Assembly (NCBI GenBank): GCA_022750435.1
Contig: JAKIVS010000005.1
Span: 1-64,000, forward strand
Direction of reading: 5' to 3'
Origin: Thermoplasmata archaeon
GTDB taxonomy: Archaea > Thermoplasmatota > Thermoplasmata > Lutacidiplasmatales > UBA184
DNA length: 64,000 nt
The notes beneath the pieces were generated by a model. That model made no database searches, had not been told where the DNA came from, and saw nothing but the letters and a program-made list of their open reading frames with translations. A program made the translations under genes and the position numbers. Of the stretch, positions 1 to 64,000 are shown piece after piece (within the stretch, counting starts at the first letter, position 1; each line of letters opens with the position of its first letter).

Positions 1-300
1 GACCGGGGGGTTGGGCGTCCCCTTTTACACCGAAACCGTCCTCAGCGGGGGTGACAGGCAGGAGCGACGTTCGGAGGAGTGGTACGTCTCGGTCGTCTCC
101 GTAGACGCTCTGTTCCATCGGGCCGCGGGCCCCGCGACGAGCGCTCGGAGGAGCGCCCTAGCGGGTATCCATCACGGGAACCGGGTTAGGTCCTGACGGG
201 AGCAGCCTTACCGTGACCCGTCGACGCTGGTGGGGCGACGGGGCCGAGGAGCGGCCGGGAATCACGTACCGTTGTTCCGAGCACCCATCCTGCCGGCCTA
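1..300 (+). ncRNA. ffs: Signal recognition particle RNA (7S RNA), 5' end just outside the window
   Basis: RNA scaffold of the signal recognition particle, which brings ribosomes making secreted or membrane proteins to the membrane. The first 40 bases match the archaeal 5' domain (CCGGGGGGTT, GCGTCCCC, then ACCGAAACCG). Helix 5 can be drawn by hand: GGCAGGA (57-63), TCGGA (71-75) and GGTACGT (81-87) pair with ACGTACC (264-270), TCCGA (276-280) and TCCTGCC (288-294). The SRP54-binding helix 8 lies at 181-220 with the conserved GGGAGCAGCC strand. The apical loop is UGAC (194-197) where GGAA-type loops are usual. The last bases (CCGGCCTA) should pair with the missing 5' end, so only a few bases are absent from the window. 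The 3' end is approximate. Many secreted proteins are encoded nearby, but no functional link is implied. Confidence 0.88.
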
Positions 301-419
301 GCACCGCTCCTCGAATCCACCCCTTCGCATCGCCGCCTCCACCGGGGCGGGTGTGGGCGCCCGGACGGCTCCGGCGACTCCGCGCGACGATTGGTCCGAC
401 TTCGGGGAGATAGGCGCGG

Positions 420-2699
420 TCAGCCTTCGATCCGGACGAACCGGTCGATGAGTTCCGGCGCGGACGCCTTGGCACGGACCCAGAACTCCTTGCTTTCGGA
501 GTCTCCGGGCGCGAACAGGTGGTCGAATCGGATCCGATCCTCGCCCGGTGGGACGCGGCCGGCGCAGCGGATCATGAATTCCCGAAGTTGGCGAGGGCTC
601 GCGAGCCTCGGGCTCCGGGCGATGTAGTAGAGTGCCAGTTTCTCGAACTCCGAGATCTCCGGCGTGCGGCCCCGCAGGGCCGATTGCAGGTTCGACACGG
701 CGACGAGGATCCGATCCTCGGGCCCGACCGAAGGCAGCGACCGCTGGTGACCCTCGGGAATCCGAGAGAGCAGGTCGGACCCCTTGGGTCGGGCGCGCAT
801 TCGCCCGAGCATCTCCTCGAGCTGGCTCCCCGAGCTTCCGGCGAGGACGAAGACCCGGGCGGGGCGATCCGTCGCACCCCGGTCGAGCTGGGGAAGGAGG
901 GCCTCGTACGGCCACGGCTCGGACGGTTTGCTGTCCACCTCATCGATGAGCACGAGGGCCGGTCCCTCGTGCCGGGCAACGGCTTGGAGCTTCTCGCGGA
1001 ACTCGTCTTCGGACGTCTCGGCGAGGTTGAGCTCGAAGTACCGGGCGGTCGTGCCCGCGACCCGCGCCGATTCCCGGACGAAGAACGTCTTCCCGCTTCC
1101 GGGCGGCGCCCACAGGAGGAGATTCTCCACCGCGCCGGGTCCAGCCCCGAGTCCTCGGTCGATCTCGTGGTGCACGTCCTTCAGGGCGTGACGAGCACGT
1201 TCCTCGAACCGTGTGTAGGATCCGACGACGGTGTACCGCGACATCGCCAGGTCGGAGGTGTGGTCCAGGAGCTCGACGAGCGGCCGGTCTTCGGTGGTCT
1301 CCCGGGCGAGGCCCATCCGGGCGAGCATCGCCTGGAACCGGGGAAGGGAACGCAGGCGGTCGAACCTCGGCTCGACCTTGATCCAGACGAGCCAACTGGA
1401 CCGCTCCTTCTCCGCCCGCTCGAGCCAGGACAGCGCCTCGTCCGTCTCCGCGAGCCCGGTGTAGATGAGGGCGATCCAGTAGGAGGGGAGGTACGTCGAG
1501 CGGGCCCGATTGAGGAGCTGGGCCAGGATCTCCCGAGCCTCGGCGCTCCGGCCCGCCGAGGCGTACGCGTGGCCGAGCACCGCCAGGGAGATCGTGCTCC
1601 CCCGGGAGAGCTCGACCGCTTGACGAAGCTCGGCGATGGCCTCGTCGTACATCCCCTTCTCCAAGTACGGCCGTCCGAACCACAGATGGGCCTGGACGAA
1701 CCCCGGGTCGAGGGCCAGGGCCGATCGATACTGGGCGATGGCCCGGTCGTACTGCCGAGAGAGGTAGAGCACGTGGCCGAGGCCGGTGCTGATGGCGAGC
1801 GACACCGGGTCGAGCTCCATCGCCCGACCCATCTCGCTGAGGGCTTCGTCGAACCGACCCATCGCCTTCAGGTAGTCGGCGTAGAACTGGTGGGCGGCCG
1901 GGTAGTTCGGGTTGAGCTCGACCGCCCGGCGAAGTTCTCGCTCCGCGCCGGCGAAATCCCGTTCGTACTGGAACTTGACGAGGCCCAGGGCGGCGCGTGC
2001 CTCGGCCAGATTGGGATCGAGACGCAGGGCGGCCTCCGCGGCGGTCCTCGCCTTGGGGAAGGCGTCCGACGGGGACAAGAACTCCAGCAGCGCGAGGGAG
2101 CTGTACGCATCGGCGAGACCCGCGTGCGCGAGTGCAAAGGTCGGATCCTTCGCGATGGCCCGCTCGTACAGGCCGACCGCGTCCTTCAATCCCGACTCGC
2201 TGCGGAGGTTCCACTTGAACCGCCCCTCCAGGTACAGCGTGTAGGCGTCGATGTCCGGGGTCGTCGACCGCTCGAGCAGCCGTTGCTCGGACTGTCGAAG
2301 ATGGAGCTTGAGGGCTTTCGCGATTCGGGAGGCGATGTCCCGCTGGATGGCGAAGATGTCCGAGAGTTCCCGGTCGTAATCGGCGGACCATAGGTGTTCC
2401 TCGGTCCGTGCGTCGATCAGCTGGGCCGTGACGCGAAGTTGACGGTCGGCCCTTCGGACGCTTCCCTCGAGCACCACGGCGACCTGGAGTTCCTTGGCAA
2501 TCTCGGCGATCCCTTTCGCGGTGCCCTTGTACCGCATGGCGGAGGTCCGGGCAATGACCCGGATCCCGGGGACCCGGGAGAGGACCGAGATGAGCTCCTC
2601 GGTCAGGCCGTCCGCAAAGAACTCGTCCTTGGAGTCCGGACTGATGTTCGACAAGGGGAGGACCGCAATGCGGGTTCCGTCTCCCGGCGCGCTCGGCAT
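420..2699 (-). CDS. TolB-like / TPR / AAA-type ATPase fusion protein
   Basis: 759 residues; no exact counterpart recognised. Residues ~10-135 are a FlgO/TolB-like domain (IAVLPLSNISPDSKDEFFADG, then LEGSVRRADRQLRVTAQLID), usual in bacterial TPR proteins linked to adenylate cyclases or protein kinases. Residues ~150-450 are TPR units (for example AEARAALGLVKFQYERDFAGA). Residues ~490-759 form a P-loop ATPase with Walker A APPGSGKT and Walker B ALVLIDEVD. No membrane segment or signal peptide is seen, so it is probably cytoplasmic. A sensory or assembly role through TPR contacts coupled to ATP hydrolysis is inference. The ATG at 2699 is chosen because the TolB strand begins ten residues later and GGAGGGG lies ~15 nt upstream; an AT-richer patch at 2737-2747 may be the promoter. 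The open frame continues upstream but shows no coding character. It converges on the SRP RNA. Confidence 0.82.
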   Translation of the reverse strand: MPSAPGDGTRIAVLPLSNISPDSKDEFFADGLTEELISVLSRVPGIRVIARTSAMRYKGTAKGIAEIAKELQVAVVLEGSVRRADRQLRVTAQLIDARTEEHLWSADYDRELSDIFAIQRDIASRIAKALKLHLRQSEQRLLERSTTPDIDAYTLYLEGRFKWNLRSESGLKDAVGLYERAIAKDPTFALAHAGLADAYSSLALLEFLSPSDAFPKARTAAEAALRLDPNLAEARAALGLVKFQYERDFAGAERELRRAVELNPNYPAAHQFYADYLKAMGRFDEALSEMGRAMELDPVSLAISTGLGHVLYLSRQYDRAIAQYRSALALDPGFVQAHLWFGRPYLEKGMYDEAIAELRQAVELSRGSTISLAVLGHAYASAGRSAEAREILAQLLNRARSTYLPSYWIALIYTGLAETDEALSWLERAEKERSSWLVWIKVEPRFDRLRSLPRFQAMLARMGLARETTEDRPLVELLDHTSDLAMSRYTVVGSYTRFEERARHALKDVHHEIDRGLGAGPGAVENLLLWAPPGSGKTFFVRESARVAGTTARYFELNLAETSEDEFREKLQAVARHEGPALVLIDEVDSKPSEPWPYEALLPQLDRGATDRPARVFVLAGSSGSQLEEMLGRMRARPKGSDLLSRIPEGHQRSLPSVGPEDRILVAVSNLQSALRGRTPEISEFEKLALYYIARSPRLASPRQLREFMIRCAGRVPPGEDRIRFDHLFAPGDSESKEFWVRAKASAPELIDRFVRIEG

Positions 2700-2829
2700 T
2701 GGACCTGGGCGACCCCTCCGATGCACGCCGTGCCCTTGCTTATTCTTGCGGATGCGCCCGAAGACCGCAACGACACGCCGTGCCCAGTGGTTGCCAAGGC
2801 ACCCCTGGGTACCCGACACCCCCACCCCC

Positions 2830-2848
2830 CCGGTTCCACTGGAACCGG
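2830..2848. repeat. Perfect 9-1-9 palindrome behind the thioesterase gene
   Basis: Arms CCGGTTCCA and TGGAACCGG around one C, ten bases past the thioesterase stop and ~130 bases before the TPR gene start. It can form a strong hairpin and lies inside a longer inverted repeat whose partner is at 3437-3474. Transcription end or protein-binding site are both possible. Confidence 0.6.
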
Positions 2849-2857
2849 TTCTGGGGC

Positions 2858-3325
2858 CTACGCCCACCCTTCCGAAGCGGGGTCCACCGCGTCCCGCTCG
2901 AGGATCGCACGGCGTTCCGGTGGGATCTCCTTCTTCCGGTTCGTGGCGTAGTCGTAGCAGACGACGACCGTTCGTCCCCGGGCGTAGAGCGTCGGTCCAC
3001 CGGAGCGTTCCCGGAACCGGTAGAGGAGGGAGAAGCTGGTGCGTCCGAGGGGAGTGGCGGGAGCGACCTCCCCGAGGAGTTCCATTCCGTAGTGCGCGGG
3101 AGTGAGGTAGCGGCAGGTGGCCTCGGCGAGGATGATGTCGAGCTGGGAGGGGTCGAGGGACCCGAGGGTCGCGAGGTAGTAGTCGCAGCGCAGCGTTTCC
3201 ATGAAGGGAAAGTAGACGGCGTGGTTGAGGTGACCGAGGACGTCCAGGTGATGGTAGAAGATCGGGAAGGTCCGGTGGACGGGCCAACGCTCCCAGGTCT
3301 TCGGAGCAGGAGGTTCGGTTCCCAT
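2858..3325 (-). CDS. Hotdog-fold acyl-CoA thioesterase (4HBT family)
   Basis: 155 residues, normal for single-domain YbgC/FadM-type thioesterases that hydrolyse acyl- or hydroxybenzoyl-CoA. The family signature is near the N-terminus: FPIFYHHLDVLGHLNHAVYF, with the usual aspartate in HLDVLGHLNH, followed by the long helix FMETLRCDYYL. Later strands (EATCRYLTPAHYGMELLGEV, FSLLYRFRER) fit the hotdog sheet. The ATG at 3325 is the only methionine before the domain. A TATA-like TTATAGG (minus strand, ~3346-3352) sits ~24 nt upstream, fitting a leaderless transcript. Substrate cannot be told. It is flanked by an inverted repeat (2818-2849 and 3437-3474). Broken or fused forms are not indicated. Confidence 0.86.
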   Translation of the reverse strand: MGTEPPAPKTWERWPVHRTFPIFYHHLDVLGHLNHAVYFPFMETLRCDYYLATLGSLDPSQLDIILAEATCRYLTPAHYGMELLGEVAPATPLGRTSFSLLYRFRERSGGPTLYARGRTVVVCYDYATNRKKEIPPERRAILERDAVDPASEGWA

Positions 3326-3436
3326 GGCGGGCCCATTCGGGATTCCTATAAGGAAGCCGCCGGGGAGCGACGTGTCGGACACGTCGGCAGGTCCGAGACG
3401 ACCTCCGCGCCCGTGCGCGGGCAACGCTTTCCCCGC

Positions 3437-3474
3437 CCGGTTCTCCAGTGGTACCGGAGGGGTGGGGGTCTCTG
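3437..3474 (+). repeat. Copy of the inverted repeat at 2818-2849
   Basis: Read on the plus strand this stretch (CCAGTGG, ACCGG, GGGGTGGGGGT) matches the reverse complement of 2818-2849 over about 30 bases with a few differences. The two copies bracket the thioesterase gene in opposite orientation, and the right copy overlaps the start region of the SHMT gene. Confidence 0.5.
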
Positions 3475-4794
3475 AGCGCCGGACGGAACGCGGTCACGGA
3501 GGAGATGGCCGCCACGGTCCAGTCGCTCCGGACCACGGTCCGGGCGCACTCCACCCGGTTCGAGACCGCGATCCCCCTGATCGCCAGCGAGAACCTGCTC
3601 TCGCCGTACGCGAAGGAGCTGATGATCTCCGACTTCCACTCCCGGTACGCCGAGGGGAAACCCGGGGAGCGGTACTACGAGGGGAACGAGCAGGTCGACG
3701 AGGTCGAACGGACCTGCCTCGCGCTCGCCCGCCGCGTGTTCCGATGCTCGTTCGCCGACGTCCGCCCGATCTCGGGCACGGTGGCGAACCTCGCGGTCCT
3801 GAAGGCGCTCACCGAGCCGGGCGCGCTCGTCGGGACCTCGCGTCTCGCCGACGGAGCCCACATCTCGAGCGCCTCGTTCGGCGCCTTCGGCCTCCGCGGC
3901 GTGAAGCCGGTGTACTACCCCTGGGACCCGGCGAAGATGACAATCGACGCGGCGGGCACCTGCAAGGTCCTCAAGGAGGCGCGACCGAAGCTGGCGCTGT
4001 TCGGTCTCTCGCTGTTCCTGTTCCCGATGCCGCTCGACGAGATCGCCCCGACGCTCGAGGAGATCGGCGCGATCGGCTGGTACGATGCGGCGCACGTCCT
4101 CGGCCTCATCGCCGGCGGCGAATTCCAGGACCCGCTCCGCGAGGGAATGACCGTGATCTCCGCCTCCACGCACAAGACGCTCCCGGGTCCCCAGCACGGG
4201 ATCCTGCTCGGGGAGACGAACGACCCGGAGGTCGTCAAGAAGCTCGAGTCGGCGGCGTTCCCGGGTGTGACGTCGAACCACCACCTCCACACGATGGCCG
4301 CCCTCGCGGTCGCCCTCGCCGAGCAAGTCGCCTTCGGCGCCGCCTATGCGCGCCAGACCGTCCGGAACGCACGGGCGCTCGCGGAGGCGCTCCACCGCCG
4401 CGACTTCGACGTCCTCGCCGCCGACCTCTGCTTCACGCGCTCCCACACGATCGCCGTCCGGATGGCGAAGGAAGGGGGCGGGGAGCTCGTCGCGAAGCGG
4501 ATGGCCGACGCCGGCCTCATTGCGAACAAGAACCTCCTTCCCGGCGACACGAGCCCGAAGCACCCGAGCGGGGTCCGACTCGGGACGCCGGAGGTGACGC
4601 GCGTCGGCATGGTCGAGTCCGACATGGAGCGGATCGCTGAGCTGTTCGACGACCTGCTGCACAAAGGCCACTCCATCGAGAGCGTGAAGGCGGCCGCCGC
4701 CGAGCTGAAGCGCGACCACGCCACGATCCAGTACTGCTTCGGGGCCGGGGAAGCGGCGTACCGGTACTACGAACTCGTCGGCCGCGACCCGTAA
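3448..4794 (+). CDS. glyA: Serine hydroxymethyltransferase
   Basis: PLP enzyme interconverting serine and glycine with transfer of a one-carbon unit to a pterin. 448 residues from GTG 3448, 429 from ATG 3505. Motifs: IPLIASENLLSP near the N-terminus, YAEGKPGERYYEGNEQVDEVE, DVRPISGTVANLAVL, GWYDAAHVLGLI, and the PLP lysine in STHKTLPGPQHG. The sequence is of archaeal type (GPQHG rather than the bacterial GPRGG). GGAGGAG abuts ATG 3505, too close for a normal ribosome site, and GTG 3448 overlaps a repeated sequence, so the start is open; both give a complete catalytic domain. In this lineage the pterin could be folate or tetrahydromethanopterin; sequence alone does not decide. Confidence 0.95.
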   Translation: MVPEGWGSLSAGRNAVTEEMAATVQSLRTTVRAHSTRFETAIPLIASENLLSPYAKELMISDFHSRYAEGKPGERYYEGNEQVDEVERTCLALARRVFRCSFADVRPISGTVANLAVLKALTEPGALVGTSRLADGAHISSASFGAFGLRGVKPVYYPWDPAKMTIDAAGTCKVLKEARPKLALFGLSLFLFPMPLDEIAPTLEEIGAIGWYDAAHVLGLIAGGEFQDPLREGMTVISASTHKTLPGPQHGILLGETNDPEVVKKLESAAFPGVTSNHHLHTMAALAVALAEQVAFGAAYARQTVRNARALAEALHRRDFDVLAADLCFTRSHTIAVRMAKEGGGELVAKRMADAGLIANKNLLPGDTSPKHPSGVRLGTPEVTRVGMVESDMERIAELFDDLLHKGHSIESVKAAAAELKRDHATIQYCFGAGEAAYRYYELVGRDP

Positions 4795-7584
4795 CTAGCC
4801 CGACGGCGCGCCCGGGTCCGCGGGCTCCTCGGCGTCGAGGTCCCGGCGGGCCAGCGCGGCGTCGAGCGCCATCGGGTCGACCTCGACGCGGGGTCCCGTC
4901 GGGCGCCGGTCGGGGCTCGCGAGCCGGAACCGCGGCCGTCCGTCCGGGCCGACCGACGGCTGCACGAGCCCTTCGGTGACCAGCGTCCCCACCCACTCCG
5001 CGAGCTCCGCCGCATCGGGCGCCGGGCCGGGGAATCCGTCGGCCACCCCGTCGAGGTCGGTGTCTCGGTCGAACGAGAGGCGGGAGAGTACGTGGGCCCG
5101 GCCCTCCGCGAGCCGCCGGAGCGGCTCGTCGGGGTCGGTCGGGTCGAGCCTTTCGGCCGCGAGCCCGGCCGTGCGACGCCGGCGGACCGCCAACGCCGCG
5201 ACGACGAGGAGACCACCGAGGACCGCCGCGCCCACGCCGAGGAGCACGGTCGGGGAGAGCGCGTTGGACGCGGGCGGAGCCGGGAGCGCAAGCGGCCCGA
5301 GGAGCCTCTGGTTGTACTCACTGATCACGTAGCCCGTCCCGCCCGAGCCGCTCGCGGTGAAGTTCACCCACACCGCGCCGCCGTCCGGCCCCGCCCGGAT
5401 CGGGGAGTCGAGGTCGTTCACGCCACCGGGAAACACCGAGCGGACCTCGACGAACCCGCTGGTCTGGGGGTTTCCGAAGACGTCCGCGATCGAGTACAGG
5501 GTCGCGCTCGTTCCGGGCCCGGTGGCGATGGTTCGCGGGTCGCTGAGGAGGACGTGATACGGGTTGACCGAGACGTCGATCGTCACGTTCGCGCCGCTCG
5601 CAAGGGACGGAGGGCCGGTGAACGTGACGACGCAGGCGCCGGCGCGCGTCGCGGCGAACGTGAGATTGAGCCCTCCCGACGTCCAGGCCGAGGAGGGGAG
5701 CCGGAATCCTCCGCTCGCGTTTGGTTCGACCGGGCCGAGCGAGGTGTTGACCCACGCCTCGCCGCAGGAGGGCGGAACAGCCACCGCGACCGGTCCGGGC
5801 GTCGACAGGGTCCGGTCGCCGTACCCGTCGTCGGTCCCGAGCTCGATCGGCACCGGGGTTCCGGCCTCGACGGTCCCATTCGCGAGCGGAGCGCTCGCCG
5901 TGAGGCTGCGGGGCGGGCCGCCGGTAACCTGGAGCTTCGCGCTGCCGGTCTCGACGGTCCCAAGGGCGTCGACCACGGTGAGGGTGACGACCTCGGTCCC
6001 GACGTTGGCGACTTGGAACGCGACCCCGGGGATCGCGTCGGAGGCGACCACGCCGGAATAGAGGGTGTCCGGCCCGGTCGTGTTCCACCAGTACGCGAGA
6101 GGGAACGCGCCGCCGGAGAACTTGGCGGTGGCGTCGACCGAGCCGTTTCGCGGGATGGTGGAGAAGTTCAGGTCGACCACGGGGGCCGTTGGGCGCGCGA
6201 CGACGTCCACCGGGACCGACGTCGTCCGGTTCGCTCCCGAGGCGTCGGCGACCGTGACGACCGCGGAGTAGGTGCCGACGGTGGGGTACGCGACCGAGAG
6301 CGTCCAGTTGTGCCCAGGATTCTCGTTGCAGAGGAACCGACCGTCCCCCGTCACGAGGCACGCGGGACCGTACGGGCCCGTTCCGGTGGAATCGACCACA
6401 CCGACGGAGAGTTGGAGCGGGACCGTGGCATACGATTCGGCCGGGTCGGGCTCGACGACCACGGCGAGGGCGGCCGACACGACCACGTTCGGGAACTGCC
6501 AGATCGCGGAGGAGGAGTACCCGTTCGAGACGTTCGCGGTCGGTTGGGCGAAGCCGAAGCTCGTGTAGGTGACGAGGAGGGAGCAGGCGATGCTCGCCTC
6601 CCCGCCGGACGTCGGGGTGACGGCGCATCGGGCGGACTCGACCGAGAGGCCCAGTCCCGGCGTGAGCGTCGCCGTGTAGGCGTAGCCGGCCGCGCCCGAT
6701 GCCGTCAGGGTCACGGTGGCGGTGGCACCGACGTCGAGGGGATTCGGGTGGAACGAGGCGGCTGTGACCGTCGTTGCGCTCGCCGTCAGGTAGAGGTCCA
6801 CGGCGGGGAGGTCGATCGCCGTGCCGTTGTACGATCCATTCACCCACAGCGTCACGGTCCCGGGTCCCGCGGTCGAGGCAGCCCGTACGGAGATCCCACT
6901 GGCGTTCGACGGACCGGTCTCGGTCCAGCCGGCGCCGTCGACCACCCACCCGTAGGTGAGGTTGGCCGTCGAGGGAGCTCCCGAACCGTCCCACGCCTCG
7001 GCGGTGATGACCGTGGGAGCATCGACGCTGACGGTGGCGAACTCGGAGGGGTTCGTCACGGCCGAGGCGAGGGCGTCGACCCAGGCGAGGTCCACGGTCG
7101 TTCCCGCCCAGTGGGTGGTGAGGAAGTATCCGGGGCTCTGCCCGGAGGTGACCCGGAATCCGAGGGGGCCGAACGGACCGCGGTAGGTGAGACACCCGGT
7201 CGGTCCGCATTGCGTCGCGGGAATCGAGAGGTTCGTCGCGAACCCGCCGCTCGCGTTCGTCGCGACCGTGGCGTTGGCCGACGAGCAGGTCACGGTGATG
7301 CCGTACTTCGAGCTCTGGTTCGTCTGGTAGAGGTAGCGAATCGAGACCGTGGCATTCGCCACCATCGGTCTCGGAGTTCGGGTCCCCTCGACCGACAGGA
7401 CTCCTGCCACGGGCGCCGAACCCACGGTGCCGGTGCACGAGGCGGCGGGGCGAACCGACGTCGCGAGTCCGGACGGGAGGCCGGCGAAATGTCCGGGGGC
7501 CGCGGCCGGCAGGGAGGAAAGAAAGACGGCCAGGGCGAGGAGGCCCACGAGCGCTCCGGCTGTCCGACGTCGGCGGATCGGCAT
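4795..7584 (-). CDS. Large secreted Ig/PKD-like surface protein with C-terminal membrane anchor
   Basis: 929 residues. N-terminal signal peptide (basic MPIRRRRTAG, then a hydrophobic run ending near AAAPG), a long extracellular part of beta-rich Ig/PKD-like repeats with many N-x-S/T sequons, a membrane helix near residue 790 (TVLLGVGAAVLGGLLVVAALAV) followed by RRRR, and a cytoplasmic tail of ~110 acidic and basic residues. The tail is unusual: AELAEWVGTLVTEGLVQPSVGPDGRPRFRL looks like a small winged-helix or HTH fold, which would place a putative sensing or binding domain inside the cell. GTG 7593 is a possible earlier start; ATG 7584 is preferred because the basic signal-peptide region begins there. 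Function unknown; probably glycosylated cell-surface protein. Confidence 0.8.
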   Translation of the reverse strand: MPIRRRRTAGALVGLLALAVFLSSLPAAAPGHFAGLPSGLATSVRPAASCTGTVGSAPVAGVLSVEGTRTPRPMVANATVSIRYLYQTNQSSKYGITVTCSSANATVATNASGGFATNLSIPATQCGPTGCLTYRGPFGPLGFRVTSGQSPGYFLTTHWAGTTVDLAWVDALASAVTNPSEFATVSVDAPTVITAEAWDGSGAPSTANLTYGWVVDGAGWTETGPSNASGISVRAASTAGPGTVTLWVNGSYNGTAIDLPAVDLYLTASATTVTAASFHPNPLDVGATATVTLTASGAAGYAYTATLTPGLGLSVESARCAVTPTSGGEASIACSLLVTYTSFGFAQPTANVSNGYSSSAIWQFPNVVVSAALAVVVEPDPAESYATVPLQLSVGVVDSTGTGPYGPACLVTGDGRFLCNENPGHNWTLSVAYPTVGTYSAVVTVADASGANRTTSVPVDVVARPTAPVVDLNFSTIPRNGSVDATAKFSGGAFPLAYWWNTTGPDTLYSGVVASDAIPGVAFQVANVGTEVVTLTVVDALGTVETGSAKLQVTGGPPRSLTASAPLANGTVEAGTPVPIELGTDDGYGDRTLSTPGPVAVAVPPSCGEAWVNTSLGPVEPNASGGFRLPSSAWTSGGLNLTFAATRAGACVVTFTGPPSLASGANVTIDVSVNPYHVLLSDPRTIATGPGTSATLYSIADVFGNPQTSGFVEVRSVFPGGVNDLDSPIRAGPDGGAVWVNFTASGSGGTGYVISEYNQRLLGPLALPAPPASNALSPTVLLGVGAAVLGGLLVVAALAVRRRRTAGLAAERLDPTDPDEPLRRLAEGRAHVLSRLSFDRDTDLDGVADGFPGPAPDAAELAEWVGTLVTEGLVQPSVGPDGRPRFRLASPDRRPTGPRVEVDPMALDAALARRDLDAEEPADPGAPSG

Positions 7585-7680
7585 GGCAATCACCCGCCGC
7601 TCCCGGCGGAGCCGGAGGCGGCCTCCGCGAAAGGTGGCGCGCGGGGCTTAATCGTGTCGTTGTCGGTCGGCCCCCGAACG

Positions 7681-8688
7681 ATGAGACGGACGGCCCCGCG
7701 ACGAGCAAAGGAGCCGCCCCGTCGCCCCACGGCGACGGTCGAGGTCGAGGTTCCGAAGCTCAGCTCGTTCCCACAGGCCCGGGACCAGCTCGAGTACTCC
7801 AGCCGGTCCCTCGTCTTCGCCACCGACGGCGACCGGGTGTTCCGGGTCTGGGGACCCCCGGGACGGCCGTGGGTCCTCAGCGTGGAGGCGGCCGGAGCGC
7901 GGTGGAAGGCGAGGGGATATGGGCCCGGGCCGGCGGAGACGCGCGCGGCGGTGCGCGCGCTCTTCTCCCTCGACCACCCGATCGAGCAGTTCTACCGGTT
8001 GGCCCGACGGGAGCCGGTTCTGGCCGGCACGGAACGCACCTTCCGGGGACTGCGGATCCCGCGCGACGCGAGCGTGTACGAGGCGCTCTTCCATTCGATC
8101 CTCGGCCAGCAGGTCTCCGTCCGCGCCGCGAACGCGATCAAACAGCGGCTGATCGACGCCGCGGGAGCGTACGTCGAGGCCGAAGGGCATGCGGTCCCGC
8201 GCGTTCCCTCCCCTTCGGAGATCCGGACGCTGGCGACCGACGGATTGCGCCGGGGGGGGACGAGTGGAGCGAAGGCGCGGAGCCTGCTCGCGCTCGCCGA
8301 GTCGGAGGACGCCGGGTCGTGGTCGGAGGGCACGCTGCGACCGCTCGACACTCCGAGCGTGGTGGAGCGGCTCGACACCGCCCCCGGGGTCGGCCGGTGG
8401 ACGGCGGAGAACGCGGCGCTGCGGGGACTCGGCCGCCCCGACGTCTTCGTGGCCGGCGACCTCGGCGTGCGAACGGCGCTCGACGCGTACGGCGCGGTGC
8501 CGCGGACCTCCCCCGAGGCAGAGGCGCGGAGCTGGGGCGACGCGAAGTACCCCGGTTGGGGGAGCTACGCCACGCTCTACCTCTGGCGCCGATGGGTGAC
8601 CGAAGGGCCCCCCGCGACCACGCAGAAGGAGCCCTCGTCGGGCGAGGCCGACGCGGGCCCCTCGAGCGGGCACCGGCGCACCGGGTGA
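7681..8688 (+). CDS. alkA: DNA-3-methyladenine glycosylase II (AlkA-type HhH-GPD glycosylase)
   Basis: Base-excision repair enzyme that removes alkylated purines. 335 residues. The HhH-GPD core is clear: SILGQQVSVRAANAIKQRL (usual IIGQQ..), hairpin TAPGVGRWTAENAALRGLG, and the catalytic aspartate in VFVAGDLGVRTAL, followed by WGSYATLYLWRRW. The N-terminal ~100 residues carry an AlkA-like extra domain. The ATG at 7681 is supported by a TATA-like TTAATC at 7650-7655, ~28 nt upstream. No iron-sulfur cysteines of the EndoIII type are present. The last 112 bases overlap the 3' end of the ThpR gene on the other strand; the AlkA tail there (after ...YLWRRWVTEG) is low-complexity and probably dispensable. 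Confidence 0.9.
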   Translation: MRRTAPRRAKEPPRRPTATVEVEVPKLSSFPQARDQLEYSSRSLVFATDGDRVFRVWGPPGRPWVLSVEAAGARWKARGYGPGPAETRAAVRALFSLDHPIEQFYRLARREPVLAGTERTFRGLRIPRDASVYEALFHSILGQQVSVRAANAIKQRLIDAAGAYVEAEGHAVPRVPSPSEIRTLATDGLRRGGTSGAKARSLLALAESEDAGSWSEGTLRPLDTPSVVERLDTAPGVGRWTAENAALRGLGRPDVFVAGDLGVRTALDAYGAVPRTSPEAEARSWGDAKYPGWGSYATLYLWRRWVTEGPPATTQKEPSSGEADAGPSSGHRRTG

Positions 8689-9167
8689 TGGACCACCCCG
8701 TCCCGTCGCAGCTCGCTCTCGAACAGGATCACTTCGCGCACCGTCGTCCGTCCGAAGCTCCGGTCGTCGCCCGCGGCGAGCCAACGCTCCGCGACGACGA
8801 TGTCGCGGGGGCCGCGGACCCGCATCCAGGTTGTGTGCGGGACGAAGGGGCGATCCTCCACGGGGAGGCCCACGGACGTGGCGGCCCGGTCGACCCGGCG
8901 GGCGAGGTCGCGAACCGCTTCGCCCCCCTCCCCGACGCCGACCCACGCCACGCGGGGATGGGCCCGGTCCGGGAAGGCGCCGACCCCCCGGAGCTCGAGG
9001 GGGAACGCAGGGCGCGAGCCGACGGCGGCCGCCAGAGCGGCCCCGAGCGGCGCGGCGAGCGTCGGGTCGATCTCCCCGAGGAACTTCAGGGTCAGGTGCG
9101 CCGGCGCGGCGTCGGGGACCGAGGGCCGGTGCGGGTCCGGGACCTCAACGGCAACGAAGGCACGCAC
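8577..9167 (-). CDS. thpR: RNA 2',3'-cyclic phosphodiesterase (ThpR/LigT family)
   Basis: 196 residues, normal size. The 2H-phosphoesterase family has two H-x-T/S-x motifs; here they are HLTLKFLG (residue ~24) and HTTWMRV (residue ~111). Family members open 2',3'-cyclic phosphates and may act in RNA or tRNA repair. It starts with GTG 9167, four bases after the methylase stop codon, so the two are probably co-transcribed. Its 3' end runs 112 bases into the opposite-strand alkA gene; the C-terminal ~35 residues there lack family similarity. Confidence 0.88.
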   Translation of the reverse strand: MRAFVAVEVPDPHRPSVPDAAPAHLTLKFLGEIDPTLAAPLGAALAAAVGSRPAFPLELRGVGAFPDRAHPRVAWVGVGEGGEAVRDLARRVDRAATSVGLPVEDRPFVPHTTWMRVRGPRDIVVAERWLAAGDDRSFGRTTVREVILFESELRRDGVVHHPVRRCPLEGPASASPDEGSFCVVAGGPSVTHRRQR

Positions 9168-9171
9168 GGGC

Positions 9172-9981
9172 TCACACCGGGATCCGGTCGCCGTTCAAGC
9201 GCGCCGCTTCCCGGGCCAGGGCCTCGCTGAGTTCCGGGTCGTTGTCGATGCCCACCGACGTTCGGCCGAGCGCGTGGGCGACCCAGAGGGTCGTGCCCGT
9301 GCCCGCGAACGGGTCGAGGACGGTGTCGCCGACCAGCGAGAACATCCGGATGAGCCGTCGGGGAATCTCCGGGGGGAAGGCACCGGTCCTCCGCCCCTTC
9401 CCCGACTGGCGGATCCCCGGGACGTCGTCCCACACCTGCGAGAACCACCGGTCCCGTTCCGCTTTCGTGTACCGGCTACGCTCGCGACGCGGGTCTTTCG
9501 GAGGGAGACGGCGAAGTCCCCCCCGCCGGAACAGGAGGACGAACTCGCAGTCGAGCGTCACGTACGCGTTCGGGGGAAGGAATCCCGAGCCGAGGAAGGC
9601 GTTCGGCTTGTTGGTGGGCTTTTTCCACAGGACGTACGGGAGGGACCGGAAGCCGACGGTCTCGCACGAACGCGTCACGTCGACGTGGTTCGGCCAGAGA
9701 CGGAATCCATCGGGGCCGCTCCGCAGCGCGTCGCCGACGTTGACGGCGAGGATCCCCCCGGGCACGAGCGCCCGGAAGCACGCCGCCCACACCTCGCCGA
9801 GCCGTCCGTGCATCGACGGGTAGTCGGTGGCGCCCCAGCGATGGAACGTTTCGTCCCACTGCGGGATCATCGGGTACGGCGGCGAGGTGACGATCAGCTC
9901 CACGGAGCCGGGCGCGACGCCCGGCAACTCCCGGGCGTCTCCGTGGACCGTGCGGATCGTCGCCGACGGAACCGGGTCCAC
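9172..9981 (-). CDS. Orphan DNA modification methylase (beta-class, N4-cytosine or N6-adenine)
   Basis: 269 residues. Catalytic motif IV is TSPPYP (residue ~33) and the SAM-binding motif I is DPFAGTGTTLWVAHALGR near residue 220; the order IV before I defines a beta-class amino-methyltransferase. WGATDYPSMHG and WFSQVWDDVPGIRQ fit methylases of the N4-cytosine branch. No restriction endonuclease gene is adjacent, so it is a solitary methylase that may act in gene control, repair or strand marking, or protect against invading DNA. GTG 9981 is the start; a TATA box shared with the divergent HPS gene is 27 nt upstream. thpR follows four bases downstream. Confidence 0.88.
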   Translation of the reverse strand: MDPVPSATIRTVHGDARELPGVAPGSVELIVTSPPYPMIPQWDETFHRWGATDYPSMHGRLGEVWAACFRALVPGGILAVNVGDALRSGPDGFRLWPNHVDVTRSCETVGFRSLPYVLWKKPTNKPNAFLGSGFLPPNAYVTLDCEFVLLFRRGGLRRLPPKDPRRERSRYTKAERDRWFSQVWDDVPGIRQSGKGRRTGAFPPEIPRRLIRMFSLVGDTVLDPFAGTGTTLWVAHALGRTSVGIDNDPELSEALAREAARLNGDRIPV

Positions 9982-10004
9982 CCTCGGTCGAGCCGGCCCG
10001 GTCG

Positions 10005-10010
10005 TTTATA
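10005..10010. promoter_or_regulatory. Shared (bidirectional) TATA box
   Basis: TTTATA on the plus strand, TATAAA on the minus strand. Its centre is 24 nt from the ATG of HPS-RraA (10032, plus) and 27 nt from the GTG of the methylase (9981, minus), the spacing expected for leaderless archaeal transcripts in both directions. Confidence 0.65.
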
Positions 10011-10031
10011 GTGCGTGCGGCTCGACCGACC

Positions 10032-11336
10032 ATGCGCCTCGAGCGCCCCGTTCTCCAGGTCGCCCTCGACTTCGAGAACCTCTCCCGGGCGATCCAGGCG
10101 GCCACCGAGGCCGTCGCGGGGGGCGCCGACTGGGTCGAGGCCGGAACACCGCTCATCAAGAGCGAGGGGCTCGACGCGGTCCGGGCGCTGAAAAAGGCGT
10201 TCCCGACCCATCGGATCGTCGCCGACATGAAGGTGATGGACACGGGCGCCTTCGAGGTCGAGATCGCGGCCAAGGCGGGGGCCGACCTGGTCACCGTCCT
10301 CGGGACGGCCGACGACGACACGATCGCCGAGGCGGTCCGGGGCGGCCACCAGTACGGGGCCGAGGTGGTGGTCGACCTCCTGAACGTCGTCGACCCGGTC
10401 GCGCGCTCGAAGCGGGTGGCCGAGCTCGGCGCCGCGGCGGTCTGCTGGCACATCGGCATCGACATGCAGATGGCCGGCCGGACGCCGTTCGAGGTCCTCG
10501 AGACGCTCGCCCGCGCCTCCCCGGTCCCGGTCGCCGTGGCCGGGGGGCTCACCTCGGAGACCGTCGCCAGCGCCACGCGCGCGGGCGCGCAGATCCTCAT
10601 CGTCGGCGGGGCGATCACGAAGAGCGCGAAGATCCAGGCGGCGACGGAAGCGATCCGCCGCGCCATCGACACGAAGACGGAGGTGACGAGCGAGCAGTTC
10701 CGGCGCTACGCGGGCGCCGACATCCGCGCCGCCCTCGCCCAGGTCTCCTCGCCGAACCTCTCCGACGCCATGCAACGGCACGGCGCGATGCACGGGCTCA
10801 TCGCCCACCTTCCGCTCCCCACGACGAAGGTCGTGGGCCCGGCGGTGACCGTGGTCACGCGGGATGGGGACTGGGCGAAGCCGGTCGAGGCGATCGACCG
10901 GGCCGGCCCCGGGGACGTGATCGTGGTCGACGCCGGGGGCGGAACGACGGCCATCTGGGGCGAGCTCGCCAGCTGGAGCGCCCATGGCCGCGGGGTAGCG
11001 GGCGTCGTCATCGACGGGGCCGCGCGGGACATCGATGCGATCCTCGCGCTCGGGTTCCCGGTGTTCAGCCGGCACGTGTCCCCGAACGCGGGGGAACCGA
11101 AGGGGCACGGGGAGATCGGGGTCGAGGTCGTGGTGGGAGGGGAGAAGGTCCGGCCGGGCGACTGGATCGTCGGCGACCTCTCCGGGGTCGTGGTCCTGCC
11201 GCGCGAGCGGGCGGCGGAGATCGCCAACCGGGCGCTCGACGTCCTCGAACACGAGAACCGGGTGCGCGAGGAGATCCAGCGGGGCTCGACGCTCAGCGCC
11301 GTCCAGAAGCTCGAACGATGGGAACGCGTCGGTTGA
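10032..11336 (+). CDS. hps: 3-hexulose-6-phosphate synthase / RraA-like aldolase fusion
   Basis: 434 residues. Residues 1-~215 are 3-hexulose-6-phosphate synthase, an OMP-decarboxylase-fold enzyme joining formaldehyde and ribulose 5-phosphate (LQVALDFENL, GADWVEAGTPLIKSEG, VADMKVMDTG, VAGGLTSETV). Residues ~220-434 are an RraA/4-hydroxy-4-methyl-2-oxoglutarate-aldolase fold (NLSDAMQRHGAMHGL, GVVIDGAARDIDAI, PRERAAEIANRAL). The fusion occurs in other archaea, where the reverse HPS reaction supplies ribulose 5-phosphate in place of the oxidative pentose phosphate pathway. The isomerase partner (PHI) is not in the window, and the role of the RraA part is not established. The upstream in-frame GTG (10011) lies next to the TATA box and is rejected for ATG 10032. 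Confidence 0.93.
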   Translation: MRLERPVLQVALDFENLSRAIQAATEAVAGGADWVEAGTPLIKSEGLDAVRALKKAFPTHRIVADMKVMDTGAFEVEIAAKAGADLVTVLGTADDDTIAEAVRGGHQYGAEVVVDLLNVVDPVARSKRVAELGAAAVCWHIGIDMQMAGRTPFEVLETLARASPVPVAVAGGLTSETVASATRAGAQILIVGGAITKSAKIQAATEAIRRAIDTKTEVTSEQFRRYAGADIRAALAQVSSPNLSDAMQRHGAMHGLIAHLPLPTTKVVGPAVTVVTRDGDWAKPVEAIDRAGPGDVIVVDAGGGTTAIWGELASWSAHGRGVAGVVIDGAARDIDAILALGFPVFSRHVSPNAGEPKGHGEIGVEVVVGGEKVRPGDWIVGDLSGVVVLPRERAAEIANRALDVLEHENRVREEIQRGSTLSAVQKLERWERVG

Positions 11337-11391
11337 TCGCGCCGACGCCGAACCGAAACGCTTTACGACGGGGTCCCTCGCTCGGGGCGAC

Positions 11392-11466
11392 GCTCCCGTA
11401 GTCTAGTCCGGTCAAGGATATCGGGCCTTCGACCCGACAACGCGGGTTCGAATCCCGCCGGGAGCA
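11392..11466 (+). tRNA. tRNA-Glu (anticodon TTC)
   Basis: Full cloverleaf by hand: acceptor GCTCCCG/CGGGAGC, D-stem GTCT/GGAT with wobble pairs, anticodon stem TCGGG/CCCGA around the loop CCTTCGA, four-base variable loop, T-stem GCGGG/CCCGC with loop TTCGAAT, discriminator A. CCA is not encoded and no intron is seen. Base 33, almost always U, is C by this folding. CTTTACG ~27 nt upstream may be its TATA box. Confidence 0.93.
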
Positions 11467-11585
11467 CGGTCCTTCGTCGCAGCGGACGCTCCTCCGGTCG
11501 CCGCCCCCGGGGGCGGCGATCGCTCGACGCGTCCCGCGGAGCGGCGAAGTCCGGGAATTTCCCGTCGTCGTCGGCGAGCCGAGCG

Positions 11586-12035
11586 TTACGCGACGGCTTT
11601 CCTCACGAGAGCGGCGATCCGAGCCTCCTCGGTGGCCGACAGTTCCAGGATGGCGTAGACGGTCGGCCACATGTGGCCCTCGTCGAGTTTCGCCGCGTCG
11701 CCAAAGCCCAGCGTCGCGTACCGTGCCTTGAACTTCGAGGCGGGCTGGAAGAAACAGACCACGTCCTCGTCGTTCGCATACGCGGGCATTCCGTACCACG
11801 TCCTCGGCCGGAGCCCGGGCGCGTTGGTCGTGATGAGGACGTGGAGTCGCTCGGCCAACCGGCGGTCCGGAGCCGGCATCTCGGCGATCTTGGCGAGGAT
11901 GTCCCTTTCCCCGTCCGCCTTGCTGGCGCTGGCCTTCAGTTCTCGGACGCGCTCCTTCATGGCGCTCCGCTCCTCCGCCGTGAATCCGCTTCCAGACTTC
12001 GGTTTGGCTTTCAGTCCGTTCTTCCGCTCCGCCAT
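11586..12035 (-). CDS. DUF1801 (YdhG-like) domain protein
   Basis: 149 residues. After a lysine-rich N-terminus and a charged helix (TAEERSAMKERVRELKAS), residues ~55-149 match the DUF1801 fold: RTWYGMPAYANDEDVVCFFQPASKFKARYATLGF. Members are small soluble proteins, some studied as iron- or frataxin-like, but activity is unknown. ATG 12035 is supported by TATAAGGG on the minus strand at ~12059-12066, ~26 nt upstream. It stands alone between tRNA-Glu and a toxin-antitoxin pair. Confidence 0.82.
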   Translation of the reverse strand: MAERKNGLKAKPKSGSGFTAEERSAMKERVRELKASASKADGERDILAKIAEMPAPDRRLAERLHVLITTNAPGLRPRTWYGMPAYANDEDVVCFFQPASKFKARYATLGFGDAAKLDEGHMWPTVYAILELSATEEARIAALVRKAVA

Positions 12036-12146
12036 GGTGCGCCTATCTTTCCCGGGTCCCTTATAGTACGAGTCGAGCGCCGGCCGACCCTATTGTCCGT
12101 TGGGTCGATGCGGAACGCCAACCGGTGCCGGTCAGCGACGGCAAAT

Positions 12147-12515
12147 TCACCGAACGAAGCAGACTCCGGGGAGCCCCTCGAACTCATGGGCCCCGGTCAG
12201 GAACGCGTAGTCGTTCTCCCGGGCGTACACGTACCCAAAGGCGTCGACGTACGAGAAGCGACGACCGGTCGCGCCCAGCTGGAGGCGCCGGAACCGCGCG
12301 ACCTTCGGGATCAGTTCCAGGGGGAGCTCGACCGCGGTGCCGCCGAGCTCGCGGAGGCAATGCTGCGCGAGCTCTTCGGCTCCTTGCTCGGCGAGGATGT
12401 AGAACACCTCGAGCAGATTCGCACGAGAGGTCGTCGCCGGTTCGAGGCGGAATGGGAGGTAGCGGGCGCGACCCCGGGCCATCTCGAGGATGGCGTAACT
12501 ATCGAGGAAGAACAT
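12147..12515 (-). CDS. vapC: PIN-domain ribonuclease toxin (VapC-type)
   Basis: 122 residues, normal for VapC. The acidic PIN residues are in place: D5 (MFFLDSYAIL), E35 (LLEVFYIL), D91 (YVDAFGYVYA) and D102 (ENDYAFLT). Family members cleave tRNA or other RNA when the antitoxin is lost. The start overlaps the antitoxin stop by one base (TGATG on the minus strand), so translation is coupled. One of three toxin-antitoxin pairs in the window. Confidence 0.88.
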   Translation of the reverse strand: MFFLDSYAILEMARGRARYLPFRLEPATTSRANLLEVFYILAEQGAEELAQHCLRELGGTAVELPLELIPKVARFRRLQLGATGRRFSYVDAFGYVYARENDYAFLTGAHEFEGLPGVCFVR

Positions 12516-12727
12516 CAGTCCCGGTCGGTGCGGGATCGCCGAATCAGCTCCGCGGTCGACTCCTCGGCGTGAAGCTGCCCCCAGATCCTCGTCCAGTCGA
12601 CTTTGGACGGGATGACGATGTGGACCGTTTGTCCCGGCCGGGCGCGAAGCTGCCGGATGACCTTGTGCGGAATGATGATCCCCATCGAGTCCCCAATCTT
12701 GCGCACGGTGGCGTCGAACTCGGTCAT
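12515..12727 (-). CDS. vapB: AbrB/MazE-type antitoxin
   Basis: 70 residues. A swapped-hairpin AbrB domain fills the first ~45 residues (VRKIGDSMGIIIPHKVIRQLRARPGQTVHIVI); the acidic C-terminus (HAEESTAELIRRSRTD) would bind the toxin. It is the first gene of the pair. The AT-rich stretch immediately upstream is probably both promoter and operator, so the complex likely represses itself. Confidence 0.85.
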   Translation of the reverse strand: MTEFDATVRKIGDSMGIIIPHKVIRQLRARPGQTVHIVIPSKVDWTRIWGQLHAEESTAELIRRSRTDRD

Positions 12728-12728
12728 C

Positions 12729-12755
12729 GAATATTCAATTCCATTATAATATTTA
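12729..12755 (-). promoter_or_regulatory. AT-rich promoter/operator of the AbrB-PIN pair
   Basis: 27 bases almost free of G+C in a GC-rich setting, with the palindrome GAATATTC (12729-12736), a second AATATT (12748-12753) and TATA-like TATAATATTTA. The TATA part is ~22-27 nt before the antitoxin ATG, so repeated AATATT units would place a bound AbrB protein over the promoter. Confidence 0.55.
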
Positions 12756-12823
12756 GAAGCGAGGACCGAACGATGGACGGTGGTTCCCCCGCTGGGGGGC
12801 GCGCGGCAGCCGAATCGCGGCGT

Positions 12824-13471
12824 TCAGCGCCGAGGATGGGTCGGGTCCATCGTCTGCAGCCAGAGGCGACCGGGGCCGTGGATCCGGAGCGCATAGTAGC
12901 TCATCGCGGACCCGAGCAGGCCCCCGCCGAGCGACTGGCTGAACGACTCCATCTGGATCTTGTCGTCCTTCAGCAAGACCCCGCCGTGGTCGACGTCGAA
13001 CGTCTCCCCGGGGGGGAGGTCGAAGCTGAGGACGTTGCCGTGGCCGTGGACCACGATGGTCCCCGGCCCAGTGAGCCGGTCCATCCAGAAGCCGACCATC
13101 CGCCCGATCCGGCCGGTGCCGGGGATGTAGACCGCATCGTAGGTCACGGTCGCGGAGGCGAGGAGGAGCGAATGCTCGGCCACGTCGACGATCTCGCCCG
13201 GAGCGAGCTCGACGACCCGAATCTCGCCCGGCCCGAATCGGCTGAAGGCAGCGTACCCCGGCCCGATGTAGGTGTGGAGGTAGAACGGAATCCCGCCGAT
13301 CAGGGTCCGCTTGAGGGTCTTCGCCATTCCGCCCTGGGTGAACGGGCGCTGGTGGAACGTCACCGATGGGTCGGCGTAGACCATGACGCCGGATTCGCAG
13401 TACGCTTCCTCGCCGGGCCCGAGCTCGGCGAGCGCGTTCGGGACGTAGCCGCCCTGGACGGTGATCTTCAT
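12824..13471 (-). CDS. AIM24-family protein, third of a tandem triplet
   Basis: 215 residues of the AIM24/TIGR00266 beta-sandwich family. Repeating elements are YCESGVMVYADPSVTF, the glycine-rich GGMAKTLKRTLIGGIPFYL, and the GPGEIRVVELAPGEIVDVAEHSLLLAS block ending with a GPGxxxLQT-like close. Biochemical role unknown; mitochondrial Aim24 affects inner-membrane organisation and bacterial members are poorly studied. The gene follows its paralogue by ten bases and ends the apparent operon. Confidence 0.85.
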   Translation of the reverse strand: MKITVQGGYVPNALAELGPGEEAYCESGVMVYADPSVTFHQRPFTQGGMAKTLKRTLIGGIPFYLHTYIGPGYAAFSRFGPGEIRVVELAPGEIVDVAEHSLLLASATVTYDAVYIPGTGRIGRMVGFWMDRLTGPGTIVVHGHGNVLSFDLPPGETFDVDHGGVLLKDDKIQMESFSQSLGGGLLGSAMSYYALRIHGPGRLWLQTMDPTHPRR

Positions 13472-13481
13472 GGTGGCCCCG

Positions 13482-14120
13482 TCACGCCCCCAGCAGGTAG
13501 CGGCCGCTGTGCACGAGGACCGTGCCGGGGCCGGTGACGTCGACGAGCGGGAAGTAGTGCATCGGCGGGAAATGGGGCGCGCCGCCGAACACCTTCACGC
13601 CGATGGTGGCGCCGGGCGTTACGGTCAGCAGCGCGTGCCTCTCGGTGCGGACCGATTCGCCGGGTCGCAGGTTGAAGGAGAGCGCGTTGCCGTGCGTCTG
13701 GAACGCGAACTTCCCGGGGCCCGTCAGTCGCGCCGCCGTCAGGTACTGCGTGAAGGGGACCCTCGGCTGCTCGTACGACGCGAGCGTGACCCGGTCGTAC
13801 TTCATCGTGGCTTCGTGGGCGATGAGCGCTCCCGAGTGGAGGAACAGCGATTCTCCGGCAGCGAGTTGCCCGAACCGGATCTCCCCGACGACCCCCGTCG
13901 ACACGGTGGCGGTGCCCGGCCCGTCGAGCGTCTCGAAGTAGTGCCAGAGGGTCTTCGGCATTCGGCCCGTCGGGTTCGGGTACTCGTACTTCACCCGGCC
14001 CACCGTGATGCCGGGGTCCCGGTACCGGACCGAGTCGACGAGCACCATCACCTGCTCCCGCGGCGCGAGCTGGACGAGGAGCGCGGGCGAGACGTCGCCC
14101 ACGTGGTCGAACTTCGCCAT
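13482..14120 (-). CDS. AIM24-family protein, second of a tandem triplet
   Basis: 212 residues. The same beta-sandwich (VLVDSVRYRDPGITVG, GRMPKTLWHYFETLDGPGTATVS, GQLAAGESLFLHSGALIAHE, GPGKFAFQTHGNALSF) but the most diverged of the three: the GGxxxxLKR segment reads PTGRMPKTLWHYFE. It starts three bases after the stop of the first gene. The three probably build one hetero-oligomer; this is inference from spacing and family resemblance. Confidence 0.82.
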   Translation of the reverse strand: MAKFDHVGDVSPALLVQLAPREQVMVLVDSVRYRDPGITVGRVKYEYPNPTGRMPKTLWHYFETLDGPGTATVSTGVVGEIRFGQLAAGESLFLHSGALIAHEATMKYDRVTLASYEQPRVPFTQYLTAARLTGPGKFAFQTHGNALSFNLRPGESVRTERHALLTVTPGATIGVKVFGGAPHFPPMHYFPLVDVTGPGTVLVHSGRYLLGA

Positions 14121-14123
14121 CGC

Positions 14124-14744
14124 TCACCCCCCCGTCTGCAGCCCGATCGTCCCGGGCCCCTGGACAGTGTACATCTCCTGTGCCATCATACGGCCGACAA
14201 ACCCGGTCCCGACCTTCTGGACGAACGGAGTGAGCACCATCGCGGGGGTCTTGTGGAGGATCGCTCCGCGCTCGCAGACGATGGTCTCGCCGGGGTGGAG
14301 CGAGAGAGTGACGAAGTTCCCGTAGGCATGGAGGGCGAATTTGCCGGGGCCGGAGAGCCGGTCGAACCAGATTCCCCGGTACGTCCCGGTCCCCTTCGTG
14401 AGGACCGTGTCGTACCCGATCGACTTCGCGGCGCAGACCAGCGATCCCTCGGCCACGTCGAGGATCTCTCCGGACGCCAGCTCCACGATGCGGACCTCCC
14501 CCGGTCCGTTCCGGGAGAACGCGGCTCGGCCGGGGCCGGTGAATTCCGCGAGGAAGAACGGCACCCCGCCAACCGACGTTCGCTTCAGCGTCGAGCCGAA
14601 CCCCTTGCTCGGGATCGTCCGGCGGTCGACCTGGACCGGGTCTTCCTTGTAGAGGACGATTCCGTGTTCGGAGAAGATCGCCTCGCCGGCGGCGAGCGTG
14701 GCGAGGACCGAGGGGACGACGCCGGGGACGACCTCGAGCTCCAT
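14124..14744 (-). CDS. AIM24-family protein, first of a tandem triplet
   Basis: 206 residues from ATG 14744. Closest to the third copy: FSEHGIVLYKEDPVQV, FGSTLKRTSVGGVPFFLAEF, GPGEVRIVELASGEILDVAEG, YGNFVTLSLHPGETIV, GPGTIGLQTGG. No signal peptide or membrane segment. The open frame runs on to 14861, but the added residues are arginine-rich and cross the divergent promoter at 14806-14812, so ATG 14744 is preferred. Confidence 0.85.
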   Translation of the reverse strand: MELEVVPGVVPSVLATLAAGEAIFSEHGIVLYKEDPVQVDRRTIPSKGFGSTLKRTSVGGVPFFLAEFTGPGRAAFSRNGPGEVRIVELASGEILDVAEGSLVCAAKSIGYDTVLTKGTGTYRGIWFDRLSGPGKFALHAYGNFVTLSLHPGETIVCERGAILHKTPAMVLTPFVQKVGTGFVGRMMAQEMYTVQGPGTIGLQTGG

Positions 14745-14805
14745 CGGACCGGTGTTTCCCCCGGAACGCGGCCGGGGCGCGCCAAATCGGGCGAAGTTCT
14801 CGCGG

Positions 14806-14812
14806 CTTATAG
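14806..14812. promoter_or_regulatory. TATA box between the AIM24 operon and the cupin gene
   Basis: CTTATAG reads as a TATA element in both directions. It would give leaders of ~40 nt to AIM24 (minus) and ~75 nt to the cupin ATG (plus). Confidence 0.4.
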
Positions 14813-14908
14813 ATGGCGCGTTTGGCCTCCCTCGCCTCGCTCGCGGGGCCTCGGATCTCAACGCGAACCCGAAGGGGATTCAACCCCCGTCCCACTCCGG
14901 TGCGGTCG

Positions 14909-15274
14909 ATGGCGCTCCGCCCGATCGAGGACGTCGCGCGACAAGCCCGCTCGTGGCCGGACCCGTACGTCGAATTCCTGCGCCAGACGTCCATGAGCGC
15001 CGGCGTCTACGTGCTTCCCGCCGGCGCGACCGACCGCCAGAGCCCGCACCGCCAGGACGAGCTCTACTACGTCACGAAGGGCCGCGGCCGGTTCCGGCAG
15101 GGAGCCGAGGAGCGAGCCGTGGGCGCAGGAGACGCCCTGTTCGTCCCGGCCGGCGAACCGCACCGATTCTTCGACATCGAGGAGGAGCTCGTTCTCCTCG
15201 TGGTGTTCGCCCCGCCCGAAGGCGCCGGGACGGCCCGCGGGGGCGAGGACCGAGTACGTACCCCGCCGCCTTAA
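14909..15274 (+). CDS. Cupin-fold protein
   Basis: 121 residues. One cupin barrel: motif 1 SPHRQDELYYVTKGRGRFRQG (metal-ligand pattern H..E with one histidine changed to Q/D) and motif 2 GDALFVPAGEPHRFFDI. It could bind a metal and a small ligand; substrate unknown. ATG 14909 is chosen because the conserved part begins soon after (MALRPIEDVARQ). The earlier ATG at 14813, immediately after the TATA box, would add 32 arginine-rich residues. The stop codon lies in a perfect palindrome (15266-15279). Confidence 0.82.
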   Translation: MALRPIEDVARQARSWPDPYVEFLRQTSMSAGVYVLPAGATDRQSPHRQDELYYVTKGRGRFRQGAEERAVGAGDALFVPAGEPHRFFDIEEELVLLVVFAPPEGAGTARGGEDRVRTPPP

Positions 15275-15279
15275 GGCGG
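15266..15279. repeat. 14-base perfect palindrome over the cupin stop codon
   Basis: CCGCC TTAA GGCGG; its TAA is the cupin stop. It lies 34 nt before the membrane protein ATG, so it could be an operator, a weak hairpin, or a TATA substitute for the next gene. Confidence 0.45.
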
Positions 15280-15312
15280 GCTCCGCTCGCCGCCGAAGGG
15301 CCCGCCGAGGGA

Positions 15313-16614
15313 ATGTCGAACGCAGCCTCGCCCGGGGCGCTCTCGTTGCTCTTTCTGGAGCGGAGCCGCTCGCTCCTGCGGACGCGCGTCGGCGCGATGA
15401 TGGTCGCCTTCGTCGCGCTCCTGTACGCCTTCGTCTCGCTCCTGGTCGGGCAGATGCTCGTCCTCCGGCCGACGGCGTTCACGTCCGTCCAGACCGAGGT
15501 GGTCACGGGGAGCGGCGCGAACGCCTGGTGGAACTACCCGGCGCTCGTCGTCACGGGGCCCGGCGCGGTGCTGGTCCTTCCGTTCCTCGCGACCGTCACG
15601 ATGGTCGTCGTCTCGATCGGGGTCGGGATCGGCATGTCGGTCGGTCTCGTACTCGCTTACCGACTGCTCCGCCGGCACGGCGCGGACCACGCCCGGCCGG
15701 CGACGCTCGGCTCGGTCTCCGGGCTGACGCCCGCCGTGATCGCCCTCGTGACCCTCGGAGCGTGCTGTTCCACGACGGCGGCCGCCACCGCCGGCATCGG
15801 CGTCGTCGCCCAGAGCAGCGGCACGTCGATCGCGTCCGTCCTCGCGAACACGTGGTACTTGAACGTCTTCCAGGTCGCGGTCCTCTGGGTCGCGCTGGTC
15901 GCCCAGGAGCAACTCCTCTCGGTCTACGGCCGGCTGCTGGGAGGGGAGACCTCCGCCGCCCCGGCGCCGGCCAGCGTCCCGGTCGACGCCCGGTTCCTTC
16001 TCGGCGCGGTCCTCCGGGTCGGACTGGTCGTGGCCGGGGTCACCTGGTCGCTCGCGATGGTCGCCGAGTGGACCTCGGCGGCGCCGCCGGCCGTCACCGT
16101 CCCGACCGTGGTGCAGTGGCTGCTGCAGCACCTGTTCGTCGGGCTGTTTGCGATCGCGGCCGGGCTGTTCGCCGTCGGGACCTATCGGTTCGTCCGAGAG
16201 AGCCTGCCGCGCGCGCGGCGGCTCGCCGTGCGGGGAGCGCTGCTCGTCGGAGGGCTCTCGCTCCTCACCTGGGTGCCGGCGCCGTTGGCCGGGTGGGGCG
16301 TCTTTGGACTCGGGAACGAGATCCTCGGGGCGGCAGGATTTCCGGCGGCGTGGGGCGCCGTGGCCCTCCCGAGCATCGGTCCTCTCCCGCTCGCGCTGCG
16401 CTGGCTGTTCCAGTTCGGACTCCTGGGGGCGTTCGCGACGGTCGCCGCGCTCTGGCCGGAGCGCGCGTTCCTGCCGCTGCAGTGGACGACGGAGCCGCGG
16501 ATCCCAACGGCCTCACCCGCCGACAGGAACTCTCCGAGCGGGATGTCGGGCGGCGACGTGGCCGCCCGGGCGGGCCTCGCCCCCGTCGAATCCGGCGGCT
16601 CGCCGAACGCCTGA
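15313..16614 (+). CDS. Polytopic membrane protein
   Basis: 433 residues with about eight membrane helices (VGAMMVAFVALLYAFVSLLVG; VLVLPFLATVTMVVVSIGVGI; FLLGAVLRVGLVVAGVTWSLAMV; LFVGLFAIAAGLFAVGTYRF). A stretch in the third region, LGACCSTTAAATAGIGVV, has two adjacent cysteines next to small residues and may be a metal or cofactor site. No known family recognised. ATG 15313 is the only good start before the first helix. Its C-terminal ~40 residues are soluble. Confidence 0.78.
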   Translation: MSNAASPGALSLLFLERSRSLLRTRVGAMMVAFVALLYAFVSLLVGQMLVLRPTAFTSVQTEVVTGSGANAWWNYPALVVTGPGAVLVLPFLATVTMVVVSIGVGIGMSVGLVLAYRLLRRHGADHARPATLGSVSGLTPAVIALVTLGACCSTTAAATAGIGVVAQSSGTSIASVLANTWYLNVFQVAVLWVALVAQEQLLSVYGRLLGGETSAAPAPASVPVDARFLLGAVLRVGLVVAGVTWSLAMVAEWTSAAPPAVTVPTVVQWLLQHLFVGLFAIAAGLFAVGTYRFVRESLPRARRLAVRGALLVGGLSLLTWVPAPLAGWGVFGLGNEILGAAGFPAAWGAVALPSIGPLPLALRWLFQFGLLGAFATVAALWPERAFLPLQWTTEPRIPTASPADRNSPSGMSGGDVAARAGLAPVESGGSPNA

Positions 16615-16625
16615 GCCGCCCCGGT

Positions 16626-17351
16626 CTACGGGAGACGTCCGGTCTCGGCCGGGTCCGGCGTGCGTCCCCAGACCGGCGAGCCGACCCGGCGGTCCCATCC
16701 CCGCTCCCCGCACCGCGGGCAGGTGAGGTAGACCGAGGCGCCGATGTGCGGACCAACGACCCATCGCCAGGTGGGCGGGGCGAAGGACTCGCCGCACGCC
16801 GAGCACTCGAATCGGGTCGTGCCCGAGGACGTCGACCGGAACCGCACCCGGTAGCTCACGACGGCCACCACGAGGAGGAGGGGGGCGACCAGCAGCACCG
16901 GCAGGAGGACCGCGGCCGCGTTCCCGGCCCAGCTCGGCGCCTCGCCAGCGTCCGATACGAGGACACCGATCGTGGGGAGCGGAACGAGAAGGCCCGCCAT
17001 CGCCGCGAGCACGGCCCCGAGGATCCGTGCGATCCCCGGGCCTTGTTGCTGTTCGATGACCCCGCTCCGCAACGAGAGGTAGAGCACGACCGTCAGGAGG
17101 AGCGTCAGCGTGATCTGGGTCAGGAGGCCGGTGAGCAGGAACCCCTCCGGCGACATCGTGGCATTGACCTGCCCCGAGATTCCGAAATGACTCGGGATCT
17201 GCGCGGCCAGGCGCGACCGAACGAACTCATAGGCGACGAGGATGGCCACGGCGCCCAGACCCCCGGCGAGCCCCACCCATCGCCACGCCCCGCTCCGGTT
17301 CCCGGACGGGATCGCCGCGATGCGAGCCGCCGGGCGCGCCTTCGGGCTCAT
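16626..17351 (-). CDS. DUF1648-like membrane protein with C-terminal zinc ribbon
   Basis: 241 residues. The N-terminal half has the DUF1648 pattern (helix, then IPSHFGISGQVNATMSP, then more helices), as in SdpI-type immunity and signalling membrane proteins. After four or five helices the chain ends in a soluble zinc-ribbon-like part with two CxxC pairs (FECSACGESF and LTCPRCGERGW). This tail is not part of the usual family. The start overlaps the PadR stop by four bases (ATGA), so it is translated with, and probably regulated by, PadR. Confidence 0.8.
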   Translation of the reverse strand: MSPKARPAARIAAIPSGNRSGAWRWVGLAGGLGAVAILVAYEFVRSRLAAQIPSHFGISGQVNATMSPEGFLLTGLLTQITLTLLLTVVLYLSLRSGVIEQQQGPGIARILGAVLAAMAGLLVPLPTIGVLVSDAGEAPSWAGNAAAVLLPVLLVAPLLLVVAVVSYRVRFRSTSSGTTRFECSACGESFAPPTWRWVVGPHIGASVYLTCPRCGERGWDRRVGSPVWGRTPDPAETGRLP

Positions 17352-17740
17352 CGCAGCTCCGCGACCAGCCCCACGGGGCGGACCGTCGGTCCGTACGAGG
17401 GACCGGACAGGGTGCGCAGGGTGAGCGCGAGCGCGCGGATCTCGGGGAGGATGGCGCGCCCTTGGTCCGTCAGCTCGTAGTACTTCCGGACCGGACCGCG
17501 GCTGTCCTTCCCATGATAGACCCGGACGAGTCCGTGGATCCGGAGCCGGGCAAGGGCGGGATACAATCGGGAGGCCGAAGCGGCCATCTCGTCCCCGTGC
17601 CGGGAGCGGAGCCGTTCGAGCAGTTCGTAGCCGTACGAGGGGCCGTCCTCGAGGCTTTCGAGGACCCACACGGGGAGGACCCCGTGGCGAAGCTCGCGGC
17701 GCAACGCCGAGAGGAACCGGTCGGGGGCGCGGTCGCCCAT
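17348..17740 (-). CDS. PadR-family transcriptional regulator
   Basis: 130 residues. Winged helix with the family pattern: VLPVWVLESLEDGPSYGYELLERL, ASRLYPALARLRIHGLV, KYYELTDQGRAIL. PadR-type repressors commonly bind palindromes with AT arms and are released by small molecules. A perfect 10-1-10 palindrome covers its promoter, so self-repression together with the downstream DUF1648 gene is likely. ATG 17740. Confidence 0.92.
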   Translation of the reverse strand: MGDRAPDRFLSALRRELRHGVLPVWVLESLEDGPSYGYELLERLRSRHGDEMAASASRLYPALARLRIHGLVRVYHGKDSRGPVRKYYELTDQGRAILPEIRALALTLRTLSGPSYGPTVRPVGLVAELR

Positions 17741-17747
17741 GCCCCAC

Positions 17748-17768
17748 CTATATCTTTCAAAGATATAG
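17748..17768. promoter_or_regulatory. PadR operator overlapping the promoter
   Basis: Left arm CTATATCTTT, one central C, right arm its exact reverse complement. The element starts eight bases before the padR ATG and contains TATA-like sequence, so repressor binding would block the start of transcription. Confidence 0.8.
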
Positions 17769-17799
17769 TTTCCGCCGGCGGCCCCGCCGCCCCGTCCGG

Positions 17800-18732
17800 C
17801 TAGGGCTCGGAGGAGGCGGCCGCGCGCGCTCCCCCGGTGGCGGTGGGAGTCGCGTTCGCCCTCGCAACGGTGGCCGGAGCCCCGGGGCGGAGCCCGGCGC
17901 GGACGAGGAACAGGAACTCCGCCGTCATGGCGACGGCCATGACGCTGCCGAAGAGGAGCAGCGCGGCCACGGAGTTCGGGGCGAGCGCGAGGACGAACCC
18001 CGCAGCGCTCATGGCCAGGAACGCAACGACCACGCCGTTGAGCACTCGGCCCGCGGAGGTCCCCGACGGCCGGCCGGCACGGACGCCCTGGAGGACGACG
18101 AGGATCGTGACGGCCATTCCCCCGGTCATCAGGAGCGCGCCGACGAGCGGGTCGACCGGGACGAGGGGCGCCACGATGCCCGCGGCGGCGAGTCCGAGCA
18201 AGGGGTCCCGGACCGGACGCTCGAGGCGGATCCAGAACAACAGCGCGACCATCGCGGCCGCCATCGACCAGAGGTACCAGACGGAGGTGAGCGTTCCTGC
18301 GAGCGCGTTCGCCACGACCAACGAGGTGCCGGCGGCGACGCTGAAGAAGAGTCCCATCAGGAGCTCGGCGGAGCTCGCCATCGCGGTGATGGCCACGGGC
18401 CAGAACCAGCTTCGCGTCTCAATCGTCTGGTCCTCGAAGACGATCAGGGAGACGAACCAGAGGCCGGGCGGCATGAGCATCATGCCGTTGAACGAGAGAA
18501 GGACGACGCTGTAGCTGTTCAGGTTCGATTGCAGGTACGCCCCGAGAAGCGCCATCAGGATTCCGGAGGACCCGAGGAGGGCGGTGCTGCCGATGACCAT
18601 CCGGGTCTTGGCGGGGGGCGGGCCGGTGCGCGGGAGGATCTGGACAAGGATGAACACCTCGGCGACGATCATCGCGACCGCGACGATGATGTCGAGCCAC
18701 AAGTCCGGGGTGACGAAGAACAGGGGCGGCAC
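17800..18732 (-). CDS. Polytopic membrane protein of unknown function
   Basis: 310 residues with about eight hydrophobic helices and a soluble A/T/R-rich C-terminus. The first segment, LWLDIIVAVAMIVAEVFILV, is followed by a PRTGPPPAKTRMV loop. No conserved charged pairs or cofactor motifs recognised. Starts with GTG 18732; an AT-richer stretch (CTGATTTGAG on the minus strand, ~18757-18768) is a possible TATA region ~30 nt upstream. It is convergent with the PadR-DUF1648 operon only by position. Confidence 0.75.
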   Translation of the reverse strand: MPPLFFVTPDLWLDIIVAVAMIVAEVFILVQILPRTGPPPAKTRMVIGSTALLGSSGILMALLGAYLQSNLNSYSVVLLSFNGMMLMPPGLWFVSLIVFEDQTIETRSWFWPVAITAMASSAELLMGLFFSVAAGTSLVVANALAGTLTSVWYLWSMAAAMVALLFWIRLERPVRDPLLGLAAAGIVAPLVPVDPLVGALLMTGGMAVTILVVLQGVRAGRPSGTSAGRVLNGVVVAFLAMSAAGFVLALAPNSVAALLLFGSVMAVAMTAEFLFLVRAGLRPGAPATVARANATPTATGGARAAASSEP

Positions 18733-18863
18733 GGGAGCGTCACCTCGAGCCGAGCGCGTCTCAAATCAGGTCGGTACGAACCCCCGGCCCGAGCGGGGGT
18801 GTTCCGTCCGGCGCAAACCGCCGGCGCGAAACTTCTACTACCCCCGGTTCCCTCGACCCGCTC

Positions 18864-19532
18864 GTGACGACCATCCGAGGGATCGACCGCCGGATCGCGC
18901 GACGCCACCTGTTGAAGCACCCGTTCTACCAAGCGTGGTCGATGGGCAAAGTCGAACTGCCGACCCTCCAAGCCTACGCGGGCCAGTACTTCCAGTTCGA
19001 GCAGAACTTCCCCCGGTTCGTGGCCGCGGCGTACAGCCGGGTCACGAACGTGGCGGGCCGCCGCTCCCTCCTCGACAACCTCGTCGATGAGGAGGGACGC
19101 GACCCGACGCACCCAGAGCTGTGGCTCCGCTTCGCCGACGCCCTCGGGGTCCCCCGCAGCGAGGTCATCGGGGCGAAGGCGAACCCGGCGACGCGGCGCC
19201 TGCTCGCCACCTACGAACGGTACGCGGTCCGAGGGACCGCGGGCTCGGGCCTTGGCGCGCTGTACGCGTACGAGTCGATCTTCCCGGCGGTCGCTGCGGA
19301 AAAGGCGCGCGGCCTCGCGAAGTTCTACGGGATCGCGGCAGAGCGGGCCCTCGAATTCTTCCGCGTCCACGAGTCCGCGGACGTGGAGCACTCCGGCGCC
19401 GAGCGCGCCCTCCTCCAGGCGGAGCTCTCGAAGGGGGGCGCTTCGGCGCGGGCCGTCGAAGAGGCTGTCCAGGCGACCATGGACGCCTGGTGGGGATTCC
19501 TCGACGCGTTCGACCGGCCTAGGGCCGGCTAG
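18864..19532 (+). CDS. CADD/PqqC-like di-iron protein (possible p-aminobenzoate synthesis)
   Basis: 222 residues, all-helical TenA/PqqC fold. The N-terminus HPFYQAWSMGKVELPTLQAYAGQYFQFEQNFPRFVAAAYSR and the end HESADVEHSGAE resemble the CADD branch, whose Chlamydia member makes p-aminobenzoate from one of its own tyrosines, using an iron centre. Tyrosines in LQAYAGQYF and FYQAW and acidic/histidine ligands (E..., H..ADVEH) could fit, but the identity of the modified tyrosine is not proven. A folate or methanopterin role would agree with SHMT in the window. Could instead be a PQQ-like oxidase. Start GTG 18864. Confidence 0.75.
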   Translation: MTTIRGIDRRIARRHLLKHPFYQAWSMGKVELPTLQAYAGQYFQFEQNFPRFVAAAYSRVTNVAGRRSLLDNLVDEEGRDPTHPELWLRFADALGVPRSEVIGAKANPATRRLLATYERYAVRGTAGSGLGALYAYESIFPAVAAEKARGLAKFYGIAAERALEFFRVHESADVEHSGAERALLQAELSKGGASARAVEEAVQATMDAWWGFLDAFDRPRAG

Positions 19533-19579
19533 GACGGGCCCCTCGGCCCGGGCGGCCTATCGCCCGGGTCAGTTCGGGT

Positions 19580-20416
19580 CTACGGACCGGCGTGCTTCCA
19601 GGTGACGTTGAAGCTCGTCCCGTCGGGCGTGAGCGCCGACGTGGCGGCCTTCGTCTGGGTGCCGGCGTTGTTGATCATGTCGATCTGCCAGATCGAGGAC
19701 GCCGAGAACGAGCCGATCGCCCCGATCGTTCCCCCGATGGTCGCGTCGTTTGTGCTCGGCACGCCGGTCACATCCGTGCCGAAGTGGACCGTACCGAAGT
19801 CGGCGAGCGGGAGGACCGAGCCGAAGGCGGTGCAGCACGGGGCCTCCGCGATCCACTCGGCGGAGTTGCGCAGCGCCCCCGCGACCTTCGCGCTGTGGCT
19901 CGCGGACTTGCCGGTGGTGACGTCGGTGAGGGTCACGCGGAACCCGACGGTGGAGTTGACGTACTTCACGGCGGCCGAGATGGTATCGCCGGCGTGGATC
20001 GGCACCTTCGAGATCACGAACGACGGGTTCGGGTAGAACTCGTACCACGCGTAGTAGGCCGCCACCCCGGCCTGGCAATCGGTGTCCGTCCCGGTCTGTT
20101 CGACCGTCGAGGAGCTGTAGCCGTCGATCCCGACCCAGAACGAGGAGTACTGGTACCCCTTCGAGGGACAGGACACGGCCGACGGTTCGATCCAAGACCC
20201 GTGGACGTACGAGACGGAGTGGTTGGCTCCCGTGACCGCGTACCCGGCCCAGTTGGTGCTCTGGGTGGCGGTGTGCGAAGGTCCGGAATGGTACAGGGCC
20301 GCGTGCGGGGCCAATCCCGGCCCCGCGGCGGCGGCCACGGCCGTGACGGCCCCCAAGCCGGGGAGGACCAGGATTGCCAGGACGAGCCCAGCAGTCCACG
20401 TGGAACGATTCGACAC
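19580..20416 (-). CDS. Secreted G1 (glutamic) peptidase
   Basis: 278 residues with signal peptide (WTAGLVLAILVLPGLGAVTAVAAAA). The eqolisin fold is seen from NWAGYAV, GSWIEPSAV, SSFWVGIDGYSS, then VEQTGTD carrying the catalytic glutamine, YYAWYEFYPNP, and AEWIAEAP carrying the catalytic glutamate. These enzymes act at acidic pH outside the cell. GTG 20416 is chosen: GGAGGT lies seven bases upstream, a good ribosome site, so this mRNA is not leaderless. Upstream in-frame codons to 20632 only add a basic, uninformative stretch. Cysteines near the active-site strands may form disulfides. Confidence 0.88.
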   Translation of the reverse strand: MSNRSTWTAGLVLAILVLPGLGAVTAVAAAAGPGLAPHAALYHSGPSHTATQSTNWAGYAVTGANHSVSYVHGSWIEPSAVSCPSKGYQYSSFWVGIDGYSSSTVEQTGTDTDCQAGVAAYYAWYEFYPNPSFVISKVPIHAGDTISAAVKYVNSTVGFRVTLTDVTTGKSASHSAKVAGALRNSAEWIAEAPCCTAFGSVLPLADFGTVHFGTDVTGVPSTNDATIGGTIGAIGSFSASSIWQIDMINNAGTQTKAATSALTPDGTSFNVTWKHAGP

Positions 20417-20640
20417 AATCCCCACCTCCGACGGTGGTAGGGGCGAGGAGTCCGTTCCGCTTCTTGTACCCTTCCCGGTCGGCGCGAACTCCCGGCTCCG
20501 GTAAGACGGCGGCCGCCGGCTCCGGTCGGGGACCGGCGCGTCGATTCCGGGGGCTCGGCCGAGGTCGACGAATTCGGCGGTCCGGGGCCCGTCCGCTCCG
20601 ACGAAGTCTATTACCGCCGGTCCGGCGTACAACTCCCTCG

Positions 20641-21924
20641 ATGGCGCCCGGGGAAGGTCCGACGGACCGAACCGTTCGGCGGCGACGCGGGGCCTCCCCA
20701 GCGCTCGGAGGAGCCGCCCTCGTCGCCGTCCTCCTCTCCTTGCTGGGTTCGGCGGCCGGCTCCGCCGTCACCGGCGGGCCGCTCCCCCCCTCGTCCGCGG
20801 CCCGATCGGCCACCTTGGCCGGCGGTCTCCCGACGGGGAACAACTGGAGCCTTCGTCAAGCCCAACCGTTCCACGAACCGTTCGGCGACGCGTACGCGGC
20901 TGTCACGTTCTACCTCCCGGGAGGGGACGGTGTGATCTTCGGCGGCCGCTCCCCGAGCGGGGCGGTCCTCGGTGAAACGTGGGTCAACGACGGGGACTTT
21001 CCGGGGTACTGGGCCAACTCGACGAGCACGGTCCAGAACGCTCCGCCACCGCTCACGAACGCGAGCCTCGTCTACGACGGCTCCGACGGCTACTTCGTGA
21101 TGTTCGGGGGACAGTTCGCGAACGGGACCCTCTCGGGCGAGACGTGGGAGCTCCACGGCCTCTCCCAGTGGTCCGACGTCACCCGGTTCCAGTCCCACTC
21201 CCCGCCTCCCCAAGCCGGAGCCGGGCTCGCGTACGACCAGGCGGACGGCACCACGGTCCTCCTGAGTGGCGTCGGCAACGGGTCGACGTGGACCTTCCAT
21301 GCCGGGAACTGGTCGCTCACCTCCCCCACGGTCGCCCCGTCTCCCCGCACGGGGGAGGCGATGCTGTACGACCCACTCGACCACGCGGTCTTGATGTTCG
21401 GCGGTACTGCGAACGGAACCCCGCTCAACGACACGTGGGAGTACTCGTCCTCCGGCTGGCAGGAGTTGTCCCCGCCCACCCGGCCGCCGGCGAGCCGCTG
21501 GCCGCGGGCCGCCTACGACCCGCACGGACCCGGGATCCTCCTCTACCTCGGCGACCAGACGGTCTCGACGTGGGAGTTCGCGAACGACCGATGGACCGCG
21601 GTCGCGGCCGTCGGCCCGCAGACGCCGGCGCCCCGGACCGGGGCGCAGTTGTACTTCGACTCCATCGTCGACCACGACCTCCTGTTCGGGGGACGCTCGA
21701 TCCCGAACGGGACGCCGATCTCCGACGACTGGGGATGGTCGGTGCCGGCCGCTCCGCCCGACCCGACCCTCCTCCCGATCCCGCTCTCCGCGACGGAGCT
21801 CGGCGGCCTCGCCGCGGTCGTGGCCGTCCCCATCGTCGCCGCCGTCTACCTCCGCCGGCGGCCCCCCCGGCGGCTCCCGGCCACCGCCCCTCGACCGGCG
21901 CCGACCGGGGCCGCGCAGGCCTAA
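20641..21924 (+). CDS. Secreted kelch-repeat surface protein with C-terminal anchor
   Basis: 427 residues. Signal peptide (ALGGAALVAVLLSLLGSAAGSA), five to six kelch-like units (VTFYLPGGDGVIFGGRSPSGAVLGETWV; YVFMFGGQ-like; AMLYDPLDHAVLMFGGTANGTPLNDTWEY), several N-x-S/T sequons, a membrane helix (ELGGLAAVVAVPIVAAVYL) and a basic RRRPPRR tail. The beta-propeller probably binds ligand or polymer at the cell surface. The ATG lies ~33 nt after TCTATTA, a possible TATA box. Divergent from the G1 peptidase gene. Confidence 0.82.
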   Translation: MAPGEGPTDRTVRRRRGASPALGGAALVAVLLSLLGSAAGSAVTGGPLPPSSAARSATLAGGLPTGNNWSLRQAQPFHEPFGDAYAAVTFYLPGGDGVIFGGRSPSGAVLGETWVNDGDFPGYWANSTSTVQNAPPPLTNASLVYDGSDGYFVMFGGQFANGTLSGETWELHGLSQWSDVTRFQSHSPPPQAGAGLAYDQADGTTVLLSGVGNGSTWTFHAGNWSLTSPTVAPSPRTGEAMLYDPLDHAVLMFGGTANGTPLNDTWEYSSSGWQELSPPTRPPASRWPRAAYDPHGPGILLYLGDQTVSTWEFANDRWTAVAAVGPQTPAPRTGAQLYFDSIVDHDLLFGGRSIPNGTPISDDWGWSVPAAPPDPTLLPIPLSATELGGLAAVVAVPIVAAVYLRRRPPRRLPATAPRPAPTGAAQA

Positions 21925-21942
21925 CGATTCCGGCGGACCGCT

Positions 21943-23568
21943 CTACAGCCCGAACAGTCCCGTGGCGCCGGTCGCCACCACCGTCACGCCGACGACGGCG
22001 ATGGTCGTGGCGAGTACGGCGGCCGAGATCCTCCATCCGGTCCCGGCGTCCAACGCCGCGAGAAGGTCGGCGGACCCCGAGGAGGAGCGGGTGGGAGTCG
22101 CGGCGATCGACGCCGTTGCCTCGCGCGCCGCGGCCCAAAACGTTCCGAGTGGGACCCCGGTGAGCAGCGCACCAAGGACGAGGGCAACGATGGCCGCCGG
22201 GCCGAAGACGACCACGGCCACGGTCGCCACGATCGCCGGAGCGAGGGCGGCTCCCCACCGGCGGGCGACGTCCCAGCGGTGCGACCCGCGGGAGGCGGCA
22301 CCCGAGGACGCGAGGAGGAAGGGGAGCGTCGCGCCGAGCACGAGGCCGCTCAGCGTCGTCGGGGTCCCGAGCCCCAGCTGGGTGCCGAGGACCTCGCTCG
22401 GGATGCCCGTGAGGGCGGGAACGATGAGGGGAAGAGCGAACAGGACCGAGAGGGCCGCCCACCCCGTCGCCACGACGTCGAACACCTCCGCGCTCGGACG
22501 GGAGGTGCCGGCGGGCCCGGCGCCGATCCGGACAGACGCGAGGGCGGCGGCGCCGACCGCGGCGCTGGTGGCGGCGAGCCCGACTCCGAATGTCCCGTCG
22601 GGGAGGAGGAGGCGGAACGCCTCGTACGCGACCCAGACGGCGACGCCGAACGCGAGTACGGCGGCCCCGACCGCCCGAAGCCCGCCGGAAACCGACCCGA
22701 TCACGCCGAGGGCGGGGCCGGCCCGCGCGCTCGCGATCGCCTGCGCGGGCTCGAGGACCGCCCACCGGGGCGCGTAGGCGAGCGAGCCCGCCCCGAGCCA
22801 CCCCGCCGCGAGGGCGAGGGCGATCGACGGTTCCTTCGGCATCCACTCGGCCACCGCGGCGGCCGAAAGCGCGACCCCGGCCACCATGGCGGCCGGCACG
22901 CCGAGACGGTAGTGGAGCGGCAGACGGTCGACCGTGAGCCCGACGAGACCCCCGACCACCGAGGCGGCCGCGGCCAGGAGCGGGAGGAGGAGCGCGTCCG
23001 GGACGATCGACCGGAGCACGACCGCATTCGCCACGGACGCGGTCGCGGCGGCGAGCGCGGTGACCACCGCCACCGACCGGAGCCGGTCGTTCCGCCGGTC
23101 CGCCGGCTCGCCGAGCAGCAGGAGGACCCCGGCGCCCACCGGGATCCCGAGGAGGGCGATCGGTCCGGGTCCGGCGGCGAGCAGGATCGCAAGGACGGCG
23201 AGGATCGCGACGCCGACGGAGCCGGCGCCGGCGACCGCCTGGTAGAGAGCGGGCGGATGCGCGACCGGGCCGGGCCCGGTCGGCTCCCACGGCGCCTCGA
23301 GGAACGCGATCGCAATCGCCGCAAGACCCCCGACGGCGAGTCCTCCCTCGAACCCGATCCCTCGGCCGGCCCAGTTCAGGAGTCCGCCCAGCGCGAGGAG
23401 CAGGAGCATGCCGACGATCGCCGGGCTCCACCGGCGCAGTTCGTCGATGGCGGGACCGGCGAGCGTGCGGTCCGGACCGGCGTAGACCCGCAGCGCGAGC
23501 GCGCTCCCGGCGGCGGCGGCCCCGACGACCCCGACGAACCCTTCGATGGCGCCGAAATCGCCGGTCAT
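21943..23568 (-). CDS. M-PPase (HppA)-like membrane protein lacking the catalytic motifs
   Basis: 541 residues and ~14-16 helices. Order of segments follows membrane pyrophosphatases: LPLLAAAASVVGGLVGL (as FPLLIAAVGI..), a STEYR-like boundary (GSLAYAPRWAVLEPAQAI), the block ARAGPALGVIGSVSGGLRAVGAAVLAFGVAVWVAYEA, SGLVLGATLPFLLASSGA (as VGLLIGAMLPFLFSAL), and FGPAAIVALVLGALLTGVPLGTFWAAAREA (as LGPEALGGLLAGAIVSGVLLAIFMANAGGAW). The acidic PPi/Mg signatures (DVGADLVGKVE, DNVGDNVGDCAG, GPIADNAGG, NAGGAWDNAKK) are all absent or shortened. A transporter, a subunit of another pump or a regulator is possible. Its ATG overlaps the truA stop by four bases. Confidence 0.62.
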   Translation of the reverse strand: MTGDFGAIEGFVGVVGAAAAGSALALRVYAGPDRTLAGPAIDELRRWSPAIVGMLLLLALGGLLNWAGRGIGFEGGLAVGGLAAIAIAFLEAPWEPTGPGPVAHPPALYQAVAGAGSVGVAILAVLAILLAAGPGPIALLGIPVGAGVLLLLGEPADRRNDRLRSVAVVTALAAATASVANAVVLRSIVPDALLLPLLAAAASVVGGLVGLTVDRLPLHYRLGVPAAMVAGVALSAAAVAEWMPKEPSIALALAAGWLGAGSLAYAPRWAVLEPAQAIASARAGPALGVIGSVSGGLRAVGAAVLAFGVAVWVAYEAFRLLLPDGTFGVGLAATSAAVGAAALASVRIGAGPAGTSRPSAEVFDVVATGWAALSVLFALPLIVPALTGIPSEVLGTQLGLGTPTTLSGLVLGATLPFLLASSGAASRGSHRWDVARRWGAALAPAIVATVAVVVFGPAAIVALVLGALLTGVPLGTFWAAAREATASIAATPTRSSSGSADLLAALDAGTGWRISAAVLATTIAVVGVTVVATGATGLFGL

Positions 23569-24404
23569 CCGGAGCGAACGTCGTCAGGCGGTCGCTCGGC
23601 CTTAGACGCTTCGTCTCCCGAGAACCGACCGCTCCCGAGCCGTTCGAGCAGCCGGTCGCGCACCCGGGCGGCGTGGCGTTCGGCGTGGACGTAGGCGCGT
23701 TGGCGGTCGGCGAGCTTCGTGGCGTGGACCGTCCAGGGGACCCCGTACGCCACCTCCCAGAGCAGCAGCGGCTCCGGCTCGGCGAGGGGGAGGGTGAGCC
23801 GGCGACGGCCGCTGAGCGCCGCACGGAAGGTGGCGGGGTCGAGCTCGCCCGCGACGACCTGGCGGACCGAGGCGACCAGCTTGCGGACCATCCCCCACAC
23901 GAACGACGGCGCCTCGATTTCGAGCACGAGCCCGGGGCCGAACGGCTTCGCGTCGAACCGCGAGACGGTCCGGACGATCGGACGAGCGCTCGGGAGACCA
24001 CGTCCGAACGACCGGACATCGATGTTCCCCACGGCGGCGCCGGCCGCCTCCCGGTACGCCGCGATCGAACCGACCGGCGTCTCCTCCAGGTAGTGGTAGG
24101 TCCGCGCGACCGCGGCGCGCGGCCGGAAACTGGACTCGACGACCCGGGCGTCGGTGAATACGATCTCGGCAGCGACGCCGTTCAGCGCACGGAGGAGCCC
24201 CGGGCCGGGAAGGGAGGAGGTGAGCGCGAGCGCGTTCCCGCGCGCGCTCACGCCCCGGTCGGTGCGGCTCGCCACGTCGAGTCGAGGCTCGGGGGCGATG
24301 CCGCGGCCTTGAATCCCCTCGAGAATCGTCCCCTCGACGGTACGGAGTCCCGGCTGCCGGGCCCAGCCGTAGAACGGTCGCCCGTCGTACCCGAACCGGA
24401 CCAG
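23565..24404 (-). CDS. truA: tRNA pseudouridine synthase A-like protein; non-canonical start
   Basis: Converts uridine to pseudouridine in tRNA. The catalytic aspartate is in ASRTDRGVSARGNAL. The N-terminal strand VRFGYDGRPFYGWARQPG lies upstream of the only ordinary start (GTG 24275) and is in frame with it, together with RTVEGTILEGIQGRG. Between the preceding in-frame TAA (24438-24440, the stop of the upstream gene) and this conserved part there is no ATG, GTG or TTG; CTG 24404 is the best-placed near-cognate codon and ACG codons precede it. So translation may start at CTG, be coupled to the upstream gene, or the assembly may hold an error. A start at GTG 24275 would lose the first domain strand. 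~279 residues as given. Confidence 0.72.
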   Translation of the reverse strand: MVRFGYDGRPFYGWARQPGLRTVEGTILEGIQGRGIAPEPRLDVASRTDRGVSARGNALALTSSLPGPGLLRALNGVAAEIVFTDARVVESSFRPRAAVARTYHYLEETPVGSIAAYREAAGAAVGNIDVRSFGRGLPSARPIVRTVSRFDAKPFGPGLVLEIEAPSFVWGMVRKLVASVRQVVAGELDPATFRAALSGRRRLTLPLAEPEPLLLWEVAYGVPWTVHATKLADRQRAYVHAERHAARVRDRLLERLGSGRFSGDEASKAERPPDDVRSG

Positions 24405-24437
24405 CCAGCGCGTCGTGGTCGGGGACCGGGGCCGTGG

Positions 24438-25088
24438 TTACGGCGACGTGCGTCGGGGGGCGCGCTTGGGTTTCGGCTTCGGTTCGGGCGGCGGTGCCGC
24501 CGCCGGAGCTGGGGCCGCGGCCGGTGGAGCGCTCCCGGCCGGCGGGGCCGCGGGCCGTTCGAGCAGCCGGCGGAACGTCTCAAAGTGCGTGACGAACCGG
24601 TCGGCGCGGCGCCGTTCGTCGAGCTCGCCGACCGAGATCTCGAGGAGCGCCTTCGACTTCGGGTCCCCGCTCTGGGCCTTGACGAGGTAGACACACAGGA
24701 GCTGGTACTGCGGGAGCACGTACGCGTCCGTCCTCGGGGTGCTCATGTCCCCCTTCCGCGGGCGGTAGACCCGTTCGAGCGGAACCCGTTCCGCGACAGC
24801 CCGCCGGTGGGAGAAGCCGAAGTACCGGCCCTGGCCGACGACCCGGGTCACTTCGCGCACCGAGCCCTGGAACGCGTTCTGCAACCGGTCGCACTCGTGC
24901 CAGAGCCACAGCCCGAAGCCGAAGTCCCCCTCCTGGTACGCCTCCCAGGCGCGGCCGTAGAGGGCGGTCTCCTTCTGCTCGACCGTGAGCTCGGGGTCGA
25001 GCTCGCTCCGCCAGTCGGAGATCAGCACGTCGACCCGCATCGTCGCCGAGAACGATTTGAACGTCGGAACTCCGGACGGGTCGGACAC
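24438..25088 (-). CDS. Protein of unknown function with Pro/Ala-rich basic tail
   Basis: 216 residues. Residues 1-~165 are a compact region rich in charged and aromatic residues (YGRAWEAYQEGDFGFGLWLWHECDRLQNAF; TDAYVLPQYQLLCVYLVKAQ), followed by a ~50-residue AP-rich linker ending in KPKPKRAPRRTSP. The basic tail could bind nucleic acid. No family recognised. GTG 25088 lies ~24 nt from GGCTAAGAA (minus strand, ~25109-25117), so leaderless. truA lies 33 nt downstream, and the missing truA start may depend on this gene. Confidence 0.75.
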   Translation of the reverse strand: MSDPSGVPTFKSFSATMRVDVLISDWRSELDPELTVEQKETALYGRAWEAYQEGDFGFGLWLWHECDRLQNAFQGSVREVTRVVGQGRYFGFSHRRAVAERVPLERVYRPRKGDMSTPRTDAYVLPQYQLLCVYLVKAQSGDPKSKALLEISVGELDERRRADRFVTHFETFRRLLERPAAPPAGSAPPAAAPAPAAAPPPEPKPKPKRAPRRTSP

Positions 25089-25112
25089 GCGCGGAGAGGA
25101 TTCCGGGGGTTC

Positions 25113-26657
25113 TTAGCCTCCGCCCGGCGCCGGACGAGGACCGACCGGGGCGCCGTCCCGGTAGACCCGGGCGACGTTCGCCGCTCCCATCGCGACGGCC
25201 GCGCGGAGCGTGGGCGCCCGCGAGACGACCAGGTCGGCCACCGCGCCCGGATCGAGGTGCCCGACGGCGGGGTGACCGAGCGCCTCGCCGCCGTGCACCG
25301 TGTAGAAGCGCAGCGCCGACTCGAGGTCGACCTGTTCGGGCGCCCCGGTGGCCGCGCGGGGCCCGACCGCGGCGGCGACGCCGAGCCATGGGTCGAGCGG
25401 CTCGACGGGCGAGTCGCTCGAGCCGGCGGGGGCGTGGCCGTCCCGGAGGAACGAGGCGAACGTGTAGGTCCAGCGCGCCCGCCGTGTCCCCAGCCGCTCC
25501 ACGATCCACGAGTCGCTCGGTACGAATCCGGGTTGTACGACCAGGAGAGGTCGGACGGTCCGAAGCCGGCGGAGGAGGGAGGGCGGCGTGAGGGAGGCGT
25601 GCTCGATCCGCGGGCGGCGGGACGGTCGGAGCGCCTCGAAGGCGTCGAGCACTCGGGCGAGCGTCCGGTCCCCGATGGCGTGGACCGCGAGGGCCGCGCC
25701 CGCCGCGTCCGCCTCCTGGAGGATCGTCCGAAGCTCCGGCTCGGTGCGCAACGCGAACCCGGATTCCTGGGGAGCGTCGTGGTACGGTCGCGTGAGCCAG
25801 GCCGTCCGCGGCCCGAACGCTCCGTCGGCGACGAGCTTGACCCCGACGAGATCCGTCGAATCGGTGCGGGAACGTCGCCGGAGCTCGCCGAATCGGGCCC
25901 GGTCGTTCGCCCGCAGGTAGAAGACGACCCGGGCGGGGAGGGGAGTGCGACGGGCGAGGCCGACCGTCGCCTCGACCTCCGCGGGACTGGCGCTCACGGC
26001 CCCCAACGTGGTGAGGCCGAGCCCCGCCGCGGCCTCGAGGACCCGACCCATCGCTTCCGGCCGCGTGGAAACGGACCGGTCGACCCAGTCGGAGAGGGGT
26101 TCGAGCGCGCGGTCGAACAGGAGGCCGTTCGGGGATCCATCCGCGTCCCGGCCGATCCGGCCCCCCGGCGGGTCCGGGGAATCCGAGCGGACCCCCAGGG
26201 TCTCCAGCAATCGGGGACTCACGACCGCGGCGTGGGTGCACACCCGGTAGAGGGCGCCGGGACGGTCGCCGACCCATTCCCCCAGGTCGGCGGCGGTGGG
26301 GTACCGATGCTCGACGAACCCGGCCTCCTCCCACCCGAGTCCGAGGAGCGGGCCTTCGGGATTCTTCCGGGCCCAGGCCCGGACGCGTTCGCCGACCTCG
26401 CGGAGCGACCGGGCTCCCCGGAGGTCCGCGCTGACGACGGCGCGGGCGGTCTCGGCGAGGTGGAGGTGCGCGTCGACGAGCCCGGGCACGGCGAGCCGGC
26501 CGTGGAGGTCGACCCGCTGGGTGCCCGTGCCGGCGGCCCGGACCACCGTCCGGGTCGGGCCGGCGGCGACGACGCGACCGTCCTCCGCCAGGACCGCCTC
26601 GACGTAGCGCCGGCCGGTGAAGATCCGGCCGTCCTTCCACAGGATCGTGCCGCCCAC
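25113..26657 (-). CDS. YtcJ-like metal-dependent amidohydrolase
   Basis: 514 residues, normal for the amidohydrolase-3 subfamily. Metal ligands appear in VPGLVDAHLHL (HxH), KLVADG (lysine/ligand position), VHAIGD, IEHASL and the aspartate in GSSDSPVEPLDPW. Hydrolyses amide or related C-N bonds of unknown substrates. Starts with GTG 26657, 28 nt after the preceding gene's stop, so probably co-transcribed. Confidence 0.9.
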   Translation of the reverse strand: MGGTILWKDGRIFTGRRYVEAVLAEDGRVVAAGPTRTVVRAAGTGTQRVDLHGRLAVPGLVDAHLHLAETARAVVSADLRGARSLREVGERVRAWARKNPEGPLLGLGWEEAGFVEHRYPTAADLGEWVGDRPGALYRVCTHAAVVSPRLLETLGVRSDSPDPPGGRIGRDADGSPNGLLFDRALEPLSDWVDRSVSTRPEAMGRVLEAAAGLGLTTLGAVSASPAEVEATVGLARRTPLPARVVFYLRANDRARFGELRRRSRTDSTDLVGVKLVADGAFGPRTAWLTRPYHDAPQESGFALRTEPELRTILQEADAAGAALAVHAIGDRTLARVLDAFEALRPSRRPRIEHASLTPPSLLRRLRTVRPLLVVQPGFVPSDSWIVERLGTRRARWTYTFASFLRDGHAPAGSSDSPVEPLDPWLGVAAAVGPRAATGAPEQVDLESALRFYTVHGGEALGHPAVGHLDPGAVADLVVSRAPTLRAAVAMGAANVARVYRDGAPVGPRPAPGGG

Positions 26658-26685
26658 GGAACGTCTCGCGATGGCCCCGGCCCAG

Positions 26686-29052
26686 CTACGGTGGGTTCTC
26701 CGGCGCGTCGGGAGGGGGTCCGGAGCGCGACGACCGCCGTCGGACGTAGACGGCGACCACCCCGACGACCACAGCGCCGAGACCGAGGACGACCCAAGGA
26801 TCGGACAGTACCTGGACGACGGCGGCGGCCGGGGACGCCGTGACCGGGACGGAGATCTGGGCCTGGGCTTCGCCGCCGGCGCCGTCGTCGACGGAGACCT
26901 TGGCGATGAACGTCCCGGCCGTGCCGTAGGTGTGGCTCACGTTCTCCACCCCGGTCGCGGTCGCTCCATCCCCGAACGACCAGGCGAACGTCTCCGCGCC
27001 CGCTCCCCCGGTCAGGTCCACCGTGAACTGGACCGACGACCCGCTCGTGGGGGTCGCGGGCGATTCGGCGAGCCGTTGGACCGCGAGCGGGGCAACGATG
27101 TGGACGACCAGGTCGGCCGACGCCGACCCCCCGCCGGAGTCGAGCACGTCGACGCGAACCGAGACGGTCGCCGCGGTCGTCGAGAAGACGTGGGACGGCC
27201 CGACGCCCCACCCTTGGCTCCCGTCCCCGAAGTCCCAGGTGAGGTTGAACGGTCCGCTCCCGCTCGCGACGTGGGCGAGGAGGGAGACCGGGACGCCCCG
27301 CTCGGCCACGGCGACACCGGCCACCGTGTACTGGGGCGTGACGTTCACCGACGGATCCGGCGTCACGACCACCGTCGTCGCGTTGGAGCCGTGGAGGCCA
27401 TCGCTGTCGAGGATCGCGACCACCACCGTGAGGGGTCCGGGGACGGTGAACGTCCGGCGGACCGACGGTCCGTACTCCGTGGGAGGGGCGCCGAAGTTCC
27501 AGGTGAAGTTGAACGGGGGCGCGCCCGTGGCGAGGGCCGGGACGGCCGTGAAGTAGTCGGAGACGCCGACGTCGACCGTCGGAAACTCGACGACGATCGA
27601 GCCCTCGGGTGCGGGGACCACGAGCACGCCCAGCAGGTGCAGGTTCGCCGAGCCGTTCGGGTCGGTCACGGCGACCTCGACGTCGAACGTCCCTGCCTTG
27701 GCGTAGACATGTCGCGCGAGACCGGTGGCGCTCGTCTCGGTGGTTCCGTCGCCCCAGTGGATCGCAAACGCCGGGTCGATGGAGCCGACCGCGGTGGCGT
27801 TCAGGTCGACCGGCTGGGAGACCTCCGGCCGGGACGGGGTCACCCCGACATTCAGGTCGGGGAGGGCCGAGAAGACCCAGGTCGCGTTGCTGACCTGGCC
27901 GGAGGCGTTGACGCCGCCCACGACCATCGGGTCGAGGCCGGTGGCGTTCGCGGCGGCCGCCGAGAGCGTCAGGCCCGTCCCCGCCGCCGCGAGCGGGCCG
28001 GTCCAGTTGCAGGCCGAGCCGGCAATCGGACAGGCGAGCGCGTAGGTCGAGTTCGTGGGGAGACCCCCCGCCGAGGAGGATCCGCCGGCGAGCAGCAGTT
28101 CGTGCGACGCCGCGTCCCAGATCATCGTGCCGTCGACCCGCGCGGAAGGCGCGGACCCTCCGAACGTGGTGGTCACGTTCGTCCAGCCGGTGGTGGTGTA
28201 GGTCCAGGTGTCGGACTCCGGGCAGGTCCCCGATCCGCACGGGCCCGCTCCCCCGAAGAGGACGATGGCCTGGAGGTCGGGGTCGTACGCCATCGCGGCC
28301 CCGTACCGGGCGGACGGACCCGTGAGGTTGACGGGCACCCAGGCGCTGGACTTCGCGTCGAACTTCCAGCTCGCTCCCGTGGCGTCCGCACAGCTCGGGG
28401 AGGCGACGCACCCTCCGAACAGGAGGGAGACGTTCGCGACCGGGTCGAACGCAAGGCTGCCGTAGCTGAGCCCCGGTAGGCACGGGCACGGTTGGGTGAC
28501 GTTCGTCCAGGCGCCGTCTTGGTAGAGCCACGTGTCGTTCCCGAGAACGGTGGTGCCGCTCGGTCCGGGTTCGTCCCCGCCGAACAGGAGGGGCACGCCG
28601 TTGGAGTTCTCCTGCGGGAGGTATTCCAGGTACTCCGTCATCGCTCCGGCCCGCGCGGGTGGGGTGAGGGAAAGATTCCCGGTCTCGTTCGTCCAGCTGC
28701 CGTTTGCGAACAGCCAGGTCTGGTTCCCGGTGCAGCCGGCGTCCGCGCAGCCTCCGAACCAGAGGTTGTCGTTGGCCCCGACGTCGTACACCATCGAAGC
28801 GCCCGCGCTGGCCGGCGGGAGGTTCCCGAACCGCTCGGCCGTGACGTTCTGCCAGTCGAGGATCGCCGCCGAAGGGGAACCGGCCGCTCGCTCGGAGGGA
28901 GCGCACGGTCCGCACGGTCGAAGGACCTCTGCCGAGGTTTGGGGGGCGTCCTTCGCGAGGGGTCCCGCTGGCCCGACCGGGACCACGAGCAGGAGGGCGA
29001 GCGCCAGCGGGGCGAGCCACCCCAACCCGACGGAGACCGGGCAGGCGGCCAT
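26686..29052 (-). CDS. Secreted kelch + PKD surface protein with C-terminal anchor
   Basis: 788 residues. Signal peptide (WLAPLALALLLVVPVGPAGP), four or more kelch units with paired cysteines (WFGGCADAGCTGNQTWLF; LLFGGCVASPSCADATGASWKF; LFGGAGPCGSGTCPESDTWTY), then three or four PKD domains (FNFTWNFGAP, FNLTWDFGDGSQGWGVG, FAWSFGDGATATGVENVSHTY), a membrane helix (WVVLGLGAVVVGVVAVYV) and RRRSSRSG. The paired cysteines suggest disulfides in an extracellular setting. Its ATG is ~27 nt from CGTTAAGGG (minus strand). Related in design to the 4.8, 20.6 and 33.5 kb genes. Confidence 0.85.
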   Translation of the reverse strand: MAACPVSVGLGWLAPLALALLLVVPVGPAGPLAKDAPQTSAEVLRPCGPCAPSERAAGSPSAAILDWQNVTAERFGNLPPASAGASMVYDVGANDNLWFGGCADAGCTGNQTWLFANGSWTNETGNLSLTPPARAGAMTEYLEYLPQENSNGVPLLFGGDEPGPSGTTVLGNDTWLYQDGAWTNVTQPCPCLPGLSYGSLAFDPVANVSLLFGGCVASPSCADATGASWKFDAKSSAWVPVNLTGPSARYGAAMAYDPDLQAIVLFGGAGPCGSGTCPESDTWTYTTTGWTNVTTTFGGSAPSARVDGTMIWDAASHELLLAGGSSSAGGLPTNSTYALACPIAGSACNWTGPLAAAGTGLTLSAAAANATGLDPMVVGGVNASGQVSNATWVFSALPDLNVGVTPSRPEVSQPVDLNATAVGSIDPAFAIHWGDGTTETSATGLARHVYAKAGTFDVEVAVTDPNGSANLHLLGVLVVPAPEGSIVVEFPTVDVGVSDYFTAVPALATGAPPFNFTWNFGAPPTEYGPSVRRTFTVPGPLTVVVAILDSDGLHGSNATTVVVTPDPSVNVTPQYTVAGVAVAERGVPVSLLAHVASGSGPFNLTWDFGDGSQGWGVGPSHVFSTTAATVSVRVDVLDSGGGSASADLVVHIVAPLAVQRLAESPATPTSGSSVQFTVDLTGGAGAETFAWSFGDGATATGVENVSHTYGTAGTFIAKVSVDDGAGGEAQAQISVPVTASPAAAVVQVLSDPWVVLGLGAVVVGVVAVYVRRRSSRSGPPPDAPENPP

Positions 29053-29095
29053 CCGCCAGACGAGCGGACGACCGCCCTTAACGGGTTGCCCGGTC

Positions 29096-30577
29096 CTAGA
29101 CGTCGAGGTACCGGTAGAACTCGTACGGGTGCGGCCGCAGGTTCAGCTGGAGCTGCTCGTCGCGCTTGATCTCGCAGAACGAATCGAGCACGTCCGAGTC
29201 GAACACCGACTTTAGGAATGCGTCGTCCGAGCTCAGGCACTCGAGCGCCTCGCCAAGCGAACCGGGAAGCTCCCGGATCTGGAGCTCCTTGCGCCGCGCT
29301 GGAGAGAGCTTGTAGATGTCCGCGTCGACCGGTGCGGGCGGTTCGATCTTCCGCCGGATCCCGTCGAGGCCGGCCATCGAGAGCGCCGCCTCGGTGAGGT
29401 AGATGTTGGCGGCGGAGTCGGGGGTCCGGTACTCGATCCGCTTGGCGGCCATCCGGCCCTTGTGGTAGAACGGGATCCGGACGTTCGCCGAGCGGTTGGA
29501 GCGGCTCCAGGCGATGAACACCGGCGCCTCGTAGCCGGGCACGAGCCTCCGGTAGGAGTTCGTCGTCGGGTTCGTGATCGCACAGAGCGCCCGGGAGTGG
29601 GCGAGCAGGCCGCCGACGTAGTAGCGGCACGTCTGGCTGACCTCCGCGTAGGCGTCGTTCGTGTCGTAGAACGCGTTGGTCCCGTTGCTCCAGAGGGACT
29701 GGTTCATGTGCATGCCGATTCCGTTGTCGCCGAACACCGGTTTGGGCATGAACGAGGCGACCTTCCCGTGCTGGGCGGCGACGTTCTTGATGACAAACCG
29801 GACGTCCTGGACGTGGTCGGCGGCGGGGATCAATTCGTCGAACCGGATGTTGATCTCGCCCTGACCGGCGGTCGCCACCTCGTGGTGGTGGGCGTCCATC
29901 CGGATGTGGAAGTCGTCGGCGAGGATGTTGCAGATCTCGCTGCGCATCCCCTCGAGCGCGTCGTGGGGACCGGTCCGATGGTACCCTTCCTTGAACCGGA
30001 TCGAGCCGTGGCCATCGGCCGCCGCCCACGGGGCTTCGGCGCTCTCAATGAGGTAGCCGGAGCCGCCCCAGGCGTCTCGGACGGAGTCCGCCGAGGGAAT
30101 CAGCTTCACCGAGTCGAAGACGAAGAACTCGATCTCCGGTCCCCAGTACGACAGGTCGTAGCCGGCATCGGCGAGCACCGCGTTGGTCCGTCGGGCGATG
30201 CCGCGGGGGTCGTGGGTGTAGGCGAGCTTCGCCCCGCCGGTGAGGATGTCGCAGATGAACCGGGCGGTTCCGCCGTACGGTGCGCCCCAGGGGATGACGC
30301 CGAACGTCGACGGGTCTGGGAGGAGGATCATGTCCGACTCGAAGATCTCGCGGAAGCCGCGGACCGAGGAGCCGTCGAGCTTGGGGATCCCGCCGACGAA
30401 CGAGTCCTCGTCGAGCGTGTCGGACGGGAGATGGATGTGGTTGTAGCCGCCGAGCAGGTCGGTGTAGAACAGCTCCACCCACCGCAGCTTGCGCGCGTGG
30501 ATCTCCTCGAGCACGCGCACGCCGTGTTCCCCTCGCGACTCCCCCGCCGAGCCGACCGACCGTTCCGCGACCGCCAT
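29096..30577 (-). CDS. glnA: Glutamine synthetase
   Basis: 493 residues. Makes glutamine from glutamate, ammonia and ATP. Landmarks: LPDPSTFGVIPWG, GPEIEFFVFD, ADGHGSIRFKEGYHRTGPHDALEGMRSEI, MDAHHHEVATAGQGEINIRF, MHMNQSLWSNGTN, NPTTNSYRRLVPGYEAPVFIAWSRSNRSANVRIP. The class-II-like end lacks the adenylylation tyrosine loop NLYDLP of proteobacterial enzymes. Divergent from an Lrp-family gene, which is a likely regulator. ATG 30577 is preferred; GTG 30601 would add nine residues, and a TACAAG patch ~39 nt upstream of the ATG fits either. Confidence 0.96.
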   Translation of the reverse strand: MAVAERSVGSAGESRGEHGVRVLEEIHARKLRWVELFYTDLLGGYNHIHLPSDTLDEDSFVGGIPKLDGSSVRGFREIFESDMILLPDPSTFGVIPWGAPYGGTARFICDILTGGAKLAYTHDPRGIARRTNAVLADAGYDLSYWGPEIEFFVFDSVKLIPSADSVRDAWGGSGYLIESAEAPWAAADGHGSIRFKEGYHRTGPHDALEGMRSEICNILADDFHIRMDAHHHEVATAGQGEINIRFDELIPAADHVQDVRFVIKNVAAQHGKVASFMPKPVFGDNGIGMHMNQSLWSNGTNAFYDTNDAYAEVSQTCRYYVGGLLAHSRALCAITNPTTNSYRRLVPGYEAPVFIAWSRSNRSANVRIPFYHKGRMAAKRIEYRTPDSAANIYLTEAALSMAGLDGIRRKIEPPAPVDADIYKLSPARRKELQIRELPGSLGEALECLSSDDAFLKSVFDSDVLDSFCEIKRDEQLQLNLRPHPYEFYRYLDV

Positions 30578-30696
30578 CCGACGCCCCTCGGCGCTCCGCA
30601 CGAAGCGCGCCTACAAGAACCCTTGTCCGGGAAAAGTGGCCGCGCGTCCAGTATTCTCAGATAGCCTAATGAATTCGGCCGACTTACTGATATTCC

Positions 30697-31191
30697 ATGG
30701 GACGAACGTCCAGCCTCGACGTGCTCGACCGCGGGATCCTCGAGGAGCTGAACGTCGATGCCCGGCGCAGTCACCGCGAGATCGCGGAGCGTCTCAAGGT
30801 CTCGCCGACGACGATCGGCCTCCGCATCGACCGGATGGAGCGGGACGGCGTGATCCGCGGCTACATCCCCCTGCTCGACGACGAGGCCCTCGGCTGGGAG
30901 CTCTGCGCCACCATCGGGATCCGGATCTCGAAGGGAAAGCTCCGCGAAGTCGAGGAGCGGCTCGGGAAGGACCCCCGTGCCTACGCCATCTACGACGTCA
31001 CCGGGGATTTCGATGCCCTGGTGATCGGTCGGTTCCGGGACCGTCGGGACCTCGACCGGTTCGTGAAGCACGCCCTCCAGGACCCGCAGGTCGAACGCAC
31101 GAACACCCAGGTCGTCTTGAACCGGGTCAAGGAAGACCGGCGGGTGCCGATCCCCGTCCGGTCGACCGACCGCTCGGCCGGCAACGCCTAA
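30697..31191 (+). CDS. Lrp/AsnC-family transcriptional regulator
   Basis: 164 residues. N-terminal HTH (LDVLDRGILEELNVDARRSHREIAERLKVSPTTIGLRIDRMERDGVI) and C-terminal RAM ligand domain (YDVTGDFDALVIGRFRDRRDLDRFVK). Such proteins sense amino acids. The divergent neighbour is glutamine synthetase and the downstream neighbour a LsrF-like aldolase, so nitrogen or amino-acid control is likely but not shown. The 119-base divergent gap with glnA holds AT-rich tracts (GATAGCCTAATGAATTC, TTACTGATATTCC). Confidence 0.92.
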   Translation: MGRTSSLDVLDRGILEELNVDARRSHREIAERLKVSPTTIGLRIDRMERDGVIRGYIPLLDDEALGWELCATIGIRISKGKLREVEERLGKDPRAYAIYDVTGDFDALVIGRFRDRRDLDRFVKHALQDPQVERTNTQVVLNRVKEDRRVPIPVRSTDRSAGNA

Positions 31192-31225
31192 GAACCCCCC
31201 GCCGGGTGCCCGCGCCGAGGCGACC

Positions 31226-32047
31226 ATGGACTGGGGGTTGCGGAACCGAATCGACCGGATGTTCTCCTCGACGTCGGGACACTCCGTCATGCTCGCCGTC
31301 GACCACGGCTACTTCATGGGGCCGACGCGGAACCTCGAGAACGCGAAGGCGACGATCGCCCCCTTGCTCCCCTACGCCGACGCCATCGCGCTGACGCGCG
31401 GGATCTTGCGCACGTCGGTCCCTCCCTCCACAACGACCCCGATCGTGCTCCGGGTCTCGGGCGGAGTCACAATCCTGAAGGAGGACCTCTCCGAGGAGAC
31501 GATTACGACCTCCATCGAGGAGGCGGTCCGGCTCAACGTCTCGGCGGTCGCCCTTTCGGTGTTCGTGGGCTCTCCGCACGAGCACGAGTCGCTCTCCAAC
31601 CTCTCCCAGCTCGTCGACGACGGCCAGGCGTACGGCATGCCGGTCCTGGCGATCACCGCCGTTGGCAAGGAGCTCGAGAAGCGGGACGCGCGCTACCTCG
31701 CCCTCGCCTGCCGGGTGTCGGCCGAGCTCGGCGCCCACCTCGTCAAGACGTACTATTGCGACGGGTTCTCGAAAGTCGTGGACTCGTGCCCCGTACCCAT
31801 CGTCGTCGCCGGGGGGCCCAAGCTCGACTCCATCGAGGCGGCGCTTGCGCTCGCCCACGACGCAATCGCGGCGGGCGCGAAGGGGATCGACATGGGCCGG
31901 AACATCTGGCAGTCCGAGCACCCAGTCGCGATGATGCAGGCGCTCCGGGCCGTTGTCCACCACGGGGCCACGGTCCGCGAAGCCTCCGCGATCTTCCACG
32001 AGGCGAATGTCGCTTCGGCCCCCCCCGCGCCGTCGGGGATGGCCTGA
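31226..32047 (+). CDS. LsrF-like class I aldolase / thiolase
   Basis: 273 residues, DeoC/LacD-type TIM barrel. Very like E. coli LsrF: MDWGLRNRIDRMF, VMLAVDHGYFMGPTRNLE, DAIALTRGILRTSVPP, VGSPHEHESLSNL, KTYYCDGFSKVVDSCPVPIVVAGGPKL, GIDMGRNIWQSEHPVAMM. LsrF acts on phosphorylated autoinducer-2 breakdown products; archaeal relatives include fructose-bisphosphate aldolase/phosphatase partners and aminodideoxyheptulosonate synthase. The Schiff-base lysine is in VKTYYCDG. Substrate in this organism is unknown. ATG 31226; 34 nt after lrp. Confidence 0.88.
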   Translation: MDWGLRNRIDRMFSSTSGHSVMLAVDHGYFMGPTRNLENAKATIAPLLPYADAIALTRGILRTSVPPSTTTPIVLRVSGGVTILKEDLSEETITTSIEEAVRLNVSAVALSVFVGSPHEHESLSNLSQLVDDGQAYGMPVLAITAVGKELEKRDARYLALACRVSAELGAHLVKTYYCDGFSKVVDSCPVPIVVAGGPKLDSIEAALALAHDAIAAGAKGIDMGRNIWQSEHPVAMMQALRAVVHHGATVREASAIFHEANVASAPPAPSGMA

Positions 32048-32099
32048 CGGGTCCGCCGTCGGCAAGGTTTCATATCTCGCAGCCGGTAGAACCGCCCGC

Positions 32100-32184
32100 G
32101 CGGGGATCGCCCAGCTTGGTCAAAGGCGCCAGATTCAGGGTCTGGTCTCGTAGGAGTTCGTGGGTTCAAATCCCTCTCCCCGCA
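32100..32184 (+). tRNA. tRNA-Leu (anticodon CAG)
   Basis: Class II tRNA: acceptor GCGGGGA/TCCCCGC, anticodon stem CCAGA/TCTGG with loop TTCAGGG, long variable arm (CTC/GAG around GTAG), T-loop TTCAAAT, discriminator A. The T-stem GTGGG/CCCTC has one T-T mismatch. A TATA-like TTTCATAT lies ~28 nt upstream. Its last 22 bases occur again at 36862-36883, the sign of an integration event. Confidence 0.93.
32163..32184 (+). repeat. Left copy of tRNA-Leu 3'-end repeat (attL-like)
   Basis: The last 22 bases of tRNA-Leu are repeated at 36862-36883 in the same orientation with a single mismatch (A versus C in the T-loop). This is the pattern left when an element integrates into a tRNA gene and restores it. 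Confidence 0.7.
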
Positions 32185-32256
32185 GGCGGGATTTGGACCC
32201 ATGGGCGGTTGTTCAAATCCCAGGGGATCCGGGCCCTAAGGCGGTGTGAGGCCGAG

Positions 32257-32550
32257 TCAGGCGGTTCGAGCTGGCATTCCCCGTCTTGGGTAGGCGCGCG
32301 GTCGTCGAGCGATGCGAGTGATCACGACGTTCAATCCGTCGATGCGATAGAAAACCCTGAATTCGACGAGATGAAACCGCCACTCGCCGCGGTGGCGAGG
32401 GCCTTCTCGCACCCTCAGCCACGGGTAGGAGCGGAACGGGTTCGCTAGAAGATACGGGAGCTTCTCCCGGAAGAGTCGCTGGTGCCTCCTGGGCAGGGCA
32501 AGGAACTCCCGTTCTGCGGACTGGAGGAACACAAGCCGGTACCGGGTCAA
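32257..32550 (-). CDS. relE: RelE/ParE-type toxin
   Basis: 97 residues of the RelE fold: YRLVFLQSAEREFLALPRRHQRLF, PWLRVREGPRHRGEWRFHLVEFRVFYRIDG, ITRIARRPRAY. The R/K/H cluster near the C-terminus (RIARRPRAYPRRG) may serve in mRNA cleavage or gyrase binding; the residues differ among family members. Start overlaps the antitoxin stop by four bases. Confidence 0.86.
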   Translation of the reverse strand: MTRYRLVFLQSAEREFLALPRRHQRLFREKLPYLLANPFRSYPWLRVREGPRHRGEWRFHLVEFRVFYRIDGLNVVITRIARRPRAYPRRGMPARTA

Positions 32551-32771
32551 GAGAGCCCAACCCTACGGAGAACTCGGGTTCCTGGGACGCGCTTCTCCTC
32601 CCGCCAACGCCGGTCAATCTCCCGGAAGAACTCCTCGCCGTACGTCGATTCCTCCAGCAGGCTCTCCAGAAACTCGTCAAAGCTCTCGTGCTCGCCTTTG
32701 ACGGCTTCGAGGTGGCGGCGCGTGCGCTCCGTGACCGTGATGGTCGTCGCTCGGTCCAGAGCTTCGGACAT
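32547..32771 (-). CDS. relB: RelB-type antitoxin
   Basis: 74 residues from ATG 32771. Begins with TTITVTERTRRHLEAVKGEHESFDEFLESLLEES, the pattern of small archaeal antitoxins (ribbon-helix-helix or DUF217-like), then a toxin-binding acidic/basic tail. A perfect 9-4-9 palindrome starts four bases before the ATG. The in-frame TTG at 32780 is less likely because it lies inside that palindrome. Confidence 0.85.
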   Translation of the reverse strand: MSEALDRATTITVTERTRRHLEAVKGEHESFDEFLESLLEESTYGEEFFREIDRRWREEKRVPGTRVLRRVGLS

Positions 32772-32774
32772 GCC

Positions 32775-32796
32775 AATCAATTGGCATCAATTGATT
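32775..32796. promoter_or_regulatory. Operator palindrome of the RelBE pair
   Basis: AATCAATTG, four spacer bases, then CAATTGATT. Being AT-rich and directly before the antitoxin gene it can be both TATA region and repressor site for self-control. Confidence 0.75.
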
Positions 32797-33539
32797 TGAG
32801 CCTTCCGGCCCCAGGTTCCCCCGCGTTCCATCGATTTCCCAATGGGTGGGATTCTTCCCTTGCCGCGTCCGCTGCAGATGCCCTTCGCAAGCCACAAGAA
32901 TATTCTCAGCCCAGCCCCATAGACCGCACACAGATCCTCGTCAGGCAGCGGCTTCAAATGCAAGATTCGTGGGCTCGCCCGTTCTGGGACGAGCGCCCCC
33001 TCGACTTCCGCTCCGGTGCGAATCGCCCCAAGTGCCGGACTTCGAGGGAGCCAACCGATGGGGATCGATACGGGGTGGAGCCTCCCGCGTATGGGTGCAG
33101 CGCCATCCGACTGAGAATGTACCGGGCCATTGGCTCCCCTCCCGGCGTCAGCTGGTAAACGCGGACTGGACGAGAGCGACCCGATCCGTGCCGCCGACTA
33201 TCACGAATCGATCCGGCGATCGAAAGGCAGGCCCTACGCGTGCGAGATGGATGCGGGCGTGCTTCGGTCGGCGGGGACAACTCGAACGCCATCGGGCCCG
33301 ACGGCACGGTTGAGGAGGGGGGAGGATCCGACCCATCCCGTTCAACGCGGTGCTCGCGCGAGGCACTTGAGGCCGCGAAAGCCGAGGAAGAGAAGCGCCC
33401 TTCCGACCACGGCGCCTCGGCGTATCACCGCCGGGTCGTTGACCGCGTCGTACGGAAGGACCTCCCCGAGCCCCGCCTGCGTGCCTTGAGGCAACGGGGC
33501 ACGTCGTTTTACGGGGGATCGACGTTTGGGGACGGGTCC
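32797..33539. other. 743-base stretch with no recognisable gene
   Basis: Within the island. Reading frames are open by base composition only; none has family motifs, a signal peptide or a good start. The far right end holds TTTTAC (33507-33512), the promoter of the large surface protein. Confidence 0.5.
33507..33512 (+). promoter_or_regulatory. TATA box of the large surface protein
   Basis: TTTTAC in otherwise GC-rich DNA, 28-33 nt before GTG 33540. This fixes the start of the long frame. Confidence 0.55.
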
Positions 33540-36500
33540 GTGCTTCGGCCGGGACGTTCGCCGTTAGGGTTGGTTCTGATCCTCGGCGTCCTCGTCGCGT
33601 CGCCCGCCAGTCTTCTTGCCGGCCACGCGTCCCCGGCGGGCTCGCACGGCTCCCGAACGGCGGCCGGAGGCGAACGCGCGACCGCCCCCTTCACCGCTTC
33701 GGCGGCGCAGCTCCGTTCGTCGCCGGCCCTCCCTCCGACCGGGAATGCCTCGAACACGCTCGTCGGGGGGATCGCCTGGTACGGGAATCGACCGACGCTG
33801 CCGTTCGCGAGTCCCCCCATCTTCGCCCCGTTCGCCTCGATTCAGGCGGCCGTGTACGACGCGGCGAACCAGGCGATCTACTTCTCCGGCCTTCGGACCG
33901 ACGAGGTCGGTGTGCTGAACGCCACGACCCTCGCCCCGATCGCGACGATTTCGGGCTCGGGAGGGGTGGCGATGGCGTTGGATGCCCCCGCGCAACGCCT
34001 GTTCGTCGCGGGATATTGGAACGACACCCTAGCCGTGATCAACTGCAGCGACAATCGATTGATGGCGACCCTGGCCCTCCCATCGAACCCGGAATTTGTC
34101 GCCCTCGGCCCGCACGACCGGACAGCGTACGTGCCGAACGGCGACGGCGTCTCGATCGTCAACACGTCGACCCTCCAACTCGATTCGACCCTGCAAGGGT
34201 CCGGGTTCGGACTTCTGACCGGCGCCGCCTACGACCCGCAGGACGGCCTCCTCTTCGTCTCGAACACGTCGGACGGGGTCGCGCCGATCAACGTGACCAC
34301 CGACACGTGGGCTGGCGGGAACACCACGGTCGTGAGCCAGGGGCAGTTCGGCAGCCTTTGGTTCGACCCGCTGAGCGGTTCCCTCTACCTGTCGGACAAC
34401 TTTTCGAGTACGGTGTGGATCGTCAACGTCAGCGCTGGGGGGAACATCACTAGCCTCCCGCTGGCGGCCAATGGGGTGGCAGGGCTTGGCTGGGACCCCC
34501 AGACCCGTACGGTGTTCTTGCCGCAAATGTTCGGCACGACCGTCCTCCTACTCAACGCGTCCACGGGCGCGGAGGACGCTCGCTCGGTCCCCGTGGGCGT
34601 GGGCTCGTCCGTGGCGGTCTTCGACCCGGCCCTCCGACAGATGGCGGTCTTCAACGTCGTGAGCAGCAACGTGACCCTCATCGACCCGTCGAACCTCACG
34701 GTGACCGCGACCGTCGACTTGAGCCCGCAGTTCGGCGACGGGGTTGCGGTACCGGGTTCGTCTTGGCTCGTACTGGCCGACCGCAACGGAAATGCACTCT
34801 ACGCGTACAACCGCTCCGACGGACAGTTCCTGCCGGCCACTCTCCCGGTCGGGGACAATCCACGCAACCTCGTGTACGACCCGGCGAGCAACGAAGTGTT
34901 CTCGGCGAGCGCGTCGGACGGGACCGTGTCCGGAACGTACGTCGGAAACTGGACCCCTGGCGGCCCTCCGACCCCCGTCGGAGCGGACCCCGACGGACTC
35001 GCGCTGGGCCCGAACGGAACTCTCCTGGCGGTCAGTTGCCTCTCCGGCACCCTCGAGGGACTTTCCCGCAACGGCGCTCCGCTGCCGAACGCTTCCATCG
35101 ACCTCGGAGGATGTCCGGTCGCGGTCTCCGTCGACTTGGCGACGGCCACGGCCTACGTCGCGAATGCCGCTGACGACTCCGTGTCGGTCGTCAATCTGTC
35201 GACGTACCGGACGGTCGGAACGCCGTGGGCTCTGGCCGGCCCGCCCTCAGCACTCCTGTTCGACCCATCGACCGGGGACCTGTTCGTCGGGTACTCGGGC
35301 CGGGGGAGCCTGACCATCCTAAGCCCGACGGGAATGGACACCGCGACCATCCACATGTCGTTGTACGACTCGACCCGGTCGGTCTCCTACGACCCGCTTA
35401 CGGGGCTGGTCTACGTCACCAACGACAGCGGGATCGCGGTCCTCCAGAACACCACGGAGGTGGCGGGGGTCCCGGTCCGTGGGTCGCTCGCCGAGAACGC
35501 GAGCGGGTATCGCGTGATTCCGGGACCCTCGGGTTCTCCGGCGTACCTCACGAGTGGTCTCGCGGGAATCGAGTTCCTCTCGAACGCGCCCGAGATTGCG
35601 CCGTTGCAGGCCGAACCCTCTACCACCCTCGCTGGACGGACGGTTCTCGTCACGACCGTCCCGCTCGGCCCGGAGACGGCGCTACGCTACACCTACTCGG
35701 GCCTGCCCCCAGGCTGCCGGTCCGCCGACCTCCCGGCGTTGTCGTGCCGGCCTTTGGCGAACGGAATGTTCTCGATCTCGGTCAACGCGTCCGACGGAGG
35801 GGGCAATTGGGTACGGAGCTCGACGCAGCTGACCGTCATCGCCGCGAACCTTTCGGGGGTGGCGATTGCGGTATCCGCGCCGGTCGTGGATGTCGGCCAG
35901 ACGGTGACTCTCGCGTCGACGGTGAAGGGCGTGGGACCCAATGAGAGCTTCGAGTACGCGGGGCTCCCTTCGGGCTGCGGCACCGCGAACGTAAGCTCCT
36001 TGGTGTGTCGACCGACCGCCCCCGGGACGTCGCTCATTACCGTCTCTGTATCGGACGCGTTCGGTCAGCAGGCTAACGGGAGCACTGTACTCGAGGTCTT
36101 CCCGCCCCCGCGGATCCAGGGGTTCGGCGCGTTCCCGCCCACGACTTCGGTGGGCGGAACGGTGGAGTTCCTGCTCGCGGTGAGCGGCGGTGCGCCGGGA
36201 ACTCCGCTCCTCTCGGTGATTGGCCTTCCCGCCGGGTGCGCCCCGCCCTCCGCCGAGCTGTGGAGTTGCGAGCCGGACGTGGCCGGAACGTTCCGGGTGT
36301 CCGCGACGGTCGAAGATTCGACGGGGGCGAACGCGACCGCGGGGACGACGCTCACTGTCGGACCGTCTGCCGCAGCCCCGTTGCCTCCCACGATCCTGAA
36401 TGCGTTTGCCGCGCCTGACGACATCCCCGTCGGGGGAACCGTTACGATTGCGGTCGTCGCAGAGGGCGGGGCGACGCCCCTGCACTACTCATACTCAGGA

Positions 36501-36812
36501 CTTCCGCCGGGATGCGCCTCCACGAACTCCAGCGTCCTCTCATGCCAGCCCGCGGCCAACGGCACATTCGCCGTGAACGCGACGGTGTCGGACAGCCTAG
36601 GGCGCTCTGCTTCTGCGCTCGTCTCCGTGGTCGTCAGACCCCCCGTGGCGACCCCTCCCCCCGGCGGGACAGTCAGCCCGCCGGTTGCGTTCATCGAGCT
36701 CGGCGTCGTAGCGACCGCCGCCGGGGGACTCGCTGGCGCGACTGCGGCAGCCATCGTTGTCGCGTTGGTGCCGAGGACCAAGGATCGCCCATTGCGTGGT
36801 TCGAATCCGTAG
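33540..36812 (+). CDS. Very large surface protein: YVTN beta-propellers plus Cys-containing Ig-like repeats
   Basis: 1090 residues from GTG 33540. Signal peptide (SPLGLVLILGVLVASPASLLA), about 700 residues of seven-bladed YVTN-type propeller repeats (LFVAGYWNDTLAVINCSDNRLMATLAL; GLLFVSNTSDGVAPINVTT; AYVANAADDSVSVVNLSTYRTVG), then four copies of an ~90-residue Ig-like repeat marked by YSGLPPGCxxxxxxxLxCxPxxxG (e.g. residues ~730, ~830, ~920, ~1010), a membrane helix (ELGVVATAAGGLAGATAAAIVVALV) and RTKDRP. Very many N-x-S/T sequons. The paired cysteine in each Ig unit suggests one disulfide per domain. A cell-surface adhesin or binding protein is likely. Downstream is a palindrome holding the right att repeat. 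Confidence 0.85.
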   Translation: MLRPGRSPLGLVLILGVLVASPASLLAGHASPAGSHGSRTAAGGERATAPFTASAAQLRSSPALPPTGNASNTLVGGIAWYGNRPTLPFASPPIFAPFASIQAAVYDAANQAIYFSGLRTDEVGVLNATTLAPIATISGSGGVAMALDAPAQRLFVAGYWNDTLAVINCSDNRLMATLALPSNPEFVALGPHDRTAYVPNGDGVSIVNTSTLQLDSTLQGSGFGLLTGAAYDPQDGLLFVSNTSDGVAPINVTTDTWAGGNTTVVSQGQFGSLWFDPLSGSLYLSDNFSSTVWIVNVSAGGNITSLPLAANGVAGLGWDPQTRTVFLPQMFGTTVLLLNASTGAEDARSVPVGVGSSVAVFDPALRQMAVFNVVSSNVTLIDPSNLTVTATVDLSPQFGDGVAVPGSSWLVLADRNGNALYAYNRSDGQFLPATLPVGDNPRNLVYDPASNEVFSASASDGTVSGTYVGNWTPGGPPTPVGADPDGLALGPNGTLLAVSCLSGTLEGLSRNGAPLPNASIDLGGCPVAVSVDLATATAYVANAADDSVSVVNLSTYRTVGTPWALAGPPSALLFDPSTGDLFVGYSGRGSLTILSPTGMDTATIHMSLYDSTRSVSYDPLTGLVYVTNDSGIAVLQNTTEVAGVPVRGSLAENASGYRVIPGPSGSPAYLTSGLAGIEFLSNAPEIAPLQAEPSTTLAGRTVLVTTVPLGPETALRYTYSGLPPGCRSADLPALSCRPLANGMFSISVNASDGGGNWVRSSTQLTVIAANLSGVAIAVSAPVVDVGQTVTLASTVKGVGPNESFEYAGLPSGCGTANVSSLVCRPTAPGTSLITVSVSDAFGQQANGSTVLEVFPPPRIQGFGAFPPTTSVGGTVEFLLAVSGGAPGTPLLSVIGLPAGCAPPSAELWSCEPDVAGTFRVSATVEDSTGANATAGTTLTVGPSAAAPLPPTILNAFAAPDDIPVGGTVTIAVVAEGGATPLHYSYSGLPPGCASTNSSVLSCQPAANGTFAVNATVSDSLGRSASALVSVVVRPPVATPPPGGTVSPPVAFIELGVVATAAGGLAGATAAAIVVALVPRTKDRPLRGSNP

Positions 36813-36842
36813 AGCGACCGACCTCTTGCCCACGTCCCATGT

Positions 36843-36873
36843 GGGAGTTGAACCGCCGGGCGGTTCAACTCCC
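36843..36873. repeat. Perfect 15-1-15 palindrome containing part of the right att repeat
   Basis: Left arm GGGAGTTGAACCGCC, single G, right arm its reverse complement. It overlaps the first half of the tRNA-Leu 3' repeat (36862-36883) and lies 31 bases past the surface protein stop. It could end transcription of that gene, or be a recombination site. Confidence 0.7.
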
Positions 36874-36883
36874 TCTCCCCGCA
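36862..36883 (+). repeat. Right copy of the tRNA-Leu 3'-end repeat (attR-like)
   Basis: Matches the last 22 bases of tRNA-Leu except one base. It keeps the same odd T64 as the tRNA, so it is derived from this tRNA gene and not from a general T-arm. Confidence 0.65.
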
Positions 36884-37324
36884 CGGAGCTCACTCAAGAA
36901 TCCTCGTCGCGTCGCGGAATGTGCTGGAACCGTATCCGGCTCGGGCACCCTTCGACGCACCCCCCCCGACCGGCCAGCTTCCCGCAAATCGGGCCTCGGC
37001 CAGAGCCGCTTTTTCGCACCACACCGTTGGTTCCCTCGGAGTTCCACTGAGCGATGACCCCTCTTGAGTGGGCATCGCGCGACGCTCGGAAGCTCACCCG
37101 TCCGCTCGTCTTCCCGGACGCGAACGTTGCCGGTCGCCGGACCCGCCCGGGCGACGGAGAACACCTGCCGGTCGGTCCAACTGGACCGTTGGGGTGTGAC
37201 GGGAGCGGGGATGAGCCATGGGTCGTCGTTCCGGTCGTTTCGCAAAGACCCCAGCCACCCGGAGTGCAGGTCGGCGCCCGCGCGAGGGTGTGGAGCCCGG
37301 ATCGGCAACTCGGTGGATGCGCGG
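36884..37324. other. 440-base stretch with no recognisable gene
   Basis: Several overlapping frames are open, all arginine- or proline-rich and without motifs. No tRNA or hairpin stronger than the palindrome to its left was found. It may be scar DNA at the edge of the island. Confidence 0.4.
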
Positions 37325-37804
37325 TTAGAGGAGGAGCTCGACGATGACGACGTCCCGCCAAACGCCGTCGAGACGCGCGTGGCGAGAGTACACCCCGACT
37401 TGGCGAAACCCTAAGGACTGGAGCAACCGCAGGCTCGCCGTGTTCTCGGGGAAAACGCGCGACACGAGCTTGTGAAACCCGGCGTCTCGCGCAGCGTTGA
37501 TGAGGGCTGTTAGGGCCGTCCTTCCGATCCCATGTCCACGGGCCCGCCGCTCCACGTAAACCGAAAATTCACAGTTGCCCGAATAACATTCGCGTGGCCG
37601 ATAAGAAGTCGTGCTGGCAAAGCCAACCACCTCGCGGTCTTCCTCCACAACGACGATGGGATGCTGGCCGTCGAACCAAGTCAGGATCTCCTCGATCGAA
37701 CGAGGGCGCGTCTCGAAGGTTGCGATTCGATCCGCGATTCCTTGGTTGTAGATTCTCACCAGGTGCCCGGCATCCCCCGGCGTGGCCGACCTTGCCAGCA
37801 TCAC
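37325..37804 (-). CDS. arsN1: GNAT acetyltransferase, ArsN1-like
   Basis: 159 residues. Close to the family A arsinothricin N-acetyltransferases and to phosphinothricin (bar/pat) acetylases: ARSATPGDAGHLVRIYNQGIADRIATFETRPRS, the acetyl-CoA loop RRARGHGIGRTALTALI, SRVFPENTASLRLLQSLGFRQVGVYSRHARLDGVWRDVVIVE. It would acetylate an amino group of a glutamate-like toxin or amino acid. Start ATG 37804. No obvious TATA element. Confidence 0.85.
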   Translation of the reverse strand: MMLARSATPGDAGHLVRIYNQGIADRIATFETRPRSIEEILTWFDGQHPIVVVEEDREVVGFASTTSYRPRECYSGNCEFSVYVERRARGHGIGRTALTALINAARDAGFHKLVSRVFPENTASLRLLQSLGFRQVGVYSRHARLDGVWRDVVIVELLL

Positions 37805-38130
37805 GACCCCTTCCCCTCAGTCCGGACGTCCTATCAAGCGGGCGGGAGCGCGCGAGTCCTCGCAAGGCCTCGTTCGCCTCCCTGGGAACGGCTCCAGGAT
37901 CTAGAGCCGGACGGAGCGTCGCGTCCGAACTCTAGGGGTGTGCGACGGCGCGAGACACACCCCACGGGGGGGCGTGGAACCGAACCTCCCCGGGGATTTT
38001 CGGCCAGGATGCGCAACGCGGATCACAGGACCCGTGAACTTGAGCCACCGCGCCCACCGGGAGTGGTCGACCACGGGATGGAACCGGACACGCGTGCGGC
38101 CTCCCCCGGTCCTCGGTCCGGCCATCCCGA
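37805..38130. other. Intergenic stretch, no gene seen
   Basis: Short arginine-rich frames only. It holds the palindrome GTGGTCGACCAC at about 38073-38084 and leads into the AT-rich operator before vapB. Confidence 0.4.
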
Positions 38131-38159
38131 GTGTTTAATAAACATGTTGGGATAAACAC
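38131..38159. promoter_or_regulatory. Operator/promoter of the second VapBC pair
   Basis: GTGTTTA (38131-38137) and TAAACAC (38153-38159) face each other; a second inner GTTTA-A-TAAAC palindrome is at 38132-38142. The AT-rich part is ~22-30 nt before the antitoxin ATG. Confidence 0.6.
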
Positions 38160-38163
38160 ACTC

Positions 38164-38412
38164 ATGTCAGTGAAGACCGTGACGTTGTCCGAGGACGCGT
38201 ACCTTGCCCTCGCGGCGCGCAAGCGGGCGGGCGAGAGCTTCACCGAGGTGGTGAGGCGACTCACGTCGACCGAGCGCTCTCTCCAGGAGTTTGTCGGAGC
38301 TTGGGAGCAAGTCCCCCCCGAGAAACTGGCTCGGCTCGAGGAATGGATCGCACACAGCGACGAATCTTCCCAGGCCGAGATGCTCCGTCTCGGACGCCGA
38401 CGCGGGAAGTGA
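38164..38412 (+). CDS. vapB: VapB-type antitoxin
   Basis: 82 residues, DUF217/VapB family: MSVKTVTLSEDAYLALAARKRAGESFTEVVRRLTS, then an acidic, helical tail that would bind the PIN toxin. The toxin ATG is four bases past its stop. ATG 38164 rather than the in-frame codon at 38131, which lies in the operator. Confidence 0.86.
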   Translation: MSVKTVTLSEDAYLALAARKRAGESFTEVVRRLTSTERSLQEFVGAWEQVPPEKLARLEEWIAHSDESSQAEMLRLGRRRGK

Positions 38413-38416
38413 CGCC

Positions 38417-38803
38417 ATGGCGAGTCTCGACTCCACGTTCCTGATCGACCTCCTTCGGGGTGTCCCCGCGGCGGTCGACCGACTGGAGCGCCTCGAAAAG
38501 CGCCGGGAACCCCGTTGCGTCACGCCCCCGGCCGCCACCGAGGTCATGGTGGGCGCCTGCGCTTTCGGCGGGAGCTCGCTTCGCGCGGCGGAGGACCTGA
38601 TCCGGTCTCTCCAGTGGCTCGAGTTCGACTGGGAATCCTGTCGCCTCGCGGGACGGATTGAAGCCGACCTGATCGCGCGCGGCGAGCCGATGAGTGCCGC
38701 CGACCTGTTCATCGCGGCCGTGAGCCTTCGGCACGGGCAGCGACTCCTCACGCGGGACCGCGGGTTCGCTCGCGTCCCCGGGCTGAAGGTCGAAACGTAC
38801 TGA
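38417..38803 (+). CDS. vapC: VapC-type PIN-domain ribonuclease toxin
   Basis: 128 residues. PIN acidic residues: D5 (SLDSTFLIDLL), E43 (ATEVMVGA), D96 (SAADLFIAAVS) and D114 (LLTRDRGFARVPGL). Would cleave tRNA or mRNA under stress. Co-transcribed with the antitoxin. Confidence 0.9.
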   Translation: MASLDSTFLIDLLRGVPAAVDRLERLEKRREPRCVTPPAATEVMVGACAFGGSSLRAAEDLIRSLQWLEFDWESCRLAGRIEADLIARGEPMSAADLFIAAVSLRHGQRLLTRDRGFARVPGLKVETY

Positions 38804-39002
38804 CTGGTCGAGCAACGCCCCGTGGCCTCCGGGGTCCCACGCGTCGCGTTGGGAGCCCCCCCGGCTGCGAGGGATCGATGCGACCGACCAGCTCCACTTC
38901 ACGCCATGGCCGAGACCGCCCGCCACGGACGGGGCCCGACCGTCGCCTCGGGTGCCGAGCCGAACGGGCCGGTCGGTGCGGACGGGAGCGCCCCCGTTCG
39001 TC

Positions 39003-39521
39003 CTAGTGCTTCCTCCGAGTCGTCGTCCGGTCGAGGTTTGGGGGGGCGACCGGGGGGAGTTCGGCCGGCGGGCGTACGATGAGGACCGAGCACCGGGCAT
39101 GGTGCACGACGCCATCGCTGACGCTGCCGAGGAGCAGTCGCCCGGTGGTGGAAAGCCCCCGGGCGCCCATCACGAGCAGATCCGGCCGGCGCTCCTCGAG
39201 GAAGGCGAGAAGCTCCTCGGCGATCGCGCCCTCCCGAGCGTCGCTCGTCACGTGCGTCACCCCCGCGGCGCGGGCGGTCTCGCCCGCCTGGGCGAGTATC
39301 CTCTCGAACTCGCGTCGGTTTTCGGCCAGCACCTGCATCACGGCCCCGCCCGAGTCGGAGTACACCCGCGGGGCGGGCACCACGCCGACGACCGCCAGGG
39401 TTGCCGAGGAGAGCCGCGCGAGGTCGATGGCAACGTTGAGCGCCCGTCGCGCCGGGACCGAGCCGTCCACCGCCACGGCGATGGATCGCAGGGGGCGCGC
39501 CGGGGGTGGGGCCGGCGACAC
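39003..39521 (-). CDS. uspA: Universal stress protein (UspA), copy 1
   Basis: 172 residues from GTG 39521. The family core is complete: LRSIAVAVDGSVPARRALNVAIDLA, then VMGARGLSTTGRLLLGSVSDGVVHHARCSVLIV, where the G-x2-G-x9-GS/T pattern binds ATP. 22 bases after the flavodoxin gene, thus in its operon. A second, clearly similar gene is at 49962-50453. Confidence 0.92.
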   Translation of the reverse strand: MSPAPPPARPLRSIAVAVDGSVPARRALNVAIDLARLSSATLAVVGVVPAPRVYSDSGGAVMQVLAENRREFERILAQAGETARAAGVTHVTSDAREGAIAEELLAFLEERRPDLLVMGARGLSTTGRLLLGSVSDGVVHHARCSVLIVRPPAELPPVAPPNLDRTTTRRKH

Positions 39522-39543
39522 CGGCTCGGCGGAGTCCAACGGG

Positions 39544-40101
39544 CTACGGGTGAGTTTCGCCACGGATCTCCCGGACGAGATGCACGCCGAGTTCCTCGAA
39601 TCGTTGCTCGGTCCCCGGCTCGAGGCGGAAGGTGCCCGAGTCCATCGGCTCCGACCGCGGGGCCACGCCGGCCTCGCCCGGACTCTCGACGATGGCGGAG
39701 GCGTGGAGTACGGGGGTCCGGAGGCCGAGGTGGTACATCGCCGAGTCGATGGCGTTCCCCGCGCCACTCAGGTGGTGGCGGAGTCGCGTGTCGAATGCGA
39801 AGCCGTAGTGGCCCTTCAGGGTGGGGACGTGCTTCAACTCGTGCAGCAGATGGGCCATCGCCCGGCTCGGCCGGATGTGCTCGGTGGGGCAGCCGAACAC
39901 GAGCATGTCGTACGTGTCGAGGGGCCGCTCGTGCGCCCGCGCCACGGGCAGGAGGTCGGTCTTCACCCCCTCCTTCCGGAGCCCCACGGCGAGGTGCTCG
40001 GCGACTTGGCGGGTCTTGCCGTAGTGCGTGTCGTACAGGATCACGGCGGTGCGGAGAGGCTGGTCGTCGGCCCACAGGAGGTCCGGGGACGTATCGGACA
40101 T
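39544..40101 (-). CDS. Flavodoxin-like protein
   Basis: 185 residues. FMN phosphate loop DTHYGKTRQVAEHLA (usual T-x-T-G-N-T), then YDMLVFGCPTEHIRPSRAM and a long C-terminal region. It could carry electrons or reduce a quinone. ATG 40101; minus-strand CTTATCC at ~40129-40135 is a possible TATA box ~30 nt upstream. Confidence 0.84.
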   Translation of the reverse strand: MSDTSPDLLWADDQPLRTAVILYDTHYGKTRQVAEHLAVGLRKEGVKTDLLPVARAHERPLDTYDMLVFGCPTEHIRPSRAMAHLLHELKHVPTLKGHYGFAFDTRLRHHLSGAGNAIDSAMYHLGLRTPVLHASAIVESPGEAGVAPRSEPMDSGTFRLEPGTEQRFEELGVHLVREIRGETHP

Positions 40102-40171
40102 AGCCTAAGAACAACCGCCGAAACCGTTGGATAAGCGTTTGCGAAGCAGGAATTGACCCGCGCGGACCGGT

Positions 40172-40924
40172 CTAGCCGGGTCGCCCCGGGCCGAAGACGC
40201 CGAGCGCGGGGAGCGCCTCGTTCGCCGCGGCCATCGAGCGGTTCGTGAAGGCGCGCAGGTTCCCGAGCTGCTGCGGGTCGAGGGTCAGCGCCGGCCAACC
40301 CCAGTGGACGACGACCGAGCGCCCGGGGTCCGCGTCGGGTACGACGCGAGGGTCGTAGGGGGGCTCCTCTTCGGCGTCGGGCCCCCACGCGAGTCGGCCG
40401 TCCTCGATCCTGAGGGTCGGGCGCACGACCCGCAAGGTCTCGGTCCGACGCTCCCGGACGGTCGCCCACGCGGGGCGGCACGCCTCCAGGTTCGCGAGCG
40501 TCGTCGGCACGTGGCCGGTCACCGCCCCGACCCCCACGAAGGCGACGTGGAACAGGTGGTGCGGGATCGGTCGGGAGGGGAGGTGGCGAAGGAGGCGCTC
40601 GGTGACCGATCGCGGGAGCCCCCGCCGGTGCAGCGCCTCGAGCAGCGGCGGGAAATCGGCCGGGCCGAACGCGTCGAGCAGCTCGTTCCCGATCCAGTAC
40701 GCCTCGACGACCCGCCGGTCGAACGGGTCGAGGCCGTGCTTCGCCCCGATCGCCTGGAGGTAGGGCATGAGCGCCTCGAACCCCTCGAGCGCCCGCCGCG
40801 CCTCGTCGTCGCCCCGGTCCTCGACGATCGCCCGGTACAGGTGCGGCTCCGCCTGAGCGGGTCCACAATAGTGGAGACGGTTCGTGGCGATGCTGAACCG
40901 AGCGGCGAGCGGGACGCCGTCCAT
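40172..40924 (-). CDS. Hydrogenase-associated hypothetical protein (possibly DUF6390)
   Basis: 250 residues. Begins [19 protein letters not shown] and contains [24 protein letters not shown] and [24 protein letters not shown]. From memory it resembles a soluble family (DUF6390) found beside [NiFe] hydrogenase genes in other organisms; this is not certain. One base separates it from the EamA gene stop, and the hydrogenase operon lies further upstream on the same strand, so a link with hydrogenase is plausible. Function unknown. Confidence 0.7.
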
Positions 40925-40925
40925 C

Positions 40926-41879
40926 TCACGCCGTGGGTCGAAGGCGAGCGGCGGAGCGGAGGAACGCGTCGAGCGCCCGGAGGCCGGTCGTTCCGACGAC
41001 CACCGCGATTCCGGCCGCGATCGCGACGGCGCCCGCCGCCTCCAGGGCCGTGGACGGCGAGCCCCGGACGGCCACGGAGAGGAGCCAAGTGACCGGGAAG
41101 CCGAGGACGAGAATCGCCGTGGCGACGCCGAGGTCGACGCGTTTCAGCGCGGCGTACCATGTCCCGACGAAGGCGGTGAGGAGGAGGGCGCTAATCGCCA
41201 CCCAGCTCCACTGGCCGGCCGTGAAGGCCCCGACGGCCGCCACCTGCGACGTGGCGACGAGGTAGCCGACGAGGACGACGGCCCCGATCCCCATCCGGCC
41301 GAGCGCGACGGTTGGGCTCGGGAGGTCCCGAAGGGCCCGTTTGGAGACCGTGTATTCCACCGCCCAAAGCCCCGTCGCCGCGAGGACGAACGCGGAGCCG
41401 TTGGTCCAGATGGGCGTCGTGAGGGCGAGCAGGAGCACGTTGCCGCCGAGCAGGAGCACCGCGGCGAGGGCGGTCGTCCAACGGACCCCCTCGCCGAGGA
41501 CGACGACGCCGAGCACGAGGGCCGGCAGGAACAGCATCCGGTACAGGAAGGAGGCGGTCAGGCCGCCGCCGGCGGCGGTCGCGAGCTGGAGGCCGTGGAA
41601 GAACAGGAGGAACGGAATCGCGCCGCCGAGCACTCCGATCGCCACCAACCGGAGCCAGTCGACGCGGCGCAGCGCCGGGCGCGAAGCCCCGAAAGCGCTC
41701 GCGAGGAAGAGGGGTACCAGCGCCAGGGCGACCACGCCGTTGCGGGCGGTCACGAACGCATCGGAGCTCGTGCCGGCGACGGCGTAGAGGTTCACGAACG
41801 TCGACACGCCGCTCACGACGGCGGTCGTGAAGGCGAGCAGGAGACCGGCCCCGAGGAGGCCGGCGGGGCGTCCGCTCAT
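40926..41879 (-). CDS. EamA/DMT-family transporter, copy 1
   Basis: 317 residues and ten hydrophobic helices in two related halves ([26 protein letters not shown], then [22 protein letters not shown]). Members export amino acids or other metabolites. 85 bases past the HypC stop. A paralogue is at 47809-48936. Confidence 0.88.
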
Positions 41880-41964
41880 TCCTGGCTCCTCCGACCACGG
41901 TCCTCGGTCGGGGCGACTCGCGCGAGGCCGGGGGGGTGGCTTGGGGGCGGTGAACTCGAGTGCT

Positions 41965-42252
41965 TCATAGGACAGTGACCTCCCGTCGGGTCGGCGTCGA
42001 CGGGGAGCGCGGGTCGCTTCCGGGCGCGTCCGCGAATTCGGCGGCCACGCGGAGCGTTTCGCGCGCCTCGGCCTCGCCGAGCCGGCGGATCGCGAATCCG
42101 GCCTGGACGATCACGTAGTCCCCGACCTGGGCCTCGGGGACGTAGAGGAGTTGGGCGGTTCGGGTCACCGACCCGAAGTCGACGAGGGCGACCGGGAGCG
42201 CGGGGTCGTCGGCGGTGATCGCGACGATCCGTCCGGGGGTGGCCAAGCACAT
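41965..42252 (-). CDS. hypC: Hydrogenase maturation chaperone HypC
   Basis: 95 residues. The N-terminus MCLATPGRIVAI carries the cysteine essential for carrying the Fe(CN)2CO group and for contact with the large subunit; VDFGSVTRTAQLLYVPEAQVGDYVIVQAGFAI is the OB-like barrel. ATG 42252. HypD, its usual partner, is not in the window. Last gene of the hydrogenase operon. Confidence 0.92.
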   Translation of the reverse strand: MCLATPGRIVAITADDPALPVALVDFGSVTRTAQLLYVPEAQVGDYVIVQAGFAIRRLGEAEARETLRVAAEFADAPGSDPRSPSTPTRREVTVL

Positions 42253-42269
42253 CGGTTCCGTCCTCCCTC

Positions 42270-42605
42270 TCACTCGGGGCGAGCTCGGAGGCCCTCCGGG
42301 CCCTCCAAGGCAGCCGGGGCGCGTTCGTCCGTCGTCGTGCTGACCGGCGGCACCTCGACCCGGACGAGGACGATTCCTCCGGCCCGCGGGTCGTGGACGT
42401 CGTCCGAACGTTCGACGTCGAGCCGCGAGCCCTCGGCCGGAGTCCCGGCCACCGTGGTCGGCCAGCGGTCCCGGAGGGTGGTCTCGGAGGTGTGGGCGAG
42501 AGCGCCGACCCAGAGCCGGACCACGGAGAACCGGTCGACCGATTCCGTCCGCCCGACCTCGACGAGCTTGCGCCGGAGGTCCCGGAGCATCGCTTCCTCA
42601 TGCAT
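42270..42605 (-). CDS. hypA: HypA-like protein lacking the zinc domain
   Basis: 111 residues from ATG 42605. It begins MHEEAML, keeping the nickel-binding histidine of HypA (MHE), and follows the HypA fold (VRLWVGALAHTSETTLRDRW, GTPAEGSRLDVER, GIVLVRVEVP). The four-cysteine zinc site that HypA uses to sense its partner is missing. It overlaps the protease gene by eight bases, so translation is coupled. A zinc-free nickel chaperone or a HypA decoy is possible. Confidence 0.74.
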   Translation of the reverse strand: MHEEAMLRDLRRKLVEVGRTESVDRFSVVRLWVGALAHTSETTLRDRWPTTVAGTPAEGSRLDVERSDDVHDPRAGGIVLVRVEVPPVSTTTDERAPAALEGPEGLRARPE

Positions 42606-43134
42606 CGGCGAGGACCTCCGGGAACGTTGGTCCATGGAGTCCCAGGTAGCGCCGGACCTCCGACGCCACCTGCTGCGCGACCGGCTCGATGGCGGCGGCG
42701 ACGGCCGCCGACGGCGGGGATCCCGGGTCGAACTGGGCGGCCTCGATCCCGTACAGGATGAGCGTCCCGGGAAGCCGGTCGAGCGCCTGGCCGAGGGCGA
42801 CCGCCTGACCGAGGGAGAAGCCGTGGCTCGAGGTGGCCGAGAGCGGGGTCGGCAAAGGATGGGGCCCGACCTCCCGCCGGACGACCGACCCCGGGGCGCC
42901 CCCGCTTCGGACGGCGTCGACGGCGACGACGAGCTCCCGGCCCTCCCAGAGGTCGATCAGCTCGGTCCCGGCGCCGGTCGCCTCGACGACCCGGCCGACC
43001 CCCCCGAGGAGCGGGCGGACCCGACGGACCACGAGCAGCCCGGCCGCATCGTCCCCCCGGTGCTCGTTCCCGATGCCGACGACGAGCGTCCGCTCGGTCG
43101 GCGGGGGGGCGCGCGGGGACTCCGGCTCCGGCAT
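42598..43134 (-). CDS. [NiFe] hydrogenase maturation protease
   Basis: 178 residues from ATG 43134. M52 family: LVVGIGNEHRGDDAAGLLVVRR (the nickel-sensing glutamate and aspartate), VVAVDAVRSGG, SSHGFSLGQAVALGQ. It removes the C-terminal peptide of the large subunit once nickel is loaded; the alpha subunit here has a 9-residue tail after DPCISCATH that could be that peptide. The gene starts four bases after the alpha subunit stop. Confidence 0.92.
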   Translation of the reverse strand: MPEPESPRAPPPTERTLVVGIGNEHRGDDAAGLLVVRRVRPLLGGVGRVVEATGAGTELIDLWEGRELVVAVDAVRSGGAPGSVVRREVGPHPLPTPLSATSSHGFSLGQAVALGQALDRLPGTLILYGIEAAQFDPGSPPSAAVAAAIEPVAQQVASEVRRYLGLHGPTFPEVLADA

Positions 43135-43138
43135 CGTC

Positions 43139-44434
43139 CTAGTCCCGGGCCAGGTCGAGCGTGAGGAAGTGCGTCGCACAGGAGATGCACGGGTCGTGGT
43201 TGCGGATCGCCCGCTCGCACGCGTCGGTCAGGTGCGCGTCGTCGAGCTCGAGGGAACGCGTGACCACTTCCCGCAGGTCGTCTTCGATCCGCTTCTGGTT
43301 CTGCGAGGTGGGGGCCACGATCTTCGCCTCCTCGATGAGGCCGGTGGCGTCGAGCTGGTACCGGTGGTAGAGCAGTCCCCGGGGCGCCTCGGTCGCCGCC
43401 GCGCACCCCGGGACGTCGAACGGGCCGGCGGCGACCTCGAACGGTCGCTCCGGCGGGCGGTATCCGTCGAGGAGGCGGAGGGCCTCCTCGCACGCCTGGA
43501 CGATCTCGACCGACCGGACCAGGACGCTGCGGAACGGGTTGCGGACGACCGGCTCGAGGCCGACCTCCCGCGCCACGGCGTCGGCGCGCGGGAGGAGCCG
43601 GTCGCGGTTGAGGGCGTAGCGGGCCATCGGGCCCACCAGGTAGGAGCCCCCGTCGCGGCGCATCGAGTGAAGGGCGTTCGAGTGGGGGACCTGGAACTCC
43701 CGGAACTCTTCCTCGAAGCGGGTCGCCGGAATCCGGAGGCCCCGGCTCGAAACGACCTCGCCTTCGTTCATCGGGTACTCCTCCGGGTGGCGAAGGGCGA
43801 CGAACTCGTAGTCCTCCTCGACGGCCGGGAACGGGAGACCGGCGGCGAACCGGACGGTCTCCTCGGCGATCCCGAGCGCCTCCTCGAGCACGGGGCGCAG
43901 GGGTTCGAGCTCCTCGCGCGACGGGCACCGGTAGAAGCCGCCGACCCGGACGTTTACCGGGTGGATCTCCCGTCCGCCCAGCGCCGTCATGATCGCGTTG
44001 CCGGCCTTCTTCAGCCGGAGACCCCGCTGGACGAGGATCGGATGGTCCTTCGCCATCCGGATCGCGTCGGGGTAGCCGAGGAAGTCGGGGACGTGGAGCA
44101 GGTAGACGTGGAGCGCGTGGCTCTCGATCCACTCCCCGCAGTACAGCATCCTCCGCAGGGCCCGGACGGCGGGCGTCACCCGAAGCCCGAGCCCGTGCTC
44201 GAGGGCATGGCAGGCGCTCATCTGGTAGGCGACGGGGCAGATTCCGCAGATCCGGGCGGTGATGTCGGGGGATTCGAGGTAGGAGCGCCCGCGGAGGAAC
44301 GCCTCGAAGAACCGGGGCGGCTCGAAGATCCGAAGTTCGACCTCCTCCACCGTCCGGTCGTGGATCCGGACCCGGAGCGCCCCCTCCCCTTCCACGCGGG
44401 CGAGGTAGTCGACGGCGATCGTCCGGTCGGTCAC
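43139..44434 (-). CDS. hyhL: Group 3b [NiFe] hydrogenase alpha (large) subunit
   Basis: 431 residues, the catalytic subunit holding nickel and iron. L1 motif [14 protein letters not shown] and L2 motif [11 protein letters not shown] give the four ligand cysteines. [16 protein letters not shown] and the group 3 block [20 protein letters not shown] fit NAD(P)-linked sulfhydrogenase (HydA/HyhL) enzymes. GTG 44434 overlaps the delta stop by four bases. Confidence 0.96.
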
Positions 44435-45228
44435 GGTCCCCCCCCGGCCGGGACGTCCGTGGCCCCGGCGGCCGCCCGGAACGAGGGCGCGTTGGCGTTG
44501 AACGTACGGTAGATCCGGTGGACCGCCGGCGGGTCCATGCCGAGCTCGAGGAGCTTCCCCCGGAGGGAGGGAGCGTTCGGAGAGTCCTGCGGCCCGAAGC
44601 AACCGTAGCACCCCCGGTCGAACGACGGGCAGAGGGCGCCGCATCCGGCCTGGGTCACCGGCCCGAGGCACGGTGTGCCGCGCGCGACGAGGACGCAGAC
44701 GGTTCCACGCCGCTTGCACTCGACGCAGACGCTCTCGGTCGGGACGTTCGGGGTCCGGTGCCCGAGGAAGGCGGTGATCACCTCCAGGAGCTGTCCCTTC
44801 TGGATCGGGCAGCCGCGCAACTCGAAGTCGACCGGCACGTGGTCCCCGATCGCCGTGGAGGTGGCGACGGTCCGGATGTACTCGGGCCGCGCGTAGACCA
44901 CGCGGGTGTACTCCCGAACGTCGGCGAAATTCCGCAGCGCCTGGATCCCGCCGGCGGTGGCGCACGCCCCGATCGTGACGAGGTGCCGGGCGTTCGCCCG
45001 GATCGCCTGGATCCGCTCGGCGTCGCCCGGCGTCGTGATTGACCCCTCGACGAGGGCGAGGTCGTACGGCCCGTCGAGGACGGCGCTCGACGCCTCCCGG
45101 AAATCCGCGATCTCCACGCGGTCGGCGACCGGGAGGAGTTCGTCCTCGCAGTCGAGGAGCGTCAGCTGGCAGCCGTCGCACGAGGCGAACTTGAAGATGC
45201 CGAGCTTCGGCCGGGCCGCCGCGGTCAT
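44431..45228 (-). CDS. hyhS: Group 3b [NiFe] hydrogenase delta (small) subunit
   Basis: 265 residues. It carries electrons from the active site through iron-sulfur clusters: [91 protein letters not shown] hold ligands for three [4Fe-4S] clusters. No Tat signal, so cytoplasmic. Confidence 0.96.
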
Positions 45229-45229
45229 C

Positions 45230-46099
45230 TCACACCTCCCGGACGGCGAGGAACGGCGCGATCTCCCGGTAGCGGAACACCGGGCCGTGGCGACAGACGA
45301 ACGACGGGCCGAACTGGCAGTGGCCGCAGAGACCGACGGCGCACTTCATGTTCCGTTCCATCGACAGCCAGATCGCGTCCGCGGGGACCCCGCGCGCGAC
45401 CAGCGCCTTCGCGGTCAGCTTCATCATGATCTCCGGACCGCACAGGAAGGCGACCGTGTTCGCGGGCTCGATGCGGACGTCGGGGAGGCGGGCGGTGACG
45501 AGCCCGACGTCACCGTACCAGTCGCGGCCGGCCGTGTCGACGGTGGTCTGGAACCGGAGGTCCGAGCGTTGCCGCCATCCTTGGATCTCGGCGTAGTAGA
45601 CGAGGTCCTTCGGGGTCTTCGCCCCGTAGATCAGCTCGACGCGGCCGTACTTCGACCGCTCCCGGAGGATCTCGTAGAGCGCGGGGCGGAGCGGTGGCAG
45701 GCCGAGGCCTCCCGCGACGAGGACGACGTCCCGTCCCGCCGACTCCCGAACGGGCCAGCCGGTTCCGTAGGGGCCGCGGACGCCAACGACGCCGCCGGGG
45801 GCCGCCTCCGAGAGGGCGAGACTGACCTTTCCGGCGGCTCGCACGGTGTGGAGGTACCGATCCGGGGCGGCCGGGTCGCCGCTGATCGAGATGGCCGCTT
45901 CGCCGACGCCGTACACATACAGCATGTTGAACTGGCCGGGCCGGAACGACAGCGGACCGCGGCGCTCCCTCGGGGCGAGGTCGAGCGTCACGGTGTCTGC
46001 GGTCTCGCCGGTCCTTGAGCGAACCTCGAACGGCACCGGCACGATGCCGGGAGGCCGGTCGATGCCGGGCGGTCCCGGCGGCTCCCCGTTAGCGCCCAT
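45230..46099 (-). CDS. hyhG: Hydrogenase gamma subunit (FAD/NAD(P) reductase)
   Basis: 289 residues. FAD domain ([20 protein letters not shown]), NAD(P) domain ([32 protein letters not shown]), and a C-terminal [2Fe-2S] group [23 protein letters not shown]. It exchanges electrons with NAD(P)H. The cNMP-domain gene overlaps it by 11 bases upstream. Confidence 0.94.
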
Positions 46100-46553
46100 G
46101 GAGGTCGAGCAGTTGGAGCCGCGTATTCTCGAGGCGCTGGGCGATGACGGGAAGGAGCCGGTGGAGGAACCGGTAGCCGTCGGCCGGTCGGTCGTCGAGG
46201 AGCTGGCGGAGCGGTCCCGCGGCGAGCCCGAGGGCCCGGGTCGGCTTCACGGCCCGTGCGTCGATCCGCCACCGGTGCGGGGAGAAGAGCCACGACCAGC
46301 CGAGGACCTCGCCCGGACCGAGCGTCTGGACCGTCGTCCGGGGCCGGTCGGGCACGATGATCTCGAGAGCGACCTTCCCGGAGAAGAGGGCGAGGAACTC
46401 ATCGGCAGGGTCCCCCTCCCGCACGATCAGCGCTCCGGCCTCGAACGTCCGGGCGTACGCCTTCTCGGTGAGCCGGGCGAGGAACTCCGGGTCCATGTCG
46501 CGGAAGAACCGGTGGTCGGCGAGCCGGAGCTCCTCGGGCGCCTCGTCGCTCAT
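46089..46553 (-). CDS. Cyclic-nucleotide-binding-domain protein without HTH (hydrogenase-associated)
   Basis: 154 residues of a Crp-like beta-roll: FFRDMDPEFLARLTEKAYARTFEAGALIVREGDPADEFLALFSGKVAL, then GPGEVLGWSWLFSPHRWRIDARAV at the place of the phosphate-binding cassette. The protein stops at the C-helix, so there is no DNA-binding domain. It lies inside the hydrogenase operon, overlapping beta by four bases. A direct control of the hydrogenase by nucleotide binding is inferred. Similar genes occur in other group 3b clusters. Confidence 0.88.
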   Translation of the reverse strand: MSDEAPEELRLADHRFFRDMDPEFLARLTEKAYARTFEAGALIVREGDPADEFLALFSGKVALEIIVPDRPRTTVQTLGPGEVLGWSWLFSPHRWRIDARAVKPTRALGLAAGPLRQLLDDRPADGYRFLHRLLPVIAQRLENTRLQLLDLHGR

Positions 46554-47737
46554 CCTCCCGTCCCTCCGGCCGCCGTGCGGACCCCGGGCATCGCCCGGAT
46601 CGCCGCGACCTCCTCGGTGAGGTCGATCCCGACGGGGCACCAGGTGATGCACCGACCGCAACCAACGCAGCCGGAGCGGTCGAACTGGTCGTACCACGTC
46701 GCCAGCTTGTGCGTCATCCACTGACGGTAGCGCGACGGAGTCGATTTCCGGACTGGCGAGCCGTGCAGCTCGGTGAACGCCGAGTGGAAGCACGAATCCC
46801 ACCGGCGCCACCGTTCGACGTGCTCCCCGGTGAGGTCCGGCACCTCCTCGGTCGAGTGGCAGAAGCAGGTCGGACACGCCATCGTGCAGTTGGCGCACGA
46901 CAAGCACCGCTCGGCGACGGACGCCCATCGGGGATGTTCCGGGGTTTCGACGAGCAGGTCCCGGATCTGGTGGAGGTCCATCGACCGGCCCATCGACGCG
47001 GACGTACGCGCCACGACCGCGCCCGCGGCCCCCAGGTCCGGGGCGGAGGCGGGGCGGAGGGGCACGGAGTGGAGGACCGAGGCCCCGGCGGGGGAACCGA
47101 CCTCGACGAGGAACCGGTGGCGGCCCTCGCCGAGGAGTTCGGTCAGAGCGAGGTCGTGGTCGCCCCCGACGGCCGGACCCGTCCCCATCGAGGCGCAGAA
47201 ACAGGTTCCGCCGGCGACGCCGCACTGCACGGCGACCCGGAGGGTCCGGGCCCGTCGAGCGGCGTACCCCGGGTCGCCTCCCGACCGGAACACCCGGTCC
47301 TGGATCGCGATCGCGGCGAGCTCGCAGGCCCGGACGCCGAGGAAGACGAACGCCGGCCCGTCCGTCGGCTCGGCGTCGACGCGGAAGGAGCCGTCGGTCC
47401 GATGGGCCGTCCAGAGTCGTTCCCGGGACGGGAACAGGTATTTCTTCCAGCTCTGGGGGCCGACCGCGTAGCCGAACAGCGCGTCATCGTTCCGGCGTTC
47501 GAGGCGGTACGTTCCTGCCTCCTGACGGTCGGTCCAGCCGATCGGAAGGTCGGACTCCTGGTGGATCTCTCCGTACACGATGGCGCCGTCCCGGACGATC
47601 GGGCCGACGACCCGATAGCCGGCCGTACCGAGCGCCGCCAGGAACCGGGGGAAGTCCGACCGCTCCAGGGTGTGCCGGCTGCCGACCGAGAGGAGCTCCC
47701 CGGACGGGGCGATGGCGGTGGGGGGAGTGGCGGTCAT
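46550..47737 (-). CDS. hyhB: Hydrogenase beta subunit (ferredoxin-like)
   Basis: 395 residues from ATG 47737. C-terminal two [4Fe-4S] signatures: RCLSCANCTMACPTCFC and GCVGCGRCITWCPVGIDL. The N-terminal domain (VFLGVRACELAAIAIQDRVF) matches the beta subunit of sulfhydrogenases (HydB/HyhB). First gene of the operon. A TATA-like element lies at 47783-47789, giving a short leader. Confidence 0.94.
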   Translation of the reverse strand: MTATPPTAIAPSGELLSVGSRHTLERSDFPRFLAALGTAGYRVVGPIVRDGAIVYGEIHQESDLPIGWTDRQEAGTYRLERRNDDALFGYAVGPQSWKKYLFPSRERLWTAHRTDGSFRVDAEPTDGPAFVFLGVRACELAAIAIQDRVFRSGGDPGYAARRARTLRVAVQCGVAGGTCFCASMGTGPAVGGDHDLALTELLGEGRHRFLVEVGSPAGASVLHSVPLRPASAPDLGAAGAVVARTSASMGRSMDLHQIRDLLVETPEHPRWASVAERCLSCANCTMACPTCFCHSTEEVPDLTGEHVERWRRWDSCFHSAFTELHGSPVRKSTPSRYRQWMTHKLATWYDQFDRSGCVGCGRCITWCPVGIDLTEEVAAIRAMPGVRTAAGGTGG

Positions 47738-47782
47738 GTTCGTTCCGTTCCCGAGAGTGGGTCGACGACCGGTGGTGCGGAG

Positions 47783-47789
47783 GATAAAC
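47783..47789. promoter_or_regulatory. TATA element between hydrogenase operon and EamA gene
   Basis: GATAAAC, 23 nt before ATG 47809 on the plus strand; on the minus strand GTTTATC with ~46 nt to the hydrogenase beta ATG. Confidence 0.5.
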
Positions 47790-47808
47790 GCCTCGTCAAG
47801 TCGAGTCG

Positions 47809-48936
47809 ATGAAGCGCCCCGGACCCTCGGTGGGCCGGAGAATTCCAGTTCCGGAGCCCGTCGGTCCGTGGTCGAATCCTCGCGAGGATTCCGTCGCCAT
47901 CGAACGGCCGCGACCGGCGAGTCAACCGGACTCGACCGACCCCTCAAGTGGAGGGCGGCCGAAGTACGGGTGGTCCCCGGAGGGCTCCGTGGTCGAGGGG
48001 CGTTCGTTCGGGACGAGCGGGGTCCCGCAGCTCCTCCTGCTCGGACTCCTCTGGGGAGCCACGTTCCCGATCGCCCGGCTCGGCGTCGCAGCCGGGGCGA
48101 ATCCGTTCGTCCTCGTGGTGCTCGACCTCCTCCTGGCCGCGGCGGTCCTGGCCCCCGTCGCCCTCCGGAGCGGGGCCGTCCGCCCGCCCGTTCGGGAACT
48201 CGCCCGGTCGGCCGGTCTCGGGGCGCTCCTGATCGGCGGGATCAACCTGCCTCTCTACTGGGGCCTCCAGCATGCCACCGGGGGCAGCGCCTCGATCGTC
48301 TACGCCACGTCGCCGATCATCAGCCTCGGCGTCCTCTACCTCGCCGGCAGCGCCGTGGAGATGCACCGTCGCCAGGCGGCGGCGCTCGCGCTCGGCCTCG
48401 GGGGCGTCGTCCTGCTCGGGCTCGCCGGCGGCGGCAGTTCCGTGTCGGCCGGCCTGGTCGTGCTCGCCGCGTTCGCCCTCGGGGCGACCTGCCAGGGCGT
48501 CGGCGCGGTCCTGGTCGGCCGGGCCCGCCCTGAGGGGGAGGGGCCCTGGGGATTGACGTTCCAGTTCGTCGGCGGCGCCGTCGCCGCGACGATCGTGCTG
48601 ATGCTCCTCGCGCCGACCGCCGCCTTCCCGCTGACCGTGCCGGTGATTGGCTCGGTGGTCTATGTGGGGGTCGTCTCGATGGCGCTCGGCTACACGATCT
48701 TCTTCGAGCTGATCCACCGCTCGGGAGCGGTCCGCGCCAACCAGGTGACGTTCCTCAACCCGGTCGCGGCGCTCTCGATCGGGGTGCTCGCGTTCGGCGA
48801 GGGGTGGGAGCCCCTCGAGGCGGTGGCGCTCGCCGTGATCGTCGCGGCGCTCCTCCTGTTGCAGCCGTACCATCGCCACCGGGCGACCCTCCCCGATCCG
48901 GAACCCCCGTCGCCGGCCACCCGACGGCCGGTGTGA
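47809..48936 (+). CDS. EamA/DMT-family transporter, copy 2
   Basis: 375 residues from ATG 47809, which sits 23 nt after the TATA element. Ten helices (PQLLLLGLLWGATFPIARLGVAAGANPF ... YVGVVSMALGYTIFFELIHRSGAVRANQV) in the usual two halves. The first ~65 residues are hydrophilic and not found in most family members. GTG 47989 would remove them and is the alternative start. Divergent from the hydrogenase operon. Substrate unknown. Confidence 0.86.
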   Translation: MKRPGPSVGRRIPVPEPVGPWSNPREDSVAIERPRPASQPDSTDPSSGGRPKYGWSPEGSVVEGRSFGTSGVPQLLLLGLLWGATFPIARLGVAAGANPFVLVVLDLLLAAAVLAPVALRSGAVRPPVRELARSAGLGALLIGGINLPLYWGLQHATGGSASIVYATSPIISLGVLYLAGSAVEMHRRQAAALALGLGGVVLLGLAGGGSSVSAGLVVLAAFALGATCQGVGAVLVGRARPEGEGPWGLTFQFVGGAVAATIVLMLLAPTAAFPLTVPVIGSVVYVGVVSMALGYTIFFELIHRSGAVRANQVTFLNPVAALSIGVLAFGEGWEPLEAVALAVIVAALLLLQPYHRHRATLPDPEPPSPATRRPV

Positions 48937-48947
48937 GGGGAGGTGGG

Positions 48948-49871
48948 CTACGGCACCGCCGTGAGCCAGCTCGCGTACGCCGGGTTCCGCCCGTGGATCG
49001 CGTCCTCGTACCGGAGCTGCAGTCGCTTCGTGACCGGGTAGGCGCCGGTGCCGATCGGCCGTCCGTCGACCTCGCGGATCGGGGTGATCCCGGCGGCGGT
49101 GCCGGTGTAGAAGAGTTCGTCCGAGGTGAACAGCTCCTCCCGGCTGAAGTCGTTCCGCCGGAACTCGATCCGCTCGTCGGCGACGAATCGGATGACCGTG
49201 TCTCGGGTCACCCCCCGGAGGATCCCGGAGCTGGCGGGCGGGGTGCTGACGACCCCGTTCTTGACGCGGAAGAGGTTCTCTCCCGGTCCTTCCGCCACCA
49301 TCCCCTGGGAGTTCAGCAGAATCGCTTCGTCGTACCCGCCGCTGACCGCCTCCATCTTCGCGAGCGCCGAGTTCGCGTAGTTCGCTGCGCACTTCGCCTG
49401 GGGCGGCAGCGAGCGCGAGTCGACGCGAACCCAGCTCGAGACGGTGGCGCGCACCCCGCGCTCCACCCCGGCCGCGCCGAGATAGGCGCCCCACTCCCAC
49501 ATCCCGATCGCGACCTGGGTCGGGCTCTGGGTCGGGTCGAGCCCCATCTGGCCGTACCCCGAGAAGGCGATGGGCCGAAGGTACGCCTCCGGGGTCTCGT
49601 TCGCTCGGATCAGCTCGACGGTCGCCTGTCGGAGCGTCAGGACGTCGAACGGCATCTTCATCCGGTAGACGCGCGCGCTGTCGAGGAACCGGACGAGATG
49701 CTCGTCGAGCCGGAACACGGCGGACCCCCGGTCGGTGCGGTGGCAGCGGATCCCCTCGAACACCGCGTACCCGTAGTGGAGGCCGTGGGTCAGCACGTGG
49801 ACGCGGGCGTCGTTCCACGGAACGAGCCGCCCGTCCATCCAGATCCATCGGAGGGGGCGGAGGTCGACCAT
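48948..49871 (-). CDS. ilvE: Branched-chain amino acid aminotransferase
   Basis: 307 residues, fold-type IV PLP enzyme. WNDARVHVLTHGLHYGYAVFEGIRCH, the PLP lysine in LPPQAKCAANYANSALAKMEA, GYDEAILLNSQGMVAEGPGENLFRVKNG, and TGTAAGITPI. Makes Val, Leu and Ile from their 2-oxo acids with glutamate. ATG 49871 lies 27 nt from GTTTAAC on the plus strand, a TATA element for a leaderless message. Confidence 0.95.
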   Translation of the reverse strand: MVDLRPLRWIWMDGRLVPWNDARVHVLTHGLHYGYAVFEGIRCHRTDRGSAVFRLDEHLVRFLDSARVYRMKMPFDVLTLRQATVELIRANETPEAYLRPIAFSGYGQMGLDPTQSPTQVAIGMWEWGAYLGAAGVERGVRATVSSWVRVDSRSLPPQAKCAANYANSALAKMEAVSGGYDEAILLNSQGMVAEGPGENLFRVKNGVVSTPPASSGILRGVTRDTVIRFVADERIEFRRNDFSREELFTSDELFYTGTAAGITPIREVDGRPIGTGAYPVTKRLQLRYEDAIHGRNPAYASWLTAVP

Positions 49872-49894
49872 CCGACCCGAGGAGGTCCGCCGGA

Positions 49895-49901
49895 GTTTAA
49901 C
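49895..49901 (-). promoter_or_regulatory. TATA box of ilvE
   Basis: GTTTAAC on the plus strand (GTTAAAC on the coding strand), centred 27 nt before ATG 49871. Confidence 0.5.
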
Positions 49902-49961
49902 TTTCGTCGGGTCGGACCGGGAACCTCGGCCCCCCGGGCCGAGCGGTTCCGTGGTCCGCGG

Positions 49962-50453
49962 CTACTTCGCCGGGGAACTCGCGCCGCGGGACCGCTTCGG
50001 AGCGGGGGCCGGGGCGGGCAGGGGCCGGACCACGAGTACGGAGCAGTGGGCGTGGTGGAGGACGCCGTCGCTGACGCTTCCCACGAGGAGGCGGCCGGTG
50101 GTGGAGAGCCCGCGGGCGCCCATCACGAGCAGGTCGGGGTTCCGCTCCTCGAGGAATTGGAGCAACTCCTCGACGACGATCCCCTCCCGAACCTCCGTGG
50201 ACACCATGGCGACCCCCGCCTTCCGGGCGCTCTCCGCCGACGTCCGAAGGAGCGCCTCGACGGCCTTTCGGTTCGAGGCGAGGACTTCGAGCAGGACTCC
50301 CCCTTCGTCCGAGTAGAGGACCGGCGCCGGGGCGACGCCGACGATCGTCAACGTCGCCGAGGCGAGCTTGGCAAGCGCCGTGGCCGACTCGAGCGCCCGG
50401 TCGGCGGACTTGGAGCCGTCGACGGCGACGGCGATCGAGCGGAGCGCGGTCAT
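49962..50453 (-). CDS. uspA: Universal stress protein (UspA), copy 2
   Basis: 163 residues. LRSIAVAVDGSKSADRALESATALAKLASATL, LLQFLEERNPDLLVMGARGLSTTGRLLVGSVSDGVLHHAHCSVLVV, then an A/P-rich basic tail. By eye about 60% like copy 1 at 39 kb; the GARGLSTTGR ATP site is identical. CGTTAAATCGG on the minus strand, ~29 nt upstream, fits a TATA box. Confidence 0.92.
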   Translation of the reverse strand: MTALRSIAVAVDGSKSADRALESATALAKLASATLTIVGVAPAPVLYSDEGGVLLEVLASNRKAVEALLRTSAESARKAGVAMVSTEVREGIVVEELLQFLEERNPDLLVMGARGLSTTGRLLVGSVSDGVLHHAHCSVLVVRPLPAPAPAPKRSRGASSPAK

Positions 50454-50480
50454 CGAACGTGCGGAGGCCCGACGGCCGAT

Positions 50481-50963
50481 TTAACGCGGCCGTTCGGACG
50501 CCGGCGTTCCGGAACCACCGAGCGGGGTGGCCGTGCGACCGCGGAGGAGGAACGCCCCGAAGAGCACCCCGAGGAAACCGACCGCCATCACGAGCGAGGC
50601 GACGGGAGCTTGCCCGTCGAACGCGAACGTCCACCCCGCCCCGGTGGCGAGGAGGGCGGACCCGAGGGCCACTCCCGCGGCGACCCAGGCCCACCGGTCG
50701 GGGTCGGCCCGGGCCAGCGCGAGGGCGCGGAGCGAGATGCCGACGAGGAGCAGCGCCACCACGATGTGCAGGTCGAGGACCGGGGCCGACGCGAGCACCG
50801 AGACCACCCCGGCCCCAGTCGGGAGGCCGACGAGCAGGGCCAGCGCCATCCCCAGCACGAACTCGATCGCGAGGAGGACGAACATTCCGATGGCGAGCCG
50901 GTCGAGCGTCATTCCGCCCCGCGACGCCCACGCCGGGGGACCGGCCGAGGACGGCGCGCTCAC
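50481..50963 (-). CDS. Small four-helix membrane protein
   Basis: 160 residues from GTG 50963, which overlaps the SDR stop by four bases (GTGA), so they are coupled. Four helices (AIGMFVLLAIEFVLGMALALLVG; PVLDLHIVVALLLVGISLRALAL; AWVAAGVALGSALLATGAGWTF; VASLVMAVGFLGVLFGAFLL). A histidine in LDLHIV might bind heme as in cytochrome b561-like proteins, which is only a guess. ATG 50912 is an alternative start. Confidence 0.75.
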   Translation of the reverse strand: MSAPSSAGPPAWASRGGMTLDRLAIGMFVLLAIEFVLGMALALLVGLPTGAGVVSVLASAPVLDLHIVVALLLVGISLRALALARADPDRWAWVAAGVALGSALLATGAGWTFAFDGQAPVASLVMAVGFLGVLFGAFLLRGRTATPLGGSGTPASERPR

Positions 50964-51751
50964 GACCACCCCGCCGACCGACCGCCGTCCACGGCGAGCG
51001 TCGTGCCGGTGACGAACGCCGCGGCCGGCGAAGCGAGCCAGACGACGGCCTCGGCGACGTCGACCCCGCGACCGAGTCGCCGCATCGGTACGGCCTGGCG
51101 GGCCTGCTCGCGGTACGCCTCGGGTGCGCTCGCGAGTCGGTCGGTCTCGATCGGACCGGGGGCGACCGCGTTCACCCGGACGCCCCGAGCGGCGTAGTCG
51201 AGCGCCGCCGACTTCGTGAGACCGAGGATGGCGTGCTTCGCGGCCACGTACGGGCTCCCGCCGCGGTAGGCGGAGGTGCCCGCCGTCGACGACATGTTGA
51301 CGATCGCCCCGCCTCCGGCCGCGAGGAGCATCGGAATCTCGTGCTTCATCGCGAGGAACGTCCCCCGGACGTGGACCTGGAGGACCCGGTCGAACGCCTC
51401 GGTCGTCACGTCCACGAGGTCGGTGGGGAGGAACCCCTCCCCGGCGTTGTTCACCGCCATCTCGAGGTGCCCGCACCGGGACCGGACCTCGTCCGCGGCC
51501 CGAACCAGGCTCCCTTCCTCCGACACGTCGGCCGGGACCGCGAGCGCCTCGACGCCGAGGGCGCCGAGCTCCCGCGCGACCCCTCCGAGCGCGTCGGCGT
51601 CCCGCGCGGAGACCACGACCATCGCCCCGCGCCGGGCAAACGCCCGGGCCACGTCCGCGCCGATTCCCCGGCTCGCTCCGATCACCCACGCGGTCCTTCC
51701 ACGAAGGTCACCGGGGCCGTTGGACGCGGTGGGGCGGGAAGGAAGCGCCAT
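50960..51751 (-). CDS. Short-chain dehydrogenase/reductase
   Basis: 263 residues. GASRGIGADVARAF binds NAD(P), NNAG structural motif, S (NMSSTAGTS) and YVAAKHAIL (Y-x3-K) complete the catalytic set; PGPIETD follows. The substrate is unknown. Divergent from a TetR gene over a 6-3-6 palindrome, so TetR likely controls it. Confidence 0.93.
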   Translation of the reverse strand: MALPSRPTASNGPGDLRGRTAWVIGASRGIGADVARAFARRGAMVVVSARDADALGGVARELGALGVEALAVPADVSEEGSLVRAADEVRSRCGHLEMAVNNAGEGFLPTDLVDVTTEAFDRVLQVHVRGTFLAMKHEIPMLLAAGGGAIVNMSSTAGTSAYRGGSPYVAAKHAILGLTKSAALDYAARGVRVNAVAPGPIETDRLASAPEAYREQARQAVPMRRLGRGVDVAEAVVWLASPAAAFVTGTTLAVDGGRSAGWS

Positions 51752-51761
51752 CGATATTGTA

Positions 51762-51776
51762 TAGATTGTAAATCTA
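51762..51776. promoter_or_regulatory. TetR operator palindrome
   Basis: TAGATT, three bases, AATCTA: a perfect inverted repeat in the only AT-rich stretch between the SDR and tetR genes, 11 bases before the SDR ATG and overlapping its likely promoter. Confidence 0.65.
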
Positions 51777-51825
51777 AATAAGGCTGACGGATTCTCTCAT
51801 ATCGCTCGCGGCGTGGAGGAATCGG

Positions 51826-52485
51826 ATGTCCCCTCGGAAGTACGACCTCGGCCGTCGGCGCGGAGCGACCGACGCGACGCGGGGGAGGATCCTCGAGGCG
51901 GCCCGGACGCTGCTCGGGGGCAAGGGGGACATGGCCGAGGTCTCGATGGAGGCGGTCGCGGCCAAGGCCGGGGTCTCGCGGATGACGGTCTACAATCAGT
52001 TCCACTCCCAGCCGCTCCTCCTCGAGGCGCTCTCGGATTCGCTCGCCGAGCGCGGGGGGATGCACCGGCTCATGGGCGCGTTCGTCGCGACGACCCCCCA
52101 GGAGGCCGTTCGGACGTTCGTCGGGACGTTCGTTGGATTCTGGGCGTCCGAGCGTGTACTGCTGCGGCGAGTCCGGGCAATGGGGGTCCTCACCCCGAGC
52201 GTCTACCGGAAGGTCCGGGACCGGGACGAATGGCGGCGTGAGGCGGCGAGGAATCTCGTCGCGAAGTTCGGCTCCGACCGGGGTCGAGACATGGAGTGGG
52301 CCTCCGACCTGTTGGCGGCGATGACGAGCTTCGAGGTGTTCGACGCGCTCTGCGAGGGGAACCGGACTCCCGAGATGGTCGCCCGGTCGCTTTCCGAGTC
52401 CATGCTCCGTCTCTGGGGACTCGCCCCCGACGATGTCGGCCCGGCCAAGGCTCGCCGGGGCCGTCGCCCGAACGCCGCGGGGTGA
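51826..52485 (+). CDS. TetR-family transcriptional regulator
   Basis: 219 residues. HTH: TRGRILEAARTLLGGKGDMAEVSMEAVAAKAGVSRMTVYNQFHSQPLLLEALSDSL. The C-terminal helical part (effector domain) is not assigned to a subgroup. Divergent from the SDR-membrane protein operon; probably represses it in response to a small lipophilic molecule. Confidence 0.92.
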   Translation: MSPRKYDLGRRRGATDATRGRILEAARTLLGGKGDMAEVSMEAVAAKAGVSRMTVYNQFHSQPLLLEALSDSLAERGGMHRLMGAFVATTPQEAVRTFVGTFVGFWASERVLLRRVRAMGVLTPSVYRKVRDRDEWRREAARNLVAKFGSDRGRDMEWASDLLAAMTSFEVFDALCEGNRTPEMVARSLSESMLRLWGLAPDDVGPAKARRGRRPNAAG

Positions 52486-52590
52486 ATCCCAATCTCCCCC
52501 GGTTCGGGTCGAACTCGGCTGAGATTGTGGTCCAAGTGGGGGGAGATTTCGGCGCTTCGGTAGATAGCCTGGCCGAGTCGGCCGACCACC

Positions 52591-53742
52591 ATGAACCGAC
52601 CGAACCCCCTTTGGTTGATCCCGGTGGCCGCAGCGCTCCTGCTGCTGGTCCCGGCCGCCGTGGCCGCCCCAACGTCGAACTCGCCCTCGCTCCTGTCGCC
52701 GACCGGTGGAGCCGGCGGCACGGTGTTCGTGATGTCGAACGCCGTCGCCGGCAACGCCATCCTCGCCTACCACATCGGTGCCGGCGGCGCCCTCGTCCCA
52801 GCGGGTCACTTTGCGACCCATGGGAAAGGCACCGGCGCGAGCCTCGCCGACGCCGGCTCGGTCGTCCTCGCGAAGGACCACCGCTTCCTGCTGGTCGTCA
52901 ACGCGGGCAGCAACACGGTCAGCGTGTTCCGCGTCGCTTCGCCCTCCACGGCGACCCCGATCCTCTCGTTCGTCGAGAAGGTCAGCTCCCGCGGCGTTTC
53001 CCCGGTGAGCATCGCGGTCCACGGCTCCGTCGTCTACGTGCTCAACGCTGGGAACGCGACGAAGGCCGGCAACATCGCCGGCTTCCTCCTCGCCGACCAC
53101 GGCCTGCTGCTCGCGCTGCCCCACTCCGTCCAGCCGCTCAGCACGAGCTCGGCGACGGGTCCGGCCCAGGTCGGGTTCAACCCGGCGGGCACTGTGCTGG
53201 TCGTCACCGAGAAGAGCACGAACCAGATCGACACCTACGCGGTCAACGCCTGGGGGGTCGCGCAGAGCCCGACGTTCGCGACGTCGAACGGCACGACGCC
53301 CTACGGCTTCGCGTTCGACCCGAACGGGGCGCTCATCGTCAGCGACGCGGCCTCGGATGCGCTCTCCTCCTACACGGTGTCCAGCACCGGGGTCCTGACG
53401 CTCGTGAGCGGCTCGGTCGGAGACAACCAGACGGCCCCGTGCTGGGTCGCGGTCGCCCACGGCGGCGCGATCGCCTACACGACGGACGCCCACAGCAACG
53501 CGATTTCGACCTACGCGGTCGGGTCGGGCGGCGCGCTCACCCTCGTCGCGTCGCTCGGCGCCACGACGGGTTCGGCCGACACGGACATGGCGGTCGCCGG
53601 GACCCACGGCCAGTATCTGTTCGTCACCGACGCGGGCGCGGCCGAGATCCAGGAGTTCCGGATCGGCTCGAGCGGGGGCCTCACCCTCCTCGACACGATC
53701 TCGGCGCTCCCGTCCACCGTGGAGGGGATGGCGGCGTACTGA
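52591..53742 (+). CDS. Secreted YVTN/lactonase-type beta-propeller
   Basis: 383 residues with signal peptide (LIPVAAALLLLVPAAVAAP). Seven-bladed propeller like 6-phosphogluconolactonase/YVTN proteins (FVMSNAVAGNAILAYHIG; KDHRFLLVVNAGSNTVSVFRV; FDPNGALIVSDAASDALSSYTV). No C-terminal anchor, so it may be released. TAGATAGC ~25 nt upstream suggests a leaderless transcript. Confidence 0.84.
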   Translation: MNRPNPLWLIPVAAALLLLVPAAVAAPTSNSPSLLSPTGGAGGTVFVMSNAVAGNAILAYHIGAGGALVPAGHFATHGKGTGASLADAGSVVLAKDHRFLLVVNAGSNTVSVFRVASPSTATPILSFVEKVSSRGVSPVSIAVHGSVVYVLNAGNATKAGNIAGFLLADHGLLLALPHSVQPLSTSSATGPAQVGFNPAGTVLVVTEKSTNQIDTYAVNAWGVAQSPTFATSNGTTPYGFAFDPNGALIVSDAASDALSSYTVSSTGVLTLVSGSVGDNQTAPCWVAVAHGGAIAYTTDAHSNAISTYAVGSGGALTLVASLGATTGSADTDMAVAGTHGQYLFVTDAGAAEIQEFRIGSSGGLTLLDTISALPSTVEGMAAY

Positions 53743-53811
53743 CGCCGGGAACGAGACCGCGGTGCCGGAGGAACTCCTGATAAGGAGCGGATCGGTCGTC
53801 GGGGCCGTCCC

Positions 53812-54168
53812 ATGAGCCCCGGCTTCCGCTCCCTGATGTGGTACGTCCTCTACGGCACCCGCGGCGGCCCGAACCGCCGACGGATCCTCGACGAACTCCT
53901 TCGGTCCCCCGCCAACGCCCACCAGCTGGCGGGGGCCCTCGCCCTCGACTACCGAACGGTGCGCCACCACCTGCGCCTGCTCGAGCAGAGCGGCGCCGTG
54001 ACCCGGCCGGTCGGGGAGGCGTACGCGTCCCCGTACGAGATCGCCGCCTCGACGGCCGCGTACCTGGAAACGGTGGACGCCTCACCGGCGCGGGCGGGCA
54101 CCGGTCGGACCGCCCTCGACCGGGCCGCGCACGCCGTGACGACGAAGCGCCCCGGAGAGGTCCGATGA
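53812..54168 (+). CDS. Winged-helix (ArsR-like) regulator
   Basis: 118 residues. HTH part NRRRILDELLRSPANAHQLAGALALDYRTVRHHLRLLEQSGAVTRP. The stop overlaps the following ATG (ATGA), so the small membrane protein is made with it. Such HTH plus small membrane protein pairs are common in archaea, with unknown signals. Confidence 0.85.
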   Translation: MSPGFRSLMWYVLYGTRGGPNRRRILDELLRSPANAHQLAGALALDYRTVRHHLRLLEQSGAVTRPVGEAYASPYEIAASTAAYLETVDASPARAGTGRTALDRAAHAVTTKRPGEVR

Positions 54169-54452
54169 GCAGCCTCCTGATGGACGCGAGCGTCGCACTC
54201 GGCCTCGTGAGCATCGTCCTCGCCGGCGGACTCTTCCTGCTGTATCGCCGGATCTACTCGCAGACCCGTACGGGATTCGGTCTCGCGCTGCTCGTGTTTG
54301 CCGGGGCGTTCGTCGTCCAGAGCGGACTGACGGTGTACTCCTACCTCGCCGCGATGCCGATCATCCCGGACTCGTTCGCCCCCTTCCTGTTCGGGATCGG
54401 GCTCTGCGAAGCGACCGGCCTGGGCGCGGTCGTCTGGACCGCCTCCCGCTGA
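54165..54452 (+). CDS. Small three-helix membrane protein
   Basis: 95 residues: VALGLVSIVLAGGLFLLY, FGLALLVFAGAFVVQSGLTVYSYLA, FAPFLFGIGLCEATGLGAVVW. Probably senses or stabilises the partner regulator. No family recognised. Confidence 0.78.
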   Translation: MSSLLMDASVALGLVSIVLAGGLFLLYRRIYSQTRTGFGLALLVFAGAFVVQSGLTVYSYLAAMPIIPDSFAPFLFGIGLCEATGLGAVVWTASR

Positions 54453-54471
54453 GCGTCCTCGCTCGGCCGGC

Positions 54472-54822
54472 TCAGCGCCGAGTTCCCTTCGTGAAACGGT
54501 CGGGGTCCGCGAGGAGCTCCTCCCACCTCTGTCGGGTGAGGCTGGTCGGCGAGCCCCTCACCCCGACCAGGATCGGATCGGCCGTGCCGTCGGTGCGCTC
54601 GAGGAACAGCTGCGGGATGACGTAGTCGTCGTCCCATCGACCGAACGACCGGACGAGTCGGTCGGCCTCCGTCTCCTGCGTCGGGTCGTCGATGTCGAGG
54701 ACCCTCGAGGGCAGACCGAGGCGCTTCGCGAGGGCGGGGAGCCGGTCGGTGGACAGGGGCACGCAGTGCGGGCACCAGGTCGCGGTGATGAGCGTCAGCC
54801 GGACCGGGGGAGCGGTCGTCAT
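54472..54822 (-). CDS. Thioredoxin-like protein
   Basis: 116 residues from ATG 54822. LTLITATWCPHCVPLSTDRLPALAKRLG holds the CPHC redox pair; DDDYVIPQLFLERTDGTADPI has the cis-proline region. An oxidoreductase or glutaredoxin-like partner; not DsbA-sized. Convergent with the preceding small genes. Confidence 0.85.
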   Translation of the reverse strand: MTTAPPVRLTLITATWCPHCVPLSTDRLPALAKRLGLPSRVLDIDDPTQETEADRLVRSFGRWDDDYVIPQLFLERTDGTADPILVGVRGSPTSLTRQRWEELLADPDRFTKGTRR

Positions 54823-54920
54823 CGAGGACCTCCGCTCCCAACAGCCCCGGTCGTGGCTTAGGGGTGTCGCGTCCGGTGACGTCGAGACCACCAAATAGCC
54901 GACCGCGGTCCCCGACGCCG

Positions 54921-55223
54921 ATGCGGAAGCCCGTTCGGACGCCCCGGCGACGGCCCCGCGCCGCTCGACCCCCGTCGACGGCGTCGCGGTCGGCCCCCGC
55001 TCCCGTGGCCCCGGGCCCCGTAATGTTGCGGGGCCCCCCGACCGGTCACGCGGTCTGCCAAGCGTGCGGGCGGATCGTCCGGCTCGCCCTCGCCCCGACC
55101 GACGGCCCGAACCTCGAGGCGTTCCTGGACCGGCGGCCGGACGGCTGGTCGGCGCAGGGGATCAGCCTGACGATCACCGGTCTGTGTACGACCTGCCGGA
55201 CCGGCCCTTCGGCCCCGCGCTGA
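54921..55223 (+). CDS. Fur C-terminal-domain-like zinc protein without DNA-binding domain
   Basis: 100 residues. The first ~45 residues are Arg/Pro-rich; the rest, GHAVCQACGRIVRLALAP ... GISLTITGLCTTCRTG, matches the zinc-binding second half of Fur-family regulators with both CxxC pairs. The winged helix is absent. AAATAG 25 nt upstream supports ATG 54921. It could be a dominant partner of Fur proteins or an independent zinc protein. Confidence 0.68.
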   Translation: MRKPVRTPRRRPRAARPPSTASRSAPAPVAPGPVMLRGPPTGHAVCQACGRIVRLALAPTDGPNLEAFLDRRPDGWSAQGISLTITGLCTTCRTGPSAPR

Positions 55224-55248
55224 ACCATCGCGCCTCGACGGAGCACCT

Positions 55249-56406
55249 TTGCAGGGCGTGTTCACCTCCCCGAGGGTCGTCCTCGGGCCCGGCGCGATCG
55301 AGACGCTCAGCGGCCTCGGCGCGAAGCGGCCGTTCGTGGTCGTGGACTCAACACTGCGCGACGGCCCGGGCCACCGAAGGGTCGTGGAGGAGCTCGAGAA
55401 GGTCGACGGCGCCGTCGCCACCTCGTGGACGGAGGTCCGCATCGAGCCGTCCCTCCTCGACATCGAGCCCGGTGTCGGAGCCATCCGCTCGGCCTCCCCC
55501 GACCTCGTCGTCGCGCTCGGCGGCGGAAGCACCATCGACACGGCGAAGGCGCTCTGGATCCGGTTCGTCCATCCCGACCTGCCCCTTACCGAGGTGACCC
55601 CGATGGTCGAACTCTCGCTCCGAACCCGGGCCGGTCTGGTGGCCATCCCCACGACCAGCGGAAGCGGCAGTGAGGGAACCTGGACGGCCGAGCTCCGGGC
55701 GGAGGACGGCCGTCCGGTGGACGTCGCGACGCGGGAGCTCGTCCCGGACTGGGCCCTCCTCGATGCCCGACTGGCCGAGACCGTCCCCGCGCCACGCCGC
55801 GCCGACGCGGCCGCCGACCTCCTTGGCCACGCCCTCGAAGCGGCCGGGTCGGAGTGGGCCAACCCGTTCTCCGACGCCCTTGCGCGCGACGCGCTCGCGA
55901 CGGCCCTCACGGTCCTGCCGAAGCTGGTGAAGCACCCCGACGACGACGAGCTGCGGGGCGCGATCCATCACGCGGCCACCCTCGCCGGGATCGCGGCCTC
56001 GAACGCGCAGCTGGGCGTGGCCCACGCCCTGGCCCGGGCGCTCGGCCCCTCCACCGGCCTGTCCCACGGCCGCCTGGTCGGGATCCTGCTCCCGTACGCG
56101 ACGGAGTTCAACTACCCGAGCGCGCGCGACCGGTACGGCCGGCTCGGGGGCCCGCTCGGTCCGCCGCTCGCGGCGAACCGCAGCGCCCTCGCGGAGAGGG
56201 TCCGCGGCGTACTCGGTCCGCTCGGGATTCCCCGGACGCTCGCGGACGCCGGCGTGGACCGGCAACGGGCCGACGCCGGACGCGCGCTCGCCATCGCCCA
56301 CGCGGCGAGGACCCCGTCGGCGATCGCGAATCCGAGGGTCCCGTCGGAGTCGGAGCTCGCGGGGCTGCTCGACGCCGCGTGGAACGGCGCGGCCGTGACG
56401 TTCTGA
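55249..56406 (+). CDS. Iron-containing alcohol dehydrogenase family protein
   Basis: 385 residues. FTSPRVVLGPGAIETL, VVALGGGSTIDTAKALWIRF (NAD binding), IPTTSGSGSEGTWTA, a metal-ligand block RRADAAADLLGHALEAAGSEWANPFSDALA and SHGRLVGILLPYATEFN. These hold the D/H/H/H set of group III enzymes. Maleylacetate reductase, lactaldehyde or other activities are possible. TTG 55249 is listed; GTG 55258 is nearly as good. Confidence 0.88.
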   Translation: MQGVFTSPRVVLGPGAIETLSGLGAKRPFVVVDSTLRDGPGHRRVVEELEKVDGAVATSWTEVRIEPSLLDIEPGVGAIRSASPDLVVALGGGSTIDTAKALWIRFVHPDLPLTEVTPMVELSLRTRAGLVAIPTTSGSGSEGTWTAELRAEDGRPVDVATRELVPDWALLDARLAETVPAPRRADAAADLLGHALEAAGSEWANPFSDALARDALATALTVLPKLVKHPDDDELRGAIHHAATLAGIAASNAQLGVAHALARALGPSTGLSHGRLVGILLPYATEFNYPSARDRYGRLGGPLGPPLAANRSALAERVRGVLGPLGIPRTLADAGVDRQRADAGRALAIAHAARTPSAIANPRVPSESELAGLLDAAWNGAAVTF

Positions 56407-56439
56407 GCCGCGCGGTCGAACCCGCGGCTCGGGCGGACC

Positions 56440-57501
56440 CTACGCCTTCGCGGGAACGGCACCGGGGGTGGGCGCCGAATCGCGGAGCGCCACGGCGTGG
56501 TTGATGGCGATCTCCGCGAGGTCGCTCGCGTACGACGCGCTCCGCTCGACGCTCTCTAAGACATAGGCGAGCGAGACGGCGAGCCGTCCGCGCTTGGTCG
56601 CGAGCTCGTGCAAGATCTTCTCGCGCTCCCGGCTGACCCGGTGGGCGACGTCCACGACGGCGTTCGCGCGCGCGATGTCGCCGGAATCGAGCGCGTCGAG
56701 CGCCTCCGATAGCCCGTTGGCCGCGATGGCGTGGAGCTTGTCGAGCGACTCGACGACGCTCGCCGGGGGCTCGTCCTTCCCGAGCATCTCGACGGTCTCG
56801 GCGATCTTCACCGCGTGGTCGGCGATCCGCTCGAGGACGCGCGAGGCGAGGAGGTAGGTGGCGCAGTCCGGCAGGGTGAGGCCGAGACTCGTCAGCGTCC
56901 GGGCGTCCCGGAGGGCGGTCGTCACCTGCTTTTCGACGAACCAGTGGAGGCGGTCGACCTCCCAGTCCCGCTCGACGACGTCCTTCGCAATCGAGGCGTC
57001 CCGGCCGTGGAACGCCGCCATGGCGTCCGTCTGCATCGCCCGGACCATCTGGTGCATCCGGCGGATCACCGAAGGGATGGGGAGCGGGTTCGCGCCGACG
57101 ACGTCTTGCAGGACGACCGCGTCGGCGGTCTCCTCGAGGATCTCGGGACCGATCATCCGCTGCGCAAACCCGCGCACGATGTTCCGGGTCTTCGGGCTCA
57201 TTCGACCCGGGGTCTTGATCTCAAGGAGAGGAGCCCCCGCGATGTACTCGGCGATCAGCCGCCGAAACAGATGGTCCTCGTCCATGTCGTTCGAGATCTC
57301 GATCGACCGCTTGACACCCTCCGACTGGGGCCCCTCGTCGGCGTAGAGGGTCAGGGAGCCGTCGGACCGGGGCGAGAACAGGAGGACGTCCCCCTCGTGG
57401 AGACCGCGTCCGGTGACCCAGTTCTTCGGCAGCGAGACGATGTACGTGGAGCCCCCGGTCTTCTGGATCCGGCGGCCGTGGAACCCTCCTGTGCTGCGCA
57501 T
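56440..57501 (-). CDS. phoU: PhoU-family phosphate uptake regulator with AbrB domain
   Basis: 353 residues. N-terminal AbrB/SpoVT domain (RRIQKTGGSTYIVSLPKNWVTGRGLHEGDVLLF), then two three-helix PhoU repeats (ASRVLERIADHAVKIAETVEML; SVERSASYASDLAEIAINHAVAL). Archaeal PhoU proteins of this form couple phosphate transport to gene control. ATG 57501 lies ~25-30 nt from CTATACTATATAG, a TATA element with self-complementary parts. No Pst genes in the window. Confidence 0.92.
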   Translation of the reverse strand: MRSTGGFHGRRIQKTGGSTYIVSLPKNWVTGRGLHEGDVLLFSPRSDGSLTLYADEGPQSEGVKRSIEISNDMDEDHLFRRLIAEYIAGAPLLEIKTPGRMSPKTRNIVRGFAQRMIGPEILEETADAVVLQDVVGANPLPIPSVIRRMHQMVRAMQTDAMAAFHGRDASIAKDVVERDWEVDRLHWFVEKQVTTALRDARTLTSLGLTLPDCATYLLASRVLERIADHAVKIAETVEMLGKDEPPASVVESLDKLHAIAANGLSEALDALDSGDIARANAVVDVAHRVSREREKILHELATKRGRLAVSLAYVLESVERSASYASDLAEIAINHAVALRDSAPTPGAVPAKA

Positions 57502-57522
57502 GGGAAAGCCGCTGACCCATCT

Positions 57523-57535
57523 CTATACTATATAG
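57523..57535. promoter_or_regulatory. TATA/operator region of phoU
   Basis: CTATACTATATAG contains the palindrome CTATATAG and lies ~22-34 nt before ATG 57501. AbrB-type binding by PhoU itself is possible. Confidence 0.5.
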
Positions 57536-57775
57536 AATTACGGGGACGGGCCGAGAAATCCGTGGCGAAACCGAAGTACGGGCGGGAGCACCGGTACGAG
57601 ACCCCCGAGGCCCCGGGCCGGCGGAACACCGGCCGTTCGAGGGGGCGGGCGGCCCCGACGCGAGCGGGGCGGGACGCTTCCGGAACCGCGGTGGGAGACG
57701 TCCGGACACCGCGCCGCCGAGGGCGGGCCCGGTCGGTCTAAATAGCCGCTTGGACGCTGGCGCCGACCAATCCCG

Positions 57776-59392
57776 ATGGAACCCGACCCACCCCCTCCGC
57801 CGCCGGCACGACCTGCGGGCCATGGGTCACCCCCTCTCACCCGCTCGACCCGCTACCACCGGCCGAGGGCCCCGTTCTGCGGGGTCGGGTACTGCACCAA
57901 CTGTCTCGTTCGGGTCAACGGGGTCCCGAACGTCCGGTCCTGCCAGTACGACGCGGCGCCGGGGGAGGTGGTGGAGGTCGAGAACGCCTGGCCGTCCGCC
58001 CGCTTCGACGTGCTCGCCGCCTTCGACGTGCTGTTCCCGCAGGGGATCGACACGCTCCGCGGGTTCCGGCGACCCGCGTTCGCCGTCCCGTGGTACCAGC
58101 GGGTGGTCCGCCGCCTGGCCGGCACCGGTCGCCTTCCGAATCCATCGACCGCCCGCGCCCCGAGCCCCGGACGACTGGTCACCACCGATTTCGTCGTCGT
58201 CGGCGGCGGTTGCGCCGGACGGGCGGCCGCGGAGAGCCTGGTCGCCGCGGGTCACCGACCCGTCGTCCTCGAACGCGAGCCCCGAACCTCCCCCGTTCCC
58301 GGCGCCGAATGGTTCCCCGGCACCACCGGCGTGTTCCTTCCCCCTCCCCGCGCCGAGGCGCTCCGGCCCTTCGAGCTGATCGCCCGCCGGTCCGACGGCT
58401 CGGCGCTCGACCTCCGCGCCCGCCGCGTCGTGGTGGCGGTGGGGGGCTACGACGCCTCCCTCTGGTTCGCCGGCAGCGACCGACCGGGGGTCCTCACCGC
58501 CGAGGGGGCGGAGCGGCTCCGTCCGGTCGAACGGCCCGGGTTCGACCACGCGGTCGTGTTCGGAGGGGGACCGCGGACGCTCCAGATCCTCGAGCGGTTC
58601 GGGAACCATGTGGAGGCCGTCGTGGCCCCGGGCGCGATCGACCCCGACGTCGCCCGCCGAGCCTCCGAGCTGGACGTTCCGCTCTTCCCGCGGACCCTCC
58701 TGCTCGGCGTCGTCGGCCGGCGCAGCGTGCGGAGGGTCCGGCTCGCTCCCCGGGGAGGCGGCCAACCCGCGTTCTCGGTCGAGGCGGATGCGGTGGTGCT
58801 GGCCCACCGCCGTCTCCCGCACCCGCAGCTGTTCTTCCAGGCCGGAGCCCGCATGGAGTGGCGCCCCGACGTCGGCGCGTACGGACCGACGGTCGGACCG
58901 TCCGGCGCGACGACCGTCCCGGGCCTCGCGGCCGCCGGGGAATCGGCGGGAGCCGCGACGCCGGACCGGGCCCGAGCGAGCGGGGTCGCCGCGGCGAACG
59001 CGGTCCTGGCCGGCGGCGGGTGGCCCGCCCCGGACCCGTCGCCGCCCTCGGCCCTCCACCACGAGCTCGAAGGGTACTACCAGGAGCTGCTCTCCACCGG
59101 TCCGGGTCCCGGCAAGGTCGTAGTCTGTCCCTGCGAGGACGTGTTGCTCGGCGAGGTCCTGGAGGCGACGGAGCGCGGGTACCGGGGGATCGAGGTGATC
59201 AAGCGGTACACGGGACTCGGCACCGGGCTCTGCCAGGGTCGTTACTGTCTCCCGGACGCCCTGCTCGTCCTCGCCCTCCGAGAACACCGGACTCCTCGCG
59301 AGGTCGGGTACATCACCCAACGGCCCCCGGTCGTGCCCACGGCGCTGGGGGCGCTGGCGGGTCTCCCGGACGACCCCGAGGCCGCCGCATGA
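57776..59392 (+). CDS. Sarcosine/proline dehydrogenase-like alpha subunit (Fer2 + FAD + BFD)
   Basis: 538 residues. N-terminal [2Fe-2S] (FCGVGYCTNCLVRVNGVPNVRSC), FAD/NAD(P)-binding domain (TTDFVVVGGGCAGRAAAESLVAAGHRPVVLE), C-terminal BFD-type [2Fe-2S] (VCPCEDVLLGEV..., LCQGRYCLPDALL). The pattern is that of the alpha subunit of heterotetrameric sarcosine oxidase, hydrogen cyanide synthase and archaeal dye-linked proline dehydrogenases. Stop overlaps the next ATG (ATGA). CTAAATAG ~34 nt upstream is a possible TATA box. Confidence 0.9.
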   Translation: MEPDPPPPPPARPAGHGSPPLTRSTRYHRPRAPFCGVGYCTNCLVRVNGVPNVRSCQYDAAPGEVVEVENAWPSARFDVLAAFDVLFPQGIDTLRGFRRPAFAVPWYQRVVRRLAGTGRLPNPSTARAPSPGRLVTTDFVVVGGGCAGRAAAESLVAAGHRPVVLEREPRTSPVPGAEWFPGTTGVFLPPPRAEALRPFELIARRSDGSALDLRARRVVVAVGGYDASLWFAGSDRPGVLTAEGAERLRPVERPGFDHAVVFGGGPRTLQILERFGNHVEAVVAPGAIDPDVARRASELDVPLFPRTLLLGVVGRRSVRRVRLAPRGGGQPAFSVEADAVVLAHRRLPHPQLFFQAGARMEWRPDVGAYGPTVGPSGATTVPGLAAAGESAGAATPDRARASGVAAANAVLAGGGWPAPDPSPPSALHHELEGYYQELLSTGPGPGKVVVCPCEDVLLGEVLEATERGYRGIEVIKRYTGLGTGLCQGRYCLPDALLVLALREHRTPREVGYITQRPPVVPTALGALAGLPDDPEAAA

Positions 59393-60555
59393 GCGACATG
59401 CCCCGGCGCCCCTACCGGGTCGCGATCGTGGGTGGAGGGATCGTCGGACTGTTCACCGCGTACCGACTGCTCCGCGCGGGCGCCGGGCCGGTCGTGGTCC
59501 TCGAGCGGGGGTTCCTTTCCTCCGGCGCCTCCGGCCGCAACGGCGGCGGCGTCCGCCAGCAGTGGGACTCGCGGGTCACCGTTCGGATGATGCGCGAAGC
59601 GGTCCAGGAGTGGAGGCACTTCGGCCGGGAGTTCGGGACGAACGTCTGGTTCCGCCAGGGAGGGTACCTGTTCCTCGCGACCACCCCGGCCGAGGTCACG
59701 CGACTGCGGCAGGTCACCGAGGCGGTCCGGGCCGAGGGCCTCGATGGACGCCTCCTCGAGCCGAGCGGCGCCCTCCGCTACGCCCCCTCACTCTCCCTGG
59801 ACGGGATTGCTGGGGCCACGTTCCTCAACACCGACGGCACGCTCTACCCGTTCCCCGGCGTCTGGGGCGTGTACGAGGCCGTCCGTGCGCTCGGCGGGGA
59901 GGTCCGGCTCGGCGTCGAGGTGACCGGTGTCCGAACCGAGGCGGGGCGGGTGGTCGGCCTCTCGACCTCGGAGGGACCGGTGGACGCGGCCGCCGTCGTC
60001 AACGCGGCGGGTGGCTGGTCGGGCGACGTCAGCCGGCTCGCCGGTCTCGCCGTGCCCAACGTGGCGAGCCGCCACGAGATCCTGGCGACGGAGCCGCTGA
60101 AACCGTTCCTCGACCCGATGGTGATCCGCCTCGCGGACGGTCTGTACTTTTCCCAGACGATGCGCGGGGAGGTCGTCGGCGGCCTGGCGGTCCCGCATCC
60201 GACCGGGACCCGGGCCGGCGTGCCGACCTCCCCGGCGTTCCTCCGTTCGATGTCCCGCTCCCTCGTCCGCCTGATCCCCGCGCTCGCCCCGGTCGGGGTG
60301 CTGCGCGCCTGGTCGGGCTACTACGACGACACCCCCGACGGCTTCCCGGTGATCGGCGAGGACCCGAGGCTCCCGGGATTCTTCCACGCGAACGGGTTCA
60401 GCGGCCACGGGTTCATGCTCTCCCCGGCGTCCTCGAAGCGGGTCGCCCAATCGGTGCTCGGGGAGAAGACCGACCTCGACCCGGCCCTGTTTTCGCCCGG
60501 GCGGTTCCTCGACCCGCACCGGCGCGGCGAGGCGGAAGGGCTGCAGCCGGGCTGA
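59389..60555 (+). CDS. DadA/SoxB-like FAD-dependent dehydrogenase beta subunit
   Basis: 388 residues. FAD motif YRVAIVGGGIVGLFTAYRLLRAG, VVVLERGFLSSGASGRNGGGVRQQW, NAAGGWSGDVSRLAG, and FHANGFSGHGFMLSPA. The last motif and GVLRAWSGYYDDTPDGFPVIGED match D-amino acid, sarcosine or proline dehydrogenases. Pairs with the alpha subunit upstream. The substrate is probably an N-methyl or D-amino acid. Confidence 0.9.
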   Translation: MSDMPRRPYRVAIVGGGIVGLFTAYRLLRAGAGPVVVLERGFLSSGASGRNGGGVRQQWDSRVTVRMMREAVQEWRHFGREFGTNVWFRQGGYLFLATTPAEVTRLRQVTEAVRAEGLDGRLLEPSGALRYAPSLSLDGIAGATFLNTDGTLYPFPGVWGVYEAVRALGGEVRLGVEVTGVRTEAGRVVGLSTSEGPVDAAAVVNAAGGWSGDVSRLAGLAVPNVASRHEILATEPLKPFLDPMVIRLADGLYFSQTMRGEVVGGLAVPHPTGTRAGVPTSPAFLRSMSRSLVRLIPALAPVGVLRAWSGYYDDTPDGFPVIGEDPRLPGFFHANGFSGHGFMLSPASSKRVAQSVLGEKTDLDPALFSPGRFLDPHRRGEAEGLQPG

Positions 60556-60613
60556 CGGGGGCCGGGCCGGGAACGGAAGCAAACCGTTTCCTTCCCCCGT
60601 CGCTCGGCCGGCC

Positions 60614-61924
60614 GTGACCCAGCCGACCCTGTTCAACCCGTTCCCCGGGCCTCCCCCGATCGAGGCGAAGGGGAAGGACGCGATCCACGCGGTCGCGTTT
60701 CGGGCGGCCGTCGAGGGCGCGGACGCCTACCACGGCGTCCGGTCGGCGCTCCGGCGAGACGGCGCGGTGGTCCGGCTGGGGAACCGGTTCGTGTCGCTCG
60801 CGAAGTACCGGGAGGTCGCCTTCGTTTCGCTCGGCCACGCCGCGGTCTCCGCGGCGTACGGGGCGCACGATGCGCTCGGCCCGCTCCTCACCCAGGGGTT
60901 CGTGGCCGGGCCGAACCCGCTCCCGCCCGAGATCCCGTTCCGGGCCACCAAGGTTCCGCCGGGGCGACCGGGGGAGCCCGGTGCCGCCGCGGTCCTCGCG
61001 GACGTCCTCGAGCTCGCCGGCGGTCTCGGTGAGAAGGACCTGCTCCTTCTCTTCGTGACCCCGGGCGCCTCCGTCTCCCTGGCGGCTCCCCCGCCCGGAT
61101 TCGACGCTTCCGCGTGGAACCACTGGCTCGGGACGCTCGCGGTGGCCGGCGCGACCGCGCGGGACCAGGCCCAGGTCGTCCGCGCCCTCGGCACGGGTGG
61201 CGTCGGCGGCGGGGTCGCCCGCGCCGTCCCCGGCGCCGACGTCGTTTCGCTGGTGGTCGAGCGGGGCGACGGCGGGGTGCTCGTCGGAGGCGGTCCCGCG
61301 AGCGCGGTGCTCCCGGCCGAGCGGGTCGAGGCCCGGGCGGTGCTGGAACGCCTGGGACTCCTGGCCTCGCTCCCCGCCGCTGCACGGGACACGCTGGCTC
61401 CCGACCACTCGCTGCCGTCCGGGCTCGGACCGAACGTCCGCCGGCCGGTCGCGGTATCCGGGCCGTCCGATGCGCTGCGCGCCGCGGGGGATGCGATCTC
61501 CGCGCGGGGATTCACCTCCCGCCTCGCGGCGATGTCGATCCCCGGCCGCCCCGAGGCCGCGGCGGCCACGTTCCTCGACCGGGTCGACGAGGTCGTGGCG
61601 CGCGGGCTCGGGGACGGGAACGCGAACACCAAGGGGATCGTCGTGTTCGCCCCGACGACCTTCGAGGTCTCGGAGGGCGGGGATGAGCGCCGGGACTTCC
61701 CGGCGTTCGCCCGCGCGGCCGCGGCCCGGATCCGGCGCCGCGGCATGACGGTCGGGGTGTACCAGACGAGCGCGCTCGCCGACCCTCCGGGCGCCGCGGG
61801 CGTGGTCGTGGATGCGGCGACGCCGGGGGCCCCGGTCGTGCCGCGCCCGGTGCCGATGCGCTCCGGCATCACCGACGTCGGTTGCCTCCTCGTCGCCTAC
61901 GCTCCCCGGGAGACCGGGGGGTGA
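60614..61924 (+). CDS. Glycerate 2-kinase (MOFRL) relative with eroded active site
   Basis: 436 residues. It runs along the GckA fold from end to end (AIHAVAFRAAVEGADAYHGVRSALRR ... ITDVGCLLVAYAP) but each catalytic motif is altered: GKAA to LGHAAVSAA; HPxPD to KVPPGRPGE; LSGGGSxL to VTPGASVSL; HLSxVKGG to ALGTGGVGGG; GGRNQE to DERRDF; AGTDGxDGPTDAAGA to TSALADPPGAAGV. So a sugar-acid or other binding role, or a different reaction, is more likely than glycerate phosphorylation. GTG 60614. Its stop overlaps the MFS start (GTGA). Confidence 0.68.
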   Translation: MTQPTLFNPFPGPPPIEAKGKDAIHAVAFRAAVEGADAYHGVRSALRRDGAVVRLGNRFVSLAKYREVAFVSLGHAAVSAAYGAHDALGPLLTQGFVAGPNPLPPEIPFRATKVPPGRPGEPGAAAVLADVLELAGGLGEKDLLLLFVTPGASVSLAAPPPGFDASAWNHWLGTLAVAGATARDQAQVVRALGTGGVGGGVARAVPGADVVSLVVERGDGGVLVGGGPASAVLPAERVEARAVLERLGLLASLPAAARDTLAPDHSLPSGLGPNVRRPVAVSGPSDALRAAGDAISARGFTSRLAAMSIPGRPEAAAATFLDRVDEVVARGLGDGNANTKGIVVFAPTTFEVSEGGDERRDFPAFARAAAARIRRRGMTVGVYQTSALADPPGAAGVVVDAATPGAPVVPRPVPMRSGITDVGCLLVAYAPRETGG

Positions 61925-63180
61925 GCGCGGCCGAGCTCGAGCGCTCGGCGCCGGTCCCACGGACGTCCCTCGCCGGGTACCGGACGGTGTTTCGCAACCG
62001 GCGGTTCCGGTGGTACTTCGCGTCCCAAGCGACGGGCGACGCCGGCTACGCGGTGTACGCGATCGCGATCCCGTGGCTCGCCCTCCGGATCTCCGGCAGC
62101 CTCGCGGTCGCCGGCGTCGTCCTCGGCGTCGAGTTCGGGGTCTACGCCCTCTCGTTCCTCGCCGGCCCGGTCGTCGACCGGGTCGCCGACCTCCGGACGA
62201 TCCTCCTGGTCGGCTACCCGCTCCAGGGCGCCCTCGCGCTGCTGCTCGGGTACCTCGCCGCGACCGGCGCCCTCACGGTCCCCGTCCTCCTCGTCCTCGT
62301 GGTCGCCCTCTCCTGGCTGTGGGACTTCACCTGGACCGCCTCCGTGTCGATCCCGCCGAAGATCCTCGGACCGGACGAGCTGTTCCCCGCGAACGCGCTT
62401 CTCTCCGCCGTCTCCGGCGGCAACCAGGTCGCGGGGTACGCGGTCGGCGCCGCGTTGATCCTGCTCCTCAGCCCCTCCTCGGGACTCGTCCTGTACGGGG
62501 TCCTCAACTTTGCCGCGGCCGCCTTCGCGATCCCGGTCCTCGTCCCGCAGGTCCGGGCGGCGCGGGCGTGGTTCCGCGAGCTCGTCGACGGGCTCCGGTC
62601 GTTCGTGGACGGCGCGGGGCGGCCGCTCGTCGCCCTCGCGTCGTTCTCGGCGGCCGAGGGATTCTTCAGCGCCGGACCTGCCCTCCTTATCCTGGCGGTG
62701 GCGAACGCCCGCCCCGCGGGTGGAGCGACGACCTACGGGATCCTGTTCACCGCGTTCGCGATCGGAACGGTCGTCGGGTCGGTGGTCCTCGGCGCCGTCA
62801 ATCCCCGCGCGAAGTTAGGAACGCTCCTGTTCGGCGCCTCGGCCGCGGAGGGAGTCCTCGTGCTCGCGGCTGTCGTCGCCGCGCCGCTCGGGGCGCTCTC
62901 GGCCCCGCTCTGGTTCGCCGTGGGCGCCGTCGACGTGGTGTTCTACCAGGCGATCCTCGTCTACCTCCAGGCGACGACGGCCTCCACCCTGGTCGGTCGA
63001 ACGCTGTCGAACAACTACCTGTTCCGAGGCACCGGTCGGGCGAGCGGCGCCGTGGTTCTCGGCGCGATGCTCGTGCTGCTCCCGGTCCTGTCCATCGGAG
63101 GGCTCGTGGGGGCGGCGCTGGTCGGGGTGGCGGTCGTGTTCGTCCTCCTCTCCGCGCCTCTTCGGCGGCTCGCGTTCTAG
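61921..63180 (+). CDS. MFS exporter (EntS-like)
   Basis: 419 residues with twelve hydrophobic helices, MFS_3-type (YRTVFRNRRFRWYFASQATGDAGYAVYAIAIPWLALRISGS; RVADLRTILLVGYPLQG). Such proteins export siderophores, drugs or other metabolites. Start GTG 61921 overlaps the preceding stop by four bases, so the two are coupled. End of the operon begun at 57.7 kb. Confidence 0.88.
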   Translation: MSAAELERSAPVPRTSLAGYRTVFRNRRFRWYFASQATGDAGYAVYAIAIPWLALRISGSLAVAGVVLGVEFGVYALSFLAGPVVDRVADLRTILLVGYPLQGALALLLGYLAATGALTVPVLLVLVVALSWLWDFTWTASVSIPPKILGPDELFPANALLSAVSGGNQVAGYAVGAALILLLSPSSGLVLYGVLNFAAAAFAIPVLVPQVRAARAWFRELVDGLRSFVDGAGRPLVALASFSAAEGFFSAGPALLILAVANARPAGGATTYGILFTAFAIGTVVGSVVLGAVNPRAKLGTLLFGASAAEGVLVLAAVVAAPLGALSAPLWFAVGAVDVVFYQAILVYLQATTASTLVGRTLSNNYLFRGTGRASGAVVLGAMLVLLPVLSIGGLVGAALVGVAVVFVLLSAPLRRLAF

Positions 63181-63189
63181 CGACGGGGA

Positions 63190-63798
63190 CTACGCTTCGT
63201 GAACCGGTGCCGGGGCCGGCTCCGTCGGTCCGAAATGGCGCTTCAGGGCCATGTACTCCTCGAACGAGATCTGGCGTCGGGCGCGGACCGCGCCCGCCTG
63301 CCGGAGCGATTCGATCCGGTAGGTCGAGAGAAGTTCCGGGACCGTCCGGGCCCGGCCCGAGGGTCGGTCGTTCTCGAGCGGTGCGGCGGCGATGGGCCGG
63401 TCCGTGACGGGGATCTCGTCCCGTGGCGGAGCGACCGGGGCCGCGGACCCGAGCGGGCCGGCCAGGTAGCCGCGGAGGCTCTCCGCCTCGCCGGGCGTGA
63501 CCTCTCCCTCGGCGAGCAACAACTCGACCAACTCGGCCTGCCGCGGCCGGTAGGTCTCGACGAGCTCGGTGACGGGGCGGTCGGGGCGCACCGGGGAGGT
63601 CGGAAGGAATCCCGCCACGCGGGCCGCCTCCGAGAGCTCGCGGTCGAGCCGTCCGATCGCCTCGGCGAGCTCCTCGGCGCTCGGGGGCCGAGCGTCGGCC
63701 GCGAACCGGGCCTCGAGCCGGAGACGGCGCGCCGGTTGCCCGGACGGGGCGGCCTCCTGCTCGACGCTCAGGATGAGCTCGCTCCGTTCCAACGTCAC
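63190..63798 (-). CDS. Hypothetical charged protein
   Basis: 202 residues rich in Arg, Glu, Pro and Ala, without signal or membrane segment. SAEELAEAIGRLDRELSEAARVAGFL and VTELVETYRPRQAELVELLLAEGEVTPGEAESLRGYL look helical; VPELLSTYRIESLRQAGAVRARRQISFEEYMALKRHFG closes it. No family recognised. Convergent with the MFS gene. Confidence 0.65.
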   Translation of the reverse strand: MTLERSELILSVEQEAAPSGQPARRLRLEARFAADARPPSAEELAEAIGRLDRELSEAARVAGFLPTSPVRPDRPVTELVETYRPRQAELVELLLAEGEVTPGEAESLRGYLAGPLGSAAPVAPPRDEIPVTDRPIAAAPLENDRPSGRARTVPELLSTYRIESLRQAGAVRARRQISFEEYMALKRHFGPTEPAPAPVHEA

Positions 63799-63876
63799 AT
63801 CCGTCGAGGAGACCCGACGGGGGAAAAGGGATTCGCGTTCGAGGGCGGCATCGTCCGCCCAATCGATTACCTGTGG

Positions 63877-63906
63877 TTATCTGATAAATTACTGCGATGT
63901 GATAAA
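63877..63906. promoter_or_regulatory. AT-rich regulatory stretch with GATAA repeats
   Basis: TTATC-T-GATAA (63877-63887) is a small palindrome and GATAAA occurs again at 63901-63906, inside ~100 AT-rich bases. It may serve divergent genes (63798 on minus, 63958 on plus). Confidence 0.35.
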
Positions 63907-63957
63907 GTGCGGTAAGTATATATGGGCTGTCCGGGGTTACGAAGTTTGAGGCCCACC

Positions 63958-64000
63958 ATGTCGTATCGGGAATCTCCGCACCGTGTTCCACCGTCGGGCG
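63958..64000 (+). CDS. Possible start of a gene cut by the window end
   Basis: ATG 63958 opens a frame (MSYRESPHRVPPSG) to the edge. TATATAT at ~63917-63923 is ~38 nt upstream. Too short to judge. Confidence 0.25.
   Translation, partial: MSYRESPHRVPPSG

Follow-up and report, generated by a model that had tools for sequence, protein, structure and literature searches.

A probable family of integrase-less mobile cassettes behind tRNA genes in Lutacidiplasma-like archaea

The window, a stretch of 64,000 nucleotides of Thermoplasmata DNA, carries an intact tRNA-Leu(CAG) gene, called by ARAGORN, which serves as the anchor of an island and lies in a gene order, lrp-aldolase-tRNA-Leu, that is kept across the genus. 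Behind this gene follow a toxin-antitoxin pair, approximately 0.76 kb without clear genes and the gene of a large surface protein (Table 1), as a first-pass annotation made from the sequence had described. In agreement with the same annotation, the 3' end of the tRNA gene, GGTTCAAATCCCTCTCCCCGCA (32163-32184), was found to recur as GGTTCAACTCCCTCTCCCCGCA at 36862-36883 with one mismatch (21 of 22 bases identical). The repeat did not arise by chance, because the 14-mer TCCCTCTCCCCGCA has exact matches at the two repeat sites only in the 1.92-Mb genome.

The two ends of the island also carry inverted copies of the T-arm. An imperfect T-arm palindrome (32189-32221) stands directly 3' of tRNA-Leu, and at the right end a 15-bp inverted repeat (36843-36857 and 36859-36873, GGGAGTTGAACCGCC-G-GGCGGTTCAACTCCC) has the copy of the tRNA end as one of its arms. 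This palindrome of 36843-36873 is unique in the window's own genome, and the strict form is absent from that genome outside the island. T-arm-like 11-mers number 8 in the window against 2.4 expected, and they occur in both orientations and at both island ends. An exact T-arm 11-mer, GGTTCGAATCC, is found at 36798-36808 inside the final codons of the surface-protein gene (RGSNP stop), either by chance or as the remnant of an older site.

Table 1. Features of the tRNA-Leu(CAG) locus in the window
Feature	Position	Strand	Remark
tRNA-Leu(CAG)	32100-32184	+	intact anchor gene
T-arm 11-mer of tRNA, GGTTCAAATCC	32163-32173	+	presumed right-facing half-site
Acceptor stem 3' strand, CTCTCCCCGCA	32174-32184	+	inferred exchange region; right copies hold element-specific alleles up to here
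Inverted T-arm, GGATTTGGACC, left-end half-site	32189-32199	-	15 nt after tRNA T-arm
Left-end T-arm, GGTTGTTCAAATCCC, with 3-nt insertion	32207-32221	+	7 nt after inverted T-arm
RelE/ParE-superfamily toxin	32257-32550	-	PF05016; homologous pairs in other cassettes
VapB-like antitoxin	32547-32780	-	PF02697
Surface-protein block, including right repeat	33253-36883	+	86% nucleotide identity to first tRNA-Leu cassette of G041
Beta-propeller/PKD surface protein, 1090 aa	33540-36812	+	84% identical in G041
Inverted T-arm of right-end site, GGAGTTGAACC	36844-36854	-	
Self-complementary spacer, GCCGGGC, 7 nt	36855-36861		
T-arm copy, GGTTCAACTCC	36862-36872	+	
Displaced acceptor 3' strand, CTCTCCCCGCA	36873-36883	+	cassette end
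VapBC pair of conserved right flank	38131-38803	+	outside cassette; also downstream of tRNA-Leu in G066, G068

Comparisons were made with 78 genomes of the genus, an uncultured, Lutacidiplasma-like group of acid-soil Thermoplasmata; all are based on MAGs at approximately 80% identity, so that single events are blurred by divergence between species. The window island is a composite of a toxin-antitoxin block and a surface-protein block. In genome G041, the surface-protein block stands behind the same tRNA-Leu and closes with the same terminal repeat, and the toxin block is missing; the toxin pair therefore does not form one unit with the surface gene, contrary to the earlier proposal of a single island that brought both together. 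Both flanks are common to G000, G066 and G068, and the cassettes between them differ. In G068, the sequence reads as a toxin-pair unit directly after tRNA-Leu, followed by two degraded sites. Each relative examined differs after tRNA-Leu, and an exact empty site, in which this gene would be joined directly to the sequence at 36884, the proof that the annotation had proposed, was not found among them; the shared flanks with their different contents are the nearest substitute. Neither a circular form nor a product of excision was seen. Orthologues of the surface gene in G024 and G066 sit elsewhere, on contigs that show neither a tRNA nor a palindrome in their vicinity, and by them transfer is neither proven nor excluded.

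The arrangement is not peculiar to the window. Same-strand copies of the tRNA-Leu end lie 0.7-10 kb downstream of tRNA-Leu in several of the 78 genomes (G041, with three in a row, G061, G064, G066, G070, G078, G086 and others), and this recurrence, along with the common terminal repeat of the G041 block, bears out the footprint of tRNA-site integration that had been read into the window. Downstream same-strand copies also accompany an intron-bearing tRNA-Met(CAT), and three tandem copies follow tRNA-Val(TAC) in G042. At all three tRNA genes the displaced ends, often in tandem, are preceded by the same 11-7-11 design, and the same-strand order is kept in every array. At some loci a complete second tRNA-Leu or tRNA-Met lies 2.4-14 kb after the first, beside partial copies (L104 of G064, 2256-2340 and 12245-12331; L243 of G009; L256 of G053); the more distant tRNA-Leu end copy of G064 is part of such a complete second gene. 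Elsewhere, T-arm palindromes are followed by other acceptor-like ends, CCTCGGGCCCG and ATGCCCCGC (L308, G075:C41, at 3609 and 5535; L314, G060:C1, at 4418), which suggests that additional tRNA genes may act as anchors.

The right-end site consists, in order, of an inverted T-arm (11), 7 bp, a T-arm (11) and a copy of the acceptor 3' strand (11 nt); its consensus is GGATTTGAACC-N7-GGTTCRAATMC, after which comes the acceptor 3' strand of whichever tRNA serves as anchor. In 29 of 35 partial Leu/Met copies, and in none of 81 full tRNA genes, a gap of exactly 7 nt separates an inverted T-arm from the T-arm behind it. Over the loci, 38 sites have a spacer of 7 and any other spacing accounts for at most 5 (5 at spacer 6), and reversed sequences, which served as a control, yielded none; a peak at spacer 14 was rejected as an artefact of intact tRNA-Leu genes. 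The palindrome pattern occurs in 25 of the 78 genus genomes and the control pattern in none of them. Among 84,980 species genomes, the strict palindrome was found in 17 stretches, 13 of them from Thermoplasmata MAGs of this lineage, and the matches include Candidatus Lutacidiplasma silvani. Integrases, mobile elements and toxins are not mentioned in the paper that named the order (PMC9287336). The annotation had taken a plain displaced fragment as the mark of the island, and the repeat does exist, but the diagnostic feature is the conserved palindromic T-arm site.

The left ends are variable. Behind the tRNA T-arm, at a spacing of 14, 15 or 17 nt, an inverted T-arm is often present, an arrangement that recurs in relatives, and a clear inverted T-arm is missing in many units. 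Degraded sites were seen in G068, G061 and G064, and part of the units may be old and no longer mobile. A left-end motif close to GATTTCTCGCCGAGAA recurs after the acceptor end in several tRNA-Met cassettes (L245, L246, L247, L254, L257). The G086 units, on three contigs (L108-L110), encode related proteins that are small, membrane-like and outside any Pfam family, and the left ends of these units share GAGCGGATTTGAACCCATGGG. At L245 (G043), a unit of only 92 bp (1901-1992) lies between tRNA-Met and the next palindromic copy; its size leaves no room for a gene, and it is either a minimal or a deleted cassette.

The units are mostly 0.7-5 kb in size and most have a G+C content of 59-64%, compared with 71% in the window outside the island. 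A RelE/ParE-type toxin with a VapB-like antitoxin was present in 18 of 33 complete units, a set that includes two full tRNA duplications without a palindrome, and some units of 0.7 kb consist of the toxin pair alone. The toxin HMM gave 20 matches in 111 kb of cassettes and none in 326 kb of control loci, a contrast that is inflated because the model was trained on the cassettes. Other cargo identified with Pfam includes glyoxalase, metallo-beta-lactamase-fold, alcohol dehydrogenase, RibD_C, AlkZ-like, HxlR, GNAT and AHSA1 proteins, as well as large surface proteins with beta-propellers.

The segment 32185-36883 is thus probably a member of a family of mobile cassettes without integrases, which stand singly or in tandem behind the 3' ends of tRNA-Leu(CAG), tRNA-Met(CAT) and tRNA-Val(TAC) in this genus. 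We infer that these cassettes are excised and integrated by a tyrosine recombinase, which would bind T-arm half-sites both in the tRNA gene and in a cassette circle and exchange strands within the acceptor 3' strand. The incoming cassette DNA would regenerate the tRNA, the old 3' end would be displaced to the far side, behind the palindrome, and arrays would grow by repeated insertion. At the position where the tRNA reads TTCAAATCC, displaced copies in tRNA-Met arrays repeatedly read TTCGAATAC; the displaced copy of the window carries TTCAAC. From these alleles, exchange would take place 3' of the T-arm, within the acceptor 3' strand. Toxin-antitoxin pairs, present in about half of the cassettes, might select against cassette loss. 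The self-complementary spacer, a feature that a double-stranded recombinase site does not need, counts against this mechanism.

The recombinase would be supplied in trans, by host XerA or by a mobile helper. A tyrosine recombinase HMM that recovered 26 integrases in control loci had no match in 43 cassettes (111 kb), and dependence on a recombinase in trans fits the lack of an integrase in any unit. This part of the annotation's proposal of a decayed or helper-dependent element stands, whereas the frame of a single decayed island is wrong for cassettes that recur at three tRNA genes, often in tandem. That each unit is an ordinary tRNA-integrated element whose own integrase has decayed, with the palindrome as an incidental part of attP, is unlikely. 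The classical displaced tRNA end is present, and the genus does have classical integrase elements, one at tRNA-Gln with an exact 24-nt copy and one at the tRNA used by the cassettes, where a gene for a 489-aa non-XerA tyrosine integrase begins 42 bp after tRNA-Leu(CAG) with no T-arm palindrome (L304, G053:C40, 3095-4692). Yet T-arm palindromes are absent from the integrase neighbourhoods in the genus, no detectable integrase remnant was found in any of the 43 cassettes, including the units reduced to a toxin pair, and one site design is common to the three anchors.

Host XerA is the leading candidate for the recombinase and a mobile helper the alternative. G041, G043, G061, G075 and G078 each have a single PF00589 gene; that of G041, which lies away from the array, is an archaeal XerA, as is the best match in G000. 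Archaeal dif has an 11-6-11 design, stem-loop att sites are weakly bound by PaXerA, and integration in vitro has been obtained with TaXerA (PMC8371274). In light of those findings and of the single XerA, its action in trans appears plausible, but the cassette site, with an 11-7-11 design and the T-arm sequence, differs from dif in both spacing and sequence, which leaves XerA a candidate. SSV-type integrases (Phage_integr_3, of the kind that integration splits) had no match above the cut-off in 15 genomes. As for a helper virus, a search of IMG/VR for these sites returned no palindromes, its sole tRNA-end match being a phage that brings a tRNA and an integrase of its own and has no T-arm palindrome; gaps in the MAGs could have hidden a helper.

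The palindromes could alternatively be extruded as attC-like hairpins for integron-like, single-strand recombination, with the tRNA end in the role of attI, an explanation considered improbable. The sites are near-perfect hairpins (z -6.6 for the window site folded as DNA), the spacer also pairs, one of its pairs changes on both sides, and the tandem, toxin-pair-rich arrays resemble those of integrons, in which toxin-antitoxin proteins make up 10.5% of annotated archaeal cassette proteins (PMC9668308). However, the spacer varies by anchor, so that the covariation, mostly of the outer pair (CG 18, GC 9), tracks anchor type and is modest overall and against shuffles, and in folding the tRNA-Met site of G064 does not surpass shuffled sequences (z -1.2). 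Furthermore, the arrays contain no IntI-like gene, and the sites, judged by their consensus, are not of the attC kind with a GTTRRRY-type core and L/R boxes.

Two other explanations are very unlikely. A transposon (casposon-like or IS200/605-like) that is bounded by palindromes and has duplicated the tRNA end as its target site would suit the perfect 14-nt duplication at the tRNA-Leu end with flanking palindromes, which resembles a casposon target duplication at tRNA-Leu, but Y1 transposases were detected in the controls and in none of 12 array genomes, Cas1 and PolB domains were absent among the cassette proteins scanned with Pfam, and the T-arm and acceptor end are the target in every case, at each of the three tRNAs. 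A scheme without mobility, in which segmental duplication or homologous recombination scattered the tRNA ends and genes were gained between the fragments in the ordinary way, would suit the complete duplicated tRNA genes of G064, G009 and G053, but duplication of a tRNA does not produce an inverted T-arm at a fixed 7-nt spacing, and the cassette contents are unrelated and mostly low in G+C, in arrays that all hold to the same strand.

Modular gene capture is usually exemplified by integrons, and the mobile cassettes behind tRNA genes look like a gene-capture system independent of them. One lineage of common soil archaea appears to hold an independent, tRNA-anchored array system with a simple, readable site, the signature of which delimits islands and toxin-antitoxin cargo that integrase-based island finders miss. 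If host XerA drives the capture, no dedicated integrase would be needed for any of a genome's tRNAs to become a point of capture. The fuller proposal, that these are a third cassette-capture platform apart from integrons and dif modules, with tRNA genes as landing sites and T-arm palindromes recombined by host XerA, a housekeeping resolvase of chromosome dimers that would then power capture at several tRNA genes, is tentative and on balance doubtful.

Several known systems share parts of this organization. Islander-type tRNA genomic or accretion islands likewise have an intact tRNA at one end, a displaced 3' fragment in direct orientation at the other, and tandem insertions; the cassettes differ in having no integrase, in their size range, given above, and in that almost all displaced ends have the conserved palindromic T-arm site in front of them, at three tRNAs. 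The pdif modules of Acinetobacter are small and recombinase-free, hold toxin-antitoxin as well as adaptive genes flanked by sites with two inverted arms of 11 bp, and are presumed to use host Xer (PMC6449649). The cassettes have the same small size, toxin-antitoxin cargo, lack of an own recombinase and paired 11-bp inverted arms, whereas their spacer is 7 and not 6, their arms are T-arm sequence, and they are chromosomal and tRNA-anchored with all sites in one orientation. Integron arrays, including those of archaea (PMC9668308), are also tandem, palindrome-closed, rich in toxin-antitoxin pairs and anchored at one fixed point. In contrast, the cassettes have neither IntI nor the attC core, the flank beside the first cassette is lrp-aldolase with no intI, the anchor is a tRNA gene, and the sites are archaeal and lineage-specific. 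Tycheposons of Prochlorococcus are tRNA-anchored cargo islands, some without machinery of their own, but the cassette site is of a different design and the typical replication and packaging genes were not seen in the cassettes. Casposons are known to duplicate a tRNA-Leu 3' end in an archaeon, and differ from the cassettes in that the latter have palindromic T-arm sites and no Cas1 or PolB among their scanned proteins. The cassettes therefore have ends like those of a tRNA-targeted island, recombinase-free toxin-antitoxin cargo like that of pdif modules and palindrome-closed arrays like those of an integron, and of each of these systems they lack a defining feature that was looked for; they are filed, as a variant, under tRNA-anchored integrative elements.

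Follow-up and report, generated by a model that had tools for sequence, protein, structure and literature searches.

A gene at 42270–42605 on the minus strand of the 64,000-nucleotide stretch of Thermoplasmata DNA analysed here (the window) encodes a real variant of HypA that lacks the zinc site, for which we found no name in use. The variant is widespread and no peculiarity of the window genome, and it occurs together with HypB and zinc-bearing HypA in few of the genomes compared. In our estimate, with a probability of about 0.6, the zinc-less protein acts as a HypB-independent, stand-alone nickel chaperone of group 3b hydrogenases and replaces the pair of zinc HypA and HypB. The product is a one-domain HypA that retains the nickel-binding domain (N-terminal amine, His2, and Glu3); the zinc domain, located between two beta strands in classical HypA, is gone, and a conserved loop joins the strands. 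According to our proposal, the protein would hand nickel directly to HyhL, the large subunit of the group 3b enzyme, before its maturation, dispensing with HypB, the nucleotidase from which classical HypA receives its nickel, and His38 would complete the nickel site inside one small domain. The zinc-less form suggests a simpler mode of nickel loading, and a zinc-free HypA that tracks the absence of HypB would provide a naturally minimal nickel chaperone, with which the purpose of the zinc domain and of HypB can be tested. A 2019 review describes the zinc site as a property of all HypA proteins (PMC7055735); we found no report of a zinc-less HypA in the literature searched, a body that leaves out most subscription journals.

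A one-domain HypA in a hydrogenase operon

The open reading frame starts with an ATG at 42605, its stop codon ends at 42270, and the 111-residue product begins with MHEEAML. It contains no cysteine and so lacks the two-CxxC zinc site of HypA. As a sequence-only reading of the window had proposed, the four-cysteine module is replaced by a short loop: VERSDDVHDPRAGGIVLV occupies the place of the CxxC...CxxC module of zinc HypA, with the loop DDVHDPRAGG replacing the zinc module. The Pfam HypA model PF01155 matched the protein with 29.9 bits, above its gathering cut-off of 28.9, over profile positions 1–67 of 112 only, while its score of 12.2 bits with the NCBIfam equivalog model TIGR00100 falls far short of the 88.1 required there. 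A profile search for membership of another family returned Pfam HypA for all 42 members scanned, any other family matching at most six of the 42. A frameshift, an assembly error, or a chance reading frame was ruled out because the same zinc-less protein is found in 14 other genomes of the genus, at 34–58% identity. A search of the window's genome (84% complete) for a second, complete HypA found none, the gene at 42270–42605 being the sole HypA match.

The gene lies within a hydrogenase operon encoded on the minus strand. Upstream of it are genes for a hydrogenase maturation endopeptidase of the HycI/HyaD type (42598–43134; PF01750, 2.5e-8; TIGR00072, 4.4e-27; start inferred, reading frame open from 43179), the hydrogenase large subunit HyhL (43139–44434; PF00374; top NCBIfam hits ShyA/HydA, with scores under the cut-offs; RICGIC, EAPRG, and DPCISC kept), the small subunit HyhS (44431–45228; PF01058; NF040831 ShyD, 5.7e-48, below cut-off), the FAD/NAD-binding subunit HyhG (45230–46099; PF00175 and PF10418; sulfhydrogenase gamma models below cut-off), a cyclic-nucleotide-binding domain protein present in most of the 3b operons seen here (46089–46553; PF00027, 4.8e-15; start inferred), and the iron-sulfur subunit HyhB (46550–47737; PF17179; NF040833 HydB, 3.4e-37, below cut-off; start inferred). 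Downstream are genes for a HypC-like chaperone (41965–42252; PF01455, 1.9e-22; start inferred at MCLATPG) in which Cys2 is kept and the His of VxVHxGFA is replaced by Gln, an EamA-type membrane transporter (40926–41879; PF00892, 1.6e-24), and a DUF6390 protein (40172–40924; PF19927, 8.7e-40) with a HypC-like C-terminal domain at about residues 147–234 that includes Cys149 and His207. The presence of HyhB, HyhG, HyhS, and HyhL in one operon, with all active-site cysteines kept, is the arrangement of group 3b NAD(P)-linked [NiFe]-hydrogenases (sulfhydrogenases); the enzyme would belong to group 3b, the sulfhydrogenase and group 3b models being its best matches, though below their cut-offs. The protease frame ends at 42598, giving the 8-base overlap with the start of hypA that had been noted before, and the claim that hypA is a fixed part of the 3b operon held up in related 3b loci, in which the gene as a rule directly follows the protease gene (best 80 of at least 581 loci). 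The operon is flanked on both sides by minus-strand genes for universal stress proteins, at 39003–39575 (Pfam) and 49962–50453 (by eye only), and a VapB-like antitoxin and PIN-domain toxin pair lies at 38131–38803 on the plus strand (Pfam).

For a closer view of the protein, 56 zinc-less sequences were aligned, three of them from genomes present twice; one sequence that runs off its contig (L105) and one broken copy (L136) were left out. None of the 56 has a CxxC...CxxC arrangement, and cysteine is absent from 44, occurs once in 11, and twice in one. His2 is present in all 56 and Glu3 in 55. The consensus of 42 members reads MHExSL...LGALSHxS...GTxAEGAxLxIxxSxDxxDPxAQxIxLxSxExE and includes the conserved loop S-x-D-x-x-D-P-x-A-Q. 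The AlphaFold model (pLDDT 87.5; confidence high to about residue 90, with a loose tail beyond) has the order helix-strand-helix-strand-loop-strand, comprising a helix at 2–21, a strand at 28–33, a helix at 41–51, and strands at 61–66 and 78–84. The 14 best Foldseek rows were HypA chains, the first five with E-values of 3.6e-4 to 9.1e-4, in agreement with a nickel-domain fold, and a profile search matched solved HypA with an E-value of 3e-10. The order of elements in the model and the Foldseek matches to HypA indicate that the zinc domain has gone from between the last two strands and that the loop closes the gap. The earlier suggestion that the MHE nickel-binding start and the fold are retained thus found support in the conservation of His2 and Glu3, the family match, and the predicted fold. 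Compared with HypA/HybF (PF01155, TIGR00100), the protein shares the MHE start, the nickel-domain fold, and the place in a hydrogenase operon, but differs in the loss of the zinc domain and its CxxC pairs, in the presence of His38, and in that HypB was mostly not found in the genome. HypA of T. kodakarensis (3a43, 5aun, 5yy0), which is among the best structural matches, differs in having a zinc domain, the nickel ligand His98, and a HypB partner; it has been crystallised with HyhL.

Distribution of the zinc-less form and its relation to HypB

The zinc-less HypA was present in 15 of the 37 genomes of the Thermoplasmata genus, and the 15 proteins, once aligned, all proved to lack the zinc site; a further match, in G052, was set aside with six stops in its reading frame. 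We also examined related 3b loci obtained by an HyhL scan of GTDB genomes (the top 80 of at least 581 relatives; 9 Thermoplasmata MAGs and 71 bacterial loci). Among these 80, the fetched flanks contained the zinc-less form at 43 loci from many phyla (8 Thermoplasmata, 35 bacteria including the broken copy L136) and zinc HypA at three (L128, L152, and L153); neither form was found in the flanks of the other 34, in part because contigs end. Where bacterial flanks in this set were long enough, the usual order was protease, zinc-less hypA, hypF, hypC, hypD, and hypE, with no hypB, and no HypB-like reading frame was found in the carriers' loci. Zinc-less plasmid examples from Pandoraea and Paraburkholderia are named simply HypA at NCBI, and the difference is therefore hidden in the annotation. 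In Candidatus Jettenia ecosi, the zinc-less hypA frame is broken (L136, 11786–11992), and no HypD was found in the assembly.

To relate the two forms to HypB, we compared 50 bacterial 3b genomes, namely all 35 zinc-less carriers plus 15 chosen from the other 36 (from the best 80 of at least 581 loci); most are MAGs and possibly incomplete. HypB was searched for with the model of its GTPase family, TIGR00073; HypB of T. kodakarensis is of the ATPase type. HypB of the GTPase type scored over the cut-off in 2 of the 35 carriers versus 12 of the 15 non-carriers, with a Fisher value of 2.9e-7 that is inflated by kinship because the genomes are not independent. Full-length zinc HypA was found in the same 2 of 35 carriers versus 13 of 15 non-carriers, the other two of which (L118 and L144) gave partial matches; with these counted as present (15/15), the Fisher value is 6e-11, likewise inflated by kinship. 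L149 and L165 have both sets, the zinc-less form and HypB with zinc HypA, and L117, L118, and L144 have neither the zinc-less form nor HypB. The best quick tree of the 50 rows requires at least 14 changes of the zinc-less label and 12 of HypB, and well-supported branches force only four changes of the zinc-less label across all 89 rows. The quick HyhL tree yields only four well-supported independent pairs, too few for significance; in these, HypB never changed in the same direction as the zinc-less form and went in the opposite direction in 2.4 on average.

Compared with the usual group 3b hydrogenases, the carriers of the archaeal genus differ in having no HypB over the cut-off (0/15), and HypB of the GTPase type was likewise absent over the cut-off from all 37 genus genomes, G000 included. 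The possibility that a standard zinc-bearing HypA always accompanies such genes did not hold: it was not found at full length in 33 of the 35 bacterial carriers or in 14 of the 15 genus carriers. Where weak PF01155 matches in the genus left the N-terminal positions uncovered, we read them as unrelated zinc ribbons.

An alternative to which we give a minor but real share is that the zinc-less HypA works with another nucleotidase encoded elsewhere, either a HypB of the ATPase type or a GTPase resembling UreG. Ten bacterial carriers have GTPase matches of 60–78 bits, below the cut-off, which we read as UreG-like and which might stand in for HypB, and some archaeal HypB homologues are reported to hydrolyse ATP (PMC12134894). 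However, the carriers' loci contained no HypB-like reading frame, and the Microbulbifer carriers L125, L127, L130, L145, and L147 gave no match to the HypB model (GTPase type) even at an E-value of 0.001.

Maturation of the iron site in Thermoplasmata

All [NiFe]-hydrogenases are said to need six Hyp proteins (PMC12134894). In the genus, however, HypD was found in 1 of 37 genomes (G032) versus 18 of 24 genomes outside the genus in the same search. Among the 15 carriers, one has HypD and one has a full HypF, both being G032, and this too sets them apart from known group 3b systems; neither protein was found in G000. The remaining HypF matches in genus carriers cover only part of the protein, stay under the cut-off, and in our view resemble Kae1 and YrdC. 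In G032, zinc HypA, hypC, hypD, hypE (recognised by its PRIC end), and hypF lie on another contig than the 3b operon, beside which no hypC, EamA, or DUF6390 gene was found; DUF6390 was not found anywhere in the G032 genome. That contig (L102, G032:C20) also carries a second, different [NiFe]-hydrogenase.

The large subunits themselves are not degenerate. RICGIC, EAPRG, and DPCxSC, with all four active-site cysteines, are kept in 18 of 18 Thermoplasmata large subunits (a set from which L097, L103, L113, and three duplicates were left out), and a PTSQN-type motif is present in 16 of these 18 versus 64 of 71 bacteria. In known enzymes, the Fe(CN)2CO group is enclosed by the EAPRG arginine and the PTSQN region, so the pocket seems prepared for the usual site. 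All 15 HypC proteins found at Thermoplasmata loci retain Cys2, but only 6 of them retain the VxVHxG histidine (8 have Gln and 1 has Tyr), versus 30 of 30 HypC proteins adjoining hypD.

These data allow the reading, which we regard as tentative and rather less likely to be right than wrong, that maturation of a [NiFe]-hydrogenase in Thermoplasmata carriers dispenses with HypB, HypD, and HypF: the zinc-less HypA would insert nickel by itself, the HypC variant and DUF6390 would build or handle the iron side, and the EamA transporter might import a precursor. If it is true, the site may have CN and CO ligands from a new source, or none. If Thermoplasmata are truly without HypD and HypF, the six-Hyp requirement would need revision, and this would be a larger discovery than the zinc-less HypA. 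We give a minor but real probability to the alternative that HypB, HypD, and HypF are present in Thermoplasmata and missing from the assemblies, being plasmid-borne or unbinned. The hyp genes of Sulfobacillus acidophilus are on a plasmid, plasmids get lost from MAGs, and the window genome is 84% complete. On the other hand, HypD went unmatched in 14 of the 15 genus carriers, among them G028, listed as 100% complete in 20 contigs, and in 9 of 9 Thermoplasmata genomes of the HyhL scan (best 80 of at least 581), of which three are genus-set genomes and the other six are distinct by DNA identity. The same search succeeded in 34 of 41 bacterial genomes that had no HypD near the locus (L169 left out), and 29 further bacterial loci have HypD in the flank (best 80 of at least 581).

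DUF6390 is likely, by its context, a hydrogenase maturation factor. It was present in 14 of the 15 genus carriers and in 6 of 6 further Thermoplasmata; in total, 20 of the 21 Thermoplasmata 3b genomes tested have it, and HypD was found in none of these 20. It was absent from 7 of 7 tested genus genomes without zinc-less HypA. Two of 41 bacteria (L152 and L164) also have it, again without HypD. Among 74 genomes, all 22 DUF6390 bearers thus have no HypD, and DUF6390 occurs in none of the 40 HypD-bearing genomes. A strict substitution of HypD by DUF6390 was nevertheless rejected: DUF6390 adjoins hypF, hypC, hypD, and hypE on one plasmid from Sulfobacillus acidophilus and another from Mycobacterium intracellulare, and it can therefore be at most a candidate substitute, in Thermoplasmata. 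Neither HypD nor DUF6390 was found in the assemblies of the bacteria L112, L119, L136, L157, and L183, possibly owing to gaps in these assemblies.

The predicted C-terminal domain of DUF6390 tentatively has a HypC fold; HypC came first with Foldseek (probability 1.00, E-value 0.02), with VIA (Z 5.2 over 71/71 residues, the next row at 4.2), and in a PDB profile search (E-value 0.04), and hhalign gave 77% with an E-value of 2e-5, and we keep the assignment tentative because each score is middling. The domain has a Cys and a His at places matching those of HypC (Cys149 and His207, invariant in 8 rows), but DUF6390 differs from HypC in adding an N-terminal helical domain of about 145 residues, in which Cys20, His122, His123, and His126 (PHHxFH) are invariant in the 8 rows. 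The word DUF6390 occurs in no paper of the literature searched. The EamA transporter adjoins hypC in 15 distinct Thermoplasmata loci and is followed by DUF6390 in 14, L094 ending first; it was not found in L101, L152, and L164. It is a possible importer for hydrogenase maturation.

Proposed nickel site of the zinc-less form

His38 is present in 52 of 56 zinc-less rows (49 of 53 without duplicates) and absent in four, versus 0 of 17 zinc HypA proteins. In a profile alignment with H. pylori HypA, position 38 falls two residues before Asp40, a nickel ligand of that protein (PMC7055735). In the T. kodakarensis HypA–HypB complex, the N-terminus and His98 of HypA hold the nickel (PMC7055735), and His98 falls beyond the part retained in the zinc-less form. 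Because His98 is thus out of reach and His38 lies in the loop that bears Asp40 in H. pylori, His38 may supply the missing nickel ligand. The structural response to nickel that the sequence-only reading had ascribed to the zinc module is reported for H. pylori, but does not extend to T. kodakarensis, in which the zinc domain is described as unchanged upon nickel binding (PMC7055735).

It is improbable that the protein is instead a holding factor, which would bind the N-terminal tail of immature HyhL and keep the site open while nickel enters unaided. The T. kodakarensis HyhL–HypA structure, in which the HyhL N-terminal tail touches the HypA nickel site (PMC7055735), is in keeping with such a role, whereas the near-invariance of His2 and Glu3 is as expected of a nickel site. 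That the gene is a decaying, functionless remnant of hypA is very unlikely: changes of the zinc cysteines are reported to cut hydrogenase activity in H. pylori (PMC7055735) and one copy is broken, but the nickel end and the new loop are conserved over many phyla at a near-constant place in the operon, pointing to selection on the zinc-less HypA.
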